This document shows, in pieces, positions 1-64,000 of a DNA stretch of 64,000 bases. Made by a program: the position numbers and the translations under genes. The stretch covers positions 1,302,001 through 1,366,000 of the forward strand of contig NZ_CP103289.1 of the NCBI RefSeq assembly GCF_024757985.1. Reading direction: 5' to 3'. The notes under the pieces were generated by a model. That model did no database searches. It was not told the origin of the DNA and saw only the letters and a list, made by a program, of their open reading frames with translations. Within the stretch, counting starts at the first letter, position 1; every line of letters begins with the position of its first letter. Source of the DNA: Cellulomonas sp. NS3 (GTDB lineage Bacteria > Actinomycetota > Actinomycetes > Actinomycetales > Cellulomonadaceae).

Positions 1-230
1 GCGACGTAGTTGGTCAGCCCGGTGAAGTCGAGCTCGCCGAAGCCGACCGAGTTCGTGAAGCTCAGCGTGATGCCCATGACGGCGGGCAGGGTGATCGCGA
101 GCGTGAACAGCACGAGCGCGGGCACGAGGAAGAGGTAGTGCGTCCGGCCGGCGCCGGGGCGCCTGCCGTGCGGGCGGGCCGGTGCCGCGTGCTCGCGGCG
201 GGCGGCCGGTGGGGCTGTGGTGGTCGCCAT
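1..230 (-). CDS. Sugar ABC transporter permease, N-terminal fragment
   Basis: Only the first 76 codons are inside the window; the gene runs off the left edge. The ATG at 230-228 gives a basic, proline-rich cytoplasmic leader (MATTTAPPAARREHAAP...), then a first membrane helix (HYLFLVPALVLFTLAITLPA) and the periplasmic start SFTNSVGFGELDFTGLTNYV. This is the usual opening of MalF/UgpA-type inner-membrane permeases of carbohydrate importers (CUT1 family). It lies 41 bp downstream of a solute-binding lipoprotein gene on the same strand, so the two are probably one operon whose second permease is outside the window. The substrate cannot be read from this fragment. Confidence 0.85.
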   Translation of the reverse strand, partial: MATTTAPPAARREHAAPARPHGRRPGAGRTHYLFLVPALVLFTLAITLPAVMGITLSFTNSVGFGELDFTGLTNYV

Positions 231-271
231 GCGGGTTCTCCGGTTCTGTGCGGGTCGAGCCGGGGTTCGGG

Positions 272-1582
272 TCAGGAGCGGAAGGCCAGGCGCGACCAGT
301 CCGCGTCGACCCGGCGCAGGATCGCGTCGGGGTCCGCGCCCGTGACGATCGACTGCGTGTAGTTCTGCAGCGGGATGGACTGCGGCACGAGCTGCGAGGC
401 GCCGACGTAGAAGTCCGCGCGGTCGTAGTACTCCTGGAGCTCGACGAGCGTCGGGTTCGTGACCGGCGCGGCGTCCTCGGTGACGCCGAACCCGAGGTTG
501 TCGGCGTTGTAGGTGTCGATGATCTCGGGCTGCATGAGGAACTGGAGGAACTCGCGCGCGGCCTCCTGGCGAGGGGAGGCTTCGGGGATCCACAGCGCGA
601 GGTCGACGTTGACGCGCACCTTGCGGTCGGCCGGGTCCTCGGTCATCGGCAGCGGGAACGCGCCGACGTCGAGGTCGGGGTTGGTCTTCGCGATCTCGGT
701 GAGCGCCCAGGGGCCCTGCAGGTACATCGCGGCCTCGCCGCGGGCGAACGCGAGGTTGCCGTCGCCGTAGCCGCGGCTCGGCGCGTCCTCGTTGGTCCAG
801 CCCGCCAGCCGGACCATCCGCTCGACGGGCTCGCGGAGCTGCTTCTCGAACGACACGGGCGAGGACGGGCCGACGTCGGCGCCCTGCGCCTCGAGCTCGG
901 TGAAGAACTCGGTGGTGTCGACCATGCCGCCGACGGCGTAGTCGAAGTGCCCCTGTGCGATGGTCCACGGGTCCCGGTAGGTGCTGTAGATCGGTGTGAT
1001 GCCCGCCGATGCGAGCGCCTCGCAGACCGCGGTGAGCTCGGACCAGGTCGTCGGCGGCGTGAGCCCCTGCTGCGCGAAGATCTCGCGGTTGTAGAGCACC
1101 GCCGCGGCCATCAGCGAGTAGGGGATGACGCTCGTGCGGCCGGGGTAGCTTGCGGTGACGTCGATGAGGGGGAGCAGGTCCTTCGTGACCCGTGCCGCCT
1201 CGGGCAGGTCGCCGAGGTCGCTGAGGACGCCGCGCTCGACGTACCGGGAGATCTCGAAGTTGTAGTTGAGCAGCCCGATGTCCGGCGGCTGCTCGCGCAC
1301 GAACGAGCCGGCGAGGTTCGACGTCGCGTCATGGCGGACCCGCACGCGGGACTGGGCCTCGTGGAACTGCTCGATGAGCTCGTCGAAGTAGCCGATGACC
1401 TCGGGCTTCGACTGGAAGAACGTGATCTCGGTGACGCCGGAGCCGGCGCCCGAGCCGCGCGCGCAGCCGGTCAGCGCGAGGCCGGTGGCCGCCGCGCCGA
1501 GCCCGCGCAGGAAGTTCCGCCGGGACAGGTCCCGGGGGCGACCGCCAGTGTCTCCGGGCGGCGGTGCAGGCAGGGAAGGCAC
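272..1582 (-). CDS. Extracellular sugar-binding lipoprotein of ABC importer
   Basis: Family 1 solute-binding protein that would capture a carbohydrate outside the membrane and hand it to the adjacent permease. I start it at the GTG at 1582 (436 aa), preceded by GAGGAG at good spacing; an upstream in-frame ATG at 1687 lies in the promoter region and gives a non-signal-like extension. The N-terminus has a twin-arginine motif (SRRNFLRGLG), a hydrophobic stretch and a lipobox (LALTGC), so export by Tat and lipidation are likely. The mature part has typical binding-protein segments such as VIPYSLMAAAVLYNREIF and a tryptophan-rich C-terminal lobe. The divergent ROK gene at 1708 is the probable regulator. 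The substrate is unknown. Confidence 0.9.
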   Translation of the reverse strand: MPSLPAPPPGDTGGRPRDLSRRNFLRGLGAAATGLALTGCARGSGAGSGVTEITFFQSKPEVIGYFDELIEQFHEAQSRVRVRHDATSNLAGSFVREQPPDIGLLNYNFEISRYVERGVLSDLGDLPEAARVTKDLLPLIDVTASYPGRTSVIPYSLMAAAVLYNREIFAQQGLTPPTTWSELTAVCEALASAGITPIYSTYRDPWTIAQGHFDYAVGGMVDTTEFFTELEAQGADVGPSSPVSFEKQLREPVERMVRLAGWTNEDAPSRGYGDGNLAFARGEAAMYLQGPWALTEIAKTNPDLDVGAFPLPMTEDPADRKVRVNVDLALWIPEASPRQEAAREFLQFLMQPEIIDTYNADNLGFGVTEDAAPVTNPTLVELQEYYDRADFYVGASQLVPQSIPLQNYTQSIVTGADPDAILRRVDADWSRLAFRS

Positions 1583-1637
1583 GTCGTCGTCTCCTCGTCG
1601 GTAGCCCGGCGGTGCCGGGTGCGCGCGTGGCCCTTGG

Positions 1638-1670
1638 TTGATCCAGACACTAAATCTAAGTACTGGATAT
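1638..1670 (+). promoter_or_regulatory. Candidate ROK promoter/operator
   Basis: This AT-rich island lies between the divergent binding-protein and ROK genes. On the + strand TTGATC (1638-1643) and TACTGG (1661-1666) are separated by 17 bp, a plausible promoter for the regulator. The spacer holds a short direct repeat CTAA-AT-CTAA, and the outer CCAG (1643-1646) and CTGG (1663-1666) form the ends of an imperfect inverted repeat. Such islands often bind ROK repressors. This is inference from position and composition only. Confidence 0.4.
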
Positions 1671-1707
1671 AACGAGGATGGGGCCACTCCGCCCGTAAGG
1701 TCAAGGC

Positions 1708-2994
1708 GTGTCCGTGATCTCGGGGTCGCCCCAGCAGCTGCGCCGCGCCAACCTCGGCGCCGTGCTCGACGTCGCCTGGGGAGCAGGACCGTTCACCGCG
1801 ACCGACGCGATCGGCGCCACCGGTCTCACGCGCACCACCGTCCTGGGGCTGTGCGACGACCTCGTCGGCCTCGGCTGGCTGCGCGAGCTGGGCCCCGAGC
1901 GCCTGCCGGGCGACCGCGCCAAGGGCCGGCCCGCGCGCCGCTACGCGTTCGACCCGCGCGCCGGGCACGTCGTCGGCGTCGACGCCGGGCAGCACCGCGT
2001 GACGGCGTCCGTCGCCGACCTCGCCGGCGCGGTCCTCGCGCGGGAGACCCGGGTGCTCGGGGCCGGCGGCGAGGACCGCGCCGCGCGGGTGGGCGGCGTC
2101 CGAGGCGCCGTCGACGACGCGCTCCACGGGGCCGGCACGCACGCGGGCTCCGTGCTCGTGACCGTCGTCGGCGTGCCCGCCCCGACCGACGTCCTCGGCC
2201 GCCCGCCGGCGTCCGAGGACGGGTTCTGGGCGCGGATGAACCCCGACCTCGTCGCCGCGCTCGCCCGGCCCGGGCAGCACGTCGTCGTCGACAACGACGC
2301 CAACCTCGCCGCGATCGCCGAGGGCGCCGTCGGCGCCGGGGTCGGCGCCCGCTCGTTCGTGACCCTGCTCTCCGGCGAGCGCTTCGGGGCCGGGCTCATG
2401 GTCGACGGGGTGCTGCTGCGCGGTCGGCACGGCGGCGCGGGCGAGATGCACGTCCTCGACCTCGTCGACGGCGTCGGCTCCGCGTCCGGGCTCGCAGCGA
2501 CCGTGCGGCAGTGGCTCGCCGAGGACGCCGGGCTCGCGCGGCTGCGGCGCCGGCTGCCCGCCGAGCCGGAGTTCGCCGACGTGGCCGCCGCCGCGCTCGC
2601 GGGCGACCGCGACGCCCAGGGGGTCGTCGACCGGCTCGGCGACCGGCTCGCGCGGGTCTGCGCGGTGCTCGGCGGGCTGCTCGACGTCGAGCGCGTGATC
2701 GTCGGCGGCGCGGTCGCCACCAGCGTCGGGCCGGTGCTCGAGCGTACGACGGCGAGCCTCGCGGCCTACATGCATCTGCCCGTGCCCGAGGTCGTGGCCT
2801 CCGCGCTCGGGGCGGACGGCGTGCACCTCGGCGCCGTGCGCCGGGCGCTCGCTCTCGTCCGCGAGGACCCGCTCGCCCTCACGCTCCCTGCGGTGCCCGC
2901 GTCGGACGGGGCCGAGCCGGAGCCGTCCCGCGCGGACGCCGTCGCGCGGGCCGACCGGAGGGCGGCGGGCGCCGCGGCGACGGCGCCGGCCTGA
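1708..2994 (+). CDS. ROK family transcriptional regulator
   Basis: 428 aa, starting at GTG. An N-terminal winged helix-turn-helix (roughly residues 5-65, with FTATDAIGATGLTRTTVLGL) is followed by a ROK actin-like fold: phosphate-1-like VVGVDAGQHRVTASVADLAG, VDNDANLAAIAEGAVGAG and the LLSGERFGAGLMVDGVLLRG loop. The CxCGxxGCxE zinc motif of ROK sugar kinases is absent and there are almost no cysteines, so this is probably a sugar-responsive DNA-binding protein and not a kinase. It is divergent from a sugar ABC importer, the usual arrangement for local control. The C-terminal 40 residues are Ala/Pro-rich and poorly conserved in character. The effector is unknown. Confidence 0.9.
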   Translation: MSVISGSPQQLRRANLGAVLDVAWGAGPFTATDAIGATGLTRTTVLGLCDDLVGLGWLRELGPERLPGDRAKGRPARRYAFDPRAGHVVGVDAGQHRVTASVADLAGAVLARETRVLGAGGEDRAARVGGVRGAVDDALHGAGTHAGSVLVTVVGVPAPTDVLGRPPASEDGFWARMNPDLVAALARPGQHVVVDNDANLAAIAEGAVGAGVGARSFVTLLSGERFGAGLMVDGVLLRGRHGGAGEMHVLDLVDGVGSASGLAATVRQWLAEDAGLARLRRRLPAEPEFADVAAAALAGDRDAQGVVDRLGDRLARVCAVLGGLLDVERVIVGGAVATSVGPVLERTTASLAAYMHLPVPEVVASALGADGVHLGAVRRALALVREDPLALTLPAVPASDGAEPEPSRADAVARADRRAAGAAATAPA

Positions 2995-2997
2995 GGC

Positions 2998-4593
2998 TCA
3001 GCCCAGCAGCCCCGCCATCCACGCCTCGACGTCCTCGGGGCGCCGGGGGAGGGCGGCCGAGAGGTTCTCGTTCCCGTCGGCCGTGACGAGCACGTCGTCC
3101 TCGATGCGGACGCCGATGCCGCGGTACTCCTCGGGCACGAGCAGGTCGTCCGTCTTGAAGTACAGGCCGGGCTCGATCGTGAACACCATGCCGGGCTCGA
3201 TCACCGCGTCCAGGTACAGCTCCCGCCGCGCGAGCGCGCAGTCGTGCACGTCGAGGCCCAGGTGGTGACTCGTCCCGTGCACCATCCAGCGGCGGTGCTG
3301 CTGGCCCTCGGGGCTGAGCGCCTCCTCGACGGAGACGGGCAGCAGCCCCCACTCGCCGAGCCGCGCCGCGACGACCTCCATCGCGGCCGCGTGCACGTCG
3401 CGGAACCGGTTCCCGGGCACCGCGACGGCGAACGCGGCGTCGGCCGCGTCGAGCACCGCCTGGTAGACGCGCCGCTGCACCTCGGTGAACGTCCCGTCGA
3501 CCGGGAGGGTGCGCGTCACGTCGGCGGTGTAGAGCGAGTCGACCTCGACGCCCGCGTCGACGAGCACGAGCTCGCCCGCGCGGACCCGGCCGTCGTTGTC
3601 CGTCCAGTGCAGCGTGGTCGCGTGCTCGCCCGAGGCCGCGATCGTCTCGTAGCCGACGGCGTTGCCCTCCTCGCGGGCGTGCGCGCCGAACGTGCTCTCG
3701 ATGACCCGCTCGCCGCGCCGGTGCGCCGTCGCGCGGGGGAGCGCGCGGACCACCTCGGCGAACCCGGCGATCGTCGCGTCGACGGCCTCGCGCATCTGGG
3801 CGACCTCGTGCTCGTCCTTGAGCAGGCGCAGCTCGGAGAGCGCCTCCGCGAGCCGGGCGTCGGTCAGACCCGCGTCCTCCGTCGCGCGGATCTCCTCGAC
3901 GACGGCCTCGACCGCCTCGTCGGCGTCGGGCACCACGACCAGCTGCACGCCGCCCTCGCCGACGTCCTTCGCGAGCGCGTCGCGCAGGTCGTCGAGGTGC
4001 GCGGTCTCGATGCCGGTGACCGTCGCGAGGTCGTCGAGCGTCGGGCGGGCGCCGACCCAGAACTCGCCGTAGCGCGAGTCGGAGAAGAACTCCTCCGTGT
4101 CCCGGCCCGCGAGGGGGCGCACGTAGAGGACCGCGCGGTGCGTCGCGGACGTGACCGCCGCGCCCTCCGTGCCGTCGGGCCCCGTGCCGTCGGGGGCCGT
4201 GCCGTGCGCGTCGTCCACGGGGTGCAGGACGAGGACGGCGTCGGGCTCCTGCTCCGTGCCGAGACCCGTGAGGTGAGCGAACGCGGAGTGCGGCCGGAAG
4301 CGGTAGTCGGTGTCGTTCGAGCGGACCTTGAACGAGCCCGCGGGCACGACGAGGCGCGCACCGGGGAACTGCGCGCCGAGCCGGGCGCGGCGCACCGCGG
4401 TGTACGGCGCGGCCGGCGACGGGGTCGCGGTCGTGGTCGGGCGGGGGCCCCAGCCGGAGGTGATGAACTCCGTGAAGGCGCGCGAGTCCGGGCGCTGCGA
4501 GCGGTTCGAGCCGCGCGCCTCGAGGGGCTGGTCGCCGGGCTGCGGGGTGGGCTGCGCGGGCGCGGACGTCTCGGGGGTCTGGCCGTCGGTCAT
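2998..4593 (-). CDS. pepP: Xaa-Pro aminopeptidase (M24B)
   Basis: Cytosolic metallopeptidase that removes the N-terminal residue before proline. The ATG at 4593 gives 531 aa and has GGGAGG nine bases upstream; an ATG nine bases earlier overlaps that ribosome site. The first 35 residues are Pro/Gln-rich and variable. A creatinase-like N-terminal domain (about 40-240) is followed by a pita-bread domain holding all five metal ligands: two Asp in DAGVEVDSLYTADVTRTL, His in HGTSHHLGLDVHD, Glu in TIEPGLYF and Glu in GVRIEDDVLV. It converges with the ROK gene (3 bp between stops) and is divergent from the PHP gene. Family identity is secure; peptide preference is not testable here. Confidence 0.95.
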   Translation of the reverse strand: MTDGQTPETSAPAQPTPQPGDQPLEARGSNRSQRPDSRAFTEFITSGWGPRPTTTATPSPAAPYTAVRRARLGAQFPGARLVVPAGSFKVRSNDTDYRFRPHSAFAHLTGLGTEQEPDAVLVLHPVDDAHGTAPDGTGPDGTEGAAVTSATHRAVLYVRPLAGRDTEEFFSDSRYGEFWVGARPTLDDLATVTGIETAHLDDLRDALAKDVGEGGVQLVVVPDADEAVEAVVEEIRATEDAGLTDARLAEALSELRLLKDEHEVAQMREAVDATIAGFAEVVRALPRATAHRRGERVIESTFGAHAREEGNAVGYETIAASGEHATTLHWTDNDGRVRAGELVLVDAGVEVDSLYTADVTRTLPVDGTFTEVQRRVYQAVLDAADAAFAVAVPGNRFRDVHAAAMEVVAARLGEWGLLPVSVEEALSPEGQQHRRWMVHGTSHHLGLDVHDCALARRELYLDAVIEPGMVFTIEPGLYFKTDDLLVPEEYRGIGVRIEDDVLVTADGNENLSAALPRRPEDVEAWMAGLLG

Positions 4594-4709
4594 GACGCCC
4601 ATCCTCCCACCGCGCGCCCGGCGGGTGCCCGCGGGGGCAGGAGGTGAACCCGCCGCCGCACCGCCCCCGCGGTCTCAGCACGTGGACGAGCGCCCCTAGG
4701 GTTGAGCCC

Positions 4710-5552
4710 GTGCGCATCGACCTCCACACCCACTCGACCGCCTCGGACGGCACCGAGCCGCCCGCCGAGGTCGTCGCGTCCGCCGCACGCGCGGGCCTCG
4801 ACGTCGTCGCGCTCACGGACCACGACACGACCGCGGGCTGGGCCGAGGCCGAGCGGGCGGCACACGAGCACGGGGTCGCGCTCGTCCGCGGGACCGAGGT
4901 CTCGGCCCGGGCCCGCGGCGTCAGCGTCCACCTGCTCGCCTACCTGCAGGACCCGGCGCACCCCGCGCTGGTCGACGAGCTCGAGCGCACGCGCGTCGCG
5001 CGCGACGGCCGGGCCCGCGCGATGGTCGACCTCATCGCCGCCGACCACCCGCTCACGTGGGAGGACGTCCTCGCGCACACGAGCCCCGGCACGGTCGTCG
5101 GGCGCCCGCACATCGCCGACGCGCTCGTGCGCCTCGGCGTCGTCACGAGCCGGGACGCCGCGTTCGCCGAGCTCCTGCGCAGCGACGGGCCGTACCACGT
5201 GCCGCACTACGCGCCCTCGGCGGTCGACGCGGTGCGGGCCGTGCGGGCCGCCGGGGGAGTGCCGGTGTTCGCCCACCCCGGGGCGGACGGCCGCGGCCGC
5301 ATCGTGCCGGACGCGGTGTTCGACGAGCTCGCCGCGGTCGGGCTCGCGGGCCTCGAGGTCCACCACCGCGACCACGGACCGGCCCAGCGCGAGCGGCTCA
5401 CGCGGATCGCCGAGCGCCTGGGGCTGCTCGTGACCGGGTCGAGCGACTACCACGGCGCCGGCAAGGCCAACCGCCTCGGCGAGAACCTCACCCAGCCGTC
5501 CGTCCTGGCGGACATCGAGAAGGAAGGGGCCGTGCCGGTGGTGCGCCCGTGA
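4710..5552 (+). CDS. PHP-domain phosphoesterase (RNase AM/TrpH-like)
   Basis: 280 aa from the GTG at 4710, which places the first PHP motif at the very N-terminus as the family expects (VRIDLHTHSTASDGT). Metal-binding motifs appear in order: HTH, DHD (ALTDHDTTAGW), the GRPH loop, HPG, HRD and SSDYHG near the C-terminus. The arrangement matches the 3',5'-nucleotide bisphosphatase / RNase AM (YciV/TrpH) group, which removes 5' mononucleotides or hydrolyses pAp; the exact substrate is inferred. The stop overlaps the GTG of the MarC-like gene (GTGA), so the two are translationally coupled. Confidence 0.88.
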   Translation: MRIDLHTHSTASDGTEPPAEVVASAARAGLDVVALTDHDTTAGWAEAERAAHEHGVALVRGTEVSARARGVSVHLLAYLQDPAHPALVDELERTRVARDGRARAMVDLIAADHPLTWEDVLAHTSPGTVVGRPHIADALVRLGVVTSRDAAFAELLRSDGPYHVPHYAPSAVDAVRAVRAAGGVPVFAHPGADGRGRIVPDAVFDELAAVGLAGLEVHHRDHGPAQRERLTRIAERLGLLVTGSSDYHGAGKANRLGENLTQPSVLADIEKEGAVPVVRP

Positions 5553-6172
5553 ACGACGTCGTCGACCTGCGCCTCCTCAGCGAGGTCTTCATCACCCTGT
5601 TCGTCATCATGGACCCGCCCGGGACCGTGCCGATCTTCCTCGGCCTGACCAGCACGATGACCCGGCAGCAGCGCAACCGCGCGGCCCGCCAGGCGATCCT
5701 CGTCGCGTTCGGCGTCATCGTGTCGTTCGCGGTGTTCGGCCAGCAGCTGCTCGCGTACATGCACATCTCCCTGCCGGCGCTCCAGGCGTCGGGCGGGCTC
5801 CTGCTGCTGCTCGTGGCCATGGAGCTGCTGACCGGGAAGATGGAGGAGCCCGAGCCGTCGGGCAACGGGAACGTCAACGTGGCGCTCGTGCCGCTCGGCA
5901 CGCCGCTGCTCGCCGGGCCGGGCGCGATCGTCGCGACCATGGTCTTCGTGCAGGCGACCGACGGCTCGACGGCCGACTGGGTCGCGATCGGCCTCGGCGT
6001 GCTGGCCGTGCACCTGTGCCTCTACCTCGCGATGCGGTTCGCCAACGTGATCCACCGCGTGCTCGGGGACTCGGGCGTCATCCTCGTCACGCGCATCGCG
6101 GGGCTCCTGCTCGCGGCGATCGCCGTGCAGCTCGTCGCGGACGCGGTCCGGGCGTTCGTGCAGCAGGGCTGA
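5549..6172 (+). CDS. MarC family integral membrane protein
   Basis: 207 aa with about six predicted membrane helices, e.g. VFITLFVIMDPPGTVPIFLG, the LALQASGGLLLLLVAMEL-like segment near residue 95 and a final ITRIAGLLLAAIAVQLV-like helix. The MDPPGTVPIFL and PLLAGPGAI segments are hallmarks of the MarC (UPF0056) family. The family was once linked to multiple antibiotic resistance but its transport role is unproven. It starts at a GTG overlapping the PHP stop, so it is the second gene of a two-gene operon. Function remains unknown beyond a membrane location. Confidence 0.9.
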   Translation: MNDVVDLRLLSEVFITLFVIMDPPGTVPIFLGLTSTMTRQQRNRAARQAILVAFGVIVSFAVFGQQLLAYMHISLPALQASGGLLLLLVAMELLTGKMEEPEPSGNGNVNVALVPLGTPLLAGPGAIVATMVFVQATDGSTADWVAIGLGVLAVHLCLYLAMRFANVIHRVLGDSGVILVTRIAGLLLAAIAVQLVADAVRAFVQQG

Positions 6173-6263
6173 CCGGCTCGCCGTCCGAGGGCTCGGACGT
6201 CCGCGCCGCCTGACGGCTCGACCGGCGCTGCGGACCGGCTCGATGCTCCGCGGGTCCGCCCGC

Positions 6264-6893
6264 TCAGCGGCGCGGCGCCGATGCCGGTGCCCGCAGGCCG
6301 AGCGACCGCAGCTCGAGCGCGGCGAGCGCGTGCAGCACGTCGGGGTCGCGCCGGCGCCACGCGTCGGCCGGGTCGTCGCTCACCGCGGCGAGCGCGCGGA
6401 CGGGCTGGGTCGCGAGCGCACGCAGCGCGAACAGGTCGAGGTCGGCGGCGGAGTCGAGGATGCGCGACGCAGCCCGGGACCGGCTGACGAACCGCACGCG
6501 GGCGCGCAGCCACGCACCCAGGACGAGCAGCACCGGGACCGCCACGACGACGATCCCGAGCAGCAGCGCGAGCTGCGCCGCACCGTCCTGGACCTGGACC
6601 CCCGCCTGGGCGATCGAGTCGGCAGCGCCGCCCGCCGCGTCGAACGGGGCGCGGGCGTCGTCACCCACGAGCGGGACTTGGGCGACGGTGTCGCCCGCCG
6701 AGCCGAGGCTGTCGGAGAGCGAGGACCCCGCGTCCTCGAGCGTGCGCCCCGGTGCGGCGAGCCGGCTGACCGACTCGTGCACCCACAGCCCGGCGCGCAC
6801 CCACGCTACGACCCACACGACCACGAGCAGGTCACCGACGAGCTGGCGCGTGAGACGCCACGGGGTCTGCGCGTAGAGGGCCACGCGGGACAT
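6264..6893 (-). CDS. Hypothetical two-helix membrane protein
   Basis: 209 aa, not assigned to a functional family. One hydrophobic segment lies near residues 19-37 (LVGDLLVVVWVVAWVRAGLW) and a second near 107-127 (LALLLGIVVVAVPVLLVLGA). About 70 residues between them are rich in Gly, Ala, Ser and Asp and probably outside the membrane; the last 80 are basic, helical and probably cytosolic (RARVRFVSRSRAASRILDSA). It follows the MarC-like gene on the opposite strand and precedes the helicase gene with about 90 bp between. Comparable small membrane proteins sit beside the helicase gene in related actinobacteria as I recall, but no role can be stated. Confidence 0.6.
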   Translation of the reverse strand: MSRVALYAQTPWRLTRQLVGDLLVVVWVVAWVRAGLWVHESVSRLAAPGRTLEDAGSSLSDSLGSAGDTVAQVPLVGDDARAPFDAAGGAADSIAQAGVQVQDGAAQLALLLGIVVVAVPVLLVLGAWLRARVRFVSRSRAASRILDSAADLDLFALRALATQPVRALAAVSDDPADAWRRRDPDVLHALAALELRSLGLRAPASAPRR

Positions 6894-6984
6894 CCTGGCG
6901 TGCGCGCCCCCGCGTCGCTCGCCGGCGGTGCAGCACGACGGGCCGGCCGCTCGTGAGCGGACGGCCCGTCGACGTGCGGGTGGG

Positions 6985-8793
6985 TCAGCCCTGGGCGGGC
7001 GACTCCTGCGCGGGGGCCGACGTCGCGTCGCCGGGCGCGCCGGGAGCGCCCGCGCCGCCGCCGCGCGTGCGGCGACGGTTGCGGTTGCGACGCGGGCGGT
7101 CGCCCGCCGGGGCGTCGCCGGCCTCCGGCGCCGTCACCGGCTCCTGCGGGTTCGACGGCGCGGTCGTCGCACCCTCGACCGCCTCGACGGCGTCCCGACC
7201 GCCACGGCCCCGGCTGCGCGAGCGGCCGCCCTCGCGGGGAGCACCCTCGCGCGCGTCGGCGTCACGTGCGCCGCCCTCGCGCGGAGCGCCGTCGCGCGCA
7301 CCGCGTCCGCGGCCGGCGTCGCGGCTGCCGCCGTCTCGCCCGCCACCGTCACGCCCGCCACCGTCACGGCCGCCGTCCCGTCCGCCCGAGCGCCCGCCCG
7401 CGGGCGTGTGGCGCTTGCCGGTCTCACCCAGGTCCTCGAGCTTCTCGGCGTCGAGCCCCGCGCGGGTCTGCGCCGACTTCGGCAGCCGGCCCTTGGTCCC
7501 GGCCGGGATGTTCAGGTCCGTGAACAGGTGCGGCGAGCTCGAGTACGTCTCGACGGGCTCCGGGATACCGAGCTCGAGCGCCTTGTTGATCAGGCCCCAG
7601 CGCGGGACGTCGTCCCAGTCGACGAACGTGACCGCGGTGCCCTTGTTGCCCGCGCGCCCGGTGCGGCCCGTGCGGTGCAGGTAGGTCTTCTCGTCCTCGG
7701 GGCACTGGTAGTTCACGACGTGCGTCACGTCGTCCACGTCGATCCCGCGCGCGGCGACGTCCGTGGCGACCAGCACGTCGACCTTGCCGTTGCGGAACGC
7801 GCGCAGCGCCTGCTCGCGCGCCCCCTGGCCGAGGTCGCCGTGGATCGCGCCCGCGGCGAACCCGCGCTCGATGAGGTCGTCGGCGACCTTGGCGGCGGTG
7901 CGCTTGGTGCGCGCGAAGACGATCGTCAGGCCGCGGCCCTCCGACTGCAGCAGGCGGGCCAGCACCTCGACCTTGTCGAGCGCGTGCGCGCGGTAGACGA
8001 CCTGCTTGATGTTCTTGACGGTCTGGCCGCCGTCGTCGGGGTCGTTCGCGCGGATGTGCGTCGGCTGCGTCATGTACCGGCGCGCCATCGCGACGACCGC
8101 GCCCGGCATCGTCGCGGAGAACAGCATCGTGTGGCGCGACGCCGGGGTGCGCGAGAGGAGCTTCTCGACGTCGGGCAGGAAGCCCAGGTCGAGCATCTCG
8201 TCGGCCTCGTCGAGCACGACGCAGCGCACGCGGGACAGGTCCAGGTAGCCCTGGTTGAGCAGGTCGATCATGCGGCCGGGGGTCCCGACGACGACCTCGA
8301 CGCCGGTCTTGAGCGCGTCGACCTGCGGCTCGTAGGCGCGGCCGCCGTAGAGCTGCACGATGCGGACCGAGCGCTTGGCCGACGCGGTCATCAGGTCGCC
8401 CGCGACCTGCACCGCGAGCTCGCGGGTCGGGACGACGACGAGCGCCTGCGGCTTGCCGGGCGCCGGCAGCTCGTCGAACCCGGGCTCGCCCGGCGCGACG
8501 ACGCGGTGCAGCAGCGGGACGCCGAAGCCGAGGGTCTTGCCGGTCCCGGTCTTGGCCTGGCCGATGATGTCGTGGCCCGAGAGCGCGACCGGCAGGGTCA
8601 TCGCCTGGATCGGGAAGGGGTGCGTGATGCCGGCCGCGGCGAGGGCCGCGACGATCTCCGGGCGGACGTCGAAGTCCGCGAACGACGGGTTGCTCGCCTG
8701 CACGCTGCTGGAGGTGGCGGTGGCCTCGTCCAGCAGGGGCAGGCCCTCGACGGTGGTGGCGTCGGCGGGGAGAGCGGGATCGATGGTGGTCAC
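6985..8793 (-). CDS. rhlE: DEAD-box RNA helicase with RG-rich tail
   Basis: 602 aa from a GTG start. The core has a Q motif (about residues 38-68, FPIQAMTLP), motif I AKTGTGKT (80-87), PTRELA (122-127), TPGRM (171-175), DEAD (195-198), SAT, and the motif VI run HRTGRTGRAG. The last 140 residues are a low-complexity tail of RDGG, RGRG and REGG units ending in basic clusters, typical of actinobacterial and cold-shock DEAD helicases that bind structured RNA. It probably remodels RNA in ribosome assembly or mRNA decay. It is divergent from the ferritin-like gene with about 270 bp between, a size that could hold a regulated 5' leader. Confidence 0.93.
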   Translation of the reverse strand: MTTIDPALPADATTVEGLPLLDEATATSSSVQASNPSFADFDVRPEIVAALAAAGITHPFPIQAMTLPVALSGHDIIGQAKTGTGKTLGFGVPLLHRVVAPGEPGFDELPAPGKPQALVVVPTRELAVQVAGDLMTASAKRSVRIVQLYGGRAYEPQVDALKTGVEVVVGTPGRMIDLLNQGYLDLSRVRCVVLDEADEMLDLGFLPDVEKLLSRTPASRHTMLFSATMPGAVVAMARRYMTQPTHIRANDPDDGGQTVKNIKQVVYRAHALDKVEVLARLLQSEGRGLTIVFARTKRTAAKVADDLIERGFAAGAIHGDLGQGAREQALRAFRNGKVDVLVATDVAARGIDVDDVTHVVNYQCPEDEKTYLHRTGRTGRAGNKGTAVTFVDWDDVPRWGLINKALELGIPEPVETYSSSPHLFTDLNIPAGTKGRLPKSAQTRAGLDAEKLEDLGETGKRHTPAGGRSGGRDGGRDGGGRDGGGRDGGSRDAGRGRGARDGAPREGGARDADAREGAPREGGRSRSRGRGGRDAVEAVEGATTAPSNPQEPVTAPEAGDAPAGDRPRRNRNRRRTRGGGAGAPGAPGDATSAPAQESPAQG

Positions 8794-9064
8794 AGGCGAC
8801 TCTTCACTCGTGTGGTGGCGAGCCGCACGAGTCCCTCCGGCGCTCGGGCCGGGTCAGGAGACGGGCATCGCCACGTGGTTGGCCGGCAGCCGATCGTGAA
8901 TGTCAGTTCGTGACGACGCGGCGCTCGCGAGCGGCGAGGGCGGTGGAGGCACGAGGCGGTCGAGACGACCGGGCAACCGATGTACGCGCTCGATGCTACC
9001 GGACGCCCGTCCGGGCGGCTGTGAGGCCGGTCACCCGGGAGCGTCGCGGCGCTAAGATCTCCGG

Positions 9065-9745
9065 ATGACCGAGACGCTTCCGACCGGCACGCACGCCGCC
9101 CAGAGCGCCGACACCCTCGAGCTCCTGGGCCTCGTCGCGCAGCTCGAGCTGGTCGCGTTCGCGCGCCTCGCGGCCGACGCCGCGCTCGCCCCGACGCTCG
9201 CGCAGCGCCTCCAGCTCACGCGCTTCGCGGCCACGAGCGTCGAGCGCCGGGACCGGGTCCTCGCGCGCGTCGCGGAGCTCGGCGGCGACCCGGAGGCGGT
9301 CCTCGGCTCGTTCGCGCACGTGCTCGACGACTTCGACGCCCGCACCGCCCCGAGCACGTGGTGGGAGCGGCTGCTCACCGCGTACGTCGGCTACGGCGTC
9401 GCGGACGACTTCTGCCGGCACGCCGCGGCGTCGCTCGACGAGGAGTCGCGCGCGCTCGTGCTCGACGTGCTGGGCGACGTCGGGCACACCGACCTCGCGG
9501 TCGCCGAGCTCGACGTGGCCCGCGCCGACGACGAGGTGCTGGTCTCGCGGCTCGCGCTGTGGGGCCGCCGGCTCGTGGGGGAGGCCCTCGGGGTCGTGCA
9601 GAACCTCCTCGCCACGCGTCCCGGGCTCGCCCGGCTCGCCTCCGCCGCCGACGGCGCGCAGGGCGGCGACGGCTCGGCCCGCCTCTTCGGCGAGCTCACC
9701 GCCCAGCACACGCGCCGGATGGGGCGCCTGGGCCTCACCGCCTGA
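9065..9745 (+). CDS. Ferritin-like fold protein (tRNA hydroxylase-like)
   Basis: 226 aa, mostly alpha-helical. Glu and His residues are spaced along the helices (ELVAFARLAAD, TSVERRDRVLARV, GDVGHTDLAVAELDVA, ELTAQHTRRMGRLG), consistent with a ferritin-like four-helix bundle related to MiaE-type hydroxylases. The canonical ExxH pairs are not all clear, so di-iron binding is uncertain. The position between the RhlE-type helicase and the DUF3107 gene matches the conserved actinobacterial order (Rv3210c in M. tuberculosis, from memory). It converges with the DUF3107 gene. Function is unknown; a redox or RNA-modification role is only suggested by fold. Confidence 0.75.
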   Translation: MTETLPTGTHAAQSADTLELLGLVAQLELVAFARLAADAALAPTLAQRLQLTRFAATSVERRDRVLARVAELGGDPEAVLGSFAHVLDDFDARTAPSTWWERLLTAYVGYGVADDFCRHAAASLDEESRALVLDVLGDVGHTDLAVAELDVARADDEVLVSRLALWGRRLVGEALGVVQNLLATRPGLARLASAADGAQGGDGSARLFGELTAQHTRRMGRLGLTA

Positions 9746-9791
9746 CGCTGCCTCGCCGCCTGACGCGCCGCACGGCCCCCGGACAGCACGG

Positions 9792-9822
9792 GACCCGGCG
9801 CGGTCCGCTGCCGCGCCGGGTC
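9792..9822. terminator. Hairpin between convergent genes
   Basis: Perfect 12-bp GC-rich stem GACCCGGCGCGG / CCGCGCCGGGTC with a 7-nt loop, between the stops of the ferritin-like (+) and DUF3107 (-) genes. There is no U-tract, which is common in high-GC actinobacteria. It could act in both directions. Confidence 0.65.
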
Positions 9823-9837
9823 GTCGTCCGTGCCGGG

Positions 9838-10062
9838 TCAGAGGTTGCCGAAGCCCACGCGACCCTTCGTCTCCGCGCCGATCTCGACGTAGCCGAGCGT
9901 CGCGACCGGGACGATGACGCGCCGGCCGCGGGTGTCGACGAGCTCGAGCACCGTCTTGCTCTCGAGCGCGGCAGCGACGGCTGCGGCGACCTGCTCCGCC
10001 GTCTGGTCGGACTCGACCACCAGCTCGCGCGGGAGGTTCTGCACGCCGATCGTGATGTCCAC
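9838..10062 (-). CDS. DUF3107 family small protein
   Basis: 74 aa from the GTG at 10062, preceded by GAGGAG nine bases upstream; this starts the protein at VDITIGVQNLPRELVVES, the family's usual N-terminus. The protein is compact: two beta-strands, a helix (TAEQVAAAVAAALES) and two more strands (VLELVDTRGRRVIVPVATLG) ending GYVEIG...GFGNL. The M. tuberculosis homologue (Rv3208A, TB9.4) is a small protein of unknown function beside a TetR gene, as here. It is downstream of the TetR gene on the same strand with about 100 bp between. Confidence 0.88.
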   Translation of the reverse strand: MDITIGVQNLPRELVVESDQTAEQVAAAVAAALESKTVLELVDTRGRRVIVPVATLGYVEIGAETKGRVGFGNL

Positions 10063-10160
10063 TGAAACCGTCTCCTCGCAGCTCTCCTCGTCCCGCACCG
10101 ACGAGCGCGGGACGTACGGCGCGCGCTCGTCGCGCGGACCGCTCCGTCATCCTAGGCAGA

Positions 10161-10775
10161 TCAGTCGTACTCGAAGTCCGGCCGGATGAGCCCGGCGACG
10201 CCGCCCCAGGCGAGCCGTCCGACCAGCTCCGCAGTCTCGTCGGCGGACGGCGCCCCCGCGACCCGGAGCCGGTGCGTCGCGGCGACCTGCGCCATCGCGG
10301 TGAGGGAGGTCGCGAGCATCGCGGTGCTCCCCGACGGCAGGCCGGTCACGTCCTCCAGGACGACGGCGATGCGCCGCGCGGCCTCCGTGGTGGCGTGCTC
10401 GACGCGCGTGCGGACGTCGGCGTCGTGCGTCACGTCGGACTCGAACAGCAGCGTCGAGGACTCCCCGGCGCCGTCGACGAACTCGACGTAGGCGCGCACG
10501 ATCGCCATGACGACGTCGCGCCCGTCGCCGGGCTGCACCGGACCGCGCTCGATCGGCTCGACGGCCGTCTCGATCGCGTCCACGAGGGCCTGGCCGCGCT
10601 GGTCGATCACGGCGAGGTAGAGGTCGAGCTTCGAGGGGAAGTGGCGGTACAGGACGGGCTTGCTGACCTCGGCGCGGTCCGCGATGTCGTCCATCGAGAC
10701 GTGGTGGAAGCCGTCGCCCGCGAACAGCTCCTGGGCGACGCGGAGCACCTGCGCGCGCCGCGCCTGCTTCGCCAT
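10161..10775 (-). CDS. TetR family transcriptional regulator
   Basis: 204 aa from the ATG at 10775, with GAGGAG seven bases upstream; in-frame codons further 5' give a Pro/Arg-rich extension with no family resemblance. The N-terminal TetR DNA-binding domain is clear (about residues 8-54: VLRVAQELFAGDGFHHVSMD, ADRAEVSKPVLYRHFPSKLD). The rest is a helical ligand and dimer domain. It is divergent from the DUF3152 peptidase and upstream of DUF3107, matching the Rv3207c-Rv3208-Rv3208A order recalled from M. tuberculosis. The ligand and regulon are unknown. Confidence 0.93.
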   Translation of the reverse strand: MAKQARRAQVLRVAQELFAGDGFHHVSMDDIADRAEVSKPVLYRHFPSKLDLYLAVIDQRGQALVDAIETAVEPIERGPVQPGDGRDVVMAIVRAYVEFVDGAGESSTLLFESDVTHDADVRTRVEHATTEAARRIAVVLEDVTGLPSGSTAMLATSLTAMAQVAATHRLRVAGAPSADETAELVGRLAWGGVAGLIRPDFEYD

Positions 10776-10861
10776 GCGCGGGCTCCTCGCGCGTCCCGCC
10801 CCCACCTCGCTCACCCGGCGATGGTAGCCACGGCACGTGTCCGGGATGCGACGATATTCGG

Positions 10862-11842
10862 ATGTCGGCCCCCCTCCCGTCCCCCGGACGGTCCAGCGCG
10901 GGGCCCGACGCGTCCTCGATCGGGCGGCCGGGGAGGCGCAGACGGGCACGCCTCGTGGCGCTCGCCGTCGTGGTCGCGTCGTTCTGCGCAGGCGGTGCGA
11001 CGGCGGTCGGGGCGCTGCCCGGCTCGGCCGCGCGGGGCGCCGTCGTGCAGGCGTGGGGCTCCGTCACCGGGACGCGCGGCGACGACCGGGCGACGCGCGA
11101 CGAGGTCCGGCCGACCGCGACGCCGACCCCGGAGCTCGTCGGCGAGCTCGACTCGCTCCCCGAGGAGCCCGTCGGCACCGACGCGACCGAGGTGTCCGAC
11201 CAGGTGCTCGTCCCGCAGCTCGGCGGCGGGTCCACGAGCCTCGAGCGCGGGGGCGGGCCGACCGCGTCCGACCTCGCCGCCGGGCTGCTCTCGCTCGACG
11301 TCCCGCGCTCGGCGTCGGGCGACCTCGCGGTGGTCCCGGGGTCCCAGGCGGCCCCGTCGCCCGCGGCCGGCACGGCACCTGCGGTGCGGACCGTGCGCGT
11401 CGAGGTCGAGGAGGGTCTCGACGTCGACGCCGGGCTCTTCGCGTACACGGTCATGGCGACGCTCAACGACCCGCGCGGCTGGGGCGCCGACGGGTCGATG
11501 GTGTTCGCGCGCACCGACGGCGACGCCGAGCTCCGCGTCGTCCTCGCGTCCCCGGCGCTCGTCGACCGGATGTGCGCGCCGCTCGAGACCGTCGGCAAGG
11601 TGTCCTGCGGGATCAAGGGCAGCGCGGTGCTCAACTACCTCCGCTGGGTGGACGGCTCGAGCTCGTGGGACGGGGACAAGGTCGCGTACCGGCACTACCT
11701 CGTGAACCACGAGGTGGGGCACATCCTCGGCCACCGGCACGAGTACTGCGGCGGTCCCGGGCAGGTCGCCCCGCTCATGCAGCAGCAGACCGGCCCCATG
11801 GCGCCGTGCACCCCCAACCCCTGGCCGTTCCCGGGTTCCTGA
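10862..11842 (+). CDS. DUF3152 membrane-anchored metzincin-like peptidase
   Basis: 326 aa. A basic N-terminus (GRPGRRRRARLVAL) leads into one membrane or signal segment (about residues 29-52), then a Pro/Thr/Gly-rich linker and a globular domain from about 175 to the end. The complete zinc motif HExxHxxGxxH is at H283, E284, H287, G290 and H293 (HEVGHILGHRH), followed by EYCGG and a methionine-containing turn (APLMQQQTG) like the Met-turn of metzincins. It is probably an exported zinc protease or a related cell-wall enzyme; DUF3152 proteins have no well-defined substrate. The gene is divergent from the TetR gene and 63 bp upstream of adnA. Confidence 0.85.
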   Translation: MSAPLPSPGRSSAGPDASSIGRPGRRRRARLVALAVVVASFCAGGATAVGALPGSAARGAVVQAWGSVTGTRGDDRATRDEVRPTATPTPELVGELDSLPEEPVGTDATEVSDQVLVPQLGGGSTSLERGGGPTASDLAAGLLSLDVPRSASGDLAVVPGSQAAPSPAAGTAPAVRTVRVEVEEGLDVDAGLFAYTVMATLNDPRGWGADGSMVFARTDGDAELRVVLASPALVDRMCAPLETVGKVSCGIKGSAVLNYLRWVDGSSSWDGDKVAYRHYLVNHEVGHILGHRHEYCGGPGQVAPLMQQQTGPMAPCTPNPWPFPGS

Positions 11843-11905
11843 GGGTGCGCGGACGCCTCGCGTGGGCGCCGCGGGACTGTCGGTGGCGTGTGGTGTGATC
11901 TGCCC

Positions 11906-14900
11906 GTGAACCCCCGACCGTCGCGCGCCACGCCCCTGCGGCTCGTGCGTCCGGCGATCGTCGAGCAGCACGGCGCGGTGCTCACGCGCGGCGCTGCCGG
12001 CGGCCCCGGTGCGGCCGGGGTGCTCGCGCCCGGCGGCGGGCTCGCGCTCGACCCGCAGCAGCGCGAGGTCGTCGAGCGCGTCGCCGCCGGCACCGACCGG
12101 GCGCTGCTGGTGCTCGGCGCGCCCGGGAGCGGCAAGACGAGCGTCGTGGTCGAGGCGGTGGTCGCCGCGCTCGCGGACGGCGAGCTCGCACCCGAGGACG
12201 TGCTGGTCGTGGCGGCGAGCAGGCGCGCCGCCGCCGAGCTCCGCGACCGCCTCTCCGCCCGGCTGCAGCGGACGTCCGGGCAGGCCATGGTCCGCACGGC
12301 CGCCTCGGCGGCGTTCGCGGTGCTCCGGGCGCGCGCCTCGCTGCTCGGCGCGCCGCCGCCGACCCTGATCTCCGGCCCCGAGCAGGACATGCTGCTCAGC
12401 GAGCTGCTCGCCGGGCACGCGGAGGGTGACGGCGTCCCGCTCGACTGGCCGGCGTCGGTCCCGCCCGAGGCGCTCGGCCTGCGCGCGTTCCGCGACGAGC
12501 TGCGCGACCTCCTGATGCGGGCCGCGGAGCGCGGGCTCGCGCCGGTCGACCTCGCCGAGCTCGGGGAGCGCCACGCACGCCCCGCGTGGGTCGCAGCCGC
12601 CGCCGTCTACCAGGAGTACCTCGACGTCACGCTGCTGCGGACTGCGACGCCGGACCTCGGCTCGCGCTACGACCCCGCGGTCGTCGTCGAGGAGGCCGCC
12701 GAGGCGCTGCTCGCGTGGGACGACGAGGTCGCCGCGGCACCGCGTCCGGGCTGGCGCCTCGTCGTCGTCGACGACCACCACGAGAGCACGGCCGCGACGG
12801 CCCGGCTGCTGCGCGTGCTCGCGGACGGCGGCGCGCGGCTCGCGCTGTTCGCCGACCCCGACAGCGCGGTGCAGACGTTCCGCGGCGCGAGCCCCGCGCT
12901 CGTCGCGCGCGCGACGGTCGAGGGCGACGGCCCCGGGGAGCTCGGCGCGCAGCGGCTCGTGCTCCGGACGGTGTGGCGGCACGGCGCGCGCCTGCGCGAG
13001 GTGGCGTCCGGTGTCGCGGCCCGGGTCGGGGCGCAGGGGGCCGTCGTGCACCGCAGGGCCGCGGCGCGCGACGGCACACCGGGGAACGTGCGCGTCGCGA
13101 TCCTGCCCAGCACCGCGCAGGAGGCCGCGTACGTCGCGCACGCGCTGCGGTTCGCGCACCTCGAGCACGGCACGCCGTGGGAGCGCATGGCGGTCGTGGC
13201 CCGTTCGGGTGCGCAGGTCACGGCGCTGCGCCGGGCCCTCGCGAGCGCGAGCGTGCCGGTCGCGGTGCTGGGCAGCGACGTCCCCCTGCGCGAGGAGCCC
13301 GCGGTCCGCCCGCTGCTCGACGCCGTGCGCTGCGTGCTCCCCGACGGGACGGTCGGGGCCGCGGAGCTCGACGCGGAGACCGCCGCGCGGCTGCTGTGCT
13401 CCCCGCTCGGCGGGCTCGACACCGTGGGGCTGCGCCGCGTGCGCCGCGCGCTGCGCGCCGAGGAGCTCGCGGGCGGGGGAGGCCGGGGCAGCGACGCCCT
13501 GCTCGTCGAGGCGCTCACCGAGCCGGGCCGCACCGCGGGGCTGCCGCCCGGCGTGCGCCGGCACGTCGAGCGGCTCGCGCGGGTCCTCGCGACGGGCCGC
13601 ACGGCCGCGCTCGCCCCGACCGCCGACCCGCAGACCGTGCTGTGGGCGCTGTGGGACGCCGCCGGGCTCGCCGAGCCGTGGCGGCGCGCGTCGCTCGCGG
13701 GCGGGGCCGCCGGTGCGCGCGCCGACCGGGACCTCGACGCGGTGCTCGCGCTCTTCCGCGCTGCGGAGACGTTCGTCGACCGGATGCCGCAGGCGCCCGC
13801 GGGCGCGTTCGTGGACTGGGTGCTCGGCCAGGACCTGCCCGCCGACACGATCGCGGCCCGTGCCGACCGGGACGCCGTCGCCGTGCTCACGCCCGCCGGT
13901 GCGGCCGGGCGCGAGTGGGACGTCGTCGTGGTCGCGGGCGTCCAGGAGGGCGTGTGGCCCGACCTGCGGCTGCGGGACTCGCTGCTCGGCGCCCAGACGC
14001 TCGTCGAGCTGCTCGCGGGGCGCGAGCCCGACGCCGGGCAGCTCGGCGCCGGAGCCCGGGCAGCCGTGCTCTCCGACGAGCTCCGGTCCTTCCAGGTGGC
14101 TGTGTCCCGGGCGCGCGAGCGGCTGCTGGTGACCGCGGTCGCGGACACCGACGCCCAGCCCTCGCCGTTCCTCGAGCTCGTCGACCCGTGCGACGACGAC
14201 GTCGACCCCCGCAAGGTCACCACGCCGTCGCCGCTCGACCTGCGCGGCCTCGTCGCCCAGGTGCGCTCGCGGCTCGAGTCCAGCGTGCTGCGCGGGCGGC
14301 CCGACCCGGCGGCCGCCGCGATGCTCGCCCGGCTCGCCCGGGCGGGCGTCGAGGGGGCGGACCCCGACGAGTGGCACGGCCTCGCGGAGCCGTCGAGCGA
14401 CGGGCCGCTCTGGCCCGAGGGCGAGAAGGTCACGGTCTCGCCCTCCAAGATCGAGACCGCCGCGACGTGCGCGCTGCGGTGGGCGCTCGAGGCGGCGGGC
14501 GGCACGGCGGCCGAGAGCTCGGGGCAGTCGCTCGGCACGCTCGTGCACGCGATCGCCCAGACGTACCCGACCGGCACGCACGACGAGCTGCTCGCCGAGC
14601 TCGACCGGCGCTGGCCCGAGCTCGGCCTGCCCGACGGGTGGCCGACGACGGTGCAGCGCCGCCGCGCCGAGTCGATGGTGCGCCGCCTCGCGCAGTACGT
14701 GCGCAGCGCCGGGGAGCCGCTGCTCGTCGAGGCGCCGTTCACGCTCGAGCTCGACCGTGCCGTGGTGCGCGGGTCGATCGACCGGATCGAGCGCGCGCGG
14801 CCGACGGGCGAGCCGGACGAGGGTGCCGAGCGCGTGACCGTGAGCGACCTCAAGACCGGGCGCACCGCCCCGACCGCCGCGCAGGCGCTCGAGAACCCGC

Positions 14901-15205
14901 AGCTCGGCGCCTACCAGCTCGCGGTCGACGCGGGTGCCGTCGAGGGGCTCCCGCCCGGGACCCGCAGCGCCGGCGCGCAGCTCGTCTTCGTCTCGGACGT
15001 CAACAGGAGCGCCGCCGCGCTGCGGAGCCAGGCGCCGCTCGAGGACGACGGGGACGGCACGAGCTGGGCGCGGCGCCGGATCGAGGAGGTCGCGGGCCAC
15101 ATGTCGGCGGCGACGTTCGCGGCGACCGAGAACGACCTGTGCTCGCGCTGCCCGGTGCGGCGCAGCTGCCCGGCCCGCGACGAGGGCGCGCAGGTGGTCG
15201 AGTGA
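11906..15205 (+). CDS. adnA: AdnA subunit of AdnAB helicase-nuclease
   Basis: 1099 aa from a GTG start. AdnAB resects double-strand breaks for homologous recombination in actinobacteria, in place of RecBCD or AddAB. The N-terminal UvrD/Rep-like motor has an intact Walker A (GAPGSGKTS, about residue 72), but motif II reads VVVDDHHEST where DExQ is usual, so this motor may be weak. The C-terminal RecB-type nuclease (from about 850) has GSIDRIE, SDLKTGRT and QLGAYQLAV, plus one upstream cysteine (TCALRW) and CSRCPVRRSC: four cysteines as in the Fe-S clusters of AddB/AdnA nucleases. The stop overlaps the adnB start (GTGA), consistent with equal production of the two subunits. Confidence 0.93.
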   Translation: MNPRPSRATPLRLVRPAIVEQHGAVLTRGAAGGPGAAGVLAPGGGLALDPQQREVVERVAAGTDRALLVLGAPGSGKTSVVVEAVVAALADGELAPEDVLVVAASRRAAAELRDRLSARLQRTSGQAMVRTAASAAFAVLRARASLLGAPPPTLISGPEQDMLLSELLAGHAEGDGVPLDWPASVPPEALGLRAFRDELRDLLMRAAERGLAPVDLAELGERHARPAWVAAAAVYQEYLDVTLLRTATPDLGSRYDPAVVVEEAAEALLAWDDEVAAAPRPGWRLVVVDDHHESTAATARLLRVLADGGARLALFADPDSAVQTFRGASPALVARATVEGDGPGELGAQRLVLRTVWRHGARLREVASGVAARVGAQGAVVHRRAAARDGTPGNVRVAILPSTAQEAAYVAHALRFAHLEHGTPWERMAVVARSGAQVTALRRALASASVPVAVLGSDVPLREEPAVRPLLDAVRCVLPDGTVGAAELDAETAARLLCSPLGGLDTVGLRRVRRALRAEELAGGGGRGSDALLVEALTEPGRTAGLPPGVRRHVERLARVLATGRTAALAPTADPQTVLWALWDAAGLAEPWRRASLAGGAAGARADRDLDAVLALFRAAETFVDRMPQAPAGAFVDWVLGQDLPADTIAARADRDAVAVLTPAGAAGREWDVVVVAGVQEGVWPDLRLRDSLLGAQTLVELLAGREPDAGQLGAGARAAVLSDELRSFQVAVSRARERLLVTAVADTDAQPSPFLELVDPCDDDVDPRKVTTPSPLDLRGLVAQVRSRLESSVLRGRPDPAAAAMLARLARAGVEGADPDEWHGLAEPSSDGPLWPEGEKVTVSPSKIETAATCALRWALEAAGGTAAESSGQSLGTLVHAIAQTYPTGTHDELLAELDRRWPELGLPDGWPTTVQRRRAESMVRRLAQYVRSAGEPLLVEAPFTLELDRAVVRGSIDRIERARPTGEPDEGAERVTVSDLKTGRTAPTAAQALENPQLGAYQLAVDAGAVEGLPPGTRSAGAQLVFVSDVNRSAAALRSQAPLEDDGDGTSWARRRIEEVAGHMSAATFAATENDLCSRCPVRRSCPARDEGAQVVE

Positions 15206-18200
15206 ACCCGTACGACGACGCGGCGCCCGCCGCCCGGCGGCCCGTGCTCTCGGCCCCCCGGATCGCGGAGCTGCTCGAGCGTCCCTCGCCGACGCCCGAG
15301 CAGGTCGAGGTCATCGAGTCGCCGCTGCGACCGTCCCTCGTCGTCGCCGGCGCCGGGTCCGGCAAGACCGAGACGATGGCGGCGCGGGTCGTGTGGCTGC
15401 TCGCGAACGGGCTCGCCGCGCCCGAGCAGGTGCTCGGGCTGACGTTCACGCGCAAGGCCGCGGGCGAGCTCGGCGACCGCGTGCGCCAGCGGCTGCGGCA
15501 CCTCGCCCGCGCGGCGACCGCCCAGGGGCTCGTGCTGCCCGGCCTCCCGCTCGCCGCGGCGGGCCTCGACCCGGGGCTGCTCGACCTCGCACGCCCGACG
15601 ATCGCGACCTACAACGCCTACGCGGCGTCGCTCGTGACCGACCACGCGATGCGCCTCGGGGTCGAGCCGACCTCCCGGCTGCTCGGCGAGGCCGCGCAGT
15701 GGCAGCTCGCGAGCCAGGTCGTCGAGTCCTGGACCGGGGACCTCGACACCGAGGCCGCCGTCTCGACGGTCGTCGAGGCTCTGCTCGAGCTCTCGGGCGC
15801 GCTCGACGAGCACCTCCTGACGCCCGACGAGGCACGCGCCGGCATCGAGGGGATTATCGAGGCGATCGAGGCGACGCCTCCGGGCACCCCGCCGCGCGCG
15901 CCGTACGCGCCGATCACGAAGCTGCTCGGGCTGCTCGGCGAGCGCACGCGCCTGCTCGAGCTCGTCGCCGACTACCGCGCCCGCAAGCGCGCCGCCGACG
16001 CGCTCGACTTCGGCGACCAGGTCGCGCTCGCGGCGCGGCTCGCACGCGAGGTTCCCGAGGTGGGGTCGGGGGAGCGCGCCCGGTACCGCGTCGTGCTGCT
16101 CGACGAGTACCAGGACACGTCCTACGCGCAGCTCGCGCTGCTCGGGGCGCTGTTCGGCGACGGGCACCCGGTCACCGCCGTCGGCGACCCGCACCAGTCG
16201 ATCTACGGCTGGCGCGGGGCCAGCGCGGGCGGCCTCGAGCGCTTCCCGTCGACGTTCCCCGTCGTCGAGCTCGACGAGGACGGCGCGACGCGACGCCCGG
16301 CGGACGTGCACCTGCTCTCGACGTCGTGGCGCAACGACGAGGCGATCCTCGAGGCCGCGAACCACGTGGCGCTGCCGCTGCGGCGGGCGAGCACCCGCGT
16401 CGAGGTCCCCGAGCTCGCCGCCCGGCCCGGCGCAGGGCCGGGGCTCGTCCAGGCCCACGTCGCCGCGACCCTCGAGGAGGAGGCCGCGGCCGTCGCCCGG
16501 TTCGTCGCCGAGCGCTGGCGCCCCGCCGGGCCGGGGATCGCGCGGGTCACCGCCGCGGTGCTGTGCCGCAAGCGCGCGCAGTTCACGGTGCTGCGGCGGG
16601 CGCTGCGCGACGCGGGGCTGCCCGTCGAGGTCGTGGGGCTCGGGGGCCTGCTCGCGACCCCCGAGGTCGTCGACCTCGTGGCGATGCTCCAGGCGGCGCA
16701 CGACCCGTCCCGCGGCGACGCGCTGATGCGCCTCCTCACGGGCGCACGGACGCGGCTCGGGGCGGCCGACCTGCACGCCCTCGCGGCCTGGTCGGCGGAG
16801 CTCGCCGCGGGGCTCGGGCACGCGCGCCGGGCCGCGGAGCGGCGGGCCGACGAGCGCGACGGGACCGAGACGGACCCCGCGGGTGCCGCACCGCCGGTCC
16901 TCGCCGGCGCGGCGTCGGGCGTCGCCGGCTCGGGGGCGGCCGGTCCGACGTCGGACGTCGTCGGCGGGGCGTCCGACGCAGCGGGCGCCCCGTCGGGCGC
17001 GCCCGGCGCAGGGTCGGACGCCGCCGGCCGGGAGCCGGTCGCGGCCGACGTCGTCGACGAGCGCAGCATCGTGGACGCGATCGACGAGCTGCCGCCCCCC
17101 GGCTGGCGCAGCCGCACCGGGCGCACGCTGAGCGACACCGCCCGCGCGCGCCTGACCGACCTCGCGCAGCTCCTGCGCGTGCTGCGCTCGCACACGTACC
17201 TCTCCCTCCCGGAGCTCGTGGGCGAGGCGGAGCGTCTGCTCGGCCTCGACATCGAGGTCGCCGCCCGCGCCGGGGTCTCGGCGGGCCGGGCCCGCGCGCA
17301 CCTCGACGCGTTCCGGGACGTCGCGGTGCAGTTCTCCGACGGAGCGGACAGCCCCACGCTGGGCGCGTTCCTCGCCTGGCTCGCGGCGGCCGACACGCGC
17401 GAGCGCGGGCTCGACATGCCCGTCGCCGAGCCGGACCCGGACGCCGTGCAGATCGTCACGATCCACGCCGCCAAGGGCCTCGAGTGGGACGTCGTCGCGG
17501 TCGCCGGGATGGTCGACGGCGGGCTACCCGCGATCCGCACGTCCGGCAAGGACGGCCCGACGGACAAGGCGTGGCTCAGCGGGCTCGGCACGCTGCCGTA
17601 CCCGCTGCGCGGCGACCGGCACGACCTGCCGCAGTTCGCCTACGCCGGTGCGGCCGACCCCAAGGACCTCGAGGAGCGCCGCCGTCGGTTCGTCGAGGAC
17701 GCCGGTCAGCACGCGGTCGCCGAGGAGCGTCGCCTCGCGTACGTCGCGCTCACGCGGGCCCGGTCGGCCCTGCTGCTCACGGGCGCCTGGTGGGGCGAGG
17801 CGTCGCAGCCCCGGCCGCCGTCGCTGTTCCTCACCGAGCTCGCCGAGGCGGGCCTCGTCGACCCCGAGGCGTGGGCCGAGGAGCCGGAGGACGGTGCGAC
17901 GAGCCCGCGCGGCGGGGACGACGTGGCCCCGGTCTGGCCGGCCGACCCGTTCACCGGTCCGGGCGGGCGGTCGTCGGGCACACGTCGGGCCGCGGTCGAG
18001 GGCTCGGCCCGGGCGGTGCGCGAGGCGATGGCGGCGGCCTCGTCGGGCGCCGGGACCACCGGTGCGCGCTCCGGCGACGCGGTCCACGCCGGCGCCGGCT
18101 CCACCGCCTCCGCCCTCACGGCGGACGGCTTCCCCGAGGGGGACGGCCCGGCGCGCGACGCCGCCGTGCCCACGCCGTGGGACCGCACCGCCGACCTCCT

Positions 18201-18879
18201 GCTCGCCGAGCGCGCCCTCGCCGCGTCCCCGTCGACCGACGTCGAGCTCCCGCCGCACCTGTCCGCGTCGGCGGTCGTCCGGCTCGCCTCCGACCCGCAG
18301 GAGTTCGCCCGCGCGCTGCGCCGGCCGGTGCCGCTCGAGCCGTCGCCGCAGGCCCGGCGCGGCACGGCGTTCCACGCGTGGGTCGAGGGCTGGTTCGGCT
18401 CGGCCTCGCTCGTCGACGTCGACGACCTCCCCGGCGCCGACGACGACTCCGTGCGCGTCGACGCCGACCTCGTCGCGCTGCGCGAGGCGTTCCTCGCGAC
18501 CCCGTGGGCGCACCGCGTGCCGCTCGCGGTCGAGGTCGACATCGAGACGCCGGTCGCCGGGTACGTGCTGCGCTCACGCATCGACGCGGTGTTCGCCGAC
18601 CCCGACCGCCCCGACGTGCCCGGCGCGGTCGTCGTGGTCGACTGGAAGACGGGTGCGCCGCCGACCGACCCGGCAGCGGTGCAGGCGCGCGAGCTGCAGC
18701 TCGCCGTGTACCGGCTCGCGTGGTCGCGGTGGAAGGGCACGCCGCTCGAGCACGTCAGCGCAGCGTTCTGCTACGTGGGCGGAGGCCGCACGGTGCGCCC
18801 GGAGCGGCTGCTCGACGAGGCGGAGATCACCGCGCTGCTGCACGCCGCCGCGGCGCAGCCGTCGCGCACGAGGGGGTGA
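15202..18879 (+). CDS. adnB: AdnB subunit of AdnAB helicase-nuclease
   Basis: 1225 aa, starting at the GTG that overlaps the adnA stop. It is the lead motor: Walker A GAGSGKT (about residues 50-56), LTFTRKAAGELGDR, motif II LLDEYQDTSYAQ, GDPHQSIYGWRGAS, TIHAAKGLEWDVV and YVALTRARSALLLTG are all canonical UvrD/RecB signatures. The C-terminal RecB nuclease has SRIDAVF, VVVDWKTG and QLAVYRLAW. An Ala/Gly/Ser-rich insertion of about 60 residues (near 16880-17050) sits inside the 2B region and is not expected to fold. The frame is open for hundreds of codons upstream, inside adnA, but only the part after the adnA stop looks like protein. Confidence 0.94.
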   Translation: MNPYDDAAPAARRPVLSAPRIAELLERPSPTPEQVEVIESPLRPSLVVAGAGSGKTETMAARVVWLLANGLAAPEQVLGLTFTRKAAGELGDRVRQRLRHLARAATAQGLVLPGLPLAAAGLDPGLLDLARPTIATYNAYAASLVTDHAMRLGVEPTSRLLGEAAQWQLASQVVESWTGDLDTEAAVSTVVEALLELSGALDEHLLTPDEARAGIEGIIEAIEATPPGTPPRAPYAPITKLLGLLGERTRLLELVADYRARKRAADALDFGDQVALAARLAREVPEVGSGERARYRVVLLDEYQDTSYAQLALLGALFGDGHPVTAVGDPHQSIYGWRGASAGGLERFPSTFPVVELDEDGATRRPADVHLLSTSWRNDEAILEAANHVALPLRRASTRVEVPELAARPGAGPGLVQAHVAATLEEEAAAVARFVAERWRPAGPGIARVTAAVLCRKRAQFTVLRRALRDAGLPVEVVGLGGLLATPEVVDLVAMLQAAHDPSRGDALMRLLTGARTRLGAADLHALAAWSAELAAGLGHARRAAERRADERDGTETDPAGAAPPVLAGAASGVAGSGAAGPTSDVVGGASDAAGAPSGAPGAGSDAAGREPVAADVVDERSIVDAIDELPPPGWRSRTGRTLSDTARARLTDLAQLLRVLRSHTYLSLPELVGEAERLLGLDIEVAARAGVSAGRARAHLDAFRDVAVQFSDGADSPTLGAFLAWLAAADTRERGLDMPVAEPDPDAVQIVTIHAAKGLEWDVVAVAGMVDGGLPAIRTSGKDGPTDKAWLSGLGTLPYPLRGDRHDLPQFAYAGAADPKDLEERRRRFVEDAGQHAVAEERRLAYVALTRARSALLLTGAWWGEASQPRPPSLFLTELAEAGLVDPEAWAEEPEDGATSPRGGDDVAPVWPADPFTGPGGRSSGTRRAAVEGSARAVREAMAAASSGAGTTGARSGDAVHAGAGSTASALTADGFPEGDGPARDAAVPTPWDRTADLLLAERALAASPSTDVELPPHLSASAVVRLASDPQEFARALRRPVPLEPSPQARRGTAFHAWVEGWFGSASLVDVDDLPGADDDSVRVDADLVALREAFLATPWAHRVPLAVEVDIETPVAGYVLRSRIDAVFADPDRPDVPGAVVVVDWKTGAPPTDPAAVQARELQLAVYRLAWSRWKGTPLEHVSAAFCYVGGGRTVRPERLLDEAEITALLHAAAAQPSRTRG

Positions 18880-18892
18880 GACCGGCGCGGCC

Positions 18893-18917
18893 GGTCGAGC
18901 GGGTCAGCCGCTCGACC
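18893..18917. terminator. Hairpin between convergent adnB and phosphotransferase genes
   Basis: Perfect 10-bp inverted repeat GGTCGAGCGG / CCGCTCGACC with a 5-nt loop, between the adnB stop (18879) and the stop of the minus-strand phosphotransferase gene (18921). It is well placed to stop transcription from both sides. No U-tract is present. Confidence 0.6.
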
Positions 18918-18920
18918 CGG

Positions 18921-19865
18921 TCAGCCGGTCGAGCGACCTGCGACCGCGTCGGCCTCGCGCGTGCTCTCGTCGAGCTCGTGCAGCATCTGCACCGCGTCGT
19001 CGACCACGTCGGCGCTGCCGGTCCGCACGCCGTAGAGCAGCCAGCGCGCGAGCGCGAGCTCCCCGGCGAGCAGCGCGCGCTCCGTGAGGTGGCTGTCGGT
19101 CAGTTCCGTCCGGCGCAGCTGGTACGCCTCCATGATCGAGTCGACGGCGTCCTGCGGCGCGGCGACGAGCAGCCACGACAGGTCGTCGGCCGGGTCGGCG
19201 ACCATCGCGTCGCCCCAGTCGAGGACCCCGGTCACGGTCCGGTCGTCGACGAGGACGTGCTCGGTCGTGAGCCCGCCGTGCACGACGGTCGGCTGGAACC
19301 GCCACAGCGCGACGTCCTCGAGGCGCTCCTCCCAGCGTCGCAGCAGCGTCGTCGGGACCTTGCCGGTCCGGGCGGCCTCGTCGACCTCGGCCTGCCGCCG
19401 GTCGCGGTACGTCGTCGCGTCGTAGACGGGCAGCCCGGCGTTCTCGACGAGCGCCGTCGGCAGCTCGTGCAGCGCGCCCAGCGCACGACCGAGCGACGCC
19501 GCGAGTCCCGGCCCGGGGCGCAGGGACTCCAGCCGCAGCGGCCGGCCCGGGACCTGCGGGTAGACGACGGCCCGGCCGCCCTCGGGCAGGTGCGCGAACC
19601 CCGCGGTGCGCGGGACGTCGAACGGGAGGTGCCCTGCGTCGACCTGCCCGGCGAGGGCCTCGACGAGCTCGACCTCCGCCTCGAGCAGCGCACCGGAGCG
19701 GGCGCTCGTGGGGGACCGGACCACCCACCGCCGTCGGGCGGCGTCGATCACGACCGCAATGTCGAAGTCGCCGCCCGAGACCTCGGGGCGGCGGACGTCG
19801 TACGCGTCGAGCCCGGGCACGGCGACGGTCGCCAGGGCAGCGAGCGCGAGAGGTGAACGTGACAC
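18921..19865 (-). CDS. Phosphotransferase-fold protein with altered catalytic loop
   Basis: 314 aa, aminoglycoside/macrolide phosphotransferase (APH) superfamily. The N-lobe (about 1-100) has FDIAVVIDAARRRWVVRSPT, and the C-lobe has the DFG-equivalent GVLDWGDAMVADPADDLSW. The catalytic loop usually reads HGDLxxxNxL, but here it is HGGLTTEHVLVDD: the Asp that acts as base is Gly and the Asn is His. It may be a pseudokinase, a protein acting on a different phosphoryl donor, or a binding protein. A homologue is commonly found between AdnB and NudC in Micrococcales as I recall. I would not call it an antibiotic resistance gene. Confidence 0.8.
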   Translation of the reverse strand: MSRSPLALAALATVAVPGLDAYDVRRPEVSGGDFDIAVVIDAARRRWVVRSPTSARSGALLEAEVELVEALAGQVDAGHLPFDVPRTAGFAHLPEGGRAVVYPQVPGRPLRLESLRPGPGLAASLGRALGALHELPTALVENAGLPVYDATTYRDRRQAEVDEAARTGKVPTTLLRRWEERLEDVALWRFQPTVVHGGLTTEHVLVDDRTVTGVLDWGDAMVADPADDLSWLLVAAPQDAVDSIMEAYQLRRTELTDSHLTERALLAGELALARWLLYGVRTGSADVVDDAVQMLHELDESTREADAVAGRSTG

Positions 19866-19944
19866 CCGCTCAGCCTAAGCGCGTCGCCCACCCGGTCGTG
19901 GGTGCGTCCGCGCGTGTCTGCGATGTCGGGTTTCCCCGCGTACG

Positions 19945-20901
19945 GTGGCGGGCGTGATCGCCGAGCCGCCGCTGTCCCGCACGCGGACCGACCGTGCCGC
20001 CGACGCCCGTGTGCGCCCGGACCTGGTCCCGTCCCTGCTGACCGACCCCGCCACGCGGGTCCTGCTCGTGCACGCGGGCGCGGTGGTGACCCGCGACGAC
20101 GGGCAGGCCGCCCAGCAGCTTGCGCTGCTCGACCCGGGCGAGGCCGCGCTGCTGTCGCCGGGCGGGAAGCTCCCCGAGGGGTGGGCCTTCCTCGGGTACG
20201 ACGACGCGCCGGGCGGGGGCCGGGGGACCGCCTTCCTGGCGCGGCTCGTGCCCGACGTCGGTTCCGCCGTCCTGGTCCCGGGCGACCGGTGGTCGCCGCT
20301 GCGCGAGGTCGGCGGCGAGCTCTCGGCGCGCGACGCGGGGCTGGCGACGGCCGCGGTGGCCCTCGAGGCGTGGCACGTGCGCCACCCGCGGTGCCCGCGC
20401 TGCGGCGAGGTCACGGTCTCGCACAGCGCCGGCTGGGTGCGCCGCTGCACCGCCGACGGCTCCGACCACTACCCGCGCACGGACCCCGCGGTGATCATGG
20501 CCGTGGTCGACGGCCGCGACCGCCTGCTGCTCGGGCACTCGGCGCACTGGCCCGAGAACCGCTTCTCCACGCTGGCCGGCTTCGTCGAGCCGGGGGAGTC
20601 GGTCGAGGCGGCGATCCGCCGGGAGGTCCTCGAGGAGGTCGGTGTCACGGTCGGCGCGGTCGAGTACCGCGGGAGCCAGCCGTGGCCGTTCCCGGCGTCG
20701 CTCATGCTGGGCTTCCGGGCCCGCGCGCTGAGCGAGGTCATCACGGTCGACGGCGAGGAGGTCACGGAGGCGCGCTGGTTCGAGCGCACCGAGCTGCGCG
20801 CCGCGGTGCGCTCGGGCTCGGTGCTGCTGCCCAGCAGCACGTCGATCGCGCGGATGCTCATCGAGGAGTGGTACGGCTCGGAGCTGCCGAACGCGATCTG
20901 A
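19945..20901 (+). CDS. nudC: NAD+ diphosphatase / decapping Nudix enzyme NudC
   Basis: 318 aa from a GTG start. NudC hydrolyses NAD(H) to NMN(H) and AMP and removes NAD caps from RNA. The Nudix box is complete (about residues 212-234, GFVEPGESVEAAIRREVLEE), followed by the NudC signature SQPWPFPAS (244-252). The zinc ribbon has Cys150, Cys153 and Cys168; the fourth cysteine expected three residues after Cys168 is Asp, so His175 or nothing may complete the site. It lies between the phosphotransferase and mycoredoxin genes, as nudC does in many actinobacteria, and converges with mycoredoxin. Confidence 0.94.
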   Translation: MAGVIAEPPLSRTRTDRAADARVRPDLVPSLLTDPATRVLLVHAGAVVTRDDGQAAQQLALLDPGEAALLSPGGKLPEGWAFLGYDDAPGGGRGTAFLARLVPDVGSAVLVPGDRWSPLREVGGELSARDAGLATAAVALEAWHVRHPRCPRCGEVTVSHSAGWVRRCTADGSDHYPRTDPAVIMAVVDGRDRLLLGHSAHWPENRFSTLAGFVEPGESVEAAIRREVLEEVGVTVGAVEYRGSQPWPFPASLMLGFRARALSEVITVDGEEVTEARWFERTELRAAVRSGSVLLPSSTSIARMLIEEWYGSELPNAI

Positions 20902-20913
20902 CGACGGCCCGAC

Positions 20914-20953
20914 GGCGTCGCGGCCCGGGCGCGTCGCCGGGGCCGCGGACGCC
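20914..20953. terminator. Imperfect hairpin between convergent nudC and mycoredoxin
   Basis: An imperfect GC-rich inverted repeat has GGCGTC and GACGCC at the outside and GCGGCCC / GGGGCCGC inside, with one bulge. It lies entirely between two convergent stop codons. Bidirectional termination is inferred from position. Confidence 0.4.
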
Positions 20954-20961
20954 CGTGACGG

Positions 20962-21225
20962 TCAGGACTCCAGGCGGGCCTTGACGTCCGCGAGCGACGG
21001 GTTCGTCGCTGCCGAGCCGTCGGGGAACACGACGGTGGGGACGGTCTGGTTGCCGCCGTTGACCTGCTCGACGAACGCCGCCGCGTCGGGGTGCTCCTCG
21101 ATGTTGACCTCGGTGTAGCCGATGCCCGCGGAGTCCAGCTGCGTCTTGAGCCGGCGGCAGTAGCCGCACCACGTCGTCGAGTACATCGTGATCGAACCGG
21201 CGTCGGGCAGCGTCTGGGTGCTCAT
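20962..21225 (-). CDS. mrx1: Mycoredoxin-1-like glutaredoxin
   Basis: 87 aa from the ATG at 21225, with AGAAGGA upstream. A thioredoxin fold with the active-site motif WCGYC (TMYSTTWCGYCRRLKTQL) and the cis-proline segment TVPTVVF; the final helix is SLADVKARL. Mycoredoxins use mycothiol to reduce S-mycothiolated proteins in actinobacterial cytosol, which fits the organism type. The gene is divergent from uvrD2, as in M. tuberculosis (Rv3198A next to Rv3198c). Longer in-frame starts exist upstream but would add an Arg/Pro-rich extension without family similarity. Confidence 0.92.
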   Translation of the reverse strand: MSTQTLPDAGSITMYSTTWCGYCRRLKTQLDSAGIGYTEVNIEEHPDAAAFVEQVNGGNQTVPTVVFPDGSAATNPSLADVKARLES

Positions 21226-21409
21226 GCGTCCTTCTCTCGTGCGGTGTCGCCGTGGCCCGGGGGCGTGGCGAGGTCGGGAGTGCGTCGTCGCCCGGTCCAA
21301 CGCCGGGGACACCGGAACTCTTCCTGGCGCCGGTGCCGCGTCGCAAACGCCCGCCGGCCGCGCACAGCCGGCGACCCGCTGTCGGCGCGGGCTGAGACAA
21401 TCGACCACG

Positions 21410-23476
21410 ATGTCCGCCGACGCCCTCCTCGATGCCCTCGACCCCGACCAGCGCGCGGTCGCGCTCGCGCTCACCGGACCGGTGTGCGTGCTCGCGGGAG
21501 CCGGCACGGGCAAGACGCGCGCGATCACGCACCGCATCGCGTACGGCGTCCGGACCGGCGTCTACCGCCCGACGACCGTCCTCGCCGTCACGTTCACCGC
21601 GCGTGCGGCCGGCGAGATGCGCACGCGGCTGCGCGAGCTCGGCGTCGCGGGGGTGCAGGCCCGCACGTTCCACGCGGCGGCCCTGCGCCAGCTCGGGTAC
21701 TTCTGGCCCAAGGTCGTCGGGGGAGCGCCCCCGCGGATCCTCGAGCACAAGGCGCCGGCCGTCGCGGACGCGGCGCACCGGCTGGGCCTGTCGGTCGACC
21801 GCGTGGCGATCCGCGACCTGTCCTCGGAGGTCGAGTGGGCCAAGGTCTCGCTCGTGACCGCGGACGACTACGTGCGTGCCACCACGGCGATCGACCGCCC
21901 GGCGCCCGCGGGGTACGACCGGCAGGCCGTGGCCCGGCTCATCGCCGCCTACGAGGACGCGAAGACCGAGCGCGGGGTCATCGACTTCGAGGACGTCCTG
22001 CTGATGCTCGCCGACATGCTCGCGGGCCGCGACGACGTCGCCGAGCAGGTGCGGATGCAGTACCGGCACTTCGTGGTGGACGAGTACCAGGACGTGTCGC
22101 CGCTGCAGCAGTTCCTGCTCGACCAGTGGCTCGGGGGACGTCAGGAGCTGTGCGTCGTCGGGGACCCGAGCCAGACCATCTACTCGTTCACGGGCGCGAC
22201 CCCGCACCACCTGCTCACGTTCACCGCGGCGCACCCCAAGGCGCAGGTGGTCCGGCTCGTGCGCGACTACCGCTCGACCCCCCAGGTCGTGAGCCTCGCG
22301 AACCGTCTCCTGGCGCCCAAGCACGCGCCCGGCTCGGCGGCCCGTCGCCGGGGACCGGCTGCGCCGCTCGAGCTCGTGGCGCAGCGCCCGTCCGGCCCGC
22401 CGGTCACCTACACCGCGTACGACGACGACGAGGCGGAGGCCGCGGGCATCGCCGAGCGCGCCGCGCGCCTCATCGCCGCGGGGACGCGTCCGAGCGAGAT
22501 CGCGGTCCTGTACCGGACGAACGCGCAGTCCGAGGCGTTCGAGCAGGCGTTCGCCGCGGCGGACATCGGCTACCTCGTGCGCGGCGGCGAGCGGTTCTTC
22601 GCCCGCCGTGAGGTGCGGGACGCGCTCGTCCTGCTGCGCGGTGCGGGCCGCGCGGTGGACGCCGACGCGGCGATGCCCGACGTCGTGCGCGACGTGCTGC
22701 TCTCCGCGGGCTGGGCGCCGGCGCCGCCCGCGACGCGCGGCGCCGCCCGCGAGCGCTGGGAGTCGATGCAGGCGCTCGTCGCGCTCGCGGACGACCTCGA
22801 AGCGGCGGCGCAGGAGACCGGCGGCCACGCGAGCCTCGCGGACCTCGTCGCCGAGCTCGACGAGCGCGCCGCCGCCCAGCACGCCCCGACCGTCGAGGGC
22901 GTCACGCTCGCGTCGCTGCACGCGGCCAAGGGCCTCGAGTGGGACGCCGTCTTCCTCGCGGGGCTCAGCGAGGGCCTCATGCCGATCTCGCTCGCGGAGA
23001 CCGACGCGTCGATCGCCGAGGAGCGCCGGCTCCTCTACGTCGGCATCACGCGTGCGCGCGAGCACCTCGCGCTGTCCTACGCCCGGGCGCGCAACCCCGG
23101 TGGCCGGGCATCCCGGCGCCGGACGCGGTTCCTCGACGGCCTCTGGCCGCAGGAGGAGCGGCGCGGCGGCAGCGGCCGGACGCCCGAGAGGTACCGCGCA
23201 CCCGAGCCCGGGCCGCGCCGGGCGCTCTCGGGGGACGTCGACGGCGAGATCTACGCCCGCCTGCGCGAGTGGCGCGCGTCGGTCGCCCTCGAGACGTCCC
23301 GCCCCGCGTACACCGTGCTCGTCGACACGACGCTCGAGTCCATCGCAGAGCTGCGCCCGGCGTCGATCGCGGAGCTCGCCCGGATCAACGGGATCGGCCC
23401 GGCCAAGATCGACCGGTACGGCGCGACGCTCCTGTCGATCGTCGCGTCGGGCTCGTCGCGCGCGACGAGCGCCTAG
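21410..23476 (+). CDS. uvrD2: UvrD2-type SF1 DNA helicase with HRDC domain
   Basis: 688 aa from the ATG at 21410. A 3'-5' superfamily 1A helicase for DNA repair. Motifs: Walker A GAGTGKT (about 30-36), AVTFTARAAGEMRTRLREL, motif II VVDEYQDVSPLQQ, GDPSQTIYSFTGA, SLHAAKGLEWDAV and YVGITRAREHLALSY. A linker rich in Arg, Gly and Pro leads to a C-terminal HRDC domain (about 615-685, ARLREWRASVA through INGIGPAKIDRYG). No cysteine cluster is present, although the mycobacterial protein has a tetracysteine element, so this is a shorter form. It is divergent from mycoredoxin; 184 bp between them hold both promoters. Confidence 0.93.
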   Translation: MSADALLDALDPDQRAVALALTGPVCVLAGAGTGKTRAITHRIAYGVRTGVYRPTTVLAVTFTARAAGEMRTRLRELGVAGVQARTFHAAALRQLGYFWPKVVGGAPPRILEHKAPAVADAAHRLGLSVDRVAIRDLSSEVEWAKVSLVTADDYVRATTAIDRPAPAGYDRQAVARLIAAYEDAKTERGVIDFEDVLLMLADMLAGRDDVAEQVRMQYRHFVVDEYQDVSPLQQFLLDQWLGGRQELCVVGDPSQTIYSFTGATPHHLLTFTAAHPKAQVVRLVRDYRSTPQVVSLANRLLAPKHAPGSAARRRGPAAPLELVAQRPSGPPVTYTAYDDDEAEAAGIAERAARLIAAGTRPSEIAVLYRTNAQSEAFEQAFAAADIGYLVRGGERFFARREVRDALVLLRGAGRAVDADAAMPDVVRDVLLSAGWAPAPPATRGAARERWESMQALVALADDLEAAAQETGGHASLADLVAELDERAAAQHAPTVEGVTLASLHAAKGLEWDAVFLAGLSEGLMPISLAETDASIAEERRLLYVGITRAREHLALSYARARNPGGRASRRRTRFLDGLWPQEERRGGSGRTPERYRAPEPGPRRALSGDVDGEIYARLREWRASVALETSRPAYTVLVDTTLESIAELRPASIAELARINGIGPAKIDRYGATLLSIVASGSSRATSA

Positions 23477-23531
23477 AGCGCCCAGCGCCCAGCGCCGAGC
23501 GCCCTGCGACGAGCGCGAGGCAGCCGCCCGC

Positions 23532-24515
23532 TCAGCCGACCCGCTCCGGCGCCGCCTCGTCCCACCACGCCAGGACCCGGGTCCCGTAGAAGGTGAGCCA
23601 CCGCGACGGCTCACCCGGGGGCACGTCGACCTCGAACCACACACGCCCGGGCTGACCCGCCTCCTGGAGCCACGTCCCGTCGGCCTGCCGGGCGCCGCGC
23701 ACGACGTCGACGGCGTCGGCGAGCCGGGGGTCCGGCGGGAGCCCGTCGTGCAGCGCGGCGGCCCGCAGGTGGTCGAGCGCCCGCAGCGCGCTGTACGCCC
23801 ACCGGAACGGGTACGCGAGCCGCGTCGCCCACGGCCCCACGAGCTCACCGGTCGACGCGGTGTACAGGAGCCGGCGCGCCAGCAGGTACTCCTCCCCGGC
23901 CCGCCGCGCGGCGCGCAGCTCGTCGGTCCCGCCGGTCGCGACCTCGTGCGCCAGCAGTCCGCGCAGCGCGTTGAGCGTCGAGTGGAACGAGGACCGCGTC
24001 GAGCCCTCGACCCACGCGCAGTTCCAGCCGCCGTCGGGCAGACGGTGCTCCAGAAACCACGCCGCGAGGCGGGACACGTCGACGCCCAGCCAGGCACCGT
24101 TGGCGAGCGTGCAGCCGTTGATGCAGCAGTCGACCTCGCCGTCCCAGTACGGCAGGTCGTCGTACTCCCACCGGCAGTGGCGCGCGAGCAGCTCCGCGGT
24201 GCCGTCGAGCGCCGCGGCGTCGACCCCCCACTCGCGCAGCGCGGTGAGCGACCACGTCGTCGCGACCCACGGCTGGCCCTCCTCGCCGGAGGGCTCCGCG
24301 CCCTCGACCGGTGCGGGGAAGTAGGCGCCGCCCGCCCACTGCCCGTCGGGGTCCTGCCGCGCGAGCAGGCGGGCCCCGAACCCCTCGGTCGCGACGCGCG
24401 CGCGTGTCGCCTCCCAGACCTCGGGCGGCGCACCCGCGAGGTCGCGCTCGACCTGCCACCGCAACGCCGGGTCGGCGTCGCGCAGCCAGTCCAGGAGCGC
24501 GCGGTCGAGCGCCAT
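23532..24515 (-). CDS. Terpenoid cyclase/prenyltransferase-fold protein
   Basis: 327 aa. Repeated QDPDGQW, LPDGGWNC and QADGTWLQE motifs (the QxDGxW pattern) and a helical repeat mark the alpha/alpha-barrel fold of squalene/prenyl cyclases. The acidic DxDD motif of class II cyclases is not evident, and several cysteines (DCCINGC) sit around the centre, so cyclase chemistry is doubtful. The protein has no signal peptide. It starts at ATG 24515 and lies between uvrD2 and the whiB7 leader, in the opposite direction to both. Such solitary proteins are often annotated as squalene-cyclase-like with no known activity. Confidence 0.75.
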   Translation of the reverse strand: MALDRALLDWLRDADPALRWQVERDLAGAPPEVWEATRARVATEGFGARLLARQDPDGQWAGGAYFPAPVEGAEPSGEEGQPWVATTWSLTALREWGVDAAALDGTAELLARHCRWEYDDLPYWDGEVDCCINGCTLANGAWLGVDVSRLAAWFLEHRLPDGGWNCAWVEGSTRSSFHSTLNALRGLLAHEVATGGTDELRAARRAGEEYLLARRLLYTASTGELVGPWATRLAYPFRWAYSALRALDHLRAAALHDGLPPDPRLADAVDVVRGARQADGTWLQEAGQPGRVWFEVDVPPGEPSRWLTFYGTRVLAWWDEAAPERVG

Positions 24516-24685
24516 GCGGGCACGCTACCCCGCGCCTCCCGCGAGGGGAACGCCGGGCGCGGGACGGTGCGTCGGGCGGTCCTGCCCGGGGTGTCGAACG
24601 GCTCGCCGACGCCGCTTCGTGGGGCCGTGCCCCGGTTCCCGGGCGGGTCGCCGAGGGGTCGGAAAAACTTCTCGAAGTCAGGTCG

Positions 24686-24724
24686 TTAATTCGGTTGTGT
24701 GCCTCTGACGGCCACCCTTAGGGT
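24686..24724 (+). promoter_or_regulatory. Putative WhiB7-autoregulated promoter
   Basis: TTAATT (24686-24691) lies three bases upstream of a -35-like TTGTGT (24695-24700), followed by an 18-bp spacer and a -10-like TAGGGT (24719-24724). A short AT-rich box immediately 5' of the -35 is the known signature of WhiB7-dependent promoters, where WhiB7 bound to the housekeeping sigma factor reads it with its AT-hook. The surrounding DNA is otherwise very GC-rich, so the box stands out. It drives the leader and whiB7 itself. The sequence is seen directly; autoregulation follows from family knowledge. Confidence 0.7.
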
Positions 24725-24793
24725 GAGTCACGTCCTTGTAGGAGGGCTGCGCCGAAGAGGCCCGGCCGGTGATGAGAGGTGGTGGGAGAGCTG

Positions 24794-24988
24794 ATGGAGA
24801 ACACAACCGTCGTGAAGCGGCAGTCGACGTTCGCGATCACGTTCGTCCCGCGCTCCCTCGCGCCCATCTCCGCATGGCTCGAGGGGACAGCTGTGCCCAT
24901 GGCCAGCACCCAGGGAATCGGCGGCGATCACAAGCGCACGTACCGCCGTCGCCCGATGAACCACCCCGACTTCGCACCAGGAACTTGA
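24794..24988 (+). CDS. whiB7 leader peptide (upstream ORF)
   Basis: 64 codons from the ATG at 24794, with GGGAG five bases upstream. The product begins MENTTVVKRQSTFAITFVPR and ends with a basic stretch (HKRTYRRRPMNHPDFAPGT). It lies wholly in the untranslated leader between the promoter and the intrinsic terminator, and its stop is 20 nt before the terminator stem. In Streptomyces and mycobacteria, translation of such an ORF couples ribosome stalling by antibiotics to read-through into whiB7/wblC. A shifted frame over the same bases also lacks stops, but this one has the ribosome site. The peptide probably acts in cis and may have no role of its own. Confidence 0.75.
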   Translation: MENTTVVKRQSTFAITFVPRSLAPISAWLEGTAVPMASTQGIGGDHKRTYRRRPMNHPDFAPGT

Positions 24989-25008
24989 TGGTCTGACGAC
25001 CGTCTTCC

Positions 25009-25050
25009 AGGCCGCGGAGTCCACTCGGATCCGCGGCCTTCGTCTTTTCT
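25009..25050 (+). terminator. Intrinsic terminator/attenuator in whiB7 leader
   Basis: Perfect 10-bp stem AGGCCGCGGA (25009-25018) / TCCGCGGCCT (25030-25039) with an 11-nt loop, followed by a T-rich run (CTTTTC within TTCGTCTTTTCT). It is the only canonical hairpin plus T-tract I see in the window. It lies between the leader ORF stop and the whiB7 ribosome site, so transcription would end there unless the upstream RNA refolds when ribosomes stall on the leader ORF. Confidence 0.85.
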
Positions 25051-25132
25051 CCCGATGTCGGGGGAGCGGCGCAGGTACCGGTGATCCGGAAAACCAGCAG
25101 ACGCTCACCAGCAAGGACATCAGGAGGACATC

Positions 25133-25486
25133 GTGCGGCTCACGACGCTGCTCGACACGGTGAACCAGGGCGGATCCGGCCCGTGGCCCCCGAGCCCGGT
25201 CATCACGACGGACGAGAACAACCAGCAGTTCGACCAGATGGTCGCGGGTCTCATCCCGTGCCGCTCGAACGACCCCGAGCTCTGGTTCGCGGAGCAGACC
25301 GCCCAGGTCGAGCTCGCCAAGGCCCTGTGCCGGGAGTGCCCCCTCGTCGAGGGGTGCCTCGCGGGCGCGGTCGAGCGTGCCGAGCCGTGGGGGGTCTGGG
25401 GCGGAGAGGTCTTCGTCGGCGGCGTGGTCGTCGCCACGAAGAGGGGCCGGGGACGGCCCCGGAAGTCCGCCGCTCCGGCGGCATGA
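25133..25486 (+). CDS. whiB7: WhiB7 transcriptional regulator of intrinsic drug resistance
   Basis: 117 aa from a GTG start with AGGAGG upstream. A WhiB-like iron-sulfur protein: Cys43, Cys66, Cys69 and Cys75 hold a 4Fe-4S cluster, GVWGG (87-91) is the sigma-contact turn, and the C-terminus carries the AT-hook RGRGRPRK (104-111) that distinguishes WhiB7 from other WhiB proteins. WhiB7 binds domain 4 of the primary sigma factor and activates ribosome-protection, efflux and drug-modification genes after ribosome-targeting antibiotics or metabolic stress. Expression here is likely set by autoregulation and leader attenuation (24686-25050). It converges with the ThiF-like gene. Confidence 0.96.
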   Translation: MRLTTLLDTVNQGGSGPWPPSPVITTDENNQQFDQMVAGLIPCRSNDPELWFAEQTAQVELAKALCRECPLVEGCLAGAVERAEPWGVWGGEVFVGGVVVATKRGRGRPRKSAAPAA

Positions 25487-25508
25487 CGGCCCGCGGGGCT
25501 CGTGACGG

Positions 25509-26642
25509 TCAGCGCCCCGGGCGGGCGAGGGCCGGGACGGGCGTCCGGGGCAGGGCGGTGCACCCGCAGTCGGGGTGCACCGCCCAGGCCCGCAGGGCCG
25601 GCAGCAGATCGGGCATCGCGAGCTCGTAGGTCGCGCCCCGCGTGCGCGGCACGCCCCCGTCGAGGTAGGTGAGCGCCTCGGCGGCAGCCAGTGCGGAGCC
25701 CAGCCCCGCGAGCGCGACCGGTTCCCCCGCGGGACCGCTCGACGTCGGCGGTCGGCACACGAGCTGTGCCACCACGAGCGGCCACGCCGGGTCGACGTCG
25801 CCACGGTGCAGGTCCAGGCAGCGCAGGCACGCGGAGCCGCGCCCGAGCGGACGCGCCGGAGCTGCGGAGGGACCCCCGCCCGCGACGGCGTCGCCGGCGC
25901 GCCGACCTCCCGCGCCGACCGGCACCACGAGCGGGCCGACGAGCGCGTCGCCCTCCCGCACGACGACCGACAGGTGCGCCAGACCCGCGGTCACGAGCCG
26001 CAGCGCCGTCTCCGGGCTCGCCGCCCCGTGCTCGACGAGCACCACCAGGTCCGGCGCTGTCCCCGGCGCGGCGTCGCAACGGACCTCCGGCGCGACGTCC
26101 CGCAGCACGCGCGCCGCCGTGGCGAGCCGTGCGGAGCCGACGTCCCCCATGCGGTACCCGCCCGGTCCGATGTCGGACGAGCGCACGACCCCGTCGTCGT
26201 CGAGCAGGACCGTCCCGACCCCCGCGACGGCGAGCGTGGTCGCGACGGCGAGCCCCAGGCGCCCCAGCCCGCAGACCCCGACCACCGCGGACCGCCGGGC
26301 GTCGACCTGCGCGGCACCGTCGCCGTCGGGCCGCAGGAGCGTCCAGGCGGAGACGTCGGCACCCGCGCCGGCACGCACCGTCGGGCTCCGGCGGCCCCCG
26401 GCACTCGTGACCTGCGCGTCGACGAGGAGCCCGACGAGATGTTCGGCGCGCGCGCGGTCGAGGCCCTGGCCGAGGGCCCACGGGAGCCAGCGGTCGAGCT
26501 CCGGCAGCGTCTCGAGCTCCTGCAGCAGCTCGGCCTCGCCGGGCGCCAGGCCGGTCAGGCGCACGGCCCACCGGGGGTCGGTCCCGACCTGCAGCTCGTC
26601 CGGCCCTCGCCGCAGGACGCGCAGGTGTGGGCGCAACCGCAT
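25509..26642 (-). CDS. ThiF/MoeB-like adenylyltransferase-fold protein
   Basis: 377 aa from the ATG at 26642, with GAGAGG upstream. The first 125 residues form a separate N-terminal domain (RVLRRGPDELQVG through AWTLLRPDG). A Rossmann fold of the E1/ThiF/MoeB family follows: VVGVCGLGRLGLAVATTLAV, LLDDDGVVRSSDIGPGGY, and later CLRC plus CGC, which could bind zinc. The catalytic ATP-binding Arg finger and active cysteine of true E1 enzymes are not obvious, so adenylation is unproven. Homologues sit near whiB7 in other actinobacteria (possibly Rv3196). It converges with whiB7, with 22 bp between stop codons. Confidence 0.75.
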   Translation of the reverse strand: MRLRPHLRVLRRGPDELQVGTDPRWAVRLTGLAPGEAELLQELETLPELDRWLPWALGQGLDRARAEHLVGLLVDAQVTSAGGRRSPTVRAGAGADVSAWTLLRPDGDGAAQVDARRSAVVGVCGLGRLGLAVATTLAVAGVGTVLLDDDGVVRSSDIGPGGYRMGDVGSARLATAARVLRDVAPEVRCDAAPGTAPDLVVLVEHGAASPETALRLVTAGLAHLSVVVREGDALVGPLVVPVGAGGRRAGDAVAGGGPSAAPARPLGRGSACLRCLDLHRGDVDPAWPLVVAQLVCRPPTSSGPAGEPVALAGLGSALAAAEALTYLDGGVPRTRGATYELAMPDLLPALRAWAVHPDCGCTALPRTPVPALARPGR

Positions 26643-26755
26643 GAGCGACCCCTCTCGGCCGTGCCGTGCGCCGACCCGACGCCGGCGACCCGAGGCCTCA
26701 GCGTGGCACCGGCCGACGCCGTGCCACCGCTGTCCACAGGGTCCCGGACGCGCGC

Positions 26756-26783
26756 GAGGCGCCGTCCGACCGGACGGCGCCTC
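26756..26783 (-). terminator. Terminator hairpin downstream of DUF5679 gene
   Basis: Perfect 12-bp stem GAGGCGCCGTCC / GGACGGCGCCTC with a GACC loop, starting 23 nt past the DUF5679 stop in the minus direction and before the ThiF-like start. It separates two same-strand genes into different transcription units. There is no T-tract. Confidence 0.65.
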
Positions 26784-26806
26784 GAGGCGTGCGGTGCCTG
26801 GGGGGC

Positions 26807-26965
26807 TCAGGCCTTGCCGAGGATGCGGTTGAGCTTGGTGCCGCACACGGGGCAGACGCCCTTGGCCATCTTGCGGCCGGACTCCGAGACGACGACATCG
26901 CCCTCGGCCTCGCGCTTCTCCTTGCACTTCACGCAGTAGAACTCGCCCTTGTAGGTCTCGGCCAT
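26807..26965 (-). CDS. DUF5679 small zinc-ribbon protein
   Basis: 52 aa from the ATG at 26965, with GAGGAG seven bases upstream. Two CxxC pairs (FYCVKCKEKREAEG and GVCPVCGTKLNRI) make a zinc ribbon with a basic middle; this is the DUF5679 layout of widespread very small actinobacterial proteins. It probably binds zinc; RNA or ribosome binding is possible by size and charge, but no function is known. It is monocistronic: a hairpin follows its stop. Confidence 0.85.
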   Translation of the reverse strand: MAETYKGEFYCVKCKEKREAEGDVVVSESGRKMAKGVCPVCGTKLNRILGKA

Positions 26966-27462
26966 GACAGGTCTCCTCGCGTCTGCGGACATCGGGCGCG
27001 TCCGTCGGCCCGGCGGCCCGGTCGAGATGAGGGGAGCCGCCCCGACCTGAGCGAGCCCCACAGTAATCGCGGCGGCCCTGCCGGGGGCCCGGACGGGCTC
27101 GACGCGCCGTAACGCACGCCCGGAAGGGAACCGCGTTCCCCGGTTCGGGGGACACGCCGGAGGGCCGGTGGGACGAGGCTCGCGGCGGGCCGAGCGGACG
27201 CGCTCCGCCGGTCTGGGGAGGCGCGCTACCGGCCGACGTGCGGAGCCCGGGCGCCGCTCCGGCGAGGTGGCGCGGCGCGTGGCCCCGAGCCGATAGCGTG
27301 CACGGCGTGGAGCGGCGCCGCGGGCACCCGGCCGAGGGCACCTCCGCCATGCCCTCGGGGCCGACGCCGCGCACGTCCGCCGAGCCGGGGTCACGGGCGA
27401 GCCGGACGCCGACGTCGCGCGCACGCCCCGTCCCGCCGCGTACCGGGGAGGTGCCGCGCAGC
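26966..27462. other. Intergenic region between divergent DUF5679 and YgjP-like genes
   Basis: About 500 bp without a convincing gene if the metallopeptidase starts at 27463; about 340 bp if it starts at the GTG at 27307. It must hold both promoters. The stretch around 27055-27075 (CCCCACAGTAATCGCGG) is the least GC-rich part. No clear hairpin, RNA gene or repeat was found. Confidence 0.5.
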
Positions 27463-28113
27463 GTGGACGCGCCGCCCGAGCACCCCCCTGTGGCCGCCGT
27501 CGAGGTGCGCCGCTCGCGCAACCGCACGCGCACGGTCACCGCCTACCGCGACGGCGACCGCACGATCATCGCGATCCCCGCGCGGTTCACGCGCGCGCAG
27601 GAGCGCGAGTGGGTCCAGCGCATGGTCGCGCGGCTCGAGCGCCAGGAGCGTCGGCGGCGCCCGTCGGACGTCCAGCTCGCCGAGCGGGCCTCGGGGCTCT
27701 CGACGCGCTACCTCGCCGGGCGGGCCCGGCCGGCGAGCGTCACGTGGTCCAGCAACCAGGGCCGCCGGTGGGGGTCGTGCACCCCGCTCGACGGGACGAT
27801 CCGGATCTCCGACCGGCTGCAGGGCATGCCCGGGTGGGTCCTCGACTACGTGCTGCTGCACGAGCTCGCGCACCTGCTGCACGCCGGTCATGGACCGGAC
27901 TTCTGGGCCGAGCTCGACGCCTACCCCCGCACGGACCGCGCGCGCGGCTTCCTCGAGGGCGTCGCGTACGGGCACGAGCGCGCGCGCACGGGCCAGCAGC
28001 CGGCGCTCGGCGGGGACGTGGACGACGAGTCGGACGACGACGCGGGCAGCGAGGTCGACAACGCCGGGCTCGACGTGGTCGACGAGCTCGGAGCCGACCC
28101 GGACGAGCGGTGA
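27463..28113 (+). CDS. YgjP-like M48-family metallopeptidase
   Basis: 216 aa from the GTG at 27463, about ten bases after GGGGAGG. In-frame starts at 27307 (GTG) and 27349 (ATG) add up to 52 Pro/Arg/Thr-rich residues. The core begins AAVEVRRSRNRTRTVTAYRD; SVTWSSNQGRRWGSCTPLDG and the zinc site HELAHLLHAGHGPDFW (His133, Glu134, His137, His143) match the YgjP/SprT-like family, whose members are putative zinc proteases of unknown substrate. The last 45 residues are very acidic (DDESDDDAGSEVD). It converges with the DUF2342 gene. Confidence 0.85.
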   Translation: MDAPPEHPPVAAVEVRRSRNRTRTVTAYRDGDRTIIAIPARFTRAQEREWVQRMVARLERQERRRRPSDVQLAERASGLSTRYLAGRARPASVTWSSNQGRRWGSCTPLDGTIRISDRLQGMPGWVLDYVLLHELAHLLHAGHGPDFWAELDAYPRTDRARGFLEGVAYGHERARTGQQPALGGDVDDESDDDAGSEVDNAGLDVVDELGADPDER

Positions 28114-28277
28114 GGCCGGTCCAGCAGGACGGACCGGGGCGCTGACGCGACCCGCCGACCGGTGGACCCGCCGACGCGGACCCGACCCGGTCGCCGGCTC
28201 CGCCTCACCGACGTGAGGGCACGACGTCGGGCGGGACGGGTCGGCCGCTCCGGCTCGCCCCCCGACGGCCGGACGCG

Positions 28278-29699
28278 TCAGCCCTGCGGGGTCTCCGGCT
28301 CCTCGCCGAGGATCTCGGCGAGCGCCCGGTCGACGTCCGCGGCCTCGTCGCTCGCCGTCTGGCGGCGCGCGGCGTACCCGTCCGGGTCGTCGAGGTCCTC
28401 GTCGGTGGGCAGCAGGTCCGGGTGGTCCCACACGGCATCGCGCGCCTCGGGGCCGCCGTCGGCCGTGATCCGGGCCCACAGCGCCGCGGCGTCGCGCGAC
28501 CGGCGGGGCCGCAGCTCGAGGCCGACGAGCGTCGCGAACGTCTGCTCGGCGGGCCCGCCCGCGGCGCGGCGGCGGCGGATCATCTCGCGGAGCGCGACCG
28601 CGTGCGGCAGGTGGGGGAGGGCCGCGACGGACGTGACCTCGTCGACCCAGCCCTCGACGAGCGCGAGCGCCGTCTCGAGCCGACCGAGCACGGCCTTCTG
28701 CTCGTCGGTGGTGTGCGGGTTGAAGACGCCGCCCGAGAGCGCGGACTGCAGCGCGGACATGTCGGTCGGGTCGATCGACGCGACGGCCTCCTCGAGCTGG
28801 TCGAGGTCGACCGTGATGCCGCGCGCGTACGCCTCGACGGCGCCGAGCAGGTGAGCGCGCAGCCAGGCGACGTGCGTGAAGAGCCGGGCGTGCGCCGCCT
28901 CGCGGAGCGCCAGGTAGAGGCGGACCTCCTCGAGCGGGGCGTCGAGCCCCGCGGCGAAGGCCTCGACGTTGGAGGGGACGAGCGCGGTCGAGGGCTCGCG
29001 GACCAGCGGCAGACCGATGTCGGTGATGCCGAAGGCCTCGCGCGAGAGGGTCCCGGCGGCCTGGCCGACCTGCATGCCGAACACCGCCGCGCCGAGGCTG
29101 CGCACGAGCTGCGCGGGGTCGCTCGGCGTGCCGGGCACGAGCATCCCGGGGGGCAGCCCCTCCGCGGCGAGGTCCTCGGGCAGCTGCTCCGCCAGGGCTC
29201 CGGCGAGCGCGGTCGTGAGCGACGACGCGACCGGCTCCGTGAGCGTGCGCCACGTCGGCAGCGTCTGCTCGACCCACTCGGAGCGGCTCCACGCACGGAC
29301 GGGGCCGCCTGCGGGGGGCAGGTCGGTCGCGGCGTCGAGCCAGAGCTCGGCGACCGAGAGGGCCTCGCTCACCTGCTTGGCCTGGAGCGCGGTCAGCGAC
29401 GGGTCGCCCTCGGCCACGGCGGCCTGGCGGGCCACGTCGTGCGCGATGTCCCAGTTGACCGGGCCCTCGCCCGAGGACGCGAGCAGGCGGCGCACCTGGT
29501 CGAGCACCTGGCCGAGCAGGCGCGGGTCGTCGGGGAGCCCCGAGGCCGCCGCCATCGCCGCCGGGTCCATGCCCTGCGCGCGGAGCTGGGCGAGCGCCTC
29601 CTCGGCGTCCGGTCCGAACATCTGGCGCAGGATCTCGTCCCACGGCGCAGGGGTGTCCTCGCCGTCGGGGGACGATCCGGCGGGGCGGTCGGTGCTCAT
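28278..29699 (-). CDS. DUF2342 zinc-dependent metalloprotease homologue
   Basis: 473 aa from the ATG at 29699, with AGGAG upstream. The family (TIGR03624, Rv3195 in M. tuberculosis from memory) is annotated as a putative zinc-dependent hydrolase. The helical core has LYLALREAAHARLFTHVAWL, where an ExxH pair lacks the first His of HExxH, then a Glu/Asp-rich helix bundle (LEEAVASIDPTDMSALQSA). The N-terminus DEILRQMFGPDAEEALAQLR is typical. Residues after about 415 are acidic and unstructured. The divergent gene at 29776 and the downstream PDZ-Lon gene preserve the Rv3194c-Rv3195 neighbourhood. A protease activity has not been shown to my knowledge. Confidence 0.82.
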   Translation of the reverse strand: MSTDRPAGSSPDGEDTPAPWDEILRQMFGPDAEEALAQLRAQGMDPAAMAAASGLPDDPRLLGQVLDQVRRLLASSGEGPVNWDIAHDVARQAAVAEGDPSLTALQAKQVSEALSVAELWLDAATDLPPAGGPVRAWSRSEWVEQTLPTWRTLTEPVASSLTTALAGALAEQLPEDLAAEGLPPGMLVPGTPSDPAQLVRSLGAAVFGMQVGQAAGTLSREAFGITDIGLPLVREPSTALVPSNVEAFAAGLDAPLEEVRLYLALREAAHARLFTHVAWLRAHLLGAVEAYARGITVDLDQLEEAVASIDPTDMSALQSALSGGVFNPHTTDEQKAVLGRLETALALVEGWVDEVTSVAALPHLPHAVALREMIRRRRAAGGPAEQTFATLVGLELRPRRSRDAAALWARITADGGPEARDAVWDHPDLLPTDEDLDDPDGYAARRQTASDEAADVDRALAEILGEEPETPQG

Positions 29700-29775
29700 C
29701 GGCGTGCTCCTGGGACGATGTGCCGGCGGGGGGGCAGGCGGTGTCCCACGGTAACCACAGACCAGAGGCGACGAG

Positions 29776-30894
29776 ATGGTGCAGCGCGAGGTTCGCTCAG
29801 GGCGCAGTCGTGCGCGCGGCGGGGACGCGGTGCCCGGCGAGCTCGTCGTCGTCGGCGTCGGGCCGGTTGCGACGGCGCTCGCCGGCTGGCTGTCCGCGAA
29901 CGGCCCGCGCGCGGTGCGCCGGGTCGACGCGGTGCCCGAGGAGGAGCCGCACACGGCGCTCGCGGGCGCCGAGGTGGTCGTGCTCGTCGCGCACGGCGGG
30001 GACCTCCACGCGGCCTGGGCCGTGCCCGCCGAGGAGCGCCGCACCGAGGCGGTGGCGCACGCGGCACGGACGGTCTCGGCCGCGCGCGAGGCGGGCGTCC
30101 GGCACCTCGTCGGGATCACGTCGGCGATGGTGCACGGGGCCGCGCCGGACCGCCCGATTATCCACGACGGCGACCCGGTCCTGGGTCACGGCAGCGGGCC
30201 CGGGCGCTCGCTGCGACGCACCGGCGAGGCGCCGGACGACGGCCTGCGCGACGGCGTCGTCGGCGACCTGCTCGCGGTCGAGGCGGTGCTCGCGCGCGCG
30301 TCGAGGCGCAGGGCGCCGCTCGTGACCGTGCTGCGCCCGGCCGGGCTCGTCGGGCCCGGGCTCGACACGCTCCTGACCCGGCACTTCGAGGCGCCGCGCC
30401 TGCTCGCGGTGCGGGGCGCCGAGCGGCGCTGGCAGCTCGTGCACGTCGACGACCTCGCGTCGGCGGTCGCGACCGTGGTGGACGAGCGGCTCACGGGGCC
30501 GCTCACGGTGGGCGCCGCCGACGAGCTCACCGCGCGCGAGGTCGAGGCCGCCGCCGGGATGCGCCGCGTCGAGCTCGCGGCGACCACCGCGTTCGGCACC
30601 GCCGAGCGCCTGCACCGGGTCGGCGTGCTGCCCGCCCCCGGCGCCGAGCTCGCGTACGCGGTGTACCCGTGGTCGGTCGCGAGCGACGGGCTGCGGGCGG
30701 CCGGCTGGGAGGCGCGCTGGTCGACCGCGGAGTGCCTCGACGTGCTGCTCGTGGCCGTGCAGGGACGCATCGCGCTCGCCGGCCGGCGGTTCGGTGCGCG
30801 CGACGCGGCGGCGCTCGGGGCGGCGGGCGCGGCGGTCGCGCTGATCGGCACCGCCGCCGTCCTGAAGCAGGCGCGCGGCCGGCGTAGGGGATGA
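29776..30894 (+). CDS. NAD(P)-dependent epimerase/dehydratase-like protein
   Basis: 372 aa. An extended SDR-type Rossmann fold begins ELVVVGVGPVATALAGWLS, although the usual GxxGxxG reads GVGPVAT. Later segments VEVVVLVAHGGD-like, GVRHLVGITSAMVHG, VTVLRPAGLVGPG and WQLVHVDDLASAV are typical of SDR sugar-epimerase relatives; the YxxxK catalytic pair is not evident. The C-terminal 40 residues (FGARDAAALGAAGAAVALIG) form an Ala/Gly-rich hydrophobic helix that could anchor it to the membrane. It starts 8 bp before the end of its gap to the PDZ-Lon gene and probably shares its transcript. The substrate is unknown. Confidence 0.78.
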   Translation: MVQREVRSGRSRARGGDAVPGELVVVGVGPVATALAGWLSANGPRAVRRVDAVPEEEPHTALAGAEVVVLVAHGGDLHAAWAVPAEERRTEAVAHAARTVSAAREAGVRHLVGITSAMVHGAAPDRPIIHDGDPVLGHGSGPGRSLRRTGEAPDDGLRDGVVGDLLAVEAVLARASRRRAPLVTVLRPAGLVGPGLDTLLTRHFEAPRLLAVRGAERRWQLVHVDDLASAVATVVDERLTGPLTVGAADELTAREVEAAAGMRRVELAATTAFGTAERLHRVGVLPAPGAELAYAVYPWSVASDGLRAAGWEARWSTAECLDVLLVAVQGRIALAGRRFGARDAAALGAAGAAVALIGTAAVLKQARGRRRG

Positions 30895-30901
30895 TCGGGG
30901 G

Positions 30902-32185
30902 GTGCCCGACGAGAACCTCCCCGCCCCCGCCCGGACCTCCGGGGTCCCGAGCCGCAGCGCCTCGAGCGACGGCTCCGTGCCCCGCGGCGCGAGCGCCGGC
31001 GACGACCTGACGCCCCCGGCCGGCGGGACGGCGGCGCCGTACGGGCCGTCCGACGACGGCGGGTCGGGCGTCCCGGACGGGTCCGGCGCCCCCGCCGAGG
31101 ACGCCCCGGCGCCCGCCTCGCCGCGGAACGTCACGCTGTCCGTCGCGATGCTCGCGACCGCGGTGCTGCTCGGCGGCCTGGTCGTGCTGCCGGCGCCGTA
31201 CGCGGTGAGCTCGCCCGGGCCGACGCGGGACACGCTCGGCGAGCAGTCCGGCACGCCCCTCATCTCGATCGAGGGCGCCGAGACGTTCCCGGCGACGGGC
31301 GAGCTGCTGCTCACGACCGTCTCGACGACGGGCGGCCCCGGCTACCCGTCGAACGTCGTGGACGTGCTGCGCGGCTGGTGGGACCCGCTGACCGCGGTCC
31401 GCCCGGTCGAGGAGGTCTTCCCGCCCGACATCTCGCAGGACAGCCTCGACGAGCAGAACCAGGCCGCGATGGTCTCCTCGCAGGAGAACGCGACGGTCGC
31501 GGCGCTCGAGGAGCTGGGGCACGAGGTCCCCGCGACGATGGTCGTGGCCGGCGCCGAGGAGGGCAGCGGCTCCGACGGCGTCGTCGAGGAGGGCGACGTG
31601 CTGGCCTCGCTCGACGGGACGGAGCTGACGTCCTTCACGCAGCTCACGGACCTGCTCCGGGAGATCGAGCCGGGCACGACCGTGCAGCTCGGCGTCGTGC
31701 GCTCCGACGAGGACCTCGAGCTCGAGGTCGTGACCGGCGAGCGGGAGGGCGGCGGGAGCCGGCTCGGTGTGCTGGTCGACCCGCAGTTCGAGCTCCCCGT
31801 GATCGATCCCGAGATCGGCGAGCCCGTCGAGGTGACGATCCAGATCGAGGACATCGGCGGGCCCAGCGCCGGCACGATGTTCGCGCTCGGGATCATCGAC
31901 CGGCTGACCCCCGAGGACGAGGCGCAGGGCGCCGTCATCGCGGGGACCGGGACGATGGACGCGTCGGGCGAGGTCGGGCCGATCGGCGGCATCCAGCAGA
32001 AGCTCGGCGGCGCGGTGCGCGACGGCGCGACATGGTTCCTGGCCCCCGCCGGCAACTGCGACGAGGTCGTCGGGCACGTGCCGGACGGGCTCCGCGTGGT
32101 CTCGGTGGCGACGCTGCACGACGCGCGCGAGGCCGTCGTCGCGATCGGTGCCGGCGAGACGGACGACCTCCGGGCCTGCTCCTGA
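30902..32185 (+). CDS. PDZ-domain Lon-like serine protease
   Basis: 427 aa from a GTG start. A Pro/Gly-rich cytosolic leader (about 1-75) precedes one membrane helix (about 80-100, VAMLATAVLLGGLVVLPAPY), so the rest is outside the membrane. A PDZ domain follows (VVEEGDVLASLDGTELTSF), then a Lon proteolytic domain with catalytic Ser322 in GGPSAGTMFA and Lys367 in GGIQQKLGGA, 45 residues apart as in Lon. The family (Rv3194c, YlbL-like) probably cleaves exported or membrane proteins. It lies 7 bp after the epimerase-like gene. Confidence 0.92.
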   Translation: MPDENLPAPARTSGVPSRSASSDGSVPRGASAGDDLTPPAGGTAAPYGPSDDGGSGVPDGSGAPAEDAPAPASPRNVTLSVAMLATAVLLGGLVVLPAPYAVSSPGPTRDTLGEQSGTPLISIEGAETFPATGELLLTTVSTTGGPGYPSNVVDVLRGWWDPLTAVRPVEEVFPPDISQDSLDEQNQAAMVSSQENATVAALEELGHEVPATMVVAGAEEGSGSDGVVEEGDVLASLDGTELTSFTQLTDLLREIEPGTTVQLGVVRSDEDLELEVVTGEREGGGSRLGVLVDPQFELPVIDPEIGEPVEVTIQIEDIGGPSAGTMFALGIIDRLTPEDEAQGAVIAGTGTMDASGEVGPIGGIQQKLGGAVRDGATWFLAPAGNCDEVVGHVPDGLRVVSVATLHDAREAVVAIGAGETDDLRACS

Positions 32186-32204
32186 CGGCGCTGTCCCGGG
32201 GGCG

Positions 32205-32226
32205 GGCGCCGCTCCGGGGCGGCGCC
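32205..32226. terminator. Hairpin between convergent PDZ-Lon and PPA1309 genes
   Basis: Perfect 8-bp stem GGCGCCGC / GCGGCGCC with a 6-nt loop, between the two stop codons. It is short but well placed for bidirectional termination. Confidence 0.5.
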
Positions 32227-32234
32227 GCGACGGC

Positions 32235-32807
32235 TCAGTGCAGCGTCGCGACCACGGCCTCGACGAGCCCGGGGACGAGGTCCGGTCCCTGACCGACCGA
32301 GTCGTCGCTGTCGTTGCTGCGGCTGCGCACCGCGCACCAGCTCGTCCCGTCGCGCAGCGCGCCGACGGCGATCCGCACGTCCTGCCGGTCGGGGTGCGCC
32401 ATGAGGTAGGCCAGCGCCTCGTCGGGGTCGGCCGGCACGCCCTCCTCGGCGGCGGGCGGCAGCACGACGCGCTCGACGGTGACCGCCGCGCCGTCGACCC
32501 CCGCGGGCCACTCGATGCCGGCGAGGAGGTGCTCGAGGTCCGTCGCGGCCGGCAGGTCCTCCTGCTCGACGGACGTCAGGTGGTGCTCGTCGTGCCGCGC
32601 GAGGGACACGACCGCGGGCGGCAGCTGTGCGGCCAGGCCGGGCTCGGCCTCCAGCGCGGCGGCGGTGCGCACGAGCGCGAAGACCCGCACCGGCCCGTCC
32701 CAGCCGCCCGTCGCGACGTGCCGCTCGATCTCACGGACGGCCTCGGCCAGGCTCGCGCGCGCCGACGGGGGAGACAGGGGCAGGATGGGTTCGTCCACGT
32801 CCGACAT
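32235..32807 (-). CDS. PPA1309 family protein
   Basis: 190 aa from the ATG at 32807, which fits the family start (MSDVDEPILPL) better than the longer frame. It belongs to the actinobacterial PPA1309 family, recognised by AVREIERHVATGGWDGPVRV, VSLARHDEHHLTSVEQEDLP, DLEHLLAGIEWPAGVDG and RIAVGALRDGTSWCAVR. It looks like a small alpha/beta soluble protein. The neighbour on the other side is the divergent UPF0182 gene, an association seen in many actinobacteria. No activity is known. Confidence 0.85.
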   Translation of the reverse strand: MSDVDEPILPLSPPSARASLAEAVREIERHVATGGWDGPVRVFALVRTAAALEAEPGLAAQLPPAVVSLARHDEHHLTSVEQEDLPAATDLEHLLAGIEWPAGVDGAAVTVERVVLPPAAEEGVPADPDEALAYLMAHPDRQDVRIAVGALRDGTSWCAVRSRSNDSDDSVGQGPDLVPGLVEAVVATLH

Positions 32808-32904
32808 CGTCCCATCCGTACCCGCTCCCCCGGGAACCGCGGGCTGCGGCGAGACGTTCACGGACTGTGCCCCAGCTGTCACCGATGACGAGGACCCTGA
32901 CCCC

Positions 32905-35900
32905 GTGACCTTCGCGAACCCCACCGCCCGCCGACCCAGCCCACGGCCACCGGGTCGACGTCGCGGCCCGCTCGGCCCGACCCTCGTCGTGCTCGGCGTG
33001 ATCGTCGTGCTCGTCCTGATCCTCGCGCAGGTGTGGACCGAGGTGCTCTGGTTCGACCAGCTCGGCTACGTCGAGGTGCTGCGCACCGAGTGGGGCACGC
33101 GCGCCGTGCTCTTCGTGCTCGGCTTCCTGCTGATGGCGGGGGGCGTCGCCGCGAGCCTGAGCTTCGCGTACCGCTCGCGGCCGATCTACGCGCCCTCGAC
33201 GCAGGAGCAGGCGAGCCTCGACCAGTACCGCGAGGCCATCGAGCCGCTGCGCCGCCTCGTCATGGTCGCCGGTCCGGCCGTCCTCGGCCTGTTCGCGGGC
33301 GGTGCGGCGTCGCAGCAGTGGAGCACCGTCCAGCTGTGGATGAACTCCGTCGCGTTCGGCGAGAACGACCCGGAGTACGGGCTCGACATCGGGTTCTACG
33401 TGTTCACGCTGCCCGGCCTGCGGTTCGTCGTGTCGTTCCTCATGGCGGTCGTCGTGCTCGCGGCGATCGGCGGCGTCGCGACCCAGTACCTGTACGGCGG
33501 CGTCCGCGTCGGCGGGCCTGCCGGGGCGCCCCGCACGACGCCCTCCGCGCGGATCCACCTGTCGGTCATGGGCGCGGCGCTCATGCTCCTCATCGGTGCG
33601 AACTACTGGCTCGACCGCTACTCGGTGCTGACCCGGGAGGGCAGCCGGTTCGAGGGCGCGAGCTACACCGACGTCAACGCGGTGATCCCGTCGAAGGCGA
33701 TCCTCGCGGGGGTCGCGGTGTTCGTCGCGATCCTGTTCGTCATCACCGCGGTGCGCGGCAACTGGCGGCTGCCCGCGATCGGCCTCGGTCTCATGGTCGT
33801 CGCCGCGGTCGCCGTCGGCGGGATCTACCCGGCGGTCGTCCAGCGCTTCCAGGTGACCCCGAACCAGCAGGACGCCGAGGCGCCGTACATCCAGCGCAAC
33901 ATCGACGCGACCCTCAAGGCGTTCGACCTCGAGGACGTCGCCGTCCAGCCGTACGAGGCGAACGTCACCGCCGAGGCGGGCCAGCTCCGCGCGGACACCG
34001 ACACGACCGCGTCGATCCGCCTGCTGGACCCGCAGATCGTCAGCCCGTCGTTCCGGCAGCTCCAGCAGAACAAGGGCTACTACAGCTTCGCGGACACCCT
34101 GGCCGTCGACCGCTACGAGATCGAGGGCCAGAGCCAGGACACCGTGATCGCCGTCCGCGAGCTCGCGCTCGACGGGCTCAGCGAGGGCCAGCGGAACTGG
34201 ACCAACGACCACACCGTGTACACGCACGGCTTCGGGGTCGTCGCGGCGTACGGCAACACGACGGCGGCCGGTGGTCGGCCCGAGTTCTGGGAGGCGGGCA
34301 TCCCGTCGTCCGGTCAGATGGGCGAGTACGAGGAGCGCATCTACTTCAGCCCGCGCTCGCCGCTCTACTCGATCGTCGGCGCCCCCGAGGGCGCCCGCGA
34401 CTGGGAGCTCGACTACCCGGACGACGAGTCCGGCGGTCAGGTCAACACCTCGTTCCCCACGGACGAGGTCTCCGCGGGCCCGGACATCGGCGACCCGGTC
34501 ACGAAGCTGCTCTACGCGCTGAAGTTCGGCTCGCAGGAGATCCTGTTCTCCGAGCGCGTGACGTCCGAGTCGCAGATCCTCTACGACCGCGACCCGCGCA
34601 CGCGCGTCGAGAAGGTCGCGCCGTACCTGACGATCGACGGCCGGCAGTACCCCGCGGTCGTCGACGGCCGCGTGGTCTGGGTCATCGACGGGTACACGAC
34701 GAGCGACGGCTACCCGTACGCGGCGTCGCGTGCGCTCGACGACGCGACGATCGACTCGGTCACGCAGCGCTCCGAGAGCATCGACGCGCTGCTGCCGCAG
34801 ACGGTCAACTACATCCGCAACTCGGTCAAGGCGACCGTGGACGCCTACGACGGCACCGTGACGCTGTACGCGTGGGACACCGAGGACCCGGTGCTGCAGG
34901 CGTGGCAGAAGGTGTTCCCGACGAGCCTCGAGCCGATCTCCGAGATCAGCGGCTCCCTCATGAGCCACCTGCGCTACCCGGAGGACCTGTTCAAGGTCCA
35001 GCGGAACCTGCTCACGCGGTACCACGTGACGGAGGCCGAGGAGTTCTTCTCGGGCGGTGACTTCTGGGCGAACCCCAACGACCCGACGCTGGGCGACACC
35101 CAGGTGCCGCAGCCGCCGTACTACCTGACGCTCAAGATGCCGGACCAGGAGCGCGCGACGTTCTCGCTCATGTCGACGTTCATCCCGGCGTCGGGCGGGA
35201 CGACGAACCAGCGCAACGTGCTGAGCGGGTTCCTCGCCGTCGACGCGGAGGCGGGTGACCAGGAGGGCGAGCCCGCGGAGGGCTACGGCCAGCTGCGGCT
35301 GCTCGAGCTGCCGCGTGACTCGACGGTCCCCGGACCGGGTCAGGTGAACAACAACTTCGACTCGAACCCGACGGTCTCGACGGAGCTCAACCTGCTCGCG
35401 CAGCAGAACTCGACGGTGGTGCGCGGCAACCTGCTCACGCTCCCCGTCGGCGGGGGCCTGCTGTACGTGCAGCCGGTCTACGTCCAGTCGTCCGCGGGCA
35501 CGAGGTTCCCGCTGCTGCAGAAGGTGCTCGTGGCCTTCGGCGACGAGATCGGCTTCGCGAACACGCTCGACGAGGCGCTCGACCAGGTCTTCGACGGGGA
35601 CGCGGGAGCCGAGGGTGGGGACGCCGGGACGGACCCGGGCGCCGACACCGGGACGGACCCGGGGACCGACACCGGGACGGATCCGGGCACCGACACCGGG
35701 ACGGACCCGGGGGCGGACACCGGGACCGAGCCGGACACCGGCGGTGCAGCGGCCGACGCCCGGACGCGGCTCGACGCCGCGCTGACCGAGGCGCGCGAGG
35801 CGATCGAACGCGGCGAGGCGGCCCTGGCGGCCGGTGACTTCGCGGCGTACGGCGAGGCGCAGGAGGCGCTCGACGCCGCTCTCGCGGATGCCATCGCGGC

Positions 35901-35919
35901 GGAGGCGGAGCTCGACTGA
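32905..35919 (+). CDS. UPF0182 large membrane protein
   Basis: 1004 aa from a GTG start. A Pro/Arg N-terminus is followed by about seven membrane helices in the first 350 residues (e.g. TLVVLGVIVVLVLILAQVWT, LVMVAGPAVLGLFAGGAASQ, FLMAVVVLAAIGGVATQYLY), then a large exported domain (about 380-900) with FQVTPNQQDAEAPYIQRNID, YFSPRSPLYSIVGAPEGARD and YLTIDGRQYPAVVDGRVVW, typical of UPF0182 (Rv3193c-like). The last 100 residues carry the tandem GTDPG(A/T)DT repeat and an Ala/Glu-rich helical end. Function is unknown; a cell-envelope role is inferred from topology. Confidence 0.93.
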   Translation: MTFANPTARRPSPRPPGRRRGPLGPTLVVLGVIVVLVLILAQVWTEVLWFDQLGYVEVLRTEWGTRAVLFVLGFLLMAGGVAASLSFAYRSRPIYAPSTQEQASLDQYREAIEPLRRLVMVAGPAVLGLFAGGAASQQWSTVQLWMNSVAFGENDPEYGLDIGFYVFTLPGLRFVVSFLMAVVVLAAIGGVATQYLYGGVRVGGPAGAPRTTPSARIHLSVMGAALMLLIGANYWLDRYSVLTREGSRFEGASYTDVNAVIPSKAILAGVAVFVAILFVITAVRGNWRLPAIGLGLMVVAAVAVGGIYPAVVQRFQVTPNQQDAEAPYIQRNIDATLKAFDLEDVAVQPYEANVTAEAGQLRADTDTTASIRLLDPQIVSPSFRQLQQNKGYYSFADTLAVDRYEIEGQSQDTVIAVRELALDGLSEGQRNWTNDHTVYTHGFGVVAAYGNTTAAGGRPEFWEAGIPSSGQMGEYEERIYFSPRSPLYSIVGAPEGARDWELDYPDDESGGQVNTSFPTDEVSAGPDIGDPVTKLLYALKFGSQEILFSERVTSESQILYDRDPRTRVEKVAPYLTIDGRQYPAVVDGRVVWVIDGYTTSDGYPYAASRALDDATIDSVTQRSESIDALLPQTVNYIRNSVKATVDAYDGTVTLYAWDTEDPVLQAWQKVFPTSLEPISEISGSLMSHLRYPEDLFKVQRNLLTRYHVTEAEEFFSGGDFWANPNDPTLGDTQVPQPPYYLTLKMPDQERATFSLMSTFIPASGGTTNQRNVLSGFLAVDAEAGDQEGEPAEGYGQLRLLELPRDSTVPGPGQVNNNFDSNPTVSTELNLLAQQNSTVVRGNLLTLPVGGGLLYVQPVYVQSSAGTRFPLLQKVLVAFGDEIGFANTLDEALDQVFDGDAGAEGGDAGTDPGADTGTDPGTDTGTDPGTDTGTDPGADTGTEPDTGGAAADARTRLDAALTEAREAIERGEAALAAGDFAAYGEAQEALDAALADAIAAEAELD
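35626..35740 (+). repeat. 24-bp tandem repeat in UPF0182 gene
   Basis: Four full copies plus a partial copy of a 24-bp unit (GGGACGGACCCGGG followed by a variable dinucleotide and CGACACC), each encoding GTDPG(A/T)DT. Copies are nearly identical at the DNA level and keep frame, so copy number may vary between strains. The encoded segment is an acidic, flexible linker outside the membrane. Confidence 0.9.
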
Positions 35920-35937
35920 CGCCCTGAGCGACGCGAC

Positions 35938-35970
35938 GAGGGGCCCGGACCGGTGCGGTCCGGGCCCCTC
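35938..35970 (+). terminator. Terminator hairpin downstream of UPF0182 gene
   Basis: Perfect 14-bp stem GAGGGGCCCGGACC / GGTCCGGGCCCCTC with a 5-nt loop, starting 19 nt after the UPF0182 stop. It is followed by GTCGTCGG, not a T-run. Strong rho-independent-like terminator of the GC-rich type. Confidence 0.75.
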
Positions 35971-36096
35971 GTCGTCGGTGGTGCGCCGGGGGAGGCGGAC
36001 GAGGCCGACCGATGACTTCGGCGACCCGTCGGGGTCTTCACGGGGGAGGCCGCGCACCGACCTGCACCGATCCGCACCGACGAGGAGGTACCTGAG

Positions 36097-36576
36097 ATGG
36101 GCGCCGTTCGACCGCACCTGTGGTTCCACGACCGCGCCGAGGAGGCCGCGGAGTTCTACGCGAAGACGATCCCGAACACGACGGTCACGAGCGTCGTCAC
36201 GGCCCCGGCGGGGATCCCCGACGTCCCCGAGGGCGCACCGTTCATCGTCGAGCTGGTGATCGACGGGATGCCGGCCACGTTCCTCAACGCCGGCGACGCG
36301 TTCACGCTCGACGAGGCGTTCTCGTTCTACCTGACGTGCGAGGACCAGGCCGAGGTCGACCGCTACTGGGACGAGCTGTCCGCGGACGGCGGCCGGACCG
36401 GCCAGTGCGGCTGGCTGCGCGACCGGTTCGGCGTCTCGTGGCAGGTGGTCCCGCGCCAGCTCGACGACGTCATGCAGCGGCCCGACGCCGCGGGCGTGCA
36501 GCGTGCGACGGCGGCGCTCATGGGCATGACCAAGATCGACGTCGCGGCGCTCGAGGCGGCCTACTCGGGCACGTGA
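36097..36576 (+). CDS. VOC superfamily (PhnB-like) protein
   Basis: 159 aa from the ATG at 36097, with AGGAGG upstream. Two beta-alpha-beta-beta-beta modules are visible: VRPHLWFHDRAEEAAEFYAK and, after the middle, CEDQAEVDRYWDELSADGG then GWLRDRFGVSWQVVPR. This is the PhnB/3-demethylubiquinone-methyltransferase-like branch of the glyoxalase/bleomycin-resistance (VOC) fold. His, Glu and Asp candidates for metal binding exist but a substrate cannot be read. It is preceded by the UPF0182 terminator and followed by the tRNA gene. Confidence 0.85.
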   Translation: MGAVRPHLWFHDRAEEAAEFYAKTIPNTTVTSVVTAPAGIPDVPEGAPFIVELVIDGMPATFLNAGDAFTLDEAFSFYLTCEDQAEVDRYWDELSADGGRTGQCGWLRDRFGVSWQVVPRQLDDVMQRPDAAGVQRATAALMGMTKIDVAALEAAYSGT

Positions 36577-36587
36577 CCAGGACGGAT

Positions 36588-36616
36588 TTGGTCCCTCCGC
36601 GCCGGTGACGTACTGT
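36588..36616 (+). promoter_or_regulatory. Putative initiator tRNA promoter
   Basis: -35-like TTGGTC (36588-36593) and -10-like TACTGT (36611-36616) are spaced by exactly 17 bp. The tRNA begins 12 bp after the -10, so transcription would start near position 36623 with a very short 5' leader. The VOC stop overlaps the upstream edge. Confidence 0.65.
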
Positions 36617-36627
36617 AGAGACACCGA

Positions 36628-36701
36628 CGCGGGGTGGAGCAGCTCGGTAGCTCGCTGGGCTCATAACCCAGAGGTCGCAGGTTCAAATCCTGCCCCCGCT
36701 A
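36628..36701 (+). tRNA. Initiator tRNA-fMet (CAT)
   Basis: 74 nt cloverleaf without an encoded CCA. The 7-bp acceptor stem has a C1-U72 mismatch followed by G2-C71, the initiator signature. The anticodon stem is CTGGG / CCCAG, containing the three consecutive G-C pairs that initiator tRNAs need for the P site, with loop CTCATAA and anticodon CAT. The T arm is GCAGG-TTCAAAT-CCTGC. This identifies it as formyl-methionine initiator tRNA and not elongator Met. It is preceded by a 17-bp-spaced promoter and followed by a long hairpin. Confidence 0.97.
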
Positions 36702-36719
36702 CTTGTGAAGTGGCAGTTC

Positions 36720-36755
36720 AGAGGCCCTCTCGATCTCCGGATCGAGAGGGCCTCT
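36720..36755. terminator. Strong hairpin downstream of tRNA-fMet
   Basis: Perfect 16-bp inverted repeat AGAGGCCCTCTCGATC / GATCGAGAGGGCCTCT with a TCCG loop, starting 19 nt after the tRNA. It lies between the tRNA and the convergent large minus-strand gene (stop at 36834), so it may end both transcripts. There is no T-run. Confidence 0.75.
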
Positions 36756-36833
36756 GGCGTTGATGTGGGCGGGTGTCGAGCACCGGTCGGAGCGGAGCAG
36801 GCGGCATGGCTCGACCGGCCCGAGATGGCGCCG

Positions 36834-39800
36834 CTAGAGCTCGACCGGTCCGACCGGCTTCGGCGGGAACGCCTCGTCGAGATAGATCCCTCGGACTCCT
36901 CGACGAACGACGTGCGGTCCGATCACCGGTCGCAGGCGCACGACGAGATCCTGCGCGACGGAGCTGCCGAGCACCGACCCCTGCAGCCTCACGCCGATGA
37001 CGAGGTCGACGTGGATGGGATCGGCGAGGAACAGCGGCACGAGCTTCCCGGTGAGCCGGTGGTTCTCCACCTGGCGCATCATCCTCACCGCCAGGTCGTC
37101 CGTGCGCTGGACGAGGTCGAGCGTGACCCTTCCTTTCGACACGCCCTTGCCGACGCTCCAGCTGTCGAGCGTGAACCGGATGTCGCGCATGCACGGGACG
37201 ACCGTGAGGATCTCGGTCATCCACCGGTCGCTGGGCACGACGGCGCTGGCGTCCAGGTAGGAGTTCGTCCAGCGGATGCTGACGGCGCCGCTCAGACCGT
37301 CCCCGATCATGCCGCCCCCGACGTCGTCGAACTCCAGCACGACATGGTCCGGCCACACGCCCACGTAGACCGTCGGGTCGCGGTACCGGGCCATGAGCGC
37401 GTGGCTCACCCCGGGCACGTCGAGGTCCACGTCGGACGTGCCGGTGACGAGCTGGGTGATCTGGCTCTTGACCAGGCCCCACCCGAACGTCATGAGCTCG
37501 CCCTTGAGGGCGACACCGGGTGCCGCAACCTGCTGGACCCCGTTCGACCCGGCCGAGGGGTAGACCACCTGCTCCGTCACGGCAGCCTTCGTCTCCCGGT
37601 CCCAGGCCATGCTGTCTGCCGCGCGAGCGATCTCCTCGGCCACCTGGAGGTTGGCGAGCCGCTCCGTCGGTGACTGCTGCGGCGTGGCTTCCTTGGGCGC
37701 ACCCGGCGCACCCCCTCCGGCCGCCGGGGTGCTCGCGCTCGACCTCACCTTCTCGATCTCCTTCTGCGCGCCGGCTGCGCGCATCGCGGCCTCGGCGCCG
37801 CTCACGGCTCCGCTGACCAGGTCGTCGAGCAGGCTCGACACCTGGTTCAGGCCCGACATGTCGCGGAACACGTCCGGCTTCCCGAGCAGCTGGAGCGCGG
37901 CCGAGAGCCCGGAGGGGTCCGGCACCGCGGGCGCCTGGGTGATGGCCACCACCGGTGGTGGGAGCTGCGCCGGCGTCGGTGTGGAGGGCGCTTGTCCTTG
38001 AGGCCCCGGCTCGATCCCCGAGATCTGTGGGGGAGCGGGCAACGGCCAGTCCATGGCACGAGTGACGTCCCGCTTCTCGCAGACGTTGCAGTGCCCCAGC
38101 TCCGCCTCGGCGACCAGCCCACGGCTCGGCAGCGCGAGCAGCTGGGTCCGTCGGTCCGGGTCCACCTCGATCTCGGCGTCACCTGCGACGGCGAAGGCCA
38201 CCCAGCTCCCCAGCACGGCCAACGGGGTGTCGCCGATCCGACCCAGCAGGTCGGGTGAGTGCTGCAGGAAGGACTCCAGGCGTTGCCGGCGCTCGCCGCG
38301 GTCCATGAGCAGCCAGATGGCACGGCTGTAGTAGCCGGCGTTGGACTGCAGGTGACGCAGGAGCAACGCCGCCGCCGCCTTGTCCAGCTTCTTGGCTGCG
38401 GGGCCCCCGGCACGTGCGGGCGCCGTGGGGTCGGGCTCGGGCTGCACCGCGGTCGCCGGGGGTGTGATGACGACGGTCACGTCCCAGCCGGCGCCGTGGT
38501 TGTCATCCATCTTCCAGTCGTTGGGGCGAAGGAGGAGGTTCCCCTCGTCCCGGGCGACGAACTGTGCCTGAGTCCCGCCCTGGTACCACACGTTCCCGAC
38601 CCGGCACACGAGCGAGAGCTCTCGCTTGCCGGGAGCGGGGTAGCCGTCGTCGGCCCTGGATCCGGTCTTGCCGTCCGGGCCGTACCCGGATCCGAGGTCC
38701 GCGCCGAACTTGGCGTTGCCTGTGGCGCTGATCCGGAGGGTGCTCCCGTCCTGGACGAGGAGCTGGCTGTCGAGCACCTCCGTCGGGTCCACGTGGAAGG
38801 CGTGGCGCCCCGTCGCGTAGCTCGTCGTCGGCACGGTGGGCGTCATGGGCTCGGTCTCGTAGATCTCCGGGGCGTCCAGGAGCCGTGTGACGGCGTCGAA
38901 CCCGGCGCGCATCCGTTGGTCGAGGAGGACGGCCTCGAGAGCGGACCGGAACCGGAGCACGTTCTCCTCGATCCCGAACGGGATCGCGGCGAACGGCAGG
39001 AGGACGACCTCCTCGACGCGGTCGACCCACGTCTCGACCCGGAACGTCCGCAGGAGCTCGTAGTACTGGATCGTGAGGGTGTGGCAGCGGTTGTTGTTGC
39101 TCACCGCCCGGGTCTGCAGGGTGCTGGTCTCGCTCTGCTCACCCTGCACGACGACGGTGCTGTTCAGGGTCCGCAGTGCCGAGGCCGCCTGCGCGACGGA
39201 CTCCGAGAGCTGCTGCATCGAGTCCGCCTGGACGTCACGTCGGCCTCCGCTCACCGCGACCGCGCCGGCCATGCCCATGACGTCGCCCGTGCCGCCGGCG
39301 ACCTTGAGCGGGAAGCCGATGATCGACGACAGGTCGACCGCACCGCCGCCGTTGCTCGCGTGCGATGCTCCGCCCATCAGCGAGAAGCCGCCCTGGAGCT
39401 CGTCGAGGGACGCGGTGACGGTCTCGTCGAGGGTCCTGTCGTGGGTCAGGCCGTGGCTGAGCCGCTCGAAGGCGCGCAGGTCGTCCCCGCGCTGCACCCG
39501 GTCGGCGCGGTTCCAGTCGATCGTGGCCAGCAGCGCGCTCTCACCGGGGGCCAGCGGGAGGCTGTAGAGGATGTCTCCCAGGGAGTTGCCGAGATAGGAC
39601 CACGTCTGGCGCAGGTGCAGCACCGATCCTCGGGGGGCGAGCTGGCCGGCGGGGAAGGAGCCGGCGTCCGACGTGACGTCGAGCGCGTGGTGCCGACCGG
39701 CGAGGAGCTGCGGACCTTCGTCGGCTCCCAGCACGACGCGGGCGTACTCGAGGTCGCGTTCCGGCGCCTGGCTCTGCACGGCCGTGATGCAGCCGTCGTG

Positions 39801-40298
39801 CGTCGTGGCGGAGCTCGGGCTCACCGCGAAGGATCGGGGCGACAACCGCAGGTCCAGGAGGTCGGGCTCCTGGATGCTGGGCAGTCGGGCAGCTCGGCGA
39901 GCGTCGGGAGCCGAGAGCGACGTGATGAAGGCGAGGCCCGACAGGTCGGTGCCCTCCCCGAGCAGCGTCTCGATCCCCGTCTCGTGGAAGCGGACGACGA
40001 AGCCCAGCTGCGCCCGTACGTGCGCGGGGGCGCAGAAGGACAGGTAGCCGGCGGCGTCCGAGGTGAGGGTCGCCACCGGTGCCTCGACGCCCTCGTCCGC
40101 CATCGCCCACAGCGAGGCCGTGACGCCCTGCAACGGCCCCCCGGTCGTGGCGTCGAGCACGAACCCACGCACCTTGACGCCGGCTGCGGCGCTGCTGCTC
40201 GAGGACGCCGGCGCCTCGGTCGCGTGCGTACGCGCGTGCCCCGCATAGGCGTTCCGACGGAAGCCCTGTCCGGCTCGGCTGAGCGCTCGGAACCGCAT
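36834..40298 (-). CDS. Large orphan protein with lectin-like and regulatory-like domains
   Basis: 1154 aa from the ATG at 40298, with GGAGGA six bases upstream. I do not recognise the whole protein. An N-terminal carboxypeptidase-regulatory-like beta-sandwich (about 41-95: KVRGFVLDATTGGPLQGVT) is followed by a 150-400 region with QTWSYLGNSLGDILYSLPLA and a Ser/Gly/Ala-rich stretch. SNNNRCHTLTIQYYELLRTF and ETWVDRVEEVVLLPF (400-435) look like a conserved core. Residues 505-615 resemble LecA/PA-IL-type sugar-binding lectins (FGADLGSGYGPDGKTGS, VGNVWYQGG, DNHGAGWDVTV). After a CxxC (GHCNVC) and a Pro-rich linker, a 940-1154 domain begins near DVPGVSHALMARYRDPT. No signal peptide is visible. No secretion or toxin genes lie beside it. 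Function unknown. Confidence 0.85.
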   Translation of the reverse strand: MRFRALSRAGQGFRRNAYAGHARTHATEAPASSSSSAAAGVKVRGFVLDATTGGPLQGVTASLWAMADEGVEAPVATLTSDAAGYLSFCAPAHVRAQLGFVVRFHETGIETLLGEGTDLSGLAFITSLSAPDARRAARLPSIQEPDLLDLRLSPRSFAVSPSSATTHDGCITAVQSQAPERDLEYARVVLGADEGPQLLAGRHHALDVTSDAGSFPAGQLAPRGSVLHLRQTWSYLGNSLGDILYSLPLAPGESALLATIDWNRADRVQRGDDLRAFERLSHGLTHDRTLDETVTASLDELQGGFSLMGGASHASNGGGAVDLSSIIGFPLKVAGGTGDVMGMAGAVAVSGGRRDVQADSMQQLSESVAQAASALRTLNSTVVVQGEQSETSTLQTRAVSNNNRCHTLTIQYYELLRTFRVETWVDRVEEVVLLPFAAIPFGIEENVLRFRSALEAVLLDQRMRAGFDAVTRLLDAPEIYETEPMTPTVPTTSYATGRHAFHVDPTEVLDSQLLVQDGSTLRISATGNAKFGADLGSGYGPDGKTGSRADDGYPAPGKRELSLVCRVGNVWYQGGTQAQFVARDEGNLLLRPNDWKMDDNHGAGWDVTVVITPPATAVQPEPDPTAPARAGGPAAKKLDKAAAALLLRHLQSNAGYYSRAIWLLMDRGERRQRLESFLQHSPDLLGRIGDTPLAVLGSWVAFAVAGDAEIEVDPDRRTQLLALPSRGLVAEAELGHCNVCEKRDVTRAMDWPLPAPPQISGIEPGPQGQAPSTPTPAQLPPPVVAITQAPAVPDPSGLSAALQLLGKPDVFRDMSGLNQVSSLLDDLVSGAVSGAEAAMRAAGAQKEIEKVRSSASTPAAGGGAPGAPKEATPQQSPTERLANLQVAEEIARAADSMAWDRETKAAVTEQVVYPSAGSNGVQQVAAPGVALKGELMTFGWGLVKSQITQLVTGTSDVDLDVPGVSHALMARYRDPTVYVGVWPDHVVLEFDDVGGGMIGDGLSGAVSIRWTNSYLDASAVVPSDRWMTEILTVVPCMRDIRFTLDSWSVGKGVSKGRVTLDLVQRTDDLAVRMMRQVENHRLTGKLVPLFLADPIHVDLVIGVRLQGSVLGSSVAQDLVVRLRPVIGPHVVRRGVRGIYLDEAFPPKPVGPVEL

Positions 40299-40521
40299 GT
40301 CCGCTCCTCCCGTGCCCGGTGCGCGCCGGGCCGCGTCCTCGACGCACGCACCGCCACGACCGCACGCACGCACTCAGGCGCAGATGCCAGGTTCCTCCCA
40401 CGGCGTGGGTCGTCGTCGGCGGCCCGGTGCAGATCGCACCAACGTGCAGCCGTCTCGGCGCACGAGGCCGCTCGGCATGACGGCGTGCGGGTCTCGTCCT
40501 CGCACGAGGACCACCCGGCCG

Positions 40522-41538
40522 TCAGCCCTTGACGGCGCCCCCGAGCCCGGCGCCGCGCAGGAACAGGCGCTGGAACACCAGGAACATGACGACCGGGATG
40601 ATCGTGGAGATCGCCAGCGCGGCCATCATCGCGCCGAGGTCGGTGGTGCCGAACAGCGTCGGGAGCCGGACCGACAGCGGCTGCAGGTCCGGGTCACGCA
40701 GGACGAGGAACGGCCACAGGAAGTCCTTCCACGAGGCGATGACGGCGAAGACGGAGACGACGCCCAGGATGGGCCGGCTCATCGGCAGCACGACGGACCA
40801 GAACAGACGGAAGGCGCCGGCTCCGTCGACCCGTGCCGCCTCGAAGACCTCGCGCGGAAGCGAGTCGAAGAAGCGCTGCACGAGCACGACGTTGAAGGCG
40901 CTGGCCCCGGCCGGCAGCCAGACGGCCCAGAAGCTGTTGAGCAGCGAGCCGCCGACCGGCGGGTGCAGGATCGTCAGGTACAGCGGGACGAGCAGCACGA
41001 CCGCCGGCACGAACAGCGTCGCCAGCACCGCCCACTGCAGCACGCCCGCGTACCGGGGCCGGAGCACCGACAGGACGTACCCGCCCGTCGTCGCCACGAC
41101 CACCTGGCTCGCCCACGACCCGGCGGCGACGACGAGGGTGTTGACGAAGTACCGGCTGATGCCGATCTCGTTCCACGCCTCGTCGAGGTTCTGCAGCTCG
41201 AGGCCGTGGGGGAACACGGCGAGCGGGGTGCGCAGGATGTCCTGGGTCGGGGTCACCGCGAACTTCGCCAGGAGCAGGACCGGCCCGACCCCCCAGACGA
41301 CGAGCAGCACGAGCAGCGCGACGTGGCCGGTGGTCAGGCTCCGCCGGACGCGCGGCCGGCGCCAGTCCGCGGTCGAGACGTAGCCGCGCTCCTCCTCGTC
41401 GGCCGGGGTGCCGCGGCGCCGGGTGCGGAGAAGCCTGCGCGACGTCGCGGCGACGTCGGACCGGTGGCGCACCGGGGCCGGTGGGAGCGGGCCGCCCGCG
41501 GTGGCTCCGGAGACGGGGGTCGGCGTGGTCGTCGTCAT
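40522..41538 (-). CDS. Carbohydrate ABC transporter permease (MalG-like)
   Basis: 338 aa, last gene of the import operon. Six membrane helices are predicted, beginning TTGHVALLVLLVVWGVGPVL after a cytosolic leader of about 75 residues rich in Arg and Thr. The ABC interaction loop (EAARVDGAGAFRLFWSVVLP, which contains the EAA signature) is followed by the final helices. Family CUT1, MalG/LacG type. Its ATG overlaps the upstream permease stop (ATGA), so translation is coupled. No ATPase is encoded in this operon, so it likely uses a shared MsiK-type ATPase, as other actinobacterial importers do. Confidence 0.92.
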   Translation of the reverse strand: MTTTTPTPVSGATAGGPLPPAPVRHRSDVAATSRRLLRTRRRGTPADEEERGYVSTADWRRPRVRRSLTTGHVALLVLLVVWGVGPVLLLAKFAVTPTQDILRTPLAVFPHGLELQNLDEAWNEIGISRYFVNTLVVAAGSWASQVVVATTGGYVLSVLRPRYAGVLQWAVLATLFVPAVVLLVPLYLTILHPPVGGSLLNSFWAVWLPAGASAFNVVLVQRFFDSLPREVFEAARVDGAGAFRLFWSVVLPMSRPILGVVSVFAVIASWKDFLWPFLVLRDPDLQPLSVRLPTLFGTTDLGAMMAALAISTIIPVVMFLVFQRLFLRGAGLGGAVKG

Positions 41539-42464
41539 GTCGTGCTCCAGCTGCGGGTCAGGCGGAAGTAGAGCAGGGACATCAGGGCGAGGAAGACCGC
41601 CAGGAGCAGGCTCAGCGCGGTGGCCTCGCCGTAGTCCGCCCCGAGGTTCTGGCCGAACGCCTTCTTGTAGATGAGCAGCAGGATCGTCAGCGTGGAGTTC
41701 GCCGGCCCGCCGCCGGTGAAGAGGAACGGCTCGAGGAAGACCTGGGCCGTCCCGATGACCTGCAGGATCAGGGTGAGGAGGAGGACGCCGCGCAGGTGCG
41801 GCAGGGTGACGTGCAGGACCTTGCGCCAGATCGACGCGCCGTCGACCTCCGCCGCGTCGTAGAGCTCGGCGGGGACGCTCGCCAGGGCGGCGAGGTAGAT
41901 GATCACGGTGCCGCCGGCGGCGGCCCAGGTCGCCTCGAGGACGAGCGACGGCATGGCCCACGTGCTGCTCTGCAGCCACGGGTACGGGCCGAGGCCCACG
42001 GTCGAGAGGAGCGCGTTGAACACGCCCTCCGGCCGCGGGTCGTAGAAGAAGCGCCACAGCAGGACGGCGACCACCGGGGGGACGACCACGGGCAGGTAGG
42101 CGAGCGCGGAGTACAGGCCCTTGGCCCGGCGGACGCTGCTCATCAGGACCGCGGCGACGATCGGCACCGGGTAGCCGAGGACGAGCGCGAGCAGCGCGAA
42201 CCACGCGGTGTTCCTGATCGCGAGCGGCAGGGCCGGGTCGGCGAAGACGGCGCGGAAGTTGTCCAGGCCCACCCAGGTGGAGACGAGCAGGTTCGTCTCC
42301 TGGAAGCTCATCACCACCGCGCGGCCGATCGGCAGCCAGGAGAAGACGCCGAAGATCAGCAGCACGGGCAGGGCGAAGACGAGCGTGCTCAGGCCGCCGC
42401 TGCGCAGCCAGGTGGTCGGTGTGGCGCGGGCTCGCCGGCGGCGGACGAGATCGGGGGTCGTCAT
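41535..42464 (-). CDS. Carbohydrate ABC transporter permease (MalF-like)
   Basis: 309 aa from the ATG at 42464, with GGAGAGGG upstream. The start (TPTTWLRSGG then LSTLVFALPVLLIFGVFSWL) gives a short cytosolic end and the first helix. The EAA loop (DAAEVDGASIWRKVLHVTLP) is present. Family CUT1, MalF/LacF type, pairing with the downstream MalG-like subunit. Three segments, LPVVVPPVVAVLLWRFFYD among them, are typical of the family. It is second in the import operon after the binding protein, with a stem-loop in between. Confidence 0.92.
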   Translation of the reverse strand: MTTPDLVRRRRARATPTTWLRSGGLSTLVFALPVLLIFGVFSWLPIGRAVVMSFQETNLLVSTWVGLDNFRAVFADPALPLAIRNTAWFALLALVLGYPVPIVAAVLMSSVRRAKGLYSALAYLPVVVPPVVAVLLWRFFYDPRPEGVFNALLSTVGLGPYPWLQSSTWAMPSLVLEATWAAAGGTVIIYLAALASVPAELYDAAEVDGASIWRKVLHVTLPHLRGVLLLTLILQVIGTAQVFLEPFLFTGGGPANSTLTILLLIYKKAFGQNLGADYGEATALSLLLAVFLALMSLLYFRLTRSWSTT

Positions 42465-42488
42465 GGTGGTCCCTCTCCTGGTGGACGC

Positions 42489-42524
42489 GGTGCCTGCCGG
42501 GGCCGGTGGTCTCCGGCAGGCACC
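42489..42524 (-). terminator. Intra-operon stem-loop after binding protein
   Basis: A perfect 12-bp stem (GGTGCCTGCCGG / CCGGCAGGCACC) with a 12-nt loop lies between the binding-protein stop and the permease start. Such stem-loops in ABC operons commonly cause partial termination or protect the 3' end of the binding-protein mRNA, so more binding protein than permease is made. No T-tract follows. The role is inferred. Confidence 0.6.
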
Positions 42525-42532
42525 GCCGCTGG

Positions 42533-43912
42533 TCAGCGCTCGTCGATCAGGGCCTGGACCTCCCGGTCCGCGGTGGCCAGGAGGGCCTCGACGTCGGCGT
42601 CCGCGTCGGTCAGCACGGACTGGATCGGGACCTCCAGCGCGGCGTAGGTGTCCTGGCCCTGGACGGACGGCTCCCCGACGACGGGCTGGTCGAACATCAC
42701 CGACGTGTAGCCCTCCATCTGCTCGAGCGGGACGTTCACGTACTCGGCGACCCACGCGTTCGCCGTCTCGTACTGCTCGCGGCTGAAGATCGGGAGGACC
42801 GGCGTGCCGACCGTCTGGTCGTTCTCCGCGCGGACCCGGGCGTTCTCGACCGCCTGCTCCTCGTCCCGCAGGTTCGCGAGGTAGAAGAAGTCGATCCACT
42901 TCACGGCGGCGGCCTGGGTCTCCTCGTCGACCTGGGCCCCGACGGCGGCCATGGTCCCGCCGGCGAGCACGCCCGCGTCCTCGCCCTCGAGGGGGATGGC
43001 GGTGAGCCCGTAGTCCTCGCCGGTCGTGGCGTAGTTCTCGACCAGGGTGTTGTAGATGTCGGAGCCGGACGTGTACATCGCGAACTGCCCGGCGGCGAAC
43101 GCCTGGTTGGCCGTCTCCCAGCTCAGCGTCGTGTCGGCCAGGACCCAGTCGTCCTCCCAGCGCATGGCCTGGAGGAACTCGAGGTGCTCGCGGGTGGCGT
43201 CGTTGTCGAGCGTGGCGGTCACGGCGTCGCCGTCGACCTCCTGCAGGCGCCCGCCGCGCGCGTACGTTGCGGCGGCCAGCTGCCACCCGGCGGCGTTGCT
43301 CGCCGTGATCGTGGCGTAGCCGGGGACGCCGGTGGCGTCCTTGATCTGCTCCGCGTGCTCGCGGACCTCGTCCCACGAGGTCGGCGGGCTGTCCGGGTCG
43401 AGCCCGGCCTGCTCGAACAGCGCGCGGTTGTAGTGCAGGGCCACGCCGTAGATCGACTTGGCGGGGATGGCGTACACCTCGCCGTCCTCGCCCTTGCCGG
43501 CCTCGAGGAGCTCCTCGTTGAACTGGTCGGCGTAGGGCAGCGTCGCGAACTCGTCCTGGAGGTTGGCCAGCTGCCCGTTCGCGACGAGGGTCTTGGCGTC
43601 CGTGAGCGGGATCTCGAAGACGTCGGGCAGCGTGCCGCCGGCGAGCTGGGAGGCGAAGGTGGCGGCCTCCCACTCGTACTCCTCCGCCTCGATGTCGATG
43701 TCGGGGTTCGCCGCCTCGAAGGCAGCGACCCGCTCGTCGAACGCCGCGAACGCCTCGGGCTCGGAGCCGGGGACGAGGCTGACCACCGAGAGGCTGAGCT
43801 TCTCGCCCTCGGCCCGAGCACCGTCGCCGTCCGCGGGGGCGCAGGCCGCGAGCAGCCCGAGCGTCAGCACGCTCGTCAGCGCCTTCGTCGTGGTGGATCG
43901 GGAGAACTTCAT
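42533..43912 (-). CDS. Sugar-binding lipoprotein of ABC importer
   Basis: 459 aa from the ATG at 43912. A Sec-type lipoprotein signal has KFSRSTTTKALTSV then LTLGLLAACAPAD (lipobox cysteine at 24). The mature part is a family 1 solute-binding protein: PDIDIEAEEYEWEAATFASQ, TLPDVFEIPL, YAIPAKSIYGVALHYNRALF and an aromatic C-terminal lobe. It would bind an oligosaccharide outside the membrane. Its neighbours, a cytosolic GH13 enzyme and two permeases on the same strand, suggest import of an alpha-linked oligosaccharide such as a maltodextrin or isomalto-oligosaccharide. The substrate is inferred from that context. Confidence 0.92.
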   Translation of the reverse strand: MKFSRSTTTKALTSVLTLGLLAACAPADGDGARAEGEKLSLSVVSLVPGSEPEAFAAFDERVAAFEAANPDIDIEAEEYEWEAATFASQLAGGTLPDVFEIPLTDAKTLVANGQLANLQDEFATLPYADQFNEELLEAGKGEDGEVYAIPAKSIYGVALHYNRALFEQAGLDPDSPPTSWDEVREHAEQIKDATGVPGYATITASNAAGWQLAAATYARGGRLQEVDGDAVTATLDNDATREHLEFLQAMRWEDDWVLADTTLSWETANQAFAAGQFAMYTSGSDIYNTLVENYATTGEDYGLTAIPLEGEDAGVLAGGTMAAVGAQVDEETQAAAVKWIDFFYLANLRDEEQAVENARVRAENDQTVGTPVLPIFSREQYETANAWVAEYVNVPLEQMEGYTSVMFDQPVVGEPSVQGQDTYAALEVPIQSVLTDADADVEALLATADREVQALIDER

Positions 43913-43960
43913 CGTTGACTCCTTCTGGGGGATCGGCCGGGCTGCTGGGGCGGAGGTGGT

Positions 43961-45739
43961 CTAGGGCTGGGGCAGGCGCAGCCACGCCGCTGCGTCGCAC
44001 GTCAGCAGCCGGTCGCGCGCGACGGCGGCGTCGCTCGCGAGCAGCACGGTGCTCCCCCGCGGGAGGGGGACGGGCTCCTGCCCGAGGTTGGCGAGGCAGG
44101 CGACGCCCTCACCGCGGAGGAAGGCGAGCACGTGCGGACCGAGCCCCGCGTCGTCCAGCCACCGCAGGTCACCGTCGGCGAAGGCGCGCTCCTGGCGTCG
44201 CAGGGCCAGCGCCGCCCGGTACAGCGAGAGCATCGAGGACGGGTCGGCGGTCTGCCGCTCCACCGTGAGCCCGGCCCAGCCGGCCGGCTGCGGCAGCCAC
44301 GAGGTCCCCGCCGTCGTGAAGCCGAACGGCGGCGCGTCACCGCTCCACGGCAGCGGGACCCGACAGCCGTCCCGGCCCGGGTCGACGCCGCCGGACCGGG
44401 CGTGCATGGGGTCCTCGAGGAGCTCGCCGGGCAGGTCCTCGACCTCGGGCAGCCCGAGCTCGTCCCCCTGGTAGAGGTAGAGCGAGCCCGGCAGGGCGGC
44501 GGTGACCAGGGCGGCCGCTCGGGCCCGGCGCCGACCCAGGGCGAGGTCGGTGGGGGTGCCGAACCGCTTCGTCGCGAAGGCGAAGGACGTGTCGGCCCGC
44601 CCGTACCGGGTCACGGGCCGGGTCACGTCGTGGTTGGACAGGACCCAGGTCGCGGGTGCTCCGACCAGGCGGTGCGCCGCGAGCGTCGCCTCGATCGACT
44701 CGCGCAGCCGGGCGGCGTCCCAGGGCCGGGCCATGAAGTCGAAGTTGAAGGCGGTGTGCATCTCGTCGGGCCGCAGGTAGCGCGCGAACCGCTCGCGGTC
44801 CGGCAGCCAGACCTCGCCGACCAGGACGCGCGGCGGGTCGTAGCCGTCGGCGACCGCGCGCCACGAGCGGTAGATGTCGTGCAGCTCGTCGCGGTCCGTG
44901 TGCGGGTGCTCACCGGGGCCGGGGTCGTCCGGCACCTCCGGCAGGGCCGGGTCCTTGACGAGCAGCGCCGCCGAGTCGATCCGGATGCCGGCGACGCCGC
45001 GGTCGAACCAGAAGCGCAGCACGTCCTCGTGCTCGGCGCGGACGTCGGGGTGGTCCCAGTTCAGGTCCGGCTGCTCGGGGGAGAACAGGTGGAGGTACCA
45101 CTCGCCGGGGGTGCCGTCCGGGTCGGTGGTCCGGGTCCAGGTGGTCCCGCCGAAGCTGGAGACCCAGTCGGTCGGCCTCTGCTCGCCGTCCTGCCCGCGA
45201 CCGGGACGGAACCAGAACCGGCTGCGCTCGGGCGAGCCCGGACCGGCCGCGAGCGCCGCCGTGAACCACGGGTGCTCGTGGGAGACGTGGTTCGGCACGA
45301 TGTCGACGATCGTGCGGATCCCGAGGTCGAGCGCCTCCGCCACGAGCTGCTCCGCCTCGGCGAGGGTCCCGAACCGCGGGTCGATCGCCCGGTAGTCGGC
45401 GACGTCGTACCCGCCGTCGGCGAGCGGCGAGCGGTACCAGGGCGTGCACCAGATCGCGTCGACGCCGAGGTCCCGGAGGTAGGGGAGCCGGGAGCGGACA
45501 CCGGCGAGGTCGCCGGTCCCGTCGCCGTCGCCGTCGGCGAAGCTCCGCGGGTACACCTGGTAGATCACGGCGTCGCGCCACCACCGGGGGTCGGGCGTCG
45601 CCCGACCGGACGGGCGGTGTGCCGCCGGGGCCGCGCCCGGAGCGTCGATCCGGTCGGCGGGTGCGCCGTCGTCGGTGGCGCGCTCGACGCTCGCCGGCGG
45701 CGCCTGCTCCGGGTGGGTGGTCGTGCCGAGCTCTGCCAC
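43961..45739 (-). CDS. Cytosolic GH13 alpha-glucosidase
   Basis: 592 aa from the GTG at 45739, with AAGGG at suitable spacing; an upstream GTG at 45796 has no ribosome site. After about 55 variable residues the TIM barrel begins WWRDAVIYQVYPRSFADG. GH13 motifs: DIVPNHVSHEHPWF, the nucleophile Asp in GIRIDSAALLVKD, the acid Glu in VLVGEVWLPD, and the transition-state Asp in LSNHDVTRP. No signal peptide, so it acts in the cytosol on imported oligosaccharide; closest to alpha-glucosidases of the oligo-1,6-glucosidase/sucrose isomerase subgroup. It is the first gene of the operon downstream of an operator-like palindrome; divergent from the LacI gene. Confidence 0.93.
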   Translation of the reverse strand: MAELGTTTHPEQAPPASVERATDDGAPADRIDAPGAAPAAHRPSGRATPDPRWWRDAVIYQVYPRSFADGDGDGTGDLAGVRSRLPYLRDLGVDAIWCTPWYRSPLADGGYDVADYRAIDPRFGTLAEAEQLVAEALDLGIRTIVDIVPNHVSHEHPWFTAALAAGPGSPERSRFWFRPGRGQDGEQRPTDWVSSFGGTTWTRTTDPDGTPGEWYLHLFSPEQPDLNWDHPDVRAEHEDVLRFWFDRGVAGIRIDSAALLVKDPALPEVPDDPGPGEHPHTDRDELHDIYRSWRAVADGYDPPRVLVGEVWLPDRERFARYLRPDEMHTAFNFDFMARPWDAARLRESIEATLAAHRLVGAPATWVLSNHDVTRPVTRYGRADTSFAFATKRFGTPTDLALGRRRARAAALVTAALPGSLYLYQGDELGLPEVEDLPGELLEDPMHARSGGVDPGRDGCRVPLPWSGDAPPFGFTTAGTSWLPQPAGWAGLTVERQTADPSSMLSLYRAALALRRQERAFADGDLRWLDDAGLGPHVLAFLRGEGVACLANLGQEPVPLPRGSTVLLASDAAVARDRLLTCDAAAWLRLPQP

Positions 45740-45858
45740 GGGTCCGGGCCCTTCGCCTCGTCGCGATCGGCGCGTGCGTGCCGCCGGCAACGGCACGGGG
45801 GCGGCGTCGCGACACCGACACTAAAGAGAACGACAGACAGCACGCAAGATGTTGACAA

Positions 45859-45876
45859 CACGGTTACGGAAACGTG
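45859..45876. promoter_or_regulatory. Candidate LacI-family operator
   Basis: 18-bp inverted repeat CACGGTTACGGAAACGTG with 14 of 18 positions matching its reverse complement and a central CG, like operators of the LacI/GalR family. It lies between the divergent GH13 operon and the LacI gene. On the + strand a TTGACA sequence (45852-45857) sits just 5' of it, so bound repressor would block a -35 region. Only inference; no binding data. Confidence 0.65.
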
Positions 45877-46015
45877 ATGGAACACCGCCTGCATCCGGCT
45901 CACGGCTCCGGCGCCTCGGTCGGCGTCGTGGAGACCTGCGTGTGGAGCGTGGGCGCGGCGTGCAGGACCGCGCGAGCGAGAGCAAGCGGCTTGCGTGGCT
46001 GCGTATGCTCGGCGC

Positions 46016-47047
46016 ATGTCGAGACGTCTGGCCGAGGTCGCCACGAAGGTCGGGGTCAGCGAGGCCACCGTGAGCCGGGTCCTCAACGGGAAGCCCGGCG
46101 TCTCCCGTGCGACGCGCGACGCCGTGCTGACGGCGCTCGACGTCCTCGGGTACGAACGGCCGACGAAGCTCCGCGGCGAGCGCGGCAGGCTGGTCGGCCT
46201 CGTGCTGCCCGAGCTCGGCAACCCCATCTTCCCGGCGTTCGCCGAGGTGATCGGCGGTGCGCTCGCCCAGCAGGGCTTCACGCCGGTGCTGTGCACCCGC
46301 ACCGCGGGCGGCGTCACGGAGGCGGAGTACATCGACCTGCTCCTCGGGCAGCACGTCTCGGGCGTGATCTTCGCGGGTGGCTTCCACGCCGAACGGCGCG
46401 CCGACCACTCCCACCTCCACCGCCTGTCGTCGCTCGGGCTGCCCGTCGTGCTCATGAACGCGTCGATCGAGGAGCTGGACTTCCCGCGCGTGTCGTGCGA
46501 CGACCTCGTCGCGATGAACCAGGCGCTCGGCCACGTCCACTCGCTCGGGCACGAGCGCGTCGGGCTGCTCCTCGGCCCGGCCGACCACGTGCCGTCCGAG
46601 CGCAAGCTCGCGGCCGCGCAGGCGTTCGCGGCCCGGAACTCGTCGTCGTTCGACCCGGAGCTCGTCGTGCACAGCCAGTACTCGCTCGAGAGCGGGCAGG
46701 CCGCCACGACGAGGCTGCTGGCCGCCGGCGCGACGGCGGTCGTCTGCGCGAGCGACCCGTTGGCCCTCGGCGCGGTCCGTGCGGTGCGGCGCGCGGGCCT
46801 CGACGTGCCGGGCGACGTCTCCGTGGTCGGCTACGACGACTCGAACCTGATGAACTCCACGGACCCCGCGCTCACGACGGTCCGGCAGCCCATCGAGCCC
46901 ATGGGGCGCGCCGCCGTCGAGCTCCTGGCGAGCATGATCGCGGGAGCCGACGTCGCGCGCGACGAGCTGCTGTTCGAGCCCGAGCTCGTGGTCCGCCGGT
47001 CCACGTCCGCTGCCCGGTCCACCGGCCGCAGCCCGGTCGTCGCGTAG
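46016..47047 (+). CDS. LacI family transcriptional regulator
   Basis: 343 aa from the ATG at 46016. The N-terminal LacI helix-turn-helix with hinge helix is complete (about 1-55: RLAEVATKVGVSEATVSRVL then NGKPGVSRATRDAVLTAL). The periplasmic-binding-protein-like effector domain runs from GLVLPELGNPIFPAF through VSVVGYDDSNLMNSTDPALT. It is divergent from the GH13/ABC operon with one palindrome between, so it is the likely sugar-responsive repressor of that operon and of itself. The effector is unknown. A GTG 21 bp upstream would add seven residues and is less likely. Confidence 0.94.
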   Translation: MSRRLAEVATKVGVSEATVSRVLNGKPGVSRATRDAVLTALDVLGYERPTKLRGERGRLVGLVLPELGNPIFPAFAEVIGGALAQQGFTPVLCTRTAGGVTEAEYIDLLLGQHVSGVIFAGGFHAERRADHSHLHRLSSLGLPVVLMNASIEELDFPRVSCDDLVAMNQALGHVHSLGHERVGLLLGPADHVPSERKLAAAQAFAARNSSSFDPELVVHSQYSLESGQAATTRLLAAGATAVVCASDPLALGAVRAVRRAGLDVPGDVSVVGYDDSNLMNSTDPALTTVRQPIEPMGRAAVELLASMIAGADVARDELLFEPELVVRRSTSAARSTGRSPVVA

Positions 47048-47182
47048 GACCTCCGGGACCGGGTCGGGTCGCGGCGCCACCCGACGCCCTCGGGGGCTGT
47101 CGCACGCGTGCGCGGACCCCTAAAGTGAAGGAGTCCGAACAAATCCCGACATCGTCGTCGGGCGAAGAGCAACGAGGCCTTC

Positions 47183-48886
47183 ATGAGACCCCCGCCCCCA
47201 CCCCGCCAGGCGCCGCGGCGCGCCACCGCCCGCACCGCAGCCGTGGCCGCACTCGCGCTCACCGTCCTCGCGACGCCGGCAGCCGCCGGCTCCGCGCCGT
47301 CGGGCAGGACCTCCGCTCCCGCGGCCGGGCCCGACGACATCAACGGCTACCGGAGCGTCGGCTACTACATGGCGGACGCCCCCGTCACGCGCGACTTCCA
47401 CCTCGCCGACCTCGTGACGTCGGGTGCGATCGAGGACGTGACGCACCTGAACTACGCGTTCGGCAACGTCACGACCGACCTCGTGTGCGACATCGCCGAC
47501 GTCCCGGGGGAGGGCGACCCCGAGAACGACTTCCTCCGCACCGTTCCGGCGGAGCACTCGGTCGACGGGGTCGCGGACTCGCCCGACCAGGTGCTCGCGG
47601 GCAACTTCAACCAGCTCCGGAAGCTCAAGGAGGTCAGCCCGCAGACCAAGGTCCTCGTCTCCCTCGGCGGGTGGACGTGGTCGGACAACTTCTCGGAGGC
47701 CGCCTCGACCCCGGAGCGCCGGTCGGCGCTCGTGGACTCGTGCCTCGACCTGTACATCGACGGGGACCTGCCCGAGATCGGCGGGAAGGGCGGCCCGGGA
47801 GCCGCGGCCGGGATCTTCGACGGCATCGACATCGACTGGGAGTGGCCCGTCACCGGCGGCGAGACGGCCAACGCGCGGCCGGAGGACAGGGAGAACTTCC
47901 TCCTGCTCATGGAGGAGCTCCGCGCCGAGCTGGACGCCCGCGGTGCGACGAACGGCCAGGACTACCTGCTGACCGCCTTCGCGCCGGCCGGCGGGTGGAA
48001 CGCAGGGCAGGGCGGGTGGCTGGACCCGCGCCTGTTCGCGGCCGTCGACTTCCTCAACGTCCAGGGGTACGACTTCCACGGCGGGTGGGTGCCGAACCAG
48101 ACAGGGCACCAGGGCAACCTGCACCCGGACGGCGACAACAACTGGGGTCTCGGGCTCGACGGCGCGATGGGCATGTACGTGCAGGCGGGGGCGTCGCCGG
48201 ACCAGCTCAACGCCGGTCTCGCCGCCTACGGGCACGGGTGGTACGGCGTCACCGACGGGTCGGCCGCGTGGCAGCCGGCCGCGGGCTACGTCGGCACCCG
48301 GACCTATGCCGAGCTGCGCAACCTCGGGCAGGCCTACTTCGACGCCGGGCTCGGGGCGTCGTGGCGGTACGACGGCGACCAGTGGTGGAGCTACGACGAC
48401 CCGGCCTCCGTGACGGCCAAGGCGGAGTGGCTCGCCGTCAACGGCTACGGCGGTGCGATGTGGTGGGACCTCTCGGGGGACCACCGCAACGAGCTCGGCG
48501 ACGCGCTCGGCAGCACCTTGCGGGCGGCGACGCCCGGGCCGTCCGTGGACCCCGCCTGTGCGGCTCCCTGGTACGCGTCCGGCGTCTACACGAGCGGTGA
48601 CGTCGTCGCGCACGACGGCGTGGAGTACCGGGCGGCGTGGTGGACCCGCGCACAGGCGCCCGGCAGGAGCTCGTCCGGTCCCTGGACGCCGGTCGGGCCG
48701 TGCGGCACGACGCCTCCGGTCGACGTGCCCTCGTGCGCGCCCGCATGGTCCGGCGCGACGACCTACACCCGCGGGCAGGTGGTGTCACGCGCGGGCGTGA
48801 ACCACACCGCGCAGTGGTGGAGCCGCGGGGAGCTGCCCGGCTCGGCTCCGTACGGCGCCTGGGACGCGGGCACGCCGTGCGCCTGA
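47183..48886 (+). CDS. Secreted GH18 chitinase with two CBM5/12 modules
   Basis: 567 aa. A signal peptide with basic start and hydrophobic core (ARTAAVAALALTVLATPAAA) predicts secretion. The GH18 TIM barrel (about 50-450) carries the catalytic motif DGIDIDWE with general acid Glu220, plus substrate-binding YDFHGGW and AMWWDLSGDHRNEL. Two C-terminal chitin-binding modules of the CBM5/12 type follow, each with a CAP/CAA-W start and AxWW core (YRAAWWTRAQAPG and HTAQWWSRGELPG). It degrades chitin to chito-oligosaccharides outside the cell. A -10-like TAAAGT is at 47121-47126. No DasR-type operator was found upstream. Confidence 0.95.
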   Translation: MRPPPPPRQAPRRATARTAAVAALALTVLATPAAAGSAPSGRTSAPAAGPDDINGYRSVGYYMADAPVTRDFHLADLVTSGAIEDVTHLNYAFGNVTTDLVCDIADVPGEGDPENDFLRTVPAEHSVDGVADSPDQVLAGNFNQLRKLKEVSPQTKVLVSLGGWTWSDNFSEAASTPERRSALVDSCLDLYIDGDLPEIGGKGGPGAAAGIFDGIDIDWEWPVTGGETANARPEDRENFLLLMEELRAELDARGATNGQDYLLTAFAPAGGWNAGQGGWLDPRLFAAVDFLNVQGYDFHGGWVPNQTGHQGNLHPDGDNNWGLGLDGAMGMYVQAGASPDQLNAGLAAYGHGWYGVTDGSAAWQPAAGYVGTRTYAELRNLGQAYFDAGLGASWRYDGDQWWSYDDPASVTAKAEWLAVNGYGGAMWWDLSGDHRNELGDALGSTLRAATPGPSVDPACAAPWYASGVYTSGDVVAHDGVEYRAAWWTRAQAPGRSSSGPWTPVGPCGTTPPVDVPSCAPAWSGATTYTRGQVVSRAGVNHTAQWWSRGELPGSAPYGAWDAGTPCA

Positions 48887-49065
48887 CCTCCGGGCAGGCG
48901 TAGCGCTCGCCCCGCCACCGTGCCGCCGTGCTCGGCGCACCCCGCCGCGGGTGCGCCGAGCCCGGCGAGCAGGGCACCTCCGGATGCGCGCCCGGACGCG
49001 GTGCTGAACAGTGGACGCGGACGTCGAGCGCACGCTCGAACCGCAGAGCCGACCAGGAGGTACCC

Positions 49066-49482
49066 ATGGCACGCACCGTCTCGAGCCTCATGACCCCCCA
49101 CCCGACCGTCGTCGAGGTGACCGACACGCTGCACGCCGTCGCGCAGACGATGGCCACGCAGGACGTCGGGGCGCTCATCGTGGCGGAGAACGGCGCGGTC
49201 GTCGGCATCGTCACGGACCGCGACCTCGTCGTCCGCGGCCTGGCCGCCGGGATCGGGCTCGACGCGCCGGTGGGCCAGCTCGCGACCGAGGAGCTCGTCA
49301 CCGTCGGACCGGAGGACGACGTCGCCGAGGTCGTGCACCTCATGCGCGAGCGCGCCCTGCGCCGTGTCCCGGTGGTCGAGGGCGACCAGGCCGTCGGCAT
49401 CGTGACGATCGGCGACCTCGCCGTCGCGCTCGACTCCGACTCCGCGCTCGCGGACATCTCGGCGGCGCCGCCGCAGGACTGA
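49066..49482 (+). CDS. Tandem CBS-domain protein
   Basis: 138 aa from the ATG at 49066, with a perfect AGGAGG five bases upstream. Two CBS motifs form a Bateman module: SSLMTPHPTVVEVTDTLHAV through GIVTDRDLVVRGLA, and EELVTVGPEDDVAEVV through RRVPVVEGDQAVGIVTIGDL. CBS modules bind adenosine nucleotides or similar ligands; here no catalytic domain is attached. It sits alone between the chitinase and a convergent GntP gene. The role is unknown; stand-alone CBS proteins often sense energy state or regulate a partner. Confidence 0.92.
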   Translation: MARTVSSLMTPHPTVVEVTDTLHAVAQTMATQDVGALIVAENGAVVGIVTDRDLVVRGLAAGIGLDAPVGQLATEELVTVGPEDDVAEVVHLMRERALRRVPVVEGDQAVGIVTIGDLAVALDSDSALADISAAPPQD

Positions 49483-49501
49483 CCGGTCCGCACGCTCGAC
49501 C

Positions 49502-49537
49502 ACGGAGGCGCGGGGACGAGGGTCCTCGCGCCTCCGT
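49502..49537. terminator. Hairpin between convergent CBS and GntP genes
   Basis: An 11-bp perfect outer stem ACGGAGGCGCG / CGCGCCTCCGT, with additional inner pairing (GGAC / GTCC), located between two convergent stop codons. Bidirectional termination is inferred. Confidence 0.65.
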
Positions 49538-49611
49538 CGTGCCCGGGGGGCGGCGACACGGCGACCTGGCCGACCGGGCGACCCGGTGACGCGGGCGGGC
49601 GAGCACGTCGC

Positions 49612-51003
49612 CTACGCGACCAGCGCGACCACGAGCACCATGGGCAGCGAGACCACCGACGCGATCGACGTGCCGAGCGTGAGGGTCTTGAGGCTGCCCT
49701 TGGTCGACAGGCCGAGCAGCGCCTTGAACATCCAGAAGAAGTTGCTGTTCACCTGGAGCGCGAACATGGCGCCGGACGCGATCGCGAGCCCGATGACGAT
49801 GGGTGCGACGTCGAGCGACGTGAGCACCGGGGCGATGATGCCCGCCGCAGTGATCGCCGCGACGGACACCGACCCGATCGCGAGGTGCAGGAGCGCCGCG
49901 ATGAACCAGGCGAGCAGGACGCTGAGCAGGACGGGCGCCCCGGCCTCGGCCTGGAACAGCCCCGCGAGGACCTGGTCGAGGTCGGTCTGCGTGATGACCG
50001 CGCCGAGCGAGCCGCCGACCCCCGTGATGAGCAGGATCTCGCCGGTCGTGTGGAAGCCGTCGTCGAGCGCGTCCTCGGTGCGCCCCTGGCCCGCCGTCCG
50101 GCGGGACAGCAGGTACGCGCCCAGCAGGCCGACGAAGAGCGCGACGTTCGCGTCGCCGACGAACTCGACGAACGGCGTGGCGAACCCGAGCAGGTCGGCG
50201 AACGCACCGAACCCGATGAGCAGGAGCGGGACGAGGATCGGCAGCAGCATGACCCCGAGCGGCAGCGGCCGGCGCGCGGCGGTGTCCTCGGCGCCCTCCG
50301 CGCCCTCCGCGCCCTCCGCACCCGCGGCGCCCGCGGCGTCGTGCGCCTCCTGCTCCGCCAGCGCCTCGTCGACCTCCTCGTCCGACTCGGGCTTCCAGAA
50401 GTCCCCGCGCAGGACGACGCGCATGACGAGGCTCGTCAGGACGGCGGTCAGCGGGCCGATCACGATGCCGAACAGCAGCCACCGGCCGAGCGGGATGTCG
50501 AGCAGGCCCGCGATGGAGATCGCGGCCAGCCCCGGGATCACGAACACGTACCCGGCGAAGATGCCGGCCCCGAGCGCCGAGGCCATGAGCGGGAGCCCGT
50601 TGCGCCCGACGTGCGGGGACGCCGAGCGGGCGACGGGCGACGCGAGGACCACCTGCACGTCGACGTAGATCGAGGGCAGGACCGTCGAGAGCAGCATCGC
50701 CATCGCGTACGGCAGCCGCGTCGTGCCCACCGCGCGGACCAGGACGCGCACCATCCGCTGGAACGCGCCGGTCGAGTGCAGCAGCGCCCCGATCAGCACC
50801 CCGAAGCCGATGAGCAGGCCGACCTCGGTCATGATCTCCCCGAAGCCCACCGTGATGGCCTCCACGGTGCCGGCGAAGCCGACGCCCGAGGCCAGGCCGA
50901 GGTAGAGCGACGCGAGGATCAGCGAGATCACCGGGTTGACCTTGAGCCGGATGATCAGGCCGATGGCCAGGACGATCGCGATGGCGGTGTGCAGAGCGAC
51001 CAC
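49612..51003 (-). CDS. GntP family gluconate/organic acid permease
   Basis: 463 aa from the GTG at 51003, with GAGGAG upstream; the longer frame adds 21 residues with no ribosome site. About twelve membrane helices are visible. Family signatures: LIIRLKVNPVISLILASLYL, FGEIMTEVGLLIGFGVLIGA, LPSIYVDVQVVLASPVARSA and ITGVGGSLGAVITQT. It is a GntP-type proton symporter for gluconate or related sugar acids; specificity is not shown. A cytosolic loop near 230-265 carries the acidic Glu-Gly-Ala repeat (GAEGAEGAEGAE), encoded by a short tandem repeat. It is monocistronic. Confidence 0.9.
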   Translation of the reverse strand: MVALHTAIAIVLAIGLIIRLKVNPVISLILASLYLGLASGVGFAGTVEAITVGFGEIMTEVGLLIGFGVLIGALLHSTGAFQRMVRVLVRAVGTTRLPYAMAMLLSTVLPSIYVDVQVVLASPVARSASPHVGRNGLPLMASALGAGIFAGYVFVIPGLAAISIAGLLDIPLGRWLLFGIVIGPLTAVLTSLVMRVVLRGDFWKPESDEEVDEALAEQEAHDAAGAAGAEGAEGAEGAEDTAARRPLPLGVMLLPILVPLLLIGFGAFADLLGFATPFVEFVGDANVALFVGLLGAYLLSRRTAGQGRTEDALDDGFHTTGEILLITGVGGSLGAVITQTDLDQVLAGLFQAEAGAPVLLSVLLAWFIAALLHLAIGSVSVAAITAAGIIAPVLTSLDVAPIVIGLAIASGAMFALQVNSNFFWMFKALLGLSTKGSLKTLTLGTSIASVVSLPMVLVVALVA

Positions 51004-51162
51004 GCTGGGCTCCTCGCGTCCGTGTGCCCCCTGTCCGGCAGGAGCCGGCACGGTGCTCACGAGCATGTCGTGGGGGAGGTCCGGCGTCCATCGCTGCGGC
51101 GCAGGCAGGGGCGCAGGTGTGGGCGCCCGCGAGCGGCTCGTGCGCGCCCGTGCGTCGGTCGC

Positions 51163-51597
51163 TCAGTCGGTGACGGTCACGACGATGGTCGGCTCGGGGT
51201 CCTCGACGCGGCCGTGCGGGTCGCCGTCCTCGCCGCGGTAGGAGTAGGTGAAGCCGATCGTCGTGGTGCCGGGCGCGACGGCGTCGAACGCGTAGCTCAG
51301 CCGGGTCGGGGTGCCGGTCGCGCCGTCGTCGCCCACGGTCTCGGCGCGCACCTCGCCCTCGGCGAGGACGGCGGGATCGGGGGCCGTCGTGAGCCGCCAG
51401 TCGTCGCCCACGGAGGTGGTGATCTCGCCGAGGTCGATCACGATGGTCTGCCCCGCGGGGACCATGACCTCGTCGACGGTCGCGGAGACGCTCGTCGAGG
51501 GCGGGCTGCACGCGGTCAGCGCGACCGCGAGCGCCACGACCGCCGCGCAGCCGAGCACGCGGTCGGCGCCGGGTCGGGTGGTGCGGGCGGGGCGCAT
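51163..51597 (-). CDS. Small lipoprotein with chagasin-like fold
   Basis: 144 aa from the ATG at 51597, with GGAGGA upstream. A lipobox (VALTACSPPS) predicts lipidation after a hydrophobic signal. The mature domain is all-beta: TVDEVMVPAGQTIVIDLGEI then SVGDDWRLTTAPDPAV, and FDAVAPGTTTIGFTYSY plus DPEPTIVVTV. The pattern resembles chagasin-type (I42) cysteine protease inhibitors, and bacterial relatives are often lipoproteins. Similarity is weak by eye, so the assignment is tentative. It lies between the GntP and the membrane-protein genes and has its own likely promoter. Confidence 0.65.
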   Translation of the reverse strand: MRPARTTRPGADRVLGCAAVVALAVALTACSPPSTSVSATVDEVMVPAGQTIVIDLGEITTSVGDDWRLTTAPDPAVLAEGEVRAETVGDDGATGTPTRLSYAFDAVAPGTTTIGFTYSYRGEDGDPHGRVEDPEPTIVVTVTD

Positions 51598-51731
51598 CGG
51601 GGTCCTCCGGTGGGTCGGCGTCGGGCCGACAGTCTGACGTGCGGAGGCCGTGCGGAGGCGCAGGTCCGTGCTCGGCGCCGTCCCAGGGTGTCGGCGCGGC
51701 GACACCCCGGGACGTGCCCCCGGCGGCTCGC

Positions 51732-53081
51732 TCAGGCGAAGCCGAACACCGGAGGGAACGCCACGACGACCACGGCCGCCCACGCGCCGTACACCGGCAG
51801 GTACCGCGTCTGCCAGCGCTCGAGCGTCGCGAAACCGGCCCGGCGGCGCAGGAAGCGCGCGGTGAGCCACGCCGAACCCGCGAGGTGGACCAGCAGCAGG
51901 ACGTTGAGGCCCAGCGCTGCGACGCGGTTGGGGCTGGACCCGAGCTCGGCGATGCGGGTCAGCATCGCGGTGAGCATGACGGCGTCCACGGCGAGCGCCG
52001 CGACGACGAGCACGAGCTGGAGCGCGTCGAACAGGCCGGGGGGCGCGAGCGGGTCGCGCGCCGAGATCGAGTACAGCAGCAGGCACAGCACCAGCACGAG
52101 GATCGCGTCCATGAGGATGAGCAGGTCGCGGTCGACGTCCGCGAGGCCGCCCGAGGACAGCAGCACGACCAGCACGGCGAGCAGCATGACGATCGTGAGC
52201 GGCGTGAACACCCGCGTGAGGACCGGGGCGATGTTCTCCACGACGTTCTTCTTCGCCTCGACGAGCCACGCGGCGACGACGAGGGCGCCCGGCACCGCGA
52301 ACGGCAGGATCCAGTCCTCCATGACGGGTTCGAGGTCGACGCCGACCGCCGCGAGGACCGCGAACGTCAGCCCGATCAGCACGCCCCCGCCGAGCGCGAG
52401 GAGCGTGAGGTAGATCGCGAGCTCGCCGGTGAACCGCGCGAAGTCCATCCGGCCGCGGTCGGACCGCCACCTGCCGCCGACGTACGCGAGCCCGAGCAGG
52501 AGCCACAGGACGACCGGGGTGTGCACGACGGTGAGCACCTCGGTCGAGCCGCCGGGCTCGAACGGGTAGACGTTGACGACGACGGCCAGCGCGGCGAACG
52601 CCGCGACGAGCGTCGCTGCCACGGGGACGGTGAGCCGGCGCTTCCACGCGAAGTACGCGGCGAGGAACGGGACGACGAGGACGCCGACGTTCCGGGCGAG
52701 CGCGTTCTCGTCGGCGATCCACGTCGCGCCCGCCTTGACCGCCAGCCCCGCACCGACGGCGAGGGCCAGCACGACCGCGAGCTCGCGCCGCGACGGTGCC
52801 CCGGTCCCGTCCTCGCCGTCGGGCACGAGCGCGAGCTGCTTCCACAGCCGCTCGGAGTGCTCGCGCGCGTACTCGCGCGACACGGCGTCGAGGTTGCCGA
52901 GGCGCTTGATCGCGATGAGGAACGACTCCTCGTCGTCGAGCCCGGTGGCCTGCAGGTCGGCGACCTGGCCGCGCAGGTGGTCCTCGAGCTCCTCGACGTC
53001 CGCGGTGGAGATCGCCCCGCGCCGCTGCACGTACCCGCGCCACCGGTCGATCTGCGCCTCGAGCTCCGCGTGCTGCCCCAT
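51732..53081 (-). CDS. Permease-prefix-domain multi-spanning membrane protein
   Basis: 449 aa. The N-terminal 95 residues are a soluble helical permease prefix domain (ELEAQIDRWRGYVQRRGAIS, VEELEDHLRGQVADLQ). About ten membrane helices follow, e.g. VVLALAVGAGLAVKAGATWI and FTGELAIYLTLLALGGGVLI. The start ATG overlaps the PadR stop (TGATG), so the two genes are translationally coupled. PadR regulators paired with a permease-prefix membrane protein are frequent in actinobacteria; the membrane protein's role is unknown, with lipid or efflux functions only suggested. Confidence 0.85.
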   Translation of the reverse strand: MGQHAELEAQIDRWRGYVQRRGAISTADVEELEDHLRGQVADLQATGLDDEESFLIAIKRLGNLDAVSREYAREHSERLWKQLALVPDGEDGTGAPSRRELAVVLALAVGAGLAVKAGATWIADENALARNVGVLVVPFLAAYFAWKRRLTVPVAATLVAAFAALAVVVNVYPFEPGGSTEVLTVVHTPVVLWLLLGLAYVGGRWRSDRGRMDFARFTGELAIYLTLLALGGGVLIGLTFAVLAAVGVDLEPVMEDWILPFAVPGALVVAAWLVEAKKNVVENIAPVLTRVFTPLTIVMLLAVLVVLLSSGGLADVDRDLLILMDAILVLVLCLLLYSISARDPLAPPGLFDALQLVLVVAALAVDAVMLTAMLTRIAELGSSPNRVAALGLNVLLLVHLAGSAWLTARFLRRRAGFATLERWQTRYLPVYGAWAAVVVVAFPPVFGFA

Positions 53082-53443
53082 CACGCCCACCCCTCCACGA
53101 GCCCGGCGGGTCGCTGCGTCTGCTGCCAGACCTGCCGCAGCGCGTCGGCCACGACCGTCCACTGCTCCTGGCGCTCGGCGAGCGCCGCACGGCCCGCGGC
53201 GGTGAGCGCGTAGTGCTTGCGGCGTCGCCCCGCCTCGGACGTGCTCCACGACGACGACACGTAGCCGACCCGCTCGAGCCGGTGCAGGAGCGGGTAGAGC
53301 ATCCCGTCGGTCCACTGCATGCGTCCGCCCGAGAGCTCGCCGACGCGCTTGAGGATCGCGTAGCCGTACTGCTCGCCGTCGGAGAGGATCCCCAGCACGA
53401 GCGGTGTGGCCGAGGCGGCCACGAGGTCCTTGTCGATGCGCAC
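53081..53443 (-). CDS. PadR family transcriptional regulator
   Basis: 120 aa from the GTG at 53443, with GGAGGCGAT directly upstream. A PadR winged helix is complete: LVLGILSDGEQYGYAILKRV, WTDGMLYPLLHRLERVGYVS and HYALTAAGRAALAERQEQW. PadR proteins usually repress a neighbouring membrane or efflux gene and are released by small hydrophobic ligands. It is co-transcribed with the downstream membrane-protein gene and likely autoregulates through the repeat-rich region upstream (53454-53494). Confidence 0.93.
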   Translation of the reverse strand: MRIDKDLVAASATPLVLGILSDGEQYGYAILKRVGELSGGRMQWTDGMLYPLLHRLERVGYVSSSWSTSEAGRRRKHYALTAAGRAALAERQEQWTVVADALRQVWQQTQRPAGLVEGWA

Positions 53444-53453
53444 ATCGCCTCCA

Positions 53454-53494
53454 TACCTAGATCTGCAGGGTATCGACCCTAGCGGTGCTAGGTA
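53454..53494. promoter_or_regulatory. Candidate PadR operator
   Basis: A 41-bp region bounded by the inverted repeat TACCTAG (53454-53460) and CTAGGTA (53488-53494), with an inner GGGTATCGACCC palindrome and four CTAG tetramers, a sequence otherwise rare nearby. It lies immediately upstream of the PadR gene, so autorepression is likely. Inferred only. Confidence 0.5.
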
Positions 53495-53613
53495 CGCGTC
53501 GTGCCTGGTCCGTGCGGAGATCTCGTGCGCGCGGCGTGCACGTCGGTGCCGCGCGGACGGCTCACACCGGCGCCGGGAGCAGGCTCGCCGCACCCGCGCG
53601 GGGGGCGCTCGAG

Positions 53614-54189
53614 TCAGGCGCGGCGGAGCGGGCGGCGCGCCGGTCCGGGCGCCCCCGCCCGGGCGGGGTCCAGCGGCACAGAGCTGACGAGCGTGGCGGG
53701 GCCCCGCCGCAGGGTCCCCGTCGTCAGCGGGCGGCAGCGCAGACCGCCCCGGCCGCGCATCGCGGTCAGCGCGCCGGGTGCGAGCACGTGGTCCATCCAC
53801 GAGCACGGGGCCGCCGCCGTCGCGGCGCGGAGGCGGACGGCCCCGCCGGGCTGCTCCAGGACGAGCTCCTCGCCGAGCAGCGGGCCCAGCTCGGCGCCGC
53901 GCAGGACGACGTTGCGCCGCGCGCGCAGCGGGTCGAACGGGGGAGCGCCGAGCTCGGCCGCCATCGCCTCGAGCGCCTCGACCGCCAGGAGCGTCACGGC
54001 GGCGTCGGCGTGCGCGGCGCGCCCGAAGAAGCGGTCGCCGACGACCCCCTTGTCCGCGACCACCTCGACGAGCGCGGCGTCGGTCGTCGGGACGTCGGCG
54101 GCACCGTCGCGCGGGCGGCCCGCGTAGGCGTGCCGCGGCGAGACGAGCAGGTGCACGATCTCGACGTCGTACCGGTGCGCCTCGCTCAC
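53614..54189 (-). CDS. MOSC domain protein
   Basis: 191 aa from a GTG start. A beta-barrel MOSC domain is recognised by EIVHLLVSPRHAYAGRP, VVADKGVVGDRFFG and FDPLRARRNVVLRGAELG. MOSC domains bind molybdenum-cofactor sulfur or act on N-hydroxylated substrates. The usual conserved cysteine near the C-terminus may be the Cys in APCSWMDHV. It lies 15 bp downstream of the saccharopine-dehydrogenase-like gene, so they probably share a transcript, but no metabolic link is obvious. The C-terminus is Pro/Arg-rich and probably disordered. Confidence 0.85.
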   Translation of the reverse strand: MSEAHRYDVEIVHLLVSPRHAYAGRPRDGAADVPTTDAALVEVVADKGVVGDRFFGRAAHADAAVTLLAVEALEAMAAELGAPPFDPLRARRNVVLRGAELGPLLGEELVLEQPGGAVRLRAATAAAPCSWMDHVLAPGALTAMRGRGGLRCRPLTTGTLRRGPATLVSSVPLDPARAGAPGPARRPLRRA

Positions 54190-54204
54190 CGGACGAGTCC
54201 GCCC

Positions 54205-55461
54205 TCAGGCCCGCCAGCCCGCCGACACCCGCCGGAGCTCCACGACGTCGTACGTGTGCCCCGCGGCGCGCAGGCGGTCGACGAGGACGTCACCGAGGCC
54301 GGTCGCCGGCGTGAGCGAGCCCGCACGGTCGGGGAGCCGGTCGGTGTCGAGCGCCAGCGCAAGGCCCGCCTCGCCGATCATGACCGCCGTCGCGGCGTAC
54401 CCCGGGTCGCCCTGCGCCGCCGCGACGGCGCGGTAGCGGCGGCCCGACGTCGTGATCGCGTCGGTCTGCATCCGGAACCAGCCCCGGGCACGCGTCTCCT
54501 CGGACGGTCCCGCACCCGGCGCCGGGAGCGCGCGGTCGAGGAGCGCGCGCGTCGGCGGGAACGCCATCGCCGCCGGGAGCAGCCCGCGCGCCGCGGTCAC
54601 CCCGGCCGCCGCCACCGCCCCGCGCACCCCGCGGCCCACCCCCATGACCTCGCCGTAGCGCAGCGAGCGACCGTAGGCCCAGCCCTGCAGCGCGTTGCTG
54701 CGCCGCACGACGCGGCTGTTGAACGACGCCATGAGGAACGGCGCGGTCCAGCGCCCGTCCGGACCCCGGTGCGGCGCGGGGGCGTCCGACGGCTGCGGCA
54801 CCGACGTCTCGGCGGCCCGGTCGGGACTGAGGGAGAACGGGTCCGCGAGGACGCGGCGGGCGTCGGGCGAGCGCAGCGCCTCCTCGACGACCCCGCGCAT
54901 CGACTCGACGGTGCCGCCGCTCAACCCGCCCCGCGCCGTCGCCACGAGGCGGACCTCGCTCAGGGCCCCGGCGTCGTCGGCGGCGCAGCGGCGGTGCAGC
55001 AGCAGGACGCTCAGGTCCGAGGGCACGGAGTCGTACCCGCACGCGTGCACGAGGCGCGCGCCCGTCCGGCGGGCGACGGCGTCGAACCGGTCGGCCGCCT
55101 CGCGGACGAACAGGACCTCGCCGGTCAGGTCGGCGTAGTGCGTGCCCGCGCGGGCGCACGCCTCGACGAGCGGCAGCCCGTGCCGTGCGTACGGGCCGAC
55201 CGTCGTCACGACGGCGCGGGTGGCACCGGCGAGAGCGGCGAGCGACGCGTCGTCGTGCGCGTCGGCGACGAGCAGCGGCCAGTCGTGCGCCCGCGCGGGG
55301 AGCCCCGCGCGGACCTCGGCCAGGCGTGCCCGCGACCGCCCCGCGAGCGCGATGCGGGCCGCCGGTGGCGCGTGCTCCGCGAGGTGCGCGGCGACGAGCC
55401 GGCCCACGAAGCCGGTCGCGCCGTGCAGGACCAGGTCGTGCTCACGCTCGGGGCTCGTCAT
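54205..55461 (-). CDS. Saccharopine dehydrogenase/trans-enoyl reductase-like protein
   Basis: 418 aa. An N-terminal Rossmann fold (REHDLVLHGATGFVGRLVAA, ARIALAGRSRARLAEVRAG) has the GxTGFxG motif of the saccharopine-dehydrogenase-like family that includes the mycobacterial trans-acting enoyl reductase Rv2953. YARHGLPLVEACARAGTHYA and TGEVLFVREAADRFDAVA are also typical. It most likely reduces or oxidises a lipid-related substrate with NAD(P). The start ATG at 55461 follows a GTCAT context without a strong ribosome site. It is cotranscribed with the MOSC gene. Confidence 0.85.
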   Translation of the reverse strand: MTSPEREHDLVLHGATGFVGRLVAAHLAEHAPPAARIALAGRSRARLAEVRAGLPARAHDWPLLVADAHDDASLAALAGATRAVVTTVGPYARHGLPLVEACARAGTHYADLTGEVLFVREAADRFDAVARRTGARLVHACGYDSVPSDLSVLLLHRRCAADDAGALSEVRLVATARGGLSGGTVESMRGVVEEALRSPDARRVLADPFSLSPDRAAETSVPQPSDAPAPHRGPDGRWTAPFLMASFNSRVVRRSNALQGWAYGRSLRYGEVMGVGRGVRGAVAAAGVTAARGLLPAAMAFPPTRALLDRALPAPGAGPSEETRARGWFRMQTDAITTSGRRYRAVAAAQGDPGYAATAVMIGEAGLALALDTDRLPDRAGSLTPATGLGDVLVDRLRAAGHTYDVVELRRVSAGWRA

Positions 55462-55671
55462 CGCGCGATGCTCGCGTGCCGTGCGGGGCCGCGCAACCGC
55501 TCCCGGCGGGCGTGCTCGACCGCTCCAGGCGGGGCCCGCCCGCCGGGGAGCAGGAAGGGGCAAAGGGGCAGCCCGCCGCGCCGGTGCGGGGGTGTCGCGG
55601 TGCTGCCGTCGGCGGGACGATGGGGGACCGCCGCCGGCGTCGGGCCGGTGGCCCGGTCGGTGGAGGCCCCG

Positions 55672-56052
55672 GTGGACTTCAGGCTCGAGCTCGTGATCGT
55701 CCCGGTCAGCGACGTGGACCGGGCCAAGGCGTTCTACGCGGACCGGCTGGGGTTCGGCGTCGACCAGGACAACGTGGTCGCGGAGGGCCTGCGGTTCGTT
55801 CAGGTGACGCCGCCCGGCTCGGCGTGCTCGATCGCCTTCGGGCTCGGCCTCTCGGATGCGGCGCCCGGGTCGGTGCGCGGGCTCCAGGTGGTCGTCGACG
55901 ACGCGGACGCGACCCGCGACTACCTGCTCGCGCGCGGGATCCCGGCACCGCCCGTCGAGGACTTCCCGTGGGGCCGCTTCACCGGGTTCGAGGACCCGGA
56001 CGGCAACGCGTGGTCGGTCCAGCAGCTGCCCGACCGGTCGGGCGGGGGCTGA
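55672..56052 (+). CDS. VOC (glyoxalase-like) protein
   Basis: 126 aa from the GTG at 55672, with GGAGG five bases upstream. A glyoxalase/bleomycin-resistance fold of two modules: FRLELVIVPVSDVDRAKAFY then ADRLGFGVDQDN and, in the C-half, RGLQVVVDDADATRDYLLAR then GFEDPDGNAWSVQQLP. Metal ligand positions are uncertain. This group often acts on small cofactors or confers tolerance to oxidants. A longer in-frame GTG at 55660 is possible. It is divergent from the saccharopine-dehydrogenase-like gene, and about 200 bp separate it from the copper-protein gene downstream. Confidence 0.85.
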   Translation: MDFRLELVIVPVSDVDRAKAFYADRLGFGVDQDNVVAEGLRFVQVTPPGSACSIAFGLGLSDAAPGSVRGLQVVVDDADATRDYLLARGIPAPPVEDFPWGRFTGFEDPDGNAWSVQQLPDRSGGG

Positions 56053-56256
56053 CGCGCGGTGCCCGGTGCGGACGCGCCGGTACGGTCGCGCGCGCCCGCT
56101 CGCCCCGCCCGGTCGGGCGGCTGCGCACGCTCCGGCCCGCACCCGCGTGCGACCCGGCAGGCTCCGCCCTAGCGTGGAGGGGTCATCGGCGGTGCGCGTC
56201 CCCACCGGCACGACGGGCGTCCTCCGCCTCCGGAGCCACGTCCGCAGGAGGACGCC

Positions 56257-56658
56257 ATGCAGACCGCCACGATGATGAGGAGCCACCCCGCCCCGACCGC
56301 CCTGGACCGCGGGCTGCTCGCGCGCGTGATCGACGTCGCGATCGAGTGCGCCCAGGCGTGCTCGGCGTGCGCCGACGCCTGTCTCGCCGAGGAGACGGTC
56401 GCGGACCTGCGGAAGTGCATCCGCAGCGACCTCGACTGCGCGGACGTGTGCGAGACGACGGGCCGGGTGCTGTCCCGGCACACGGGCTTCGACGCGAACG
56501 TGACGCGCGCGCTGCTCGCCGCGTGCATCGCCGCGTGCGTCGCGTGCGGCGACGAGTGCGAGCAGCACGCCGGGATGCACGAGCACTGCCGGGTCTGCGC
56601 CGAGGCGTGCCGGGCGTGCGAGGCGGCGTGCGGCGAGCTGCTCGCGGCGATCGGCTGA
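56257..56658 (+). CDS. Cysteine-rich four-helix copper-storage protein (DUF326)
   Basis: 133 aa from the ATG at 56257, with AGGAGG upstream. Sixteen cysteines, mostly as CxxxC or CxxC along predicted helices (ECAQACSACADAC, CIAACVACGDEC, CRVCAEACRACEAAC), match the DUF326/Csp family of copper-storage four-helix bundles, where thiolates lining the bundle bind many Cu(I) ions. No signal peptide, so it is a cytosolic Csp3-type protein. The -10-like TAGCGT at 56170-56175 may be its promoter. No copper-responsive repressor gene adjoins it. Confidence 0.92.
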   Translation: MQTATMMRSHPAPTALDRGLLARVIDVAIECAQACSACADACLAEETVADLRKCIRSDLDCADVCETTGRVLSRHTGFDANVTRALLAACIAACVACGDECEQHAGMHEHCRVCAEACRACEAACGELLAAIG

Positions 56659-56665
56659 GCGGGGG

Positions 56666-56687
56666 GCGAGCGCCCGAGAGGGCTCGC
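56666..56687. terminator. Hairpin between convergent copper-protein and NAD-kinase-like genes
   Basis: Stem GCGAGC(g)CC / GGGCTCGC, 8 bp with one bulge and a short GAGA-containing loop, between two convergent stop codons. Probably a bidirectional terminator. Confidence 0.45.
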
Positions 56688-56695
56688 TGGGGCCG

Positions 56696-57598
56696 TCAGA
56701 CCACGAGCTGGAGCCGGCGGCCGGCCAGACCCACGCGCACGGTCTGGCCCCACGTGGCGGTCAGCCGGTCCGCCTCCAGGCCGTCGCCGAAGACGACCAG
56801 CGACTCCGAGCCGACGACGAGGCCGAGCTCGGCGCCCGCGGCCAGCGTCCCCGCGGTGAGCGTCGTCCCGGTGCTCGGCGAGGGCCACGCCTCGCGCACG
56901 AACCACGCCAGCGCGGAGTCCCCGGGGCCCGGGAGCGGGGGAGCGTCGGCCCGTCCCCGGGCGAGCGACACGGCCCACCCGGTGGCGCCCGTCCCGGTCG
57001 TCACCACGACGCCCGAGGAGGACTGCGCCTCGCTCGCGCCGCCCGGGACGTGCAGCGCGTACCGGGCGGACTGGTGACCCGCGTGGCCGACGTAGACGTC
57101 GTTGAGCGCCTCGAGGGACGTGCCGTCGTCGAGCGACGCGCGCACGAGGGCCCGGGGCTCGACGCGTGCCGTGCCGCGCACGACCGCGTCGAGCACCCGC
57201 GCGACCGTCGTGGGGCGGTGGCGCACGAGGGCGCCGGGGTTGCGCCCGGGCTCGGGGTCGACGCCCACGACCGGCTGGGAGCCGACGTACTTGGCGGTGT
57301 TCGCGACGAGGCCGTCGGGCCCCACGACGACGCAGACGTCCTGCGGCTCGAACGCGAAGCGGTGCAGGTCGTCGCGGTCGACGTCCCCGCGCCGCCAGTG
57401 TGCCGGGACGGCGGCCCGGGTCCGGGCGAGCGCGTCGGCGAGGGCGTCGTGGCTCGCCTGCACCTCGGCGAGGCCGCGGCCGCGCGTGCGCAGGAAGAAC
57501 TCGGCCTGGCCGCGGGTGCCGTGGCGGTCGACGAGCTCGTCGAGCGCGCTGCGGCGGTGCACGACGACCGCGCGCGGGGCGAGCGTCACGTCACTCAC
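56696..57598 (-). CDS. NAD kinase-like protein
   Basis: 300 aa from a GTG overlapping the SPFH gene by 8 bp. Motifs are recognisably those of NAD/diacylglycerol kinase folds but altered: the GGDGT site reads GPDGLVANTAKYVG, NE reads ALNDVYVGH and TPTGSTAY reads TTGTGATGWAVS. The N-terminal 75 residues (RSALDELVDRHGTRGQAEFF and RGRGLAEVQASHDALADAL) are an added helical part. It could phosphorylate NAD, a related nucleotide, or only bind one. Its operon mate is an SPFH protein and its divergent neighbour an NrtR-like Nudix regulator, so an NAD/ADP-ribose link is plausible; activity is unproven. Confidence 0.78.
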   Translation of the reverse strand: MSDVTLAPRAVVVHRRSALDELVDRHGTRGQAEFFLRTRGRGLAEVQASHDALADALARTRAAVPAHWRRGDVDRDDLHRFAFEPQDVCVVVGPDGLVANTAKYVGSQPVVGVDPEPGRNPGALVRHRPTTVARVLDAVVRGTARVEPRALVRASLDDGTSLEALNDVYVGHAGHQSARYALHVPGGASEAQSSSGVVVTTGTGATGWAVSLARGRADAPPLPGPGDSALAWFVREAWPSPSTGTTLTAGTLAAGAELGLVVGSESLVVFGDGLEADRLTATWGQTVRVGLAGRRLQLVV

Positions 57599-58595
57599 CC
57601 CGCCCGGCCGTCAGCGCGGTGAGCGCCCCGGTGAGCGCGTCCGGGGTGAGCGTGAGCTGCCCGATCGCGGGCAGGTTCCCGGCGAGCTCGCGCAGCGCCA
57701 CCGCGAGCAGGACCTCGCGCGGCACGTCGGCGTAGGCGGCCATGCGGGCGCTCTCGGCGGCGCCCTCGGCCTCGCCCTGCAGCCGCGCCGCCTCGGCCGC
57801 GGCGGCGGCCAGCACGCGCTGCCGGTCCGCGTGCGCACGGGCCTCGATGAGCGCGGCGGCGGCGGCCTCGTCCGCCCGGGCCCGCGCGTTGGTGCCCTCC
57901 TGGGCGACGAGCTGCTGCTCGCGGCCTGCGAGCTCGATGCGGTTGGTCATCTCGTTCTCGGCGATCGCACGCTCGCGCTCGACGGCCAGCGCGCGCCGCT
58001 CGAACGTCGACCGCTCGGCCTCCGACTGCGCCTGCTCGCGGGCGGGGGTCTGCAGCGCGCGCTCGAGGTCGGCGTCCGCCCGGACGGAGCCGATCCGGGC
58101 GCCGAGGACGCGCAGCCCGGTCGCGGCGACCCGGTCGTCGGCGAGCAGCGCCGCGGTGACCCGCGCGCGCAGCGGCCCGGTGCCCGAGGAGATCGCCTCG
58201 CGCAGCGTGCTGCCCGCGAGGGCGTCCATGACGTGCCTCGACGCGAGCTCGCCGAGCAGGTGCGCGACCTGGTCGAGCGGGCTCGCGGTCCACGCGCCGG
58301 TGCCGGGGTCGATGCCGAAGTCGAGCCGCCGCGCGACGAGCTCGGGGTCCTCGAAGCGGTAGCTGACGGTGACCTGGGCGGTGACCTCCTGGAGGTCGGC
58401 GGTCCGGGCACGGGCCACGAGGGGCAGCTCATGGTCGTCGACGGGGACCTCCGACAGCACCGCGGTGAGGGGGCGGAACCAGAACGAGAGCCCGGTGCCG
58501 GACCGTCGGACGGCTCCGCCGCGCAGCTGCACCACGTGCGAGGTGGGGGCCGTCCGGAGGTGCCGGACGAAGGGGTAGCGGGTGATCGTGGCCAC
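57591..58595 (-). CDS. SPFH/band 7 domain protein
   Basis: 334 aa from the GTG at 58595, with AGAGGAGA upstream. It has no N-terminal membrane helix. The SPFH (band 7) domain lies at about 25-175 (LSFWFRPLTAVLSEVPVDD then VTAQVTVSYRFEDPELVARR). A long coiled coil follows (about 195-290: SEAERSTFERRALAVERERA, EQQLVAQEGTNARARADEAA). This resembles flotillin/stomatin-type scaffolds and bacterial SPFH proteins without membrane spans. It overlaps the start of the NAD-kinase-like gene, so the two are translationally coupled and may form one complex. The role is unknown. Confidence 0.85.
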   Translation of the reverse strand: MATITRYPFVRHLRTAPTSHVVQLRGGAVRRSGTGLSFWFRPLTAVLSEVPVDDHELPLVARARTADLQEVTAQVTVSYRFEDPELVARRLDFGIDPGTGAWTASPLDQVAHLLGELASRHVMDALAGSTLREAISSGTGPLRARVTAALLADDRVAATGLRVLGARIGSVRADADLERALQTPAREQAQSEAERSTFERRALAVERERAIAENEMTNRIELAGREQQLVAQEGTNARARADEAAAAALIEARAHADRQRVLAAAAAEAARLQGEAEGAAESARMAAYADVPREVLLAVALRELAGNLPAIGQLTLTPDALTGALTALTAGRGE

Positions 58596-58612
58596 GGGGT
58601 CTCCTCTGTATG

Positions 58613-58660
58613 TCGTCGAGATGACGATAAAGCGCCCCTGGTTAATCGTCAAGTCGACGA
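58613..58660. promoter_or_regulatory. Twin NrtR-like operators over SPFH operon promoter
   Basis: Two copies of TCGTC-N5-GACGA, at 58613-58627 and 58646-58660, are 33 bp apart (about three helical turns). On the minus strand a promoter TTGACG (58652-58647) N17 TATCGT (58629-58624) runs into the SPFH gene; the upstream operator covers its -35 and the downstream one its -10. On the plus strand a TATAGA (58661-58666) could serve the Nudix gene. The layout predicts repression of both genes by the divergent NrtR-like protein. Sequence is seen directly; regulator binding is inferred. Confidence 0.75.
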
Positions 58661-58675
58661 TATAGAGTGGCCGGC

Positions 58676-59377
58676 ATGGATGGTCGCGCCTACTCGCCCT
58701 CCGCGTACCCCCGGTTCGCGGTGACCGTGGACCTCGTCGTGCTCACGCTGCGCGCCGGGACGCTGGAGGTCCTCCTCGTCGAGCGCGGCGAGGAGCCGTT
58801 CCGCGGGCAGCGGGCGCTCCCCGGCGGGTTCGTGCGCCCGGACGAGGGGCTCGACGCCGCCGCGGAGCGCGAGCTCGCCGAGGAGACCGGGCTGCGGGAC
58901 GTCCCGGGTCACCTCGAGCAGCTCGGCTCGTACGGGGAGCCCGGCCGCGACCCGCGGATGCGGGTCGTGTCCGTCGCGTACCTCGCGCTCGCCCCCGACC
59001 TGCCCGAGCCCCGCGCCGGGACGGACGCGGCCGCCGCCGACTGGGTCCCGGTCGACGCGGCGCTCGGCGCCCCGCTCGCGTTCGACCACGCGCGCGTGCT
59101 GACCGACGGGCTCGAACGGGCGCGCGCGAAGCTCGAGTACAGCCCGCTCGCGACCGCCTTCTGTCCGCCGGAGTTCACCGTGGCCCAGCTCCGCCAGGTG
59201 TACGAGAGCGTGTGGGGGCAGCGCCTCGACCCCCGCAACTTCCACCGCAAGGTCACGGGCGCGCCGGGGTTCCTCGTCGACACCGGCCGCACCCGCACCG
59301 AGGGTCGGGGTCGGCCCGCCACCGTGTACCGCCGCGGTGACGCGACCGTCCTGCACCCGCCGCTCGCGCGCGAGTGA
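58676..59377 (+). CDS. NrtR-like Nudix/winged-helix regulator
   Basis: 233 aa from the ATG at 58676 (a GTG nine bases earlier is possible). The N-terminal Nudix domain has a complete Nudix box (GGFVRPDEGLDAAAERELAE followed by ETGL) and the core VDLVVLTLRAGTLEVLLVER. The C-terminal winged helix (about 160-225: FTVAQLRQVYESVWGQRL then DPRNFHRKV) matches NrtR regulators that sense ADP-ribose and control NAD metabolism. Retention of the full box means it could also hydrolyse ADP-ribose. It is divergent from the SPFH and NAD-kinase-like operon, with two operators between. The transcript would be nearly leaderless. Confidence 0.88.
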   Translation: MDGRAYSPSAYPRFAVTVDLVVLTLRAGTLEVLLVERGEEPFRGQRALPGGFVRPDEGLDAAAERELAEETGLRDVPGHLEQLGSYGEPGRDPRMRVVSVAYLALAPDLPEPRAGTDAAAADWVPVDAALGAPLAFDHARVLTDGLERARAKLEYSPLATAFCPPEFTVAQLRQVYESVWGQRLDPRNFHRKVTGAPGFLVDTGRTRTEGRGRPATVYRRGDATVLHPPLARE

Positions 59378-59488
59378 CCGCCCGGCGCACGCGTGCGGGC
59401 CGCGCCCTCCCGTCCTAGCGTGAGCACCGCGTGCGGCACGGCGCGCTGCGGCGTCGGGGCGGTCCGCGGGCCGAGGTGAGGGAGCCAG

Positions 59489-61102
59489 GTGGTGGCAGCA
59501 CGGGAGCGGAAGACCGGCGAGCTCGAGACCTACCAGGCGATGCGTGACTTCGCCCGCACGCCCGAGCCGTCGGGCACACCCGCGCCCGCTCCCGACGACG
59601 GGCGGCGGCGCTTCGTCGTGCAGCGCCACCGCGCCCGCCGCCTGCACTACGACGTCCGCTTCGAGATCGACGGCGTGCTCGTGAGCTGGGCGGTGCCGCG
59701 CGGGCCGACGCTCGACCCGAAGGTCCGGCGCATGGCGGTGCACGTCGAGGACCACCCGCTCGAGTACGAGGACTTCGAGGGCGTCATCCCGTCCGGCGAG
59801 TACGGCGGCGGCGACGTCATCGTGTGGGACCGGGGGACGTGGGAGCCGTACAAGAGCGACGACCCCGGCGCCGAGGTCGCGGCGGGCGAGCTGCACGTCG
59901 AGGTGCACGGGTCGAAGCTGCGCGGGCGGTTCGTCCTCGTGCGCAGCGGCGGGCCCGACGCGCACGGCAAGGAGCAGTGGCTGCTGCTGCACAAGCGGGA
60001 CGAGCACGCCGTCGAGGGCTGGGACGCCGAGGACCACCCGCACTCGGTGCTGAGCGGCCGGACGAACGACGAGGTGCGGGCCGACCCCGACCGGCTCTGG
60101 CGCTCCGACCTCCCCGCGGCGGAGGCCTCGGTCGCGCTGCACGCCGAGGCCGCCGCGCCGACCGACGAGGAGCTGGCCGCGCTCGACGACCTCGGCTCGG
60201 GCGGGACGTGGGAGGTGCACGGGCGGCGGCTCAAGGTCACGAACCTCGACAAGGTGCTGTTCCCGGCCCGGCCCGGCGAGGAGCCCGTGACCAAGCGCGA
60301 GCTCGTCCGCTACGCCGCCCGGATCGCCCCGGTCGTGCTGCCCTACCTGCGGGGCCGCGCGCTCAACATGCACCGGTTCCCGCAGGGTGCGGGCGGCTCG
60401 GGGTTCTGGCACAAGGAGCTCCCCGGGCACGCGCCCGACTGGCTGCCGCGGTGGGACCGGCCCGACGTCGAGCCGGGCGACACGCGCACGTACCTCGTGG
60501 TCGACGAGCCCGCCGCGCTCGTCTGGGCCGCGAACTTCGGGGCACTCGAGTGGCACGCGTGGACGTCGCCGGCGGCCGAGCCGCAGCGCCCGAGCTACGC
60601 CCTCGTCGACCTCGACCCGGGCACGTCGACCGCGTGGGAGGACGTCGTGCTCCTCGCGCGCCTGCACCGCGACGCGTTCGCGCACCTCGGCGTGCGGGCC
60701 CAGCCCAAGCTCACCGGCCGGCGCGGCATCCAGATCTGGATCCCGATCGCGCCCGGCCCGGGGTTCGACGACACGCGCGCGTGGGTCGAGCGCGTCTCGC
60801 GCACGGTCGGCGCCGTCGTGCCCGAGCTGGTGAGCTGGCGGTGGGGCGTGCACGAGCGCGGCGGGCTCGCGCGGCTCGACTACACGCAGAACGCGATCAA
60901 CAAGACCCTCGTGGCGCCGTACAGCCCGCGCGCGGCGGCCGGGGGGCCGGTGTCCGCGCCCATCACGTGGGACGAGCTCGACGAGGACTGGCTCCGGCCC
61001 GACGCGTTCACGCTCCGCACGGTGCTGGACCGGGTCGCGGAGCGCGGGGACCCGTTCCGGACGGTGCTCGCCCGCGACCAGGCGCTGCCGCCGCTCACCT
61101 GA
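59489..61102 (+). CDS. ligD: LigD-type phosphoesterase-polymerase, ligase domain absent
   Basis: 537 aa from a GTG start. Two LigD domains are complete: the 3'-phosphoesterase (about 40-190: VVQRHRARRLHYDVRFEI, GVLVSWAVPRGPTLD, HVEDHPLEYEDFEGVIPSGE) and the AEP polymerase/primase (about 235-520: KVTNLDKVLFPARPGEEPVT, PSYALVDLDPGTS, TGRRGIQIWIPIAP). The DxD of the polymerase is in DLDPG. The ATP-dependent ligase domain is missing, and no separate ligase or Ku gene is seen in the window. It probably processes and fills break ends for NHEJ together with genes elsewhere, or works in another repair path. A -10-like TAGCGT precedes it (59416). Confidence 0.92.
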   Translation: MVAARERKTGELETYQAMRDFARTPEPSGTPAPAPDDGRRRFVVQRHRARRLHYDVRFEIDGVLVSWAVPRGPTLDPKVRRMAVHVEDHPLEYEDFEGVIPSGEYGGGDVIVWDRGTWEPYKSDDPGAEVAAGELHVEVHGSKLRGRFVLVRSGGPDAHGKEQWLLLHKRDEHAVEGWDAEDHPHSVLSGRTNDEVRADPDRLWRSDLPAAEASVALHAEAAAPTDEELAALDDLGSGGTWEVHGRRLKVTNLDKVLFPARPGEEPVTKRELVRYAARIAPVVLPYLRGRALNMHRFPQGAGGSGFWHKELPGHAPDWLPRWDRPDVEPGDTRTYLVVDEPAALVWAANFGALEWHAWTSPAAEPQRPSYALVDLDPGTSTAWEDVVLLARLHRDAFAHLGVRAQPKLTGRRGIQIWIPIAPGPGFDDTRAWVERVSRTVGAVVPELVSWRWGVHERGGLARLDYTQNAINKTLVAPYSPRAAAGGPVSAPITWDELDEDWLRPDAFTLRTVLDRVAERGDPFRTVLARDQALPPLT

Positions 61103-61119
61103 ACCCGGCGACGGCGTCC

Positions 61120-61752
61120 TCAGGTGCCGCGCGACTGCCCGAGCGTCGCGAGCAGGTCCTCGTGCAGCTCGAACCAGACCGTGTGGCACGAGTCCTCGCC
61201 GGTGCGGTTGACCCAGCTCCCGTCGCCCGCCAGGACGCGGTCGAGCGCGGCGGAGAACCGGCGGTCGTACCCGCCGAAGCGGTCGAGCACCCCCGTGAGC
61301 CGGTGCACGAGTGCGACCAGCGCACGGGCGAGCTCGTCGAGCTCGGAGACGACCATCCCGTCCCACGCGGGGTCCGTGTGGTCGTTCTCCGCGAGCGGGT
61401 CACCGGGCCGCGGGCGCAGCTGCCAGCTCGTGCAGGCGCTCTGCAGCCGGTCGTTGAGCGGCAGGAACGCCGCGTAGGTCGCCGCCACCGCCTCGTGCCC
61501 GCCCGGCACGGCGGCCAGCTCCGCGGCGAGGAGCTGCTCGCCGTGCGCGCGCCCGCGGTCGGTCGGCGACCAGCCGCCGAGCCCGGCGAACTCCGACCAG
61601 GCGACGTGACCGAGCGCCTGGAGGTCCAGGAGCAGCTCCTCGACGGCGCCCGGGTCGAGCGCGAAGCGGCGCGCGGTCGCCGCGGTGTCGGTGAAGCCGC
61701 GCAGCCGGACGGCGTGCAGGACGAGCAGCTCGTCCGACGACGCGCGCGTCAC
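61120..61752 (-). CDS. Hypothetical winged-helix-like protein
   Basis: 210 aa from the GTG at 61752, which overlaps the upstream stop (GTGA). I do not recognise a named family. The first 75 residues look like a winged helix-turn-helix: ELLVLHAVRLRGFTDTAATA, VEELLLDLQALGHVAWSEFA then LGGWSPTDRGRAHGE. The rest is helical and aromatic (NDRLQSACTSWQLRP, WVNRTGEDSCHTVWFELHED). Co-translated with the HTH-like gene at 61749-62189, so the two probably act together. A DNA-binding or maleylpyruvate-isomerase-like role is only a guess. Confidence 0.65.
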   Translation of the reverse strand: MTRASSDELLVLHAVRLRGFTDTAATARRFALDPGAVEELLLDLQALGHVAWSEFAGLGGWSPTDRGRAHGEQLLAAELAAVPGGHEAVAATYAAFLPLNDRLQSACTSWQLRPRPGDPLAENDHTDPAWDGMVVSELDELARALVALVHRLTGVLDRFGGYDRRFSAALDRVLAGDGSWVNRTGEDSCHTVWFELHEDLLATLGQSRGT

Positions 61753-62189
61753 GTGGTCCGCCCGCGGTCGTCGCGCCCGCGGCGCGCCAGCAGGCGGTCG
61801 AGACGCTGCTGGCACGCCTGCGGGGAGTTCATGCCCAGCGCGTCCGCCATCTGCGCCCAGGTCAGGCCGGCGCCGCGCGCGGTGAACAGGAGCGCGGTCT
61901 CGACCTGGTCGAGCTCGGCGCGCGCGGCGGGCAGCAGCGCGAGGGCGGCGCGGGCCGCGTCGGGGCCGTCCGGGCCGTCGAGGCCGGTGCCGCCGGGGTC
62001 GCCGCGGCCGGACCACCAGAGGAAGAAGCGGACGAGGTCGACCGCGGAGGGCGGCATCCCGGCGGGCTCCCACGGGCGCGCGTCGAGGTCCGCCGCGCCC
62101 AGCTCGAGCAGCAGCGTGCGGGCGCTGCTCTCGTCGCCGGCCCGGACCTGGTCGGCCCGCGCGGTCCGCGCGGGGTCGTTGTGCTCCAC
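61749..62189 (-). CDS. Small HTH-containing putative DNA-binding protein
   Basis: 146 aa from the GTG at 62189; the ATGs at 62207 and 62204 lie inside the operator-like palindrome and would be poor starts. A helical N-terminal part (SSARTLLLELGAADL, SAVDLVRFFLWWSGRG) precedes a C-terminal helix-turn-helix (LTWAQMADALGMNSPQACQQ then RLDRLL) of sigma-region-4/WhiH-like appearance. The gene lies directly beside a 37-bp palindrome and is divergent from a PEP-utilising enzyme gene, so it is a plausible regulator of that gene and of itself. Its stop overlaps the start of the following gene. No named family was recognised. Confidence 0.7.
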   Translation of the reverse strand: MEHNDPARTARADQVRAGDESSARTLLLELGAADLDARPWEPAGMPPSAVDLVRFFLWWSGRGDPGGTGLDGPDGPDAARAALALLPAARAELDQVETALLFTARGAGLTWAQMADALGMNSPQACQQRLDRLLARRGRDDRGRTT

Positions 62190-62202
62190 GCCCCGACCGT
62201 GC

Positions 62203-62239
62203 ATCATCAACGAGACGTTGTCAACGCTCCGTTGATGAT
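62203..62239. promoter_or_regulatory. 37-bp palindrome, probable divergent operator
   Basis: Two 18-bp arms around one central T, identical by reverse complement except for three inner positions. The arms contain the half-sites ATCAACG and CGTTG, so four CAACG/CGTTG units are arranged symmetrically. A TTGACA (minus, 62224-62219) and TTGTCA (plus, 62218-62223) -35-like pair fall in the centre. It lies between the HTH-like gene (62189) and the PEP-utilising gene (62279). This is the longest high-quality symmetric site in the window. Confidence 0.7.
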
Positions 62240-62278
62240 CGGAGCCGTCCCGCGTCGCGGGCGGGAAGCGGAGGTCGC

Positions 62279-63610
62279 GTGCTGGTGCCCCTCGAGGACG
62301 CGACCGCCGCCGTCGCCGGTGGGAAGGCCGGGACCCTCGGGCGGCTCGTGCGCGCCGGCCTCCCCGTGCCGCCGGGCGTCGTCGTGCCGCTCGACGTCTA
62401 CCGCGCGACGGCGGAGCGGCTCGCCGTCGAGGAGCTCGTGCGTCGCGGTGGACCGGGTGCCGCGCAGCGCGCCCTGGCACGGGCCGACCTGGCGCCAGGG
62501 TTCCTGGCCGCGGTCGAGCGGGCGCTCGCGCGGCTGGGCGGTGGTCCGGTCGCCGTCCGCTCGTCGGCGACGGGGGAGGACGGCGCGACGCGCTCCGCCG
62601 CGGGGCAGCACCTGACCCGCCTCGGGGTCCGCGGTGCGGGCGACGTCGTGGACGCCGTGCGCGCGTGCTGGGCGTCGCTCTGGTCGCCCGAGGCGGTCGC
62701 GTACCGGCGGCTCGACGACGGGCACGACGCCCCGGCGACGGCGGTGCTCGTCCAGCGGCACGTCGACGCGGACGTCGCGGGGGTGCTGTTCACGGGCGAC
62801 GCGCCCGGCGACCCCGTCGTCGTCGAGGCGTCCTGGGGGCTCGGGGAGTCGGTCGTCGGTGGCCTCGTGACGCCCGACCGGCACGTGGTCCACGCCTCGG
62901 GAGCGGTCGGGACGCGGGTGGGCGCCAAGGCGACGCGCGTGGACCGGGACGGGGCCGGGGTCGGCACGGCGGCGGTCCCCGACGCGCTCGCGGCCGCGCG
63001 CTGCCTCGACGACGCCGCGGTGCGCGGGCTCGCGGACCTCGGACGCGAGCTCGCGACGCTGCTCGGCGGACCGCAGGACGTCGAGTGGGCGCTCGCGGGC
63101 GGCGTGGTCCACGTGCTCCAGGCGCGGCCGGTGACCGCGGGGCTGCCGAGGCTGCGCGGGTTGCCGGACGTGCCGGAGGTGCGCGCGGCGGGGGACGGGG
63201 ACCGGGCTGCGGCGGTGCCGACCTCCGACCCCTCTGTCGCGGTGACCGCCGGTGCAGCCACGACCGACGCAGCCACCTGCGCCGCCGGCCCGGTGCTCCG
63301 CGGCGTGCCCGGGAGCCGCGGCGTGCGGCGCGGGCCCGTGCGCGTCGTGACCGGACCCGAGGGCTTCGCAGCCGTCCGGTCGGGGGACGTGCTGGTGTGC
63401 CGGTTCACCGACCCGGCGTGGACGCGGCTGTTCGGCGTGGTCGCCGCGGTCGTCACGCAGACCGGCGGGGTCCTGTCCCACGCCGCCGTCGTCGCCCGCG
63501 AGCACGGCACCCCCGCCGTGCTCGCGGTCCCGGGCGTCCTCGTGGCGCTGCGCGACGGCGACGACGTCGAGGTGGACGGGACGGCGGGGACGGTCCGGCT
63601 CGTGACGTGA
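62279..63610 (+). CDS. Half-size PEP synthase/rifampin phosphotransferase-like protein
   Basis: 443 aa from a GTG with GGAGG upstream. The N-terminal ATP-grasp-like pyruvate/PEP-binding domain (about 8-285) has GGKAGTLGRLVRAGLPVPPG, VAVRSSATGEDGATRSAAGQ, GVLFTGDAPGDPVVVEASWG and the QARPVTAG end motif. A C-terminal swivelling domain (about 340-440) has the phosphohistidine motif TQTGGVLSHAAVVAREHGTP. The middle domain that PEP synthase or rifampin phosphotransferase uses to bind its substrate is missing and replaced by a short Ala/Thr-rich linker. So it can probably take phosphate from ATP onto histidine; the final acceptor is unknown, perhaps a separate protein. The palindrome and HTH-like genes are upstream. 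Confidence 0.8.
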   Translation: MLVPLEDATAAVAGGKAGTLGRLVRAGLPVPPGVVVPLDVYRATAERLAVEELVRRGGPGAAQRALARADLAPGFLAAVERALARLGGGPVAVRSSATGEDGATRSAAGQHLTRLGVRGAGDVVDAVRACWASLWSPEAVAYRRLDDGHDAPATAVLVQRHVDADVAGVLFTGDAPGDPVVVEASWGLGESVVGGLVTPDRHVVHASGAVGTRVGAKATRVDRDGAGVGTAAVPDALAAARCLDDAAVRGLADLGRELATLLGGPQDVEWALAGGVVHVLQARPVTAGLPRLRGLPDVPEVRAAGDGDRAAAVPTSDPSVAVTAGAATTDAATCAAGPVLRGVPGSRGVRRGPVRVVTGPEGFAAVRSGDVLVCRFTDPAWTRLFGVVAAVVTQTGGVLSHAAVVAREHGTPAVLAVPGVLVALRDGDDVEVDGTAGTVRLVT

Positions 63611-63709
63611 GGCGCACCCGTCCGGCGGGGTCCCGCGGGGCGTGCTGCCGGCGCTCCCTGAGCAGCGCGAGGAGGGCGCGGACACGTGACGGCCCGCGGG
63701 CACGGCCGG

Positions 63710-63982
63710 TCAGTCGGCGATGCGGAAGTCCGGCAGCCCCTCAGGGTCCTCGGCGGTGACCTCGGCCGCGGTCACGTGCGCGTGCGACGGACCTCGACGC
63801 ACCCAGGCCACGAGCCGCTCGACCGCCTCCGGGTCGCCCTCCACGACCGCCTCGAGCGCGCCGTCGGGCCGGTTCCGCACCCAGCCGTGCACCCCCAGGG
63901 CCTGCGCCTCGCGGGCGCACGCCCAGCGGAAGCCGACGCCCTGGACCTCCCCGCGGACGACGACCTTCCGGCGCACCACCAT
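63710..63982 (-). CDS. acyP: Acylphosphatase
   Basis: 90 aa. A compact ferredoxin-like fold with catalytic Arg19 in RGEVQGVGFRW and Asn37 in HGWVRNRPDGALEAVVEG. Cytosolic hydrolase of acyl-phosphates such as carbamoyl or acetyl phosphate. The gene starts 18 bp from the right edge and is complete. It converges with the PEP-utilising gene across a 99-bp gap. Confidence 0.95.
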   Translation of the reverse strand: MVVRRKVVVRGEVQGVGFRWACAREAQALGVHGWVRNRPDGALEAVVEGDPEAVERLVAWVRRGPSHAHVTAAEVTAEDPEGLPDFRIAD

Positions 63983-64000
63983 CGCCCCAGTGTGCGCCGG

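What the first reader, a model, noticed from the sequence alone, without database searches (positions are those of the whole stretch)
56696..59377. NrtR-controlled SPFH plus NAD-kinase-like operon: candidate NAD(P)/ADP-ribose system
Seen: a coupled pair (8-bp overlap) of a coiled-coil SPFH protein and an altered NAD-kinase-like protein, divergent from an NrtR-like regulator with a complete Nudix box; twin TCGTC-N5-GACGA operators cover the operon's -35 and -10. Known: NrtR senses ADP-ribose and represses NAD genes. Inference: a scaffold-associated nucleotide enzyme induced by ADP-ribose rise, perhaps a stress or defence response. I know of no described system of this composition.
Basis: partly seen in the sequence, partly recalled or inferred. 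Interest (0 to 1): 0.78.

Follow-up and report, generated by a model that had tools for sequence, protein, structure and literature searches.

The report
NAD-regulated SPFH and NAD-kinase-like pair
A repressor of the kind that watches NAD breakdown guards a two-gene unit, found in several bacterial phyla, that makes a scaffold-type protein together with an undescribed relative of the human mitochondrial NAD kinase.

Summary
Three genes are present: an NAD-kinase-superfamily protein and a soluble SPFH protein overlapping by 8 bp, divergent from an NrtR-type regulator with an intact Nudix box. Twin palindromes cover the only promoter-like site; they are the only two such sites in the 4.78-Mb genome.

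The set reaches far beyond the genus. Among 198 genomes of the order, strong matches to the two paired genes fall in the same 25 genomes, side by side; NrtR is adjacent in 22. The arrangement recurs in Rhizobium and Methylomonas. The same operator precedes nicotinate phosphoribosyltransferase genes in four genomes of another genus, tying the circuit to NAD metabolism.

The kinase-like protein is not an ordinary NAD kinase: GGDG reads G[Q/P]DG in 50 of 50 aligned members. The other catalytic residues checked are kept or replaced as in NADK2, its nearest solved relative. The host also has a normal NAD kinase.

Best reading: an NAD-turnover-induced, scaffold-associated NAD(H)-kinase-like enzyme. 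Defence is not supported. Activity, effector and SPFH contact are inferred. No held paper joins SPFH with NAD kinase.

The parts
56696..57598 (-). NAD-kinase-superfamily protein (300 aa), nearest to NADK2; motif GPDGL (family consensus GQDGLVAN), ND, TGTGATGW; likely NAD(H)-kinase-like enzyme
57591..58595 (-). soluble SPFH/Band 7 protein (334 aa) with a long helix and conserved C-terminal tail; GTG start, no transmembrane segment seen
   Evidence: Band_7 52.9 bits; model pLDDT 88.1, helix 175-288; Foldseek best HflK/HflC, stomatin, erlin, also flotillin, prohibitin, vault protein; maximum 19-residue hydropathy 1.56 or lower in 31 of 31 relatives
57591..57598 (-). 8-bp overlap of the SPFH stop and the kinase-like start (translational coupling, inferred)
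58667..59377 (+). NrtR-type regulator: Nudix domain with intact Nudix box plus NrtR winged helix (GTG 58667 or ATG 58676)
   Evidence: Pfam NUDIX and NrtR_WHD over cut-off; NCBIfam NrtR 7.8e-39, 133.6 bits against a cut-off of 400; PDB best 3gz5 5.1e-44
58643..58663 (.). operator 1, palindrome over the -35 of the SPFH promoter and next to the regulator start
58610..58630 (.). operator 2, palindrome over the -10 of the SPFH promoter
58624..58652 (-). promoter-like site TTGACG-17-TATCGT of the SPFH/kinase-like operon
   Evidence: only site found in 56400-59600, shuffles mean 0.0

Best explanation
The locus is a self-contained NAD-regulon module. In resting cells the NrtR-type repressor sits on two palindromes that overlay the -35 and -10 of the SPFH promoter and lie just upstream of its own start, so it blocks the operon and probably itself. 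When NAD+ is broken down, the Nudix domain binds a product, most likely ADP-ribose, and the repressor lets go; with its intact Nudix box it may also hydrolyse that ligand and so reset itself. The operon then makes, in coupled fashion, a soluble SPFH protein that oligomerises into a ring or cage-like scaffold, and an NADK2-like enzyme that works on or in that scaffold. The enzyme most likely transfers phosphate (from ATP or polyphosphate) to the 2'-OH of NAD(H), giving NADP(H) beside the ordinary house-keeping NAD kinase. Shown: genes, predicted fold, retained catalytic residues, operator architecture, linkage, and operator sharing with NAD salvage genes in relatives. Inferred: ligand, repression, self-reset, scaffold assembly, physical contact, substrate and donor.
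For: Regulator: NUDIX plus NrtR_WHD; nearest PDB relative 3gz5. Operator: only two sites in the genome; 61 of 65 loci with adjacent NrtR have at least one site and 56 of 65 have two, against 10 of 230 control windows. NAD link: the same operator upstream of nicotinate phosphoribosyltransferase genes in 4 genomes of one genus (the site listing was capped), one of which (G711) has a single NrtR at E<=1e-40, of the triad type; host paralog behind pncB- and pncA-like genes with TTATGGTC-N5-GACCATCA before the first; M. smegmatis NrtR box GTTTTCGA-N7-TCGAAAAC, released by 50 mM ADP-ribose (PMC6800001, passages). Obligate pair: 25 of 198 order genomes have strong matches to both genes, adjacent; no genome has a strong match to one alone. 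Enzyme: fold of NAD kinases, NADK2 first; D95 50/50, N166 50/50, E/D167 50/50, T206 49/50, W208 50/50, positions that PMC8553519 (passages) lists as vital in M. tuberculosis NAD kinase, with W as in NADK2. Constraint: dN/dS about 0.15 (kinase-like) and 0.06 (SPFH) against one close relative.
Against: The second Gly of GGDG, which PMC8553519 describes as part of a motif found in all NAD kinases, is Q or P in 50 of 50, so donor, acceptor or even catalysis may differ. PF01513 does not see the protein. The host already has a GGDGT NAD kinase. Regulation is not universal: 7 of 14 loci without adjacent NrtR have no operator and 4 of 65 with NrtR have none; of 12 genomes without adjacent NrtR, 11 have a full NrtR-type match elsewhere (E<=2e-45) but one (G552) has none better than 4e-9; of 6 such relocated regulators inspected, 4 have the operator before them and 2 (L169, L171) do not. 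C. glutamicum NrtR is reported to bind DNA better with NAD+ (PMC6800001, passages), so the ligand cannot be carried over safely. Nothing here shows SPFH-enzyme contact. In three of the four genomes with an operator before the phosphoribosyltransferase another NrtR paralog exists, so which one binds there is open. 31 of 173 genomes without the pair also have at least one 21-bp match somewhere.
Confidence: 0.48

Rival explanations
1. The enzyme is a kinase of the same fold with another acceptor or donor: it phosphorylates ADP-ribose, NADH or another dinucleotide, or uses polyphosphate only, so the operon detoxifies or traps a breakdown product instead of making NADP.
For: Conserved change of GGDGT to G[Q/P]DGL and a family-only VRE[AP][WFY]PS segment; the regulator type responds to ADP-ribose in M. 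smegmatis; NADK2, the nearest solved relative, accepts polyphosphate (PMC8553519, passages).
Against: Residues that matter for activity in ordinary NAD kinases are kept; GGDGL is reported in alpha-proteobacterial NAD kinases, so the Leu alone is not a sign of another substrate.
Confidence: 0.25
2. The kinase-like protein is not an enzyme but a nucleotide-binding sensor that opens or closes the SPFH assembly according to NAD(P) or ADP-ribose.
For: Changed phosphate-loop motif in 50 of 50; one-to-one pairing with SPFH and correlated divergence, r 0.92 over 60 loci (shared ancestry alone can give much of this).
Against: The catalytic Asp and the N-E/D pair are invariant, which a pure binder would not obviously need.
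Confidence: 0.15
3. The set is an anti-phage or conflict system that senses NAD depletion.
For: Nudix domains are named among NAD-linked conflict components (PMC7159879, one passage); patchy distribution, 25 of 198 genomes of the order; relatives in 57 records of the plasmid collection.
Against: No PADLOC hit on SPFH or kinase-like and only a weak Nudix hit on the regulator (E 0.0046); no neighbour beyond the triad in more than 3 of 38 one-per-genus loci; scattered PADLOC hits among 140 of 236 flanking ORFs, at most 2 per family, no background run; no copy found in 50,697 phage records or in viral contigs; operator shared with NAD salvage.
Confidence: 0.06
4. Chance neighbours: an ordinary NAD kinase, an unrelated SPFH protein and a stray regulator.
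For: None found.
Against: Identical sets of 25 genomes, adjacency, cross-phylum recurrence, dedicated operators.
Confidence: 0.01

Closest known systems
NrtR regulators of NAD metabolism (M. smegmatis MsNrtR, Shewanella SoNrtR)
   Same: Nudix domain plus NrtR winged helix; divergent arrangement on the target; palindromic operator similar in form to GTTTTCGA-N7-TCGAAAAC of MsNrtR
   Different: target is an SPFH/kinase-like pair rather than NAD synthesis or salvage; Nudix box intact in 21 of 21, whereas MsNrtR is reported with a less conserved Nudix motif and no detectable hydrolase activity
Human mitochondrial NAD kinase NADK2 (C5orf33)
   Different: NADK2 keeps GGDGT; here G[Q/P]DGL; bacterial, with SPFH partner; about 21% identity over the aligned fold
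Bacterial NAD kinase (PF01513; host gene at G000:C1:2065067)
   Same: overall fold, catalytic Asp, N-E/D pair
   Different: GGDG motif not met, PF01513 and NCBIfam cut-offs not reached
SPFH proteins (HflK/HflC, stomatin, erlin, flotillin, prohibitin, major vault protein)
   Same: SPFH domain followed by a long helix
   Different: no transmembrane segment seen; gene partner is an NAD-kinase-like protein, not FtsH or NfeD (those partners recalled and seen in titles)

Membership tests
NrtR family regulator | Nudix domain fused to NrtR winged-helix domain | tested here: met
   PF00293 74.8 bits and PF21906 59 bits, both over cut-off
NrtR family regulator | palindromic operators of NrtR form at its own intergenic region | tested here: met
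   two sites here only; same form before the paralog's pncB-like gene and before relatives' NAPRTase genes; binding itself not tested
NrtR family regulator | NCBIfam equivalog cut-off for the ADPR-responsive NrtR | tested here: not met
   133.6 bits against 400
NrtR family regulator | release from DNA by ADP-ribose | not testable with these tools
   needs gel shift or fluorescence with ADP-ribose
NAD kinase (PF01513 / NadK) | NAD kinase fold | tested here: met
   model pLDDT 92.7; the 50 best PDB rows shown are NAD kinases
NAD kinase (PF01513 / NadK) | GGDG motif | tested here: not met
   G[Q/P]DG in 50 of 50; Asp kept
NAD kinase (PF01513 / NadK) | NE/D short motif | tested here: met
   N 50/50 followed by E 40 or D 10
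NAD kinase (PF01513 / NadK) | Pfam gathering score | tested here: not met
   no match at E<=1; not among the host's two PF01513 places
NAD kinase (PF01513 / NadK) | NAD+ 2'-phosphorylation | not testable with these tools
   needs enzyme assay
NADK2 | closest profile and fold match among solved structures | tested here: met
NADK2 | GGDGT motif | tested here: not met
   GPDGL here
SPFH / Band 7 family | PF01145 over cut-off | tested here: met
   52.9 against 23.6 bits
SPFH / Band 7 family | oligomeric ring or cage | not testable with these tools
   single-chain model only
SPFH / Band 7 family | membrane anchor (many but not all members) | tested here: not met
   no strongly hydrophobic segment, maximum KD19 at most 1.56 in 31 of 31
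known anti-phage defence system | match to a PADLOC model for SPFH or kinase-like protein | tested here: not met
   no match at E<=1

The most novel reading that the evidence does not exclude
A widespread, unnamed bacterial enzyme family, whose nearest solved relative is the human mitochondrial NAD kinase NADK2, always works with its own soluble SPFH cage, and the pair is switched on by ADP-ribose as the effector arm of the NAD regulon: a cage-associated NADP-making (possibly polyphosphate-using) compartment that answers NAD+ breakdown, with the SPFH-NADK2-like pairing older than the split of Actinomycetota, Pseudomonadota and Spirochaetota or spread among them.
Probability: 0.25. Interest if true: 0.82.

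Novelty: new variant of a known kind. Interest (0 to 1): 0.62.

Why it matters
It extends NAD regulons from synthesis and salvage to an undescribed enzyme-scaffold pair, gives a function hypothesis to a family that annotators now call "sugar kinase", "ATP-NAD kinase PpnK-type" or "hypothetical protein", and offers a bacterial relative of NADK2 in which a link between an SPFH scaffold and NADP supply can be tested simply. If the enzyme is active, many bacteria carry a second, inducible NAD kinase that genome models miss.

Tried and rejected
Bare operator 15-mer as a regulon probe: rejected, 80 sites in the genome; the 21-bp form was used instead.

SPFH-kinase gene fusion: one apparent fusion (L080) lies at an N in a metagenome assembly, so it is not counted.

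Defence-island test: no recurrent neighbours (the largest non-triad clusters reach 3 of 38 loci), Pfam and PADLOC tallies on 140 of 236 flanking ORFs. No background set was run, so lack of enrichment is seen, not measured.

Phage or viral origin: no match (the viral scan used two short patterns). RNA elements: none at gathering score in 54000-62000. Weak kinase-profile matches in the phylum (69 of 91 genomes) are partial and were taken as ordinary NAD kinases without checking each. A perfect palindrome in G570 lies at the start of an integrase-like ORF, near a phosphoribosyltransferase gene but beyond its 3' end, and was judged chance. Extra sites in G722 and G566 gave no clear NAD gene. In the tree the L165 and L161 branches are odd (long or misplaced) and were not interpreted.

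Operators outside Actinomycetota: clear in Acinetobacter and Proteus, a different perfect palindrome in Cupriavidus, only a short one-mismatch palindrome in Rhizobium, none with these settings in Methylomonas or Roseomonas. No NrtR-type gene was found in the Roseomonas locus (L155).

G711 has the triad-type regulator and operator but neither partner gene was found.
Full report
WHAT IS THERE. The window lies in a one-contig 4.78-Mb genome (G000:C1:1302001-1366000) whose best named relatives are Cellulomonas and other Actinomycetota. Three genes fill 56696-59377: an NAD-kinase-like protein and an SPFH protein on the minus strand, overlapping by 8 bp, and a divergent Nudix/winged-helix regulator on the plus strand. 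Between the two units lie two palindromes. The only sigma-70-like promoter found in 56400-59600, TTGACG-17-TATCGT, sits exactly under them, one on the -35 and one on the -10.

IS IT MORE THAN CHANCE? The 15-base core is common in this GC-rich genome, 80 sites. The 21-base palindrome TTATCGTC-N5-GACGATAA with up to two mismatches is found at two places in the whole genome, both here, with none for the reversed control. Of 79 actinobacterial loci that could be examined (80 fetched, one cut by its contig end), 65 have the regulator adjacent. Of those 65, 61 have at least one site with at most one core mismatch and 56 have two, most often 34 or 45 bp apart. Of the 14 without adjacent regulator, 1 has two sites, 6 have one and 7 have none. 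Ten of 230 control windows have a site. The majority letters around 83 exact-core sites are GTTATCGTCA-N3-TGACGA-n-AAC, the position n being mixed (C 30, G 21, T 19, A 13).

HOW FAR DOES THE SET REACH? In 80 loci returned (best 80 of 249, so query-biased) SPFH lies next to the kinase-like gene in 80 of 80. A less biased test used 198 genomes of the order. Strong SPFH matches (E<1e-100) and strong kinase-like matches (E<1e-60) fall in the same 25 genomes, side by side in each. The regulator is adjacent and divergent in 22 of the 25 (in one, G017, with an 0.8-kb gap) and elsewhere in the genome in the other 3. Weaker hits in other genomes (4 for SPFH, 16 for kinase-like) are short or partial; one, G677, may be a remnant. 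Twenty of the 25 have two or more 21-base operators somewhere in the genome, against 4 of the 173 others; at least one site is found in 22 of 25 and in 31 of 173. In 396 genomes of the phylum 22 have a strong kinase-like match (E of about 1e-36 or better, one of them split); in 150 of the family, 50 do.

BEYOND THE PHYLUM. Of 72,556 plasmid records, 57 encode a relative. Rhizobium etli p42f and a Methylomonas plasmid have the same order, NUDIX / SPFH / "sugar kinase", and their regulators carry NrtR_WHD over cut-off, as does the one in Acinetobacter lwoffii. In Treponema saccharophilum the SPFH and kinase-like genes are adjacent and an NrtR-type gene lies about 4 kb away. Roseomonas has SPFH plus the kinase-like frame but no NrtR-type gene in the stretch fetched. 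The signature GQDGLVAN is shared by the Alpha-, Beta- and Gammaproteobacteria and Treponema copies read. The Acinetobacter operator has the same build with other letters, GTTAATGTC-N5-GACACTAAC; Methylomonas and Roseomonas gave no palindrome with the settings used.

THE LINK TO NAD. (a) The host's second NrtR-like gene (282.8 bits) follows genes that match nicotinate phosphoribosyltransferase and an isochorismatase-fold nicotinamidase candidate. TTTATGGTCAGTTCGACCATCAA lies about 30 bp before the first of them: the same build as the operator here with one base of the half-site changed. A second look-alike, TTATGGTC-ATCAT-GACCACAA, is visible in the same printed stretch over the called start. 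(b) In four genomes of one related genus (G604, G639, G689, G711) the operator of this locus stands about 50-60 bp upstream of nicotinate phosphoribosyltransferase (Pfam domain over cut-off in 4 of 4; NCBIfam 668 bits, over cut-off, for the one tested), followed by an isochorismatase-fold, nicotinamidase-like gene (Pfam over cut-off in 2 of 2 tested; NCBIfam nicotinamidase 117.7 bits, under its cut-off). (c) G711 has one NrtR at E<=1e-40; it falls among triad regulators with support 1.0 and has the operator in front of itself, although the SPFH and kinase-like genes were not found there. (d) In G615 the operator lies about 0.3 kb upstream of the called start of a NadR-like NMN adenylyltransferase (150.9 bits, below cut-off). 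(e) Of 12 genomes with the pair but without adjacent regulator, 11 have a full NrtR-type match elsewhere and one (G552) has not. In four Streptomyces-type genomes (L164, L166-L168) that regulator groups with triad regulators (support 0.92) and keeps the operator before its own start; in two others inspected (L169, L171) no operator was seen. Together these points tie the circuit to NAD metabolism by sequence alone. M. smegmatis NrtR binds GTTTTCGA-N7-TCGAAAAC and is released by ADP-ribose, at 50 mM (PMC6800001, passages read); the same passages report that the C. glutamicum protein binds better with NAD+.

THE SPFH PROTEIN. Band_7 52.9 bits; SPFH fold, a helix of about 114 residues and a conserved tail. 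Foldseek's first matches are HflK/HflC-type, stomatin and erlin chains, with flotillin, prohibitin and vault protein below. No transmembrane segment is visible in 31 of 31. That SPFH proteins build rings and cages is general knowledge and is suggested by the titles; it was not tested for this one.

SELECTION AND COUPLING. Against one close relative (L004), dN and dS are about 0.031 and 0.209 for the kinase-like gene and 0.012 and 0.185 for SPFH. Distances of the three proteins over 60 loci correlate (0.92, 0.87, 0.91; 0 of 1000 permutations each); common descent alone can produce much of that.

WHAT IT MOST LIKELY DOES. The regulator holds the operon off and is released by a product of NAD+ breakdown; an SPFH scaffold and an NADK2-like enzyme are then made together and raise NADP(H), or handle a related nucleotide, locally. 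The regulatory half is well supported by sequence; the enzymatic half is inference from fold and residues.

DEFENCE? The three proteins have no PADLOC match apart from a weak Nudix one (E 0.0046); flanking genes differ from genus to genus; no phage or viral copy was found. Defence stays possible but unsupported.

PRIOR WORK. Full-text searches for NrtR+SPFH, NAD kinase+SPFH domain+Nudix, SPFH+sugar kinase variants, band 7 protein+ATP-NAD kinase and SPFH+NAD kinase found no paper in the held library. SPFH+ADP-ribose+operon+Nudix found two; passages of one (PMC7159879) do not describe such a set, the other (PMC1524935) was seen as listing only. The 161 papers holding NrtR were seen as a listing of 30, of which one was read in passages. 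The 2008 NrtR regulon paper is not held and may mention parts of this.

CHANGES ON CHECKING. 

Noticed in passing
L158, L159, L160 (plasmid-collection records of Acinetobacter lwoffii, uncultured HHV216, Proteus mirabilis): The kinase-like gene, with SPFH whole (L160), shortened (L158) or not annotated (L159), and in L158 also the NUDIX gene, lies directly beside tet(H) or tet(J); the set appears to travel with these segments.
   Followed up: partly
G000:C1:4424624-4424767: A second PF01513 match over cut-off (29.7 bits) in the host genome, in a 398-aa frame; identity not checked.
   Followed up: no
G000:C1:3240205-3243061 (L196): NAD salvage cluster: nicotinate phosphoribosyltransferase, nicotinamidase-like gene and a second NrtR-type regulator, with its own palindromes before the first gene.
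   Followed up: yes
window 59489-61102: Next to the regulator: a LigD-type protein with 3'-phosphoesterase and primase-polymerase domains; no ligase domain was reported by Pfam. Not a recurrent neighbour of the set.
   Followed up: no
window 56257-56658: Cys-rich DUF326 protein just downstream of the operon.
   Followed up: no
L202 (G615:C61): The operator stands near a gene resembling NadR-type NMN adenylyltransferase, a possible further NAD target in that genome.
   Followed up: partly
L162:8133-9197: In Methylomonas a second NUDIX hydrolase gene is the next gene beyond the kinase-like gene.
   Followed up: no
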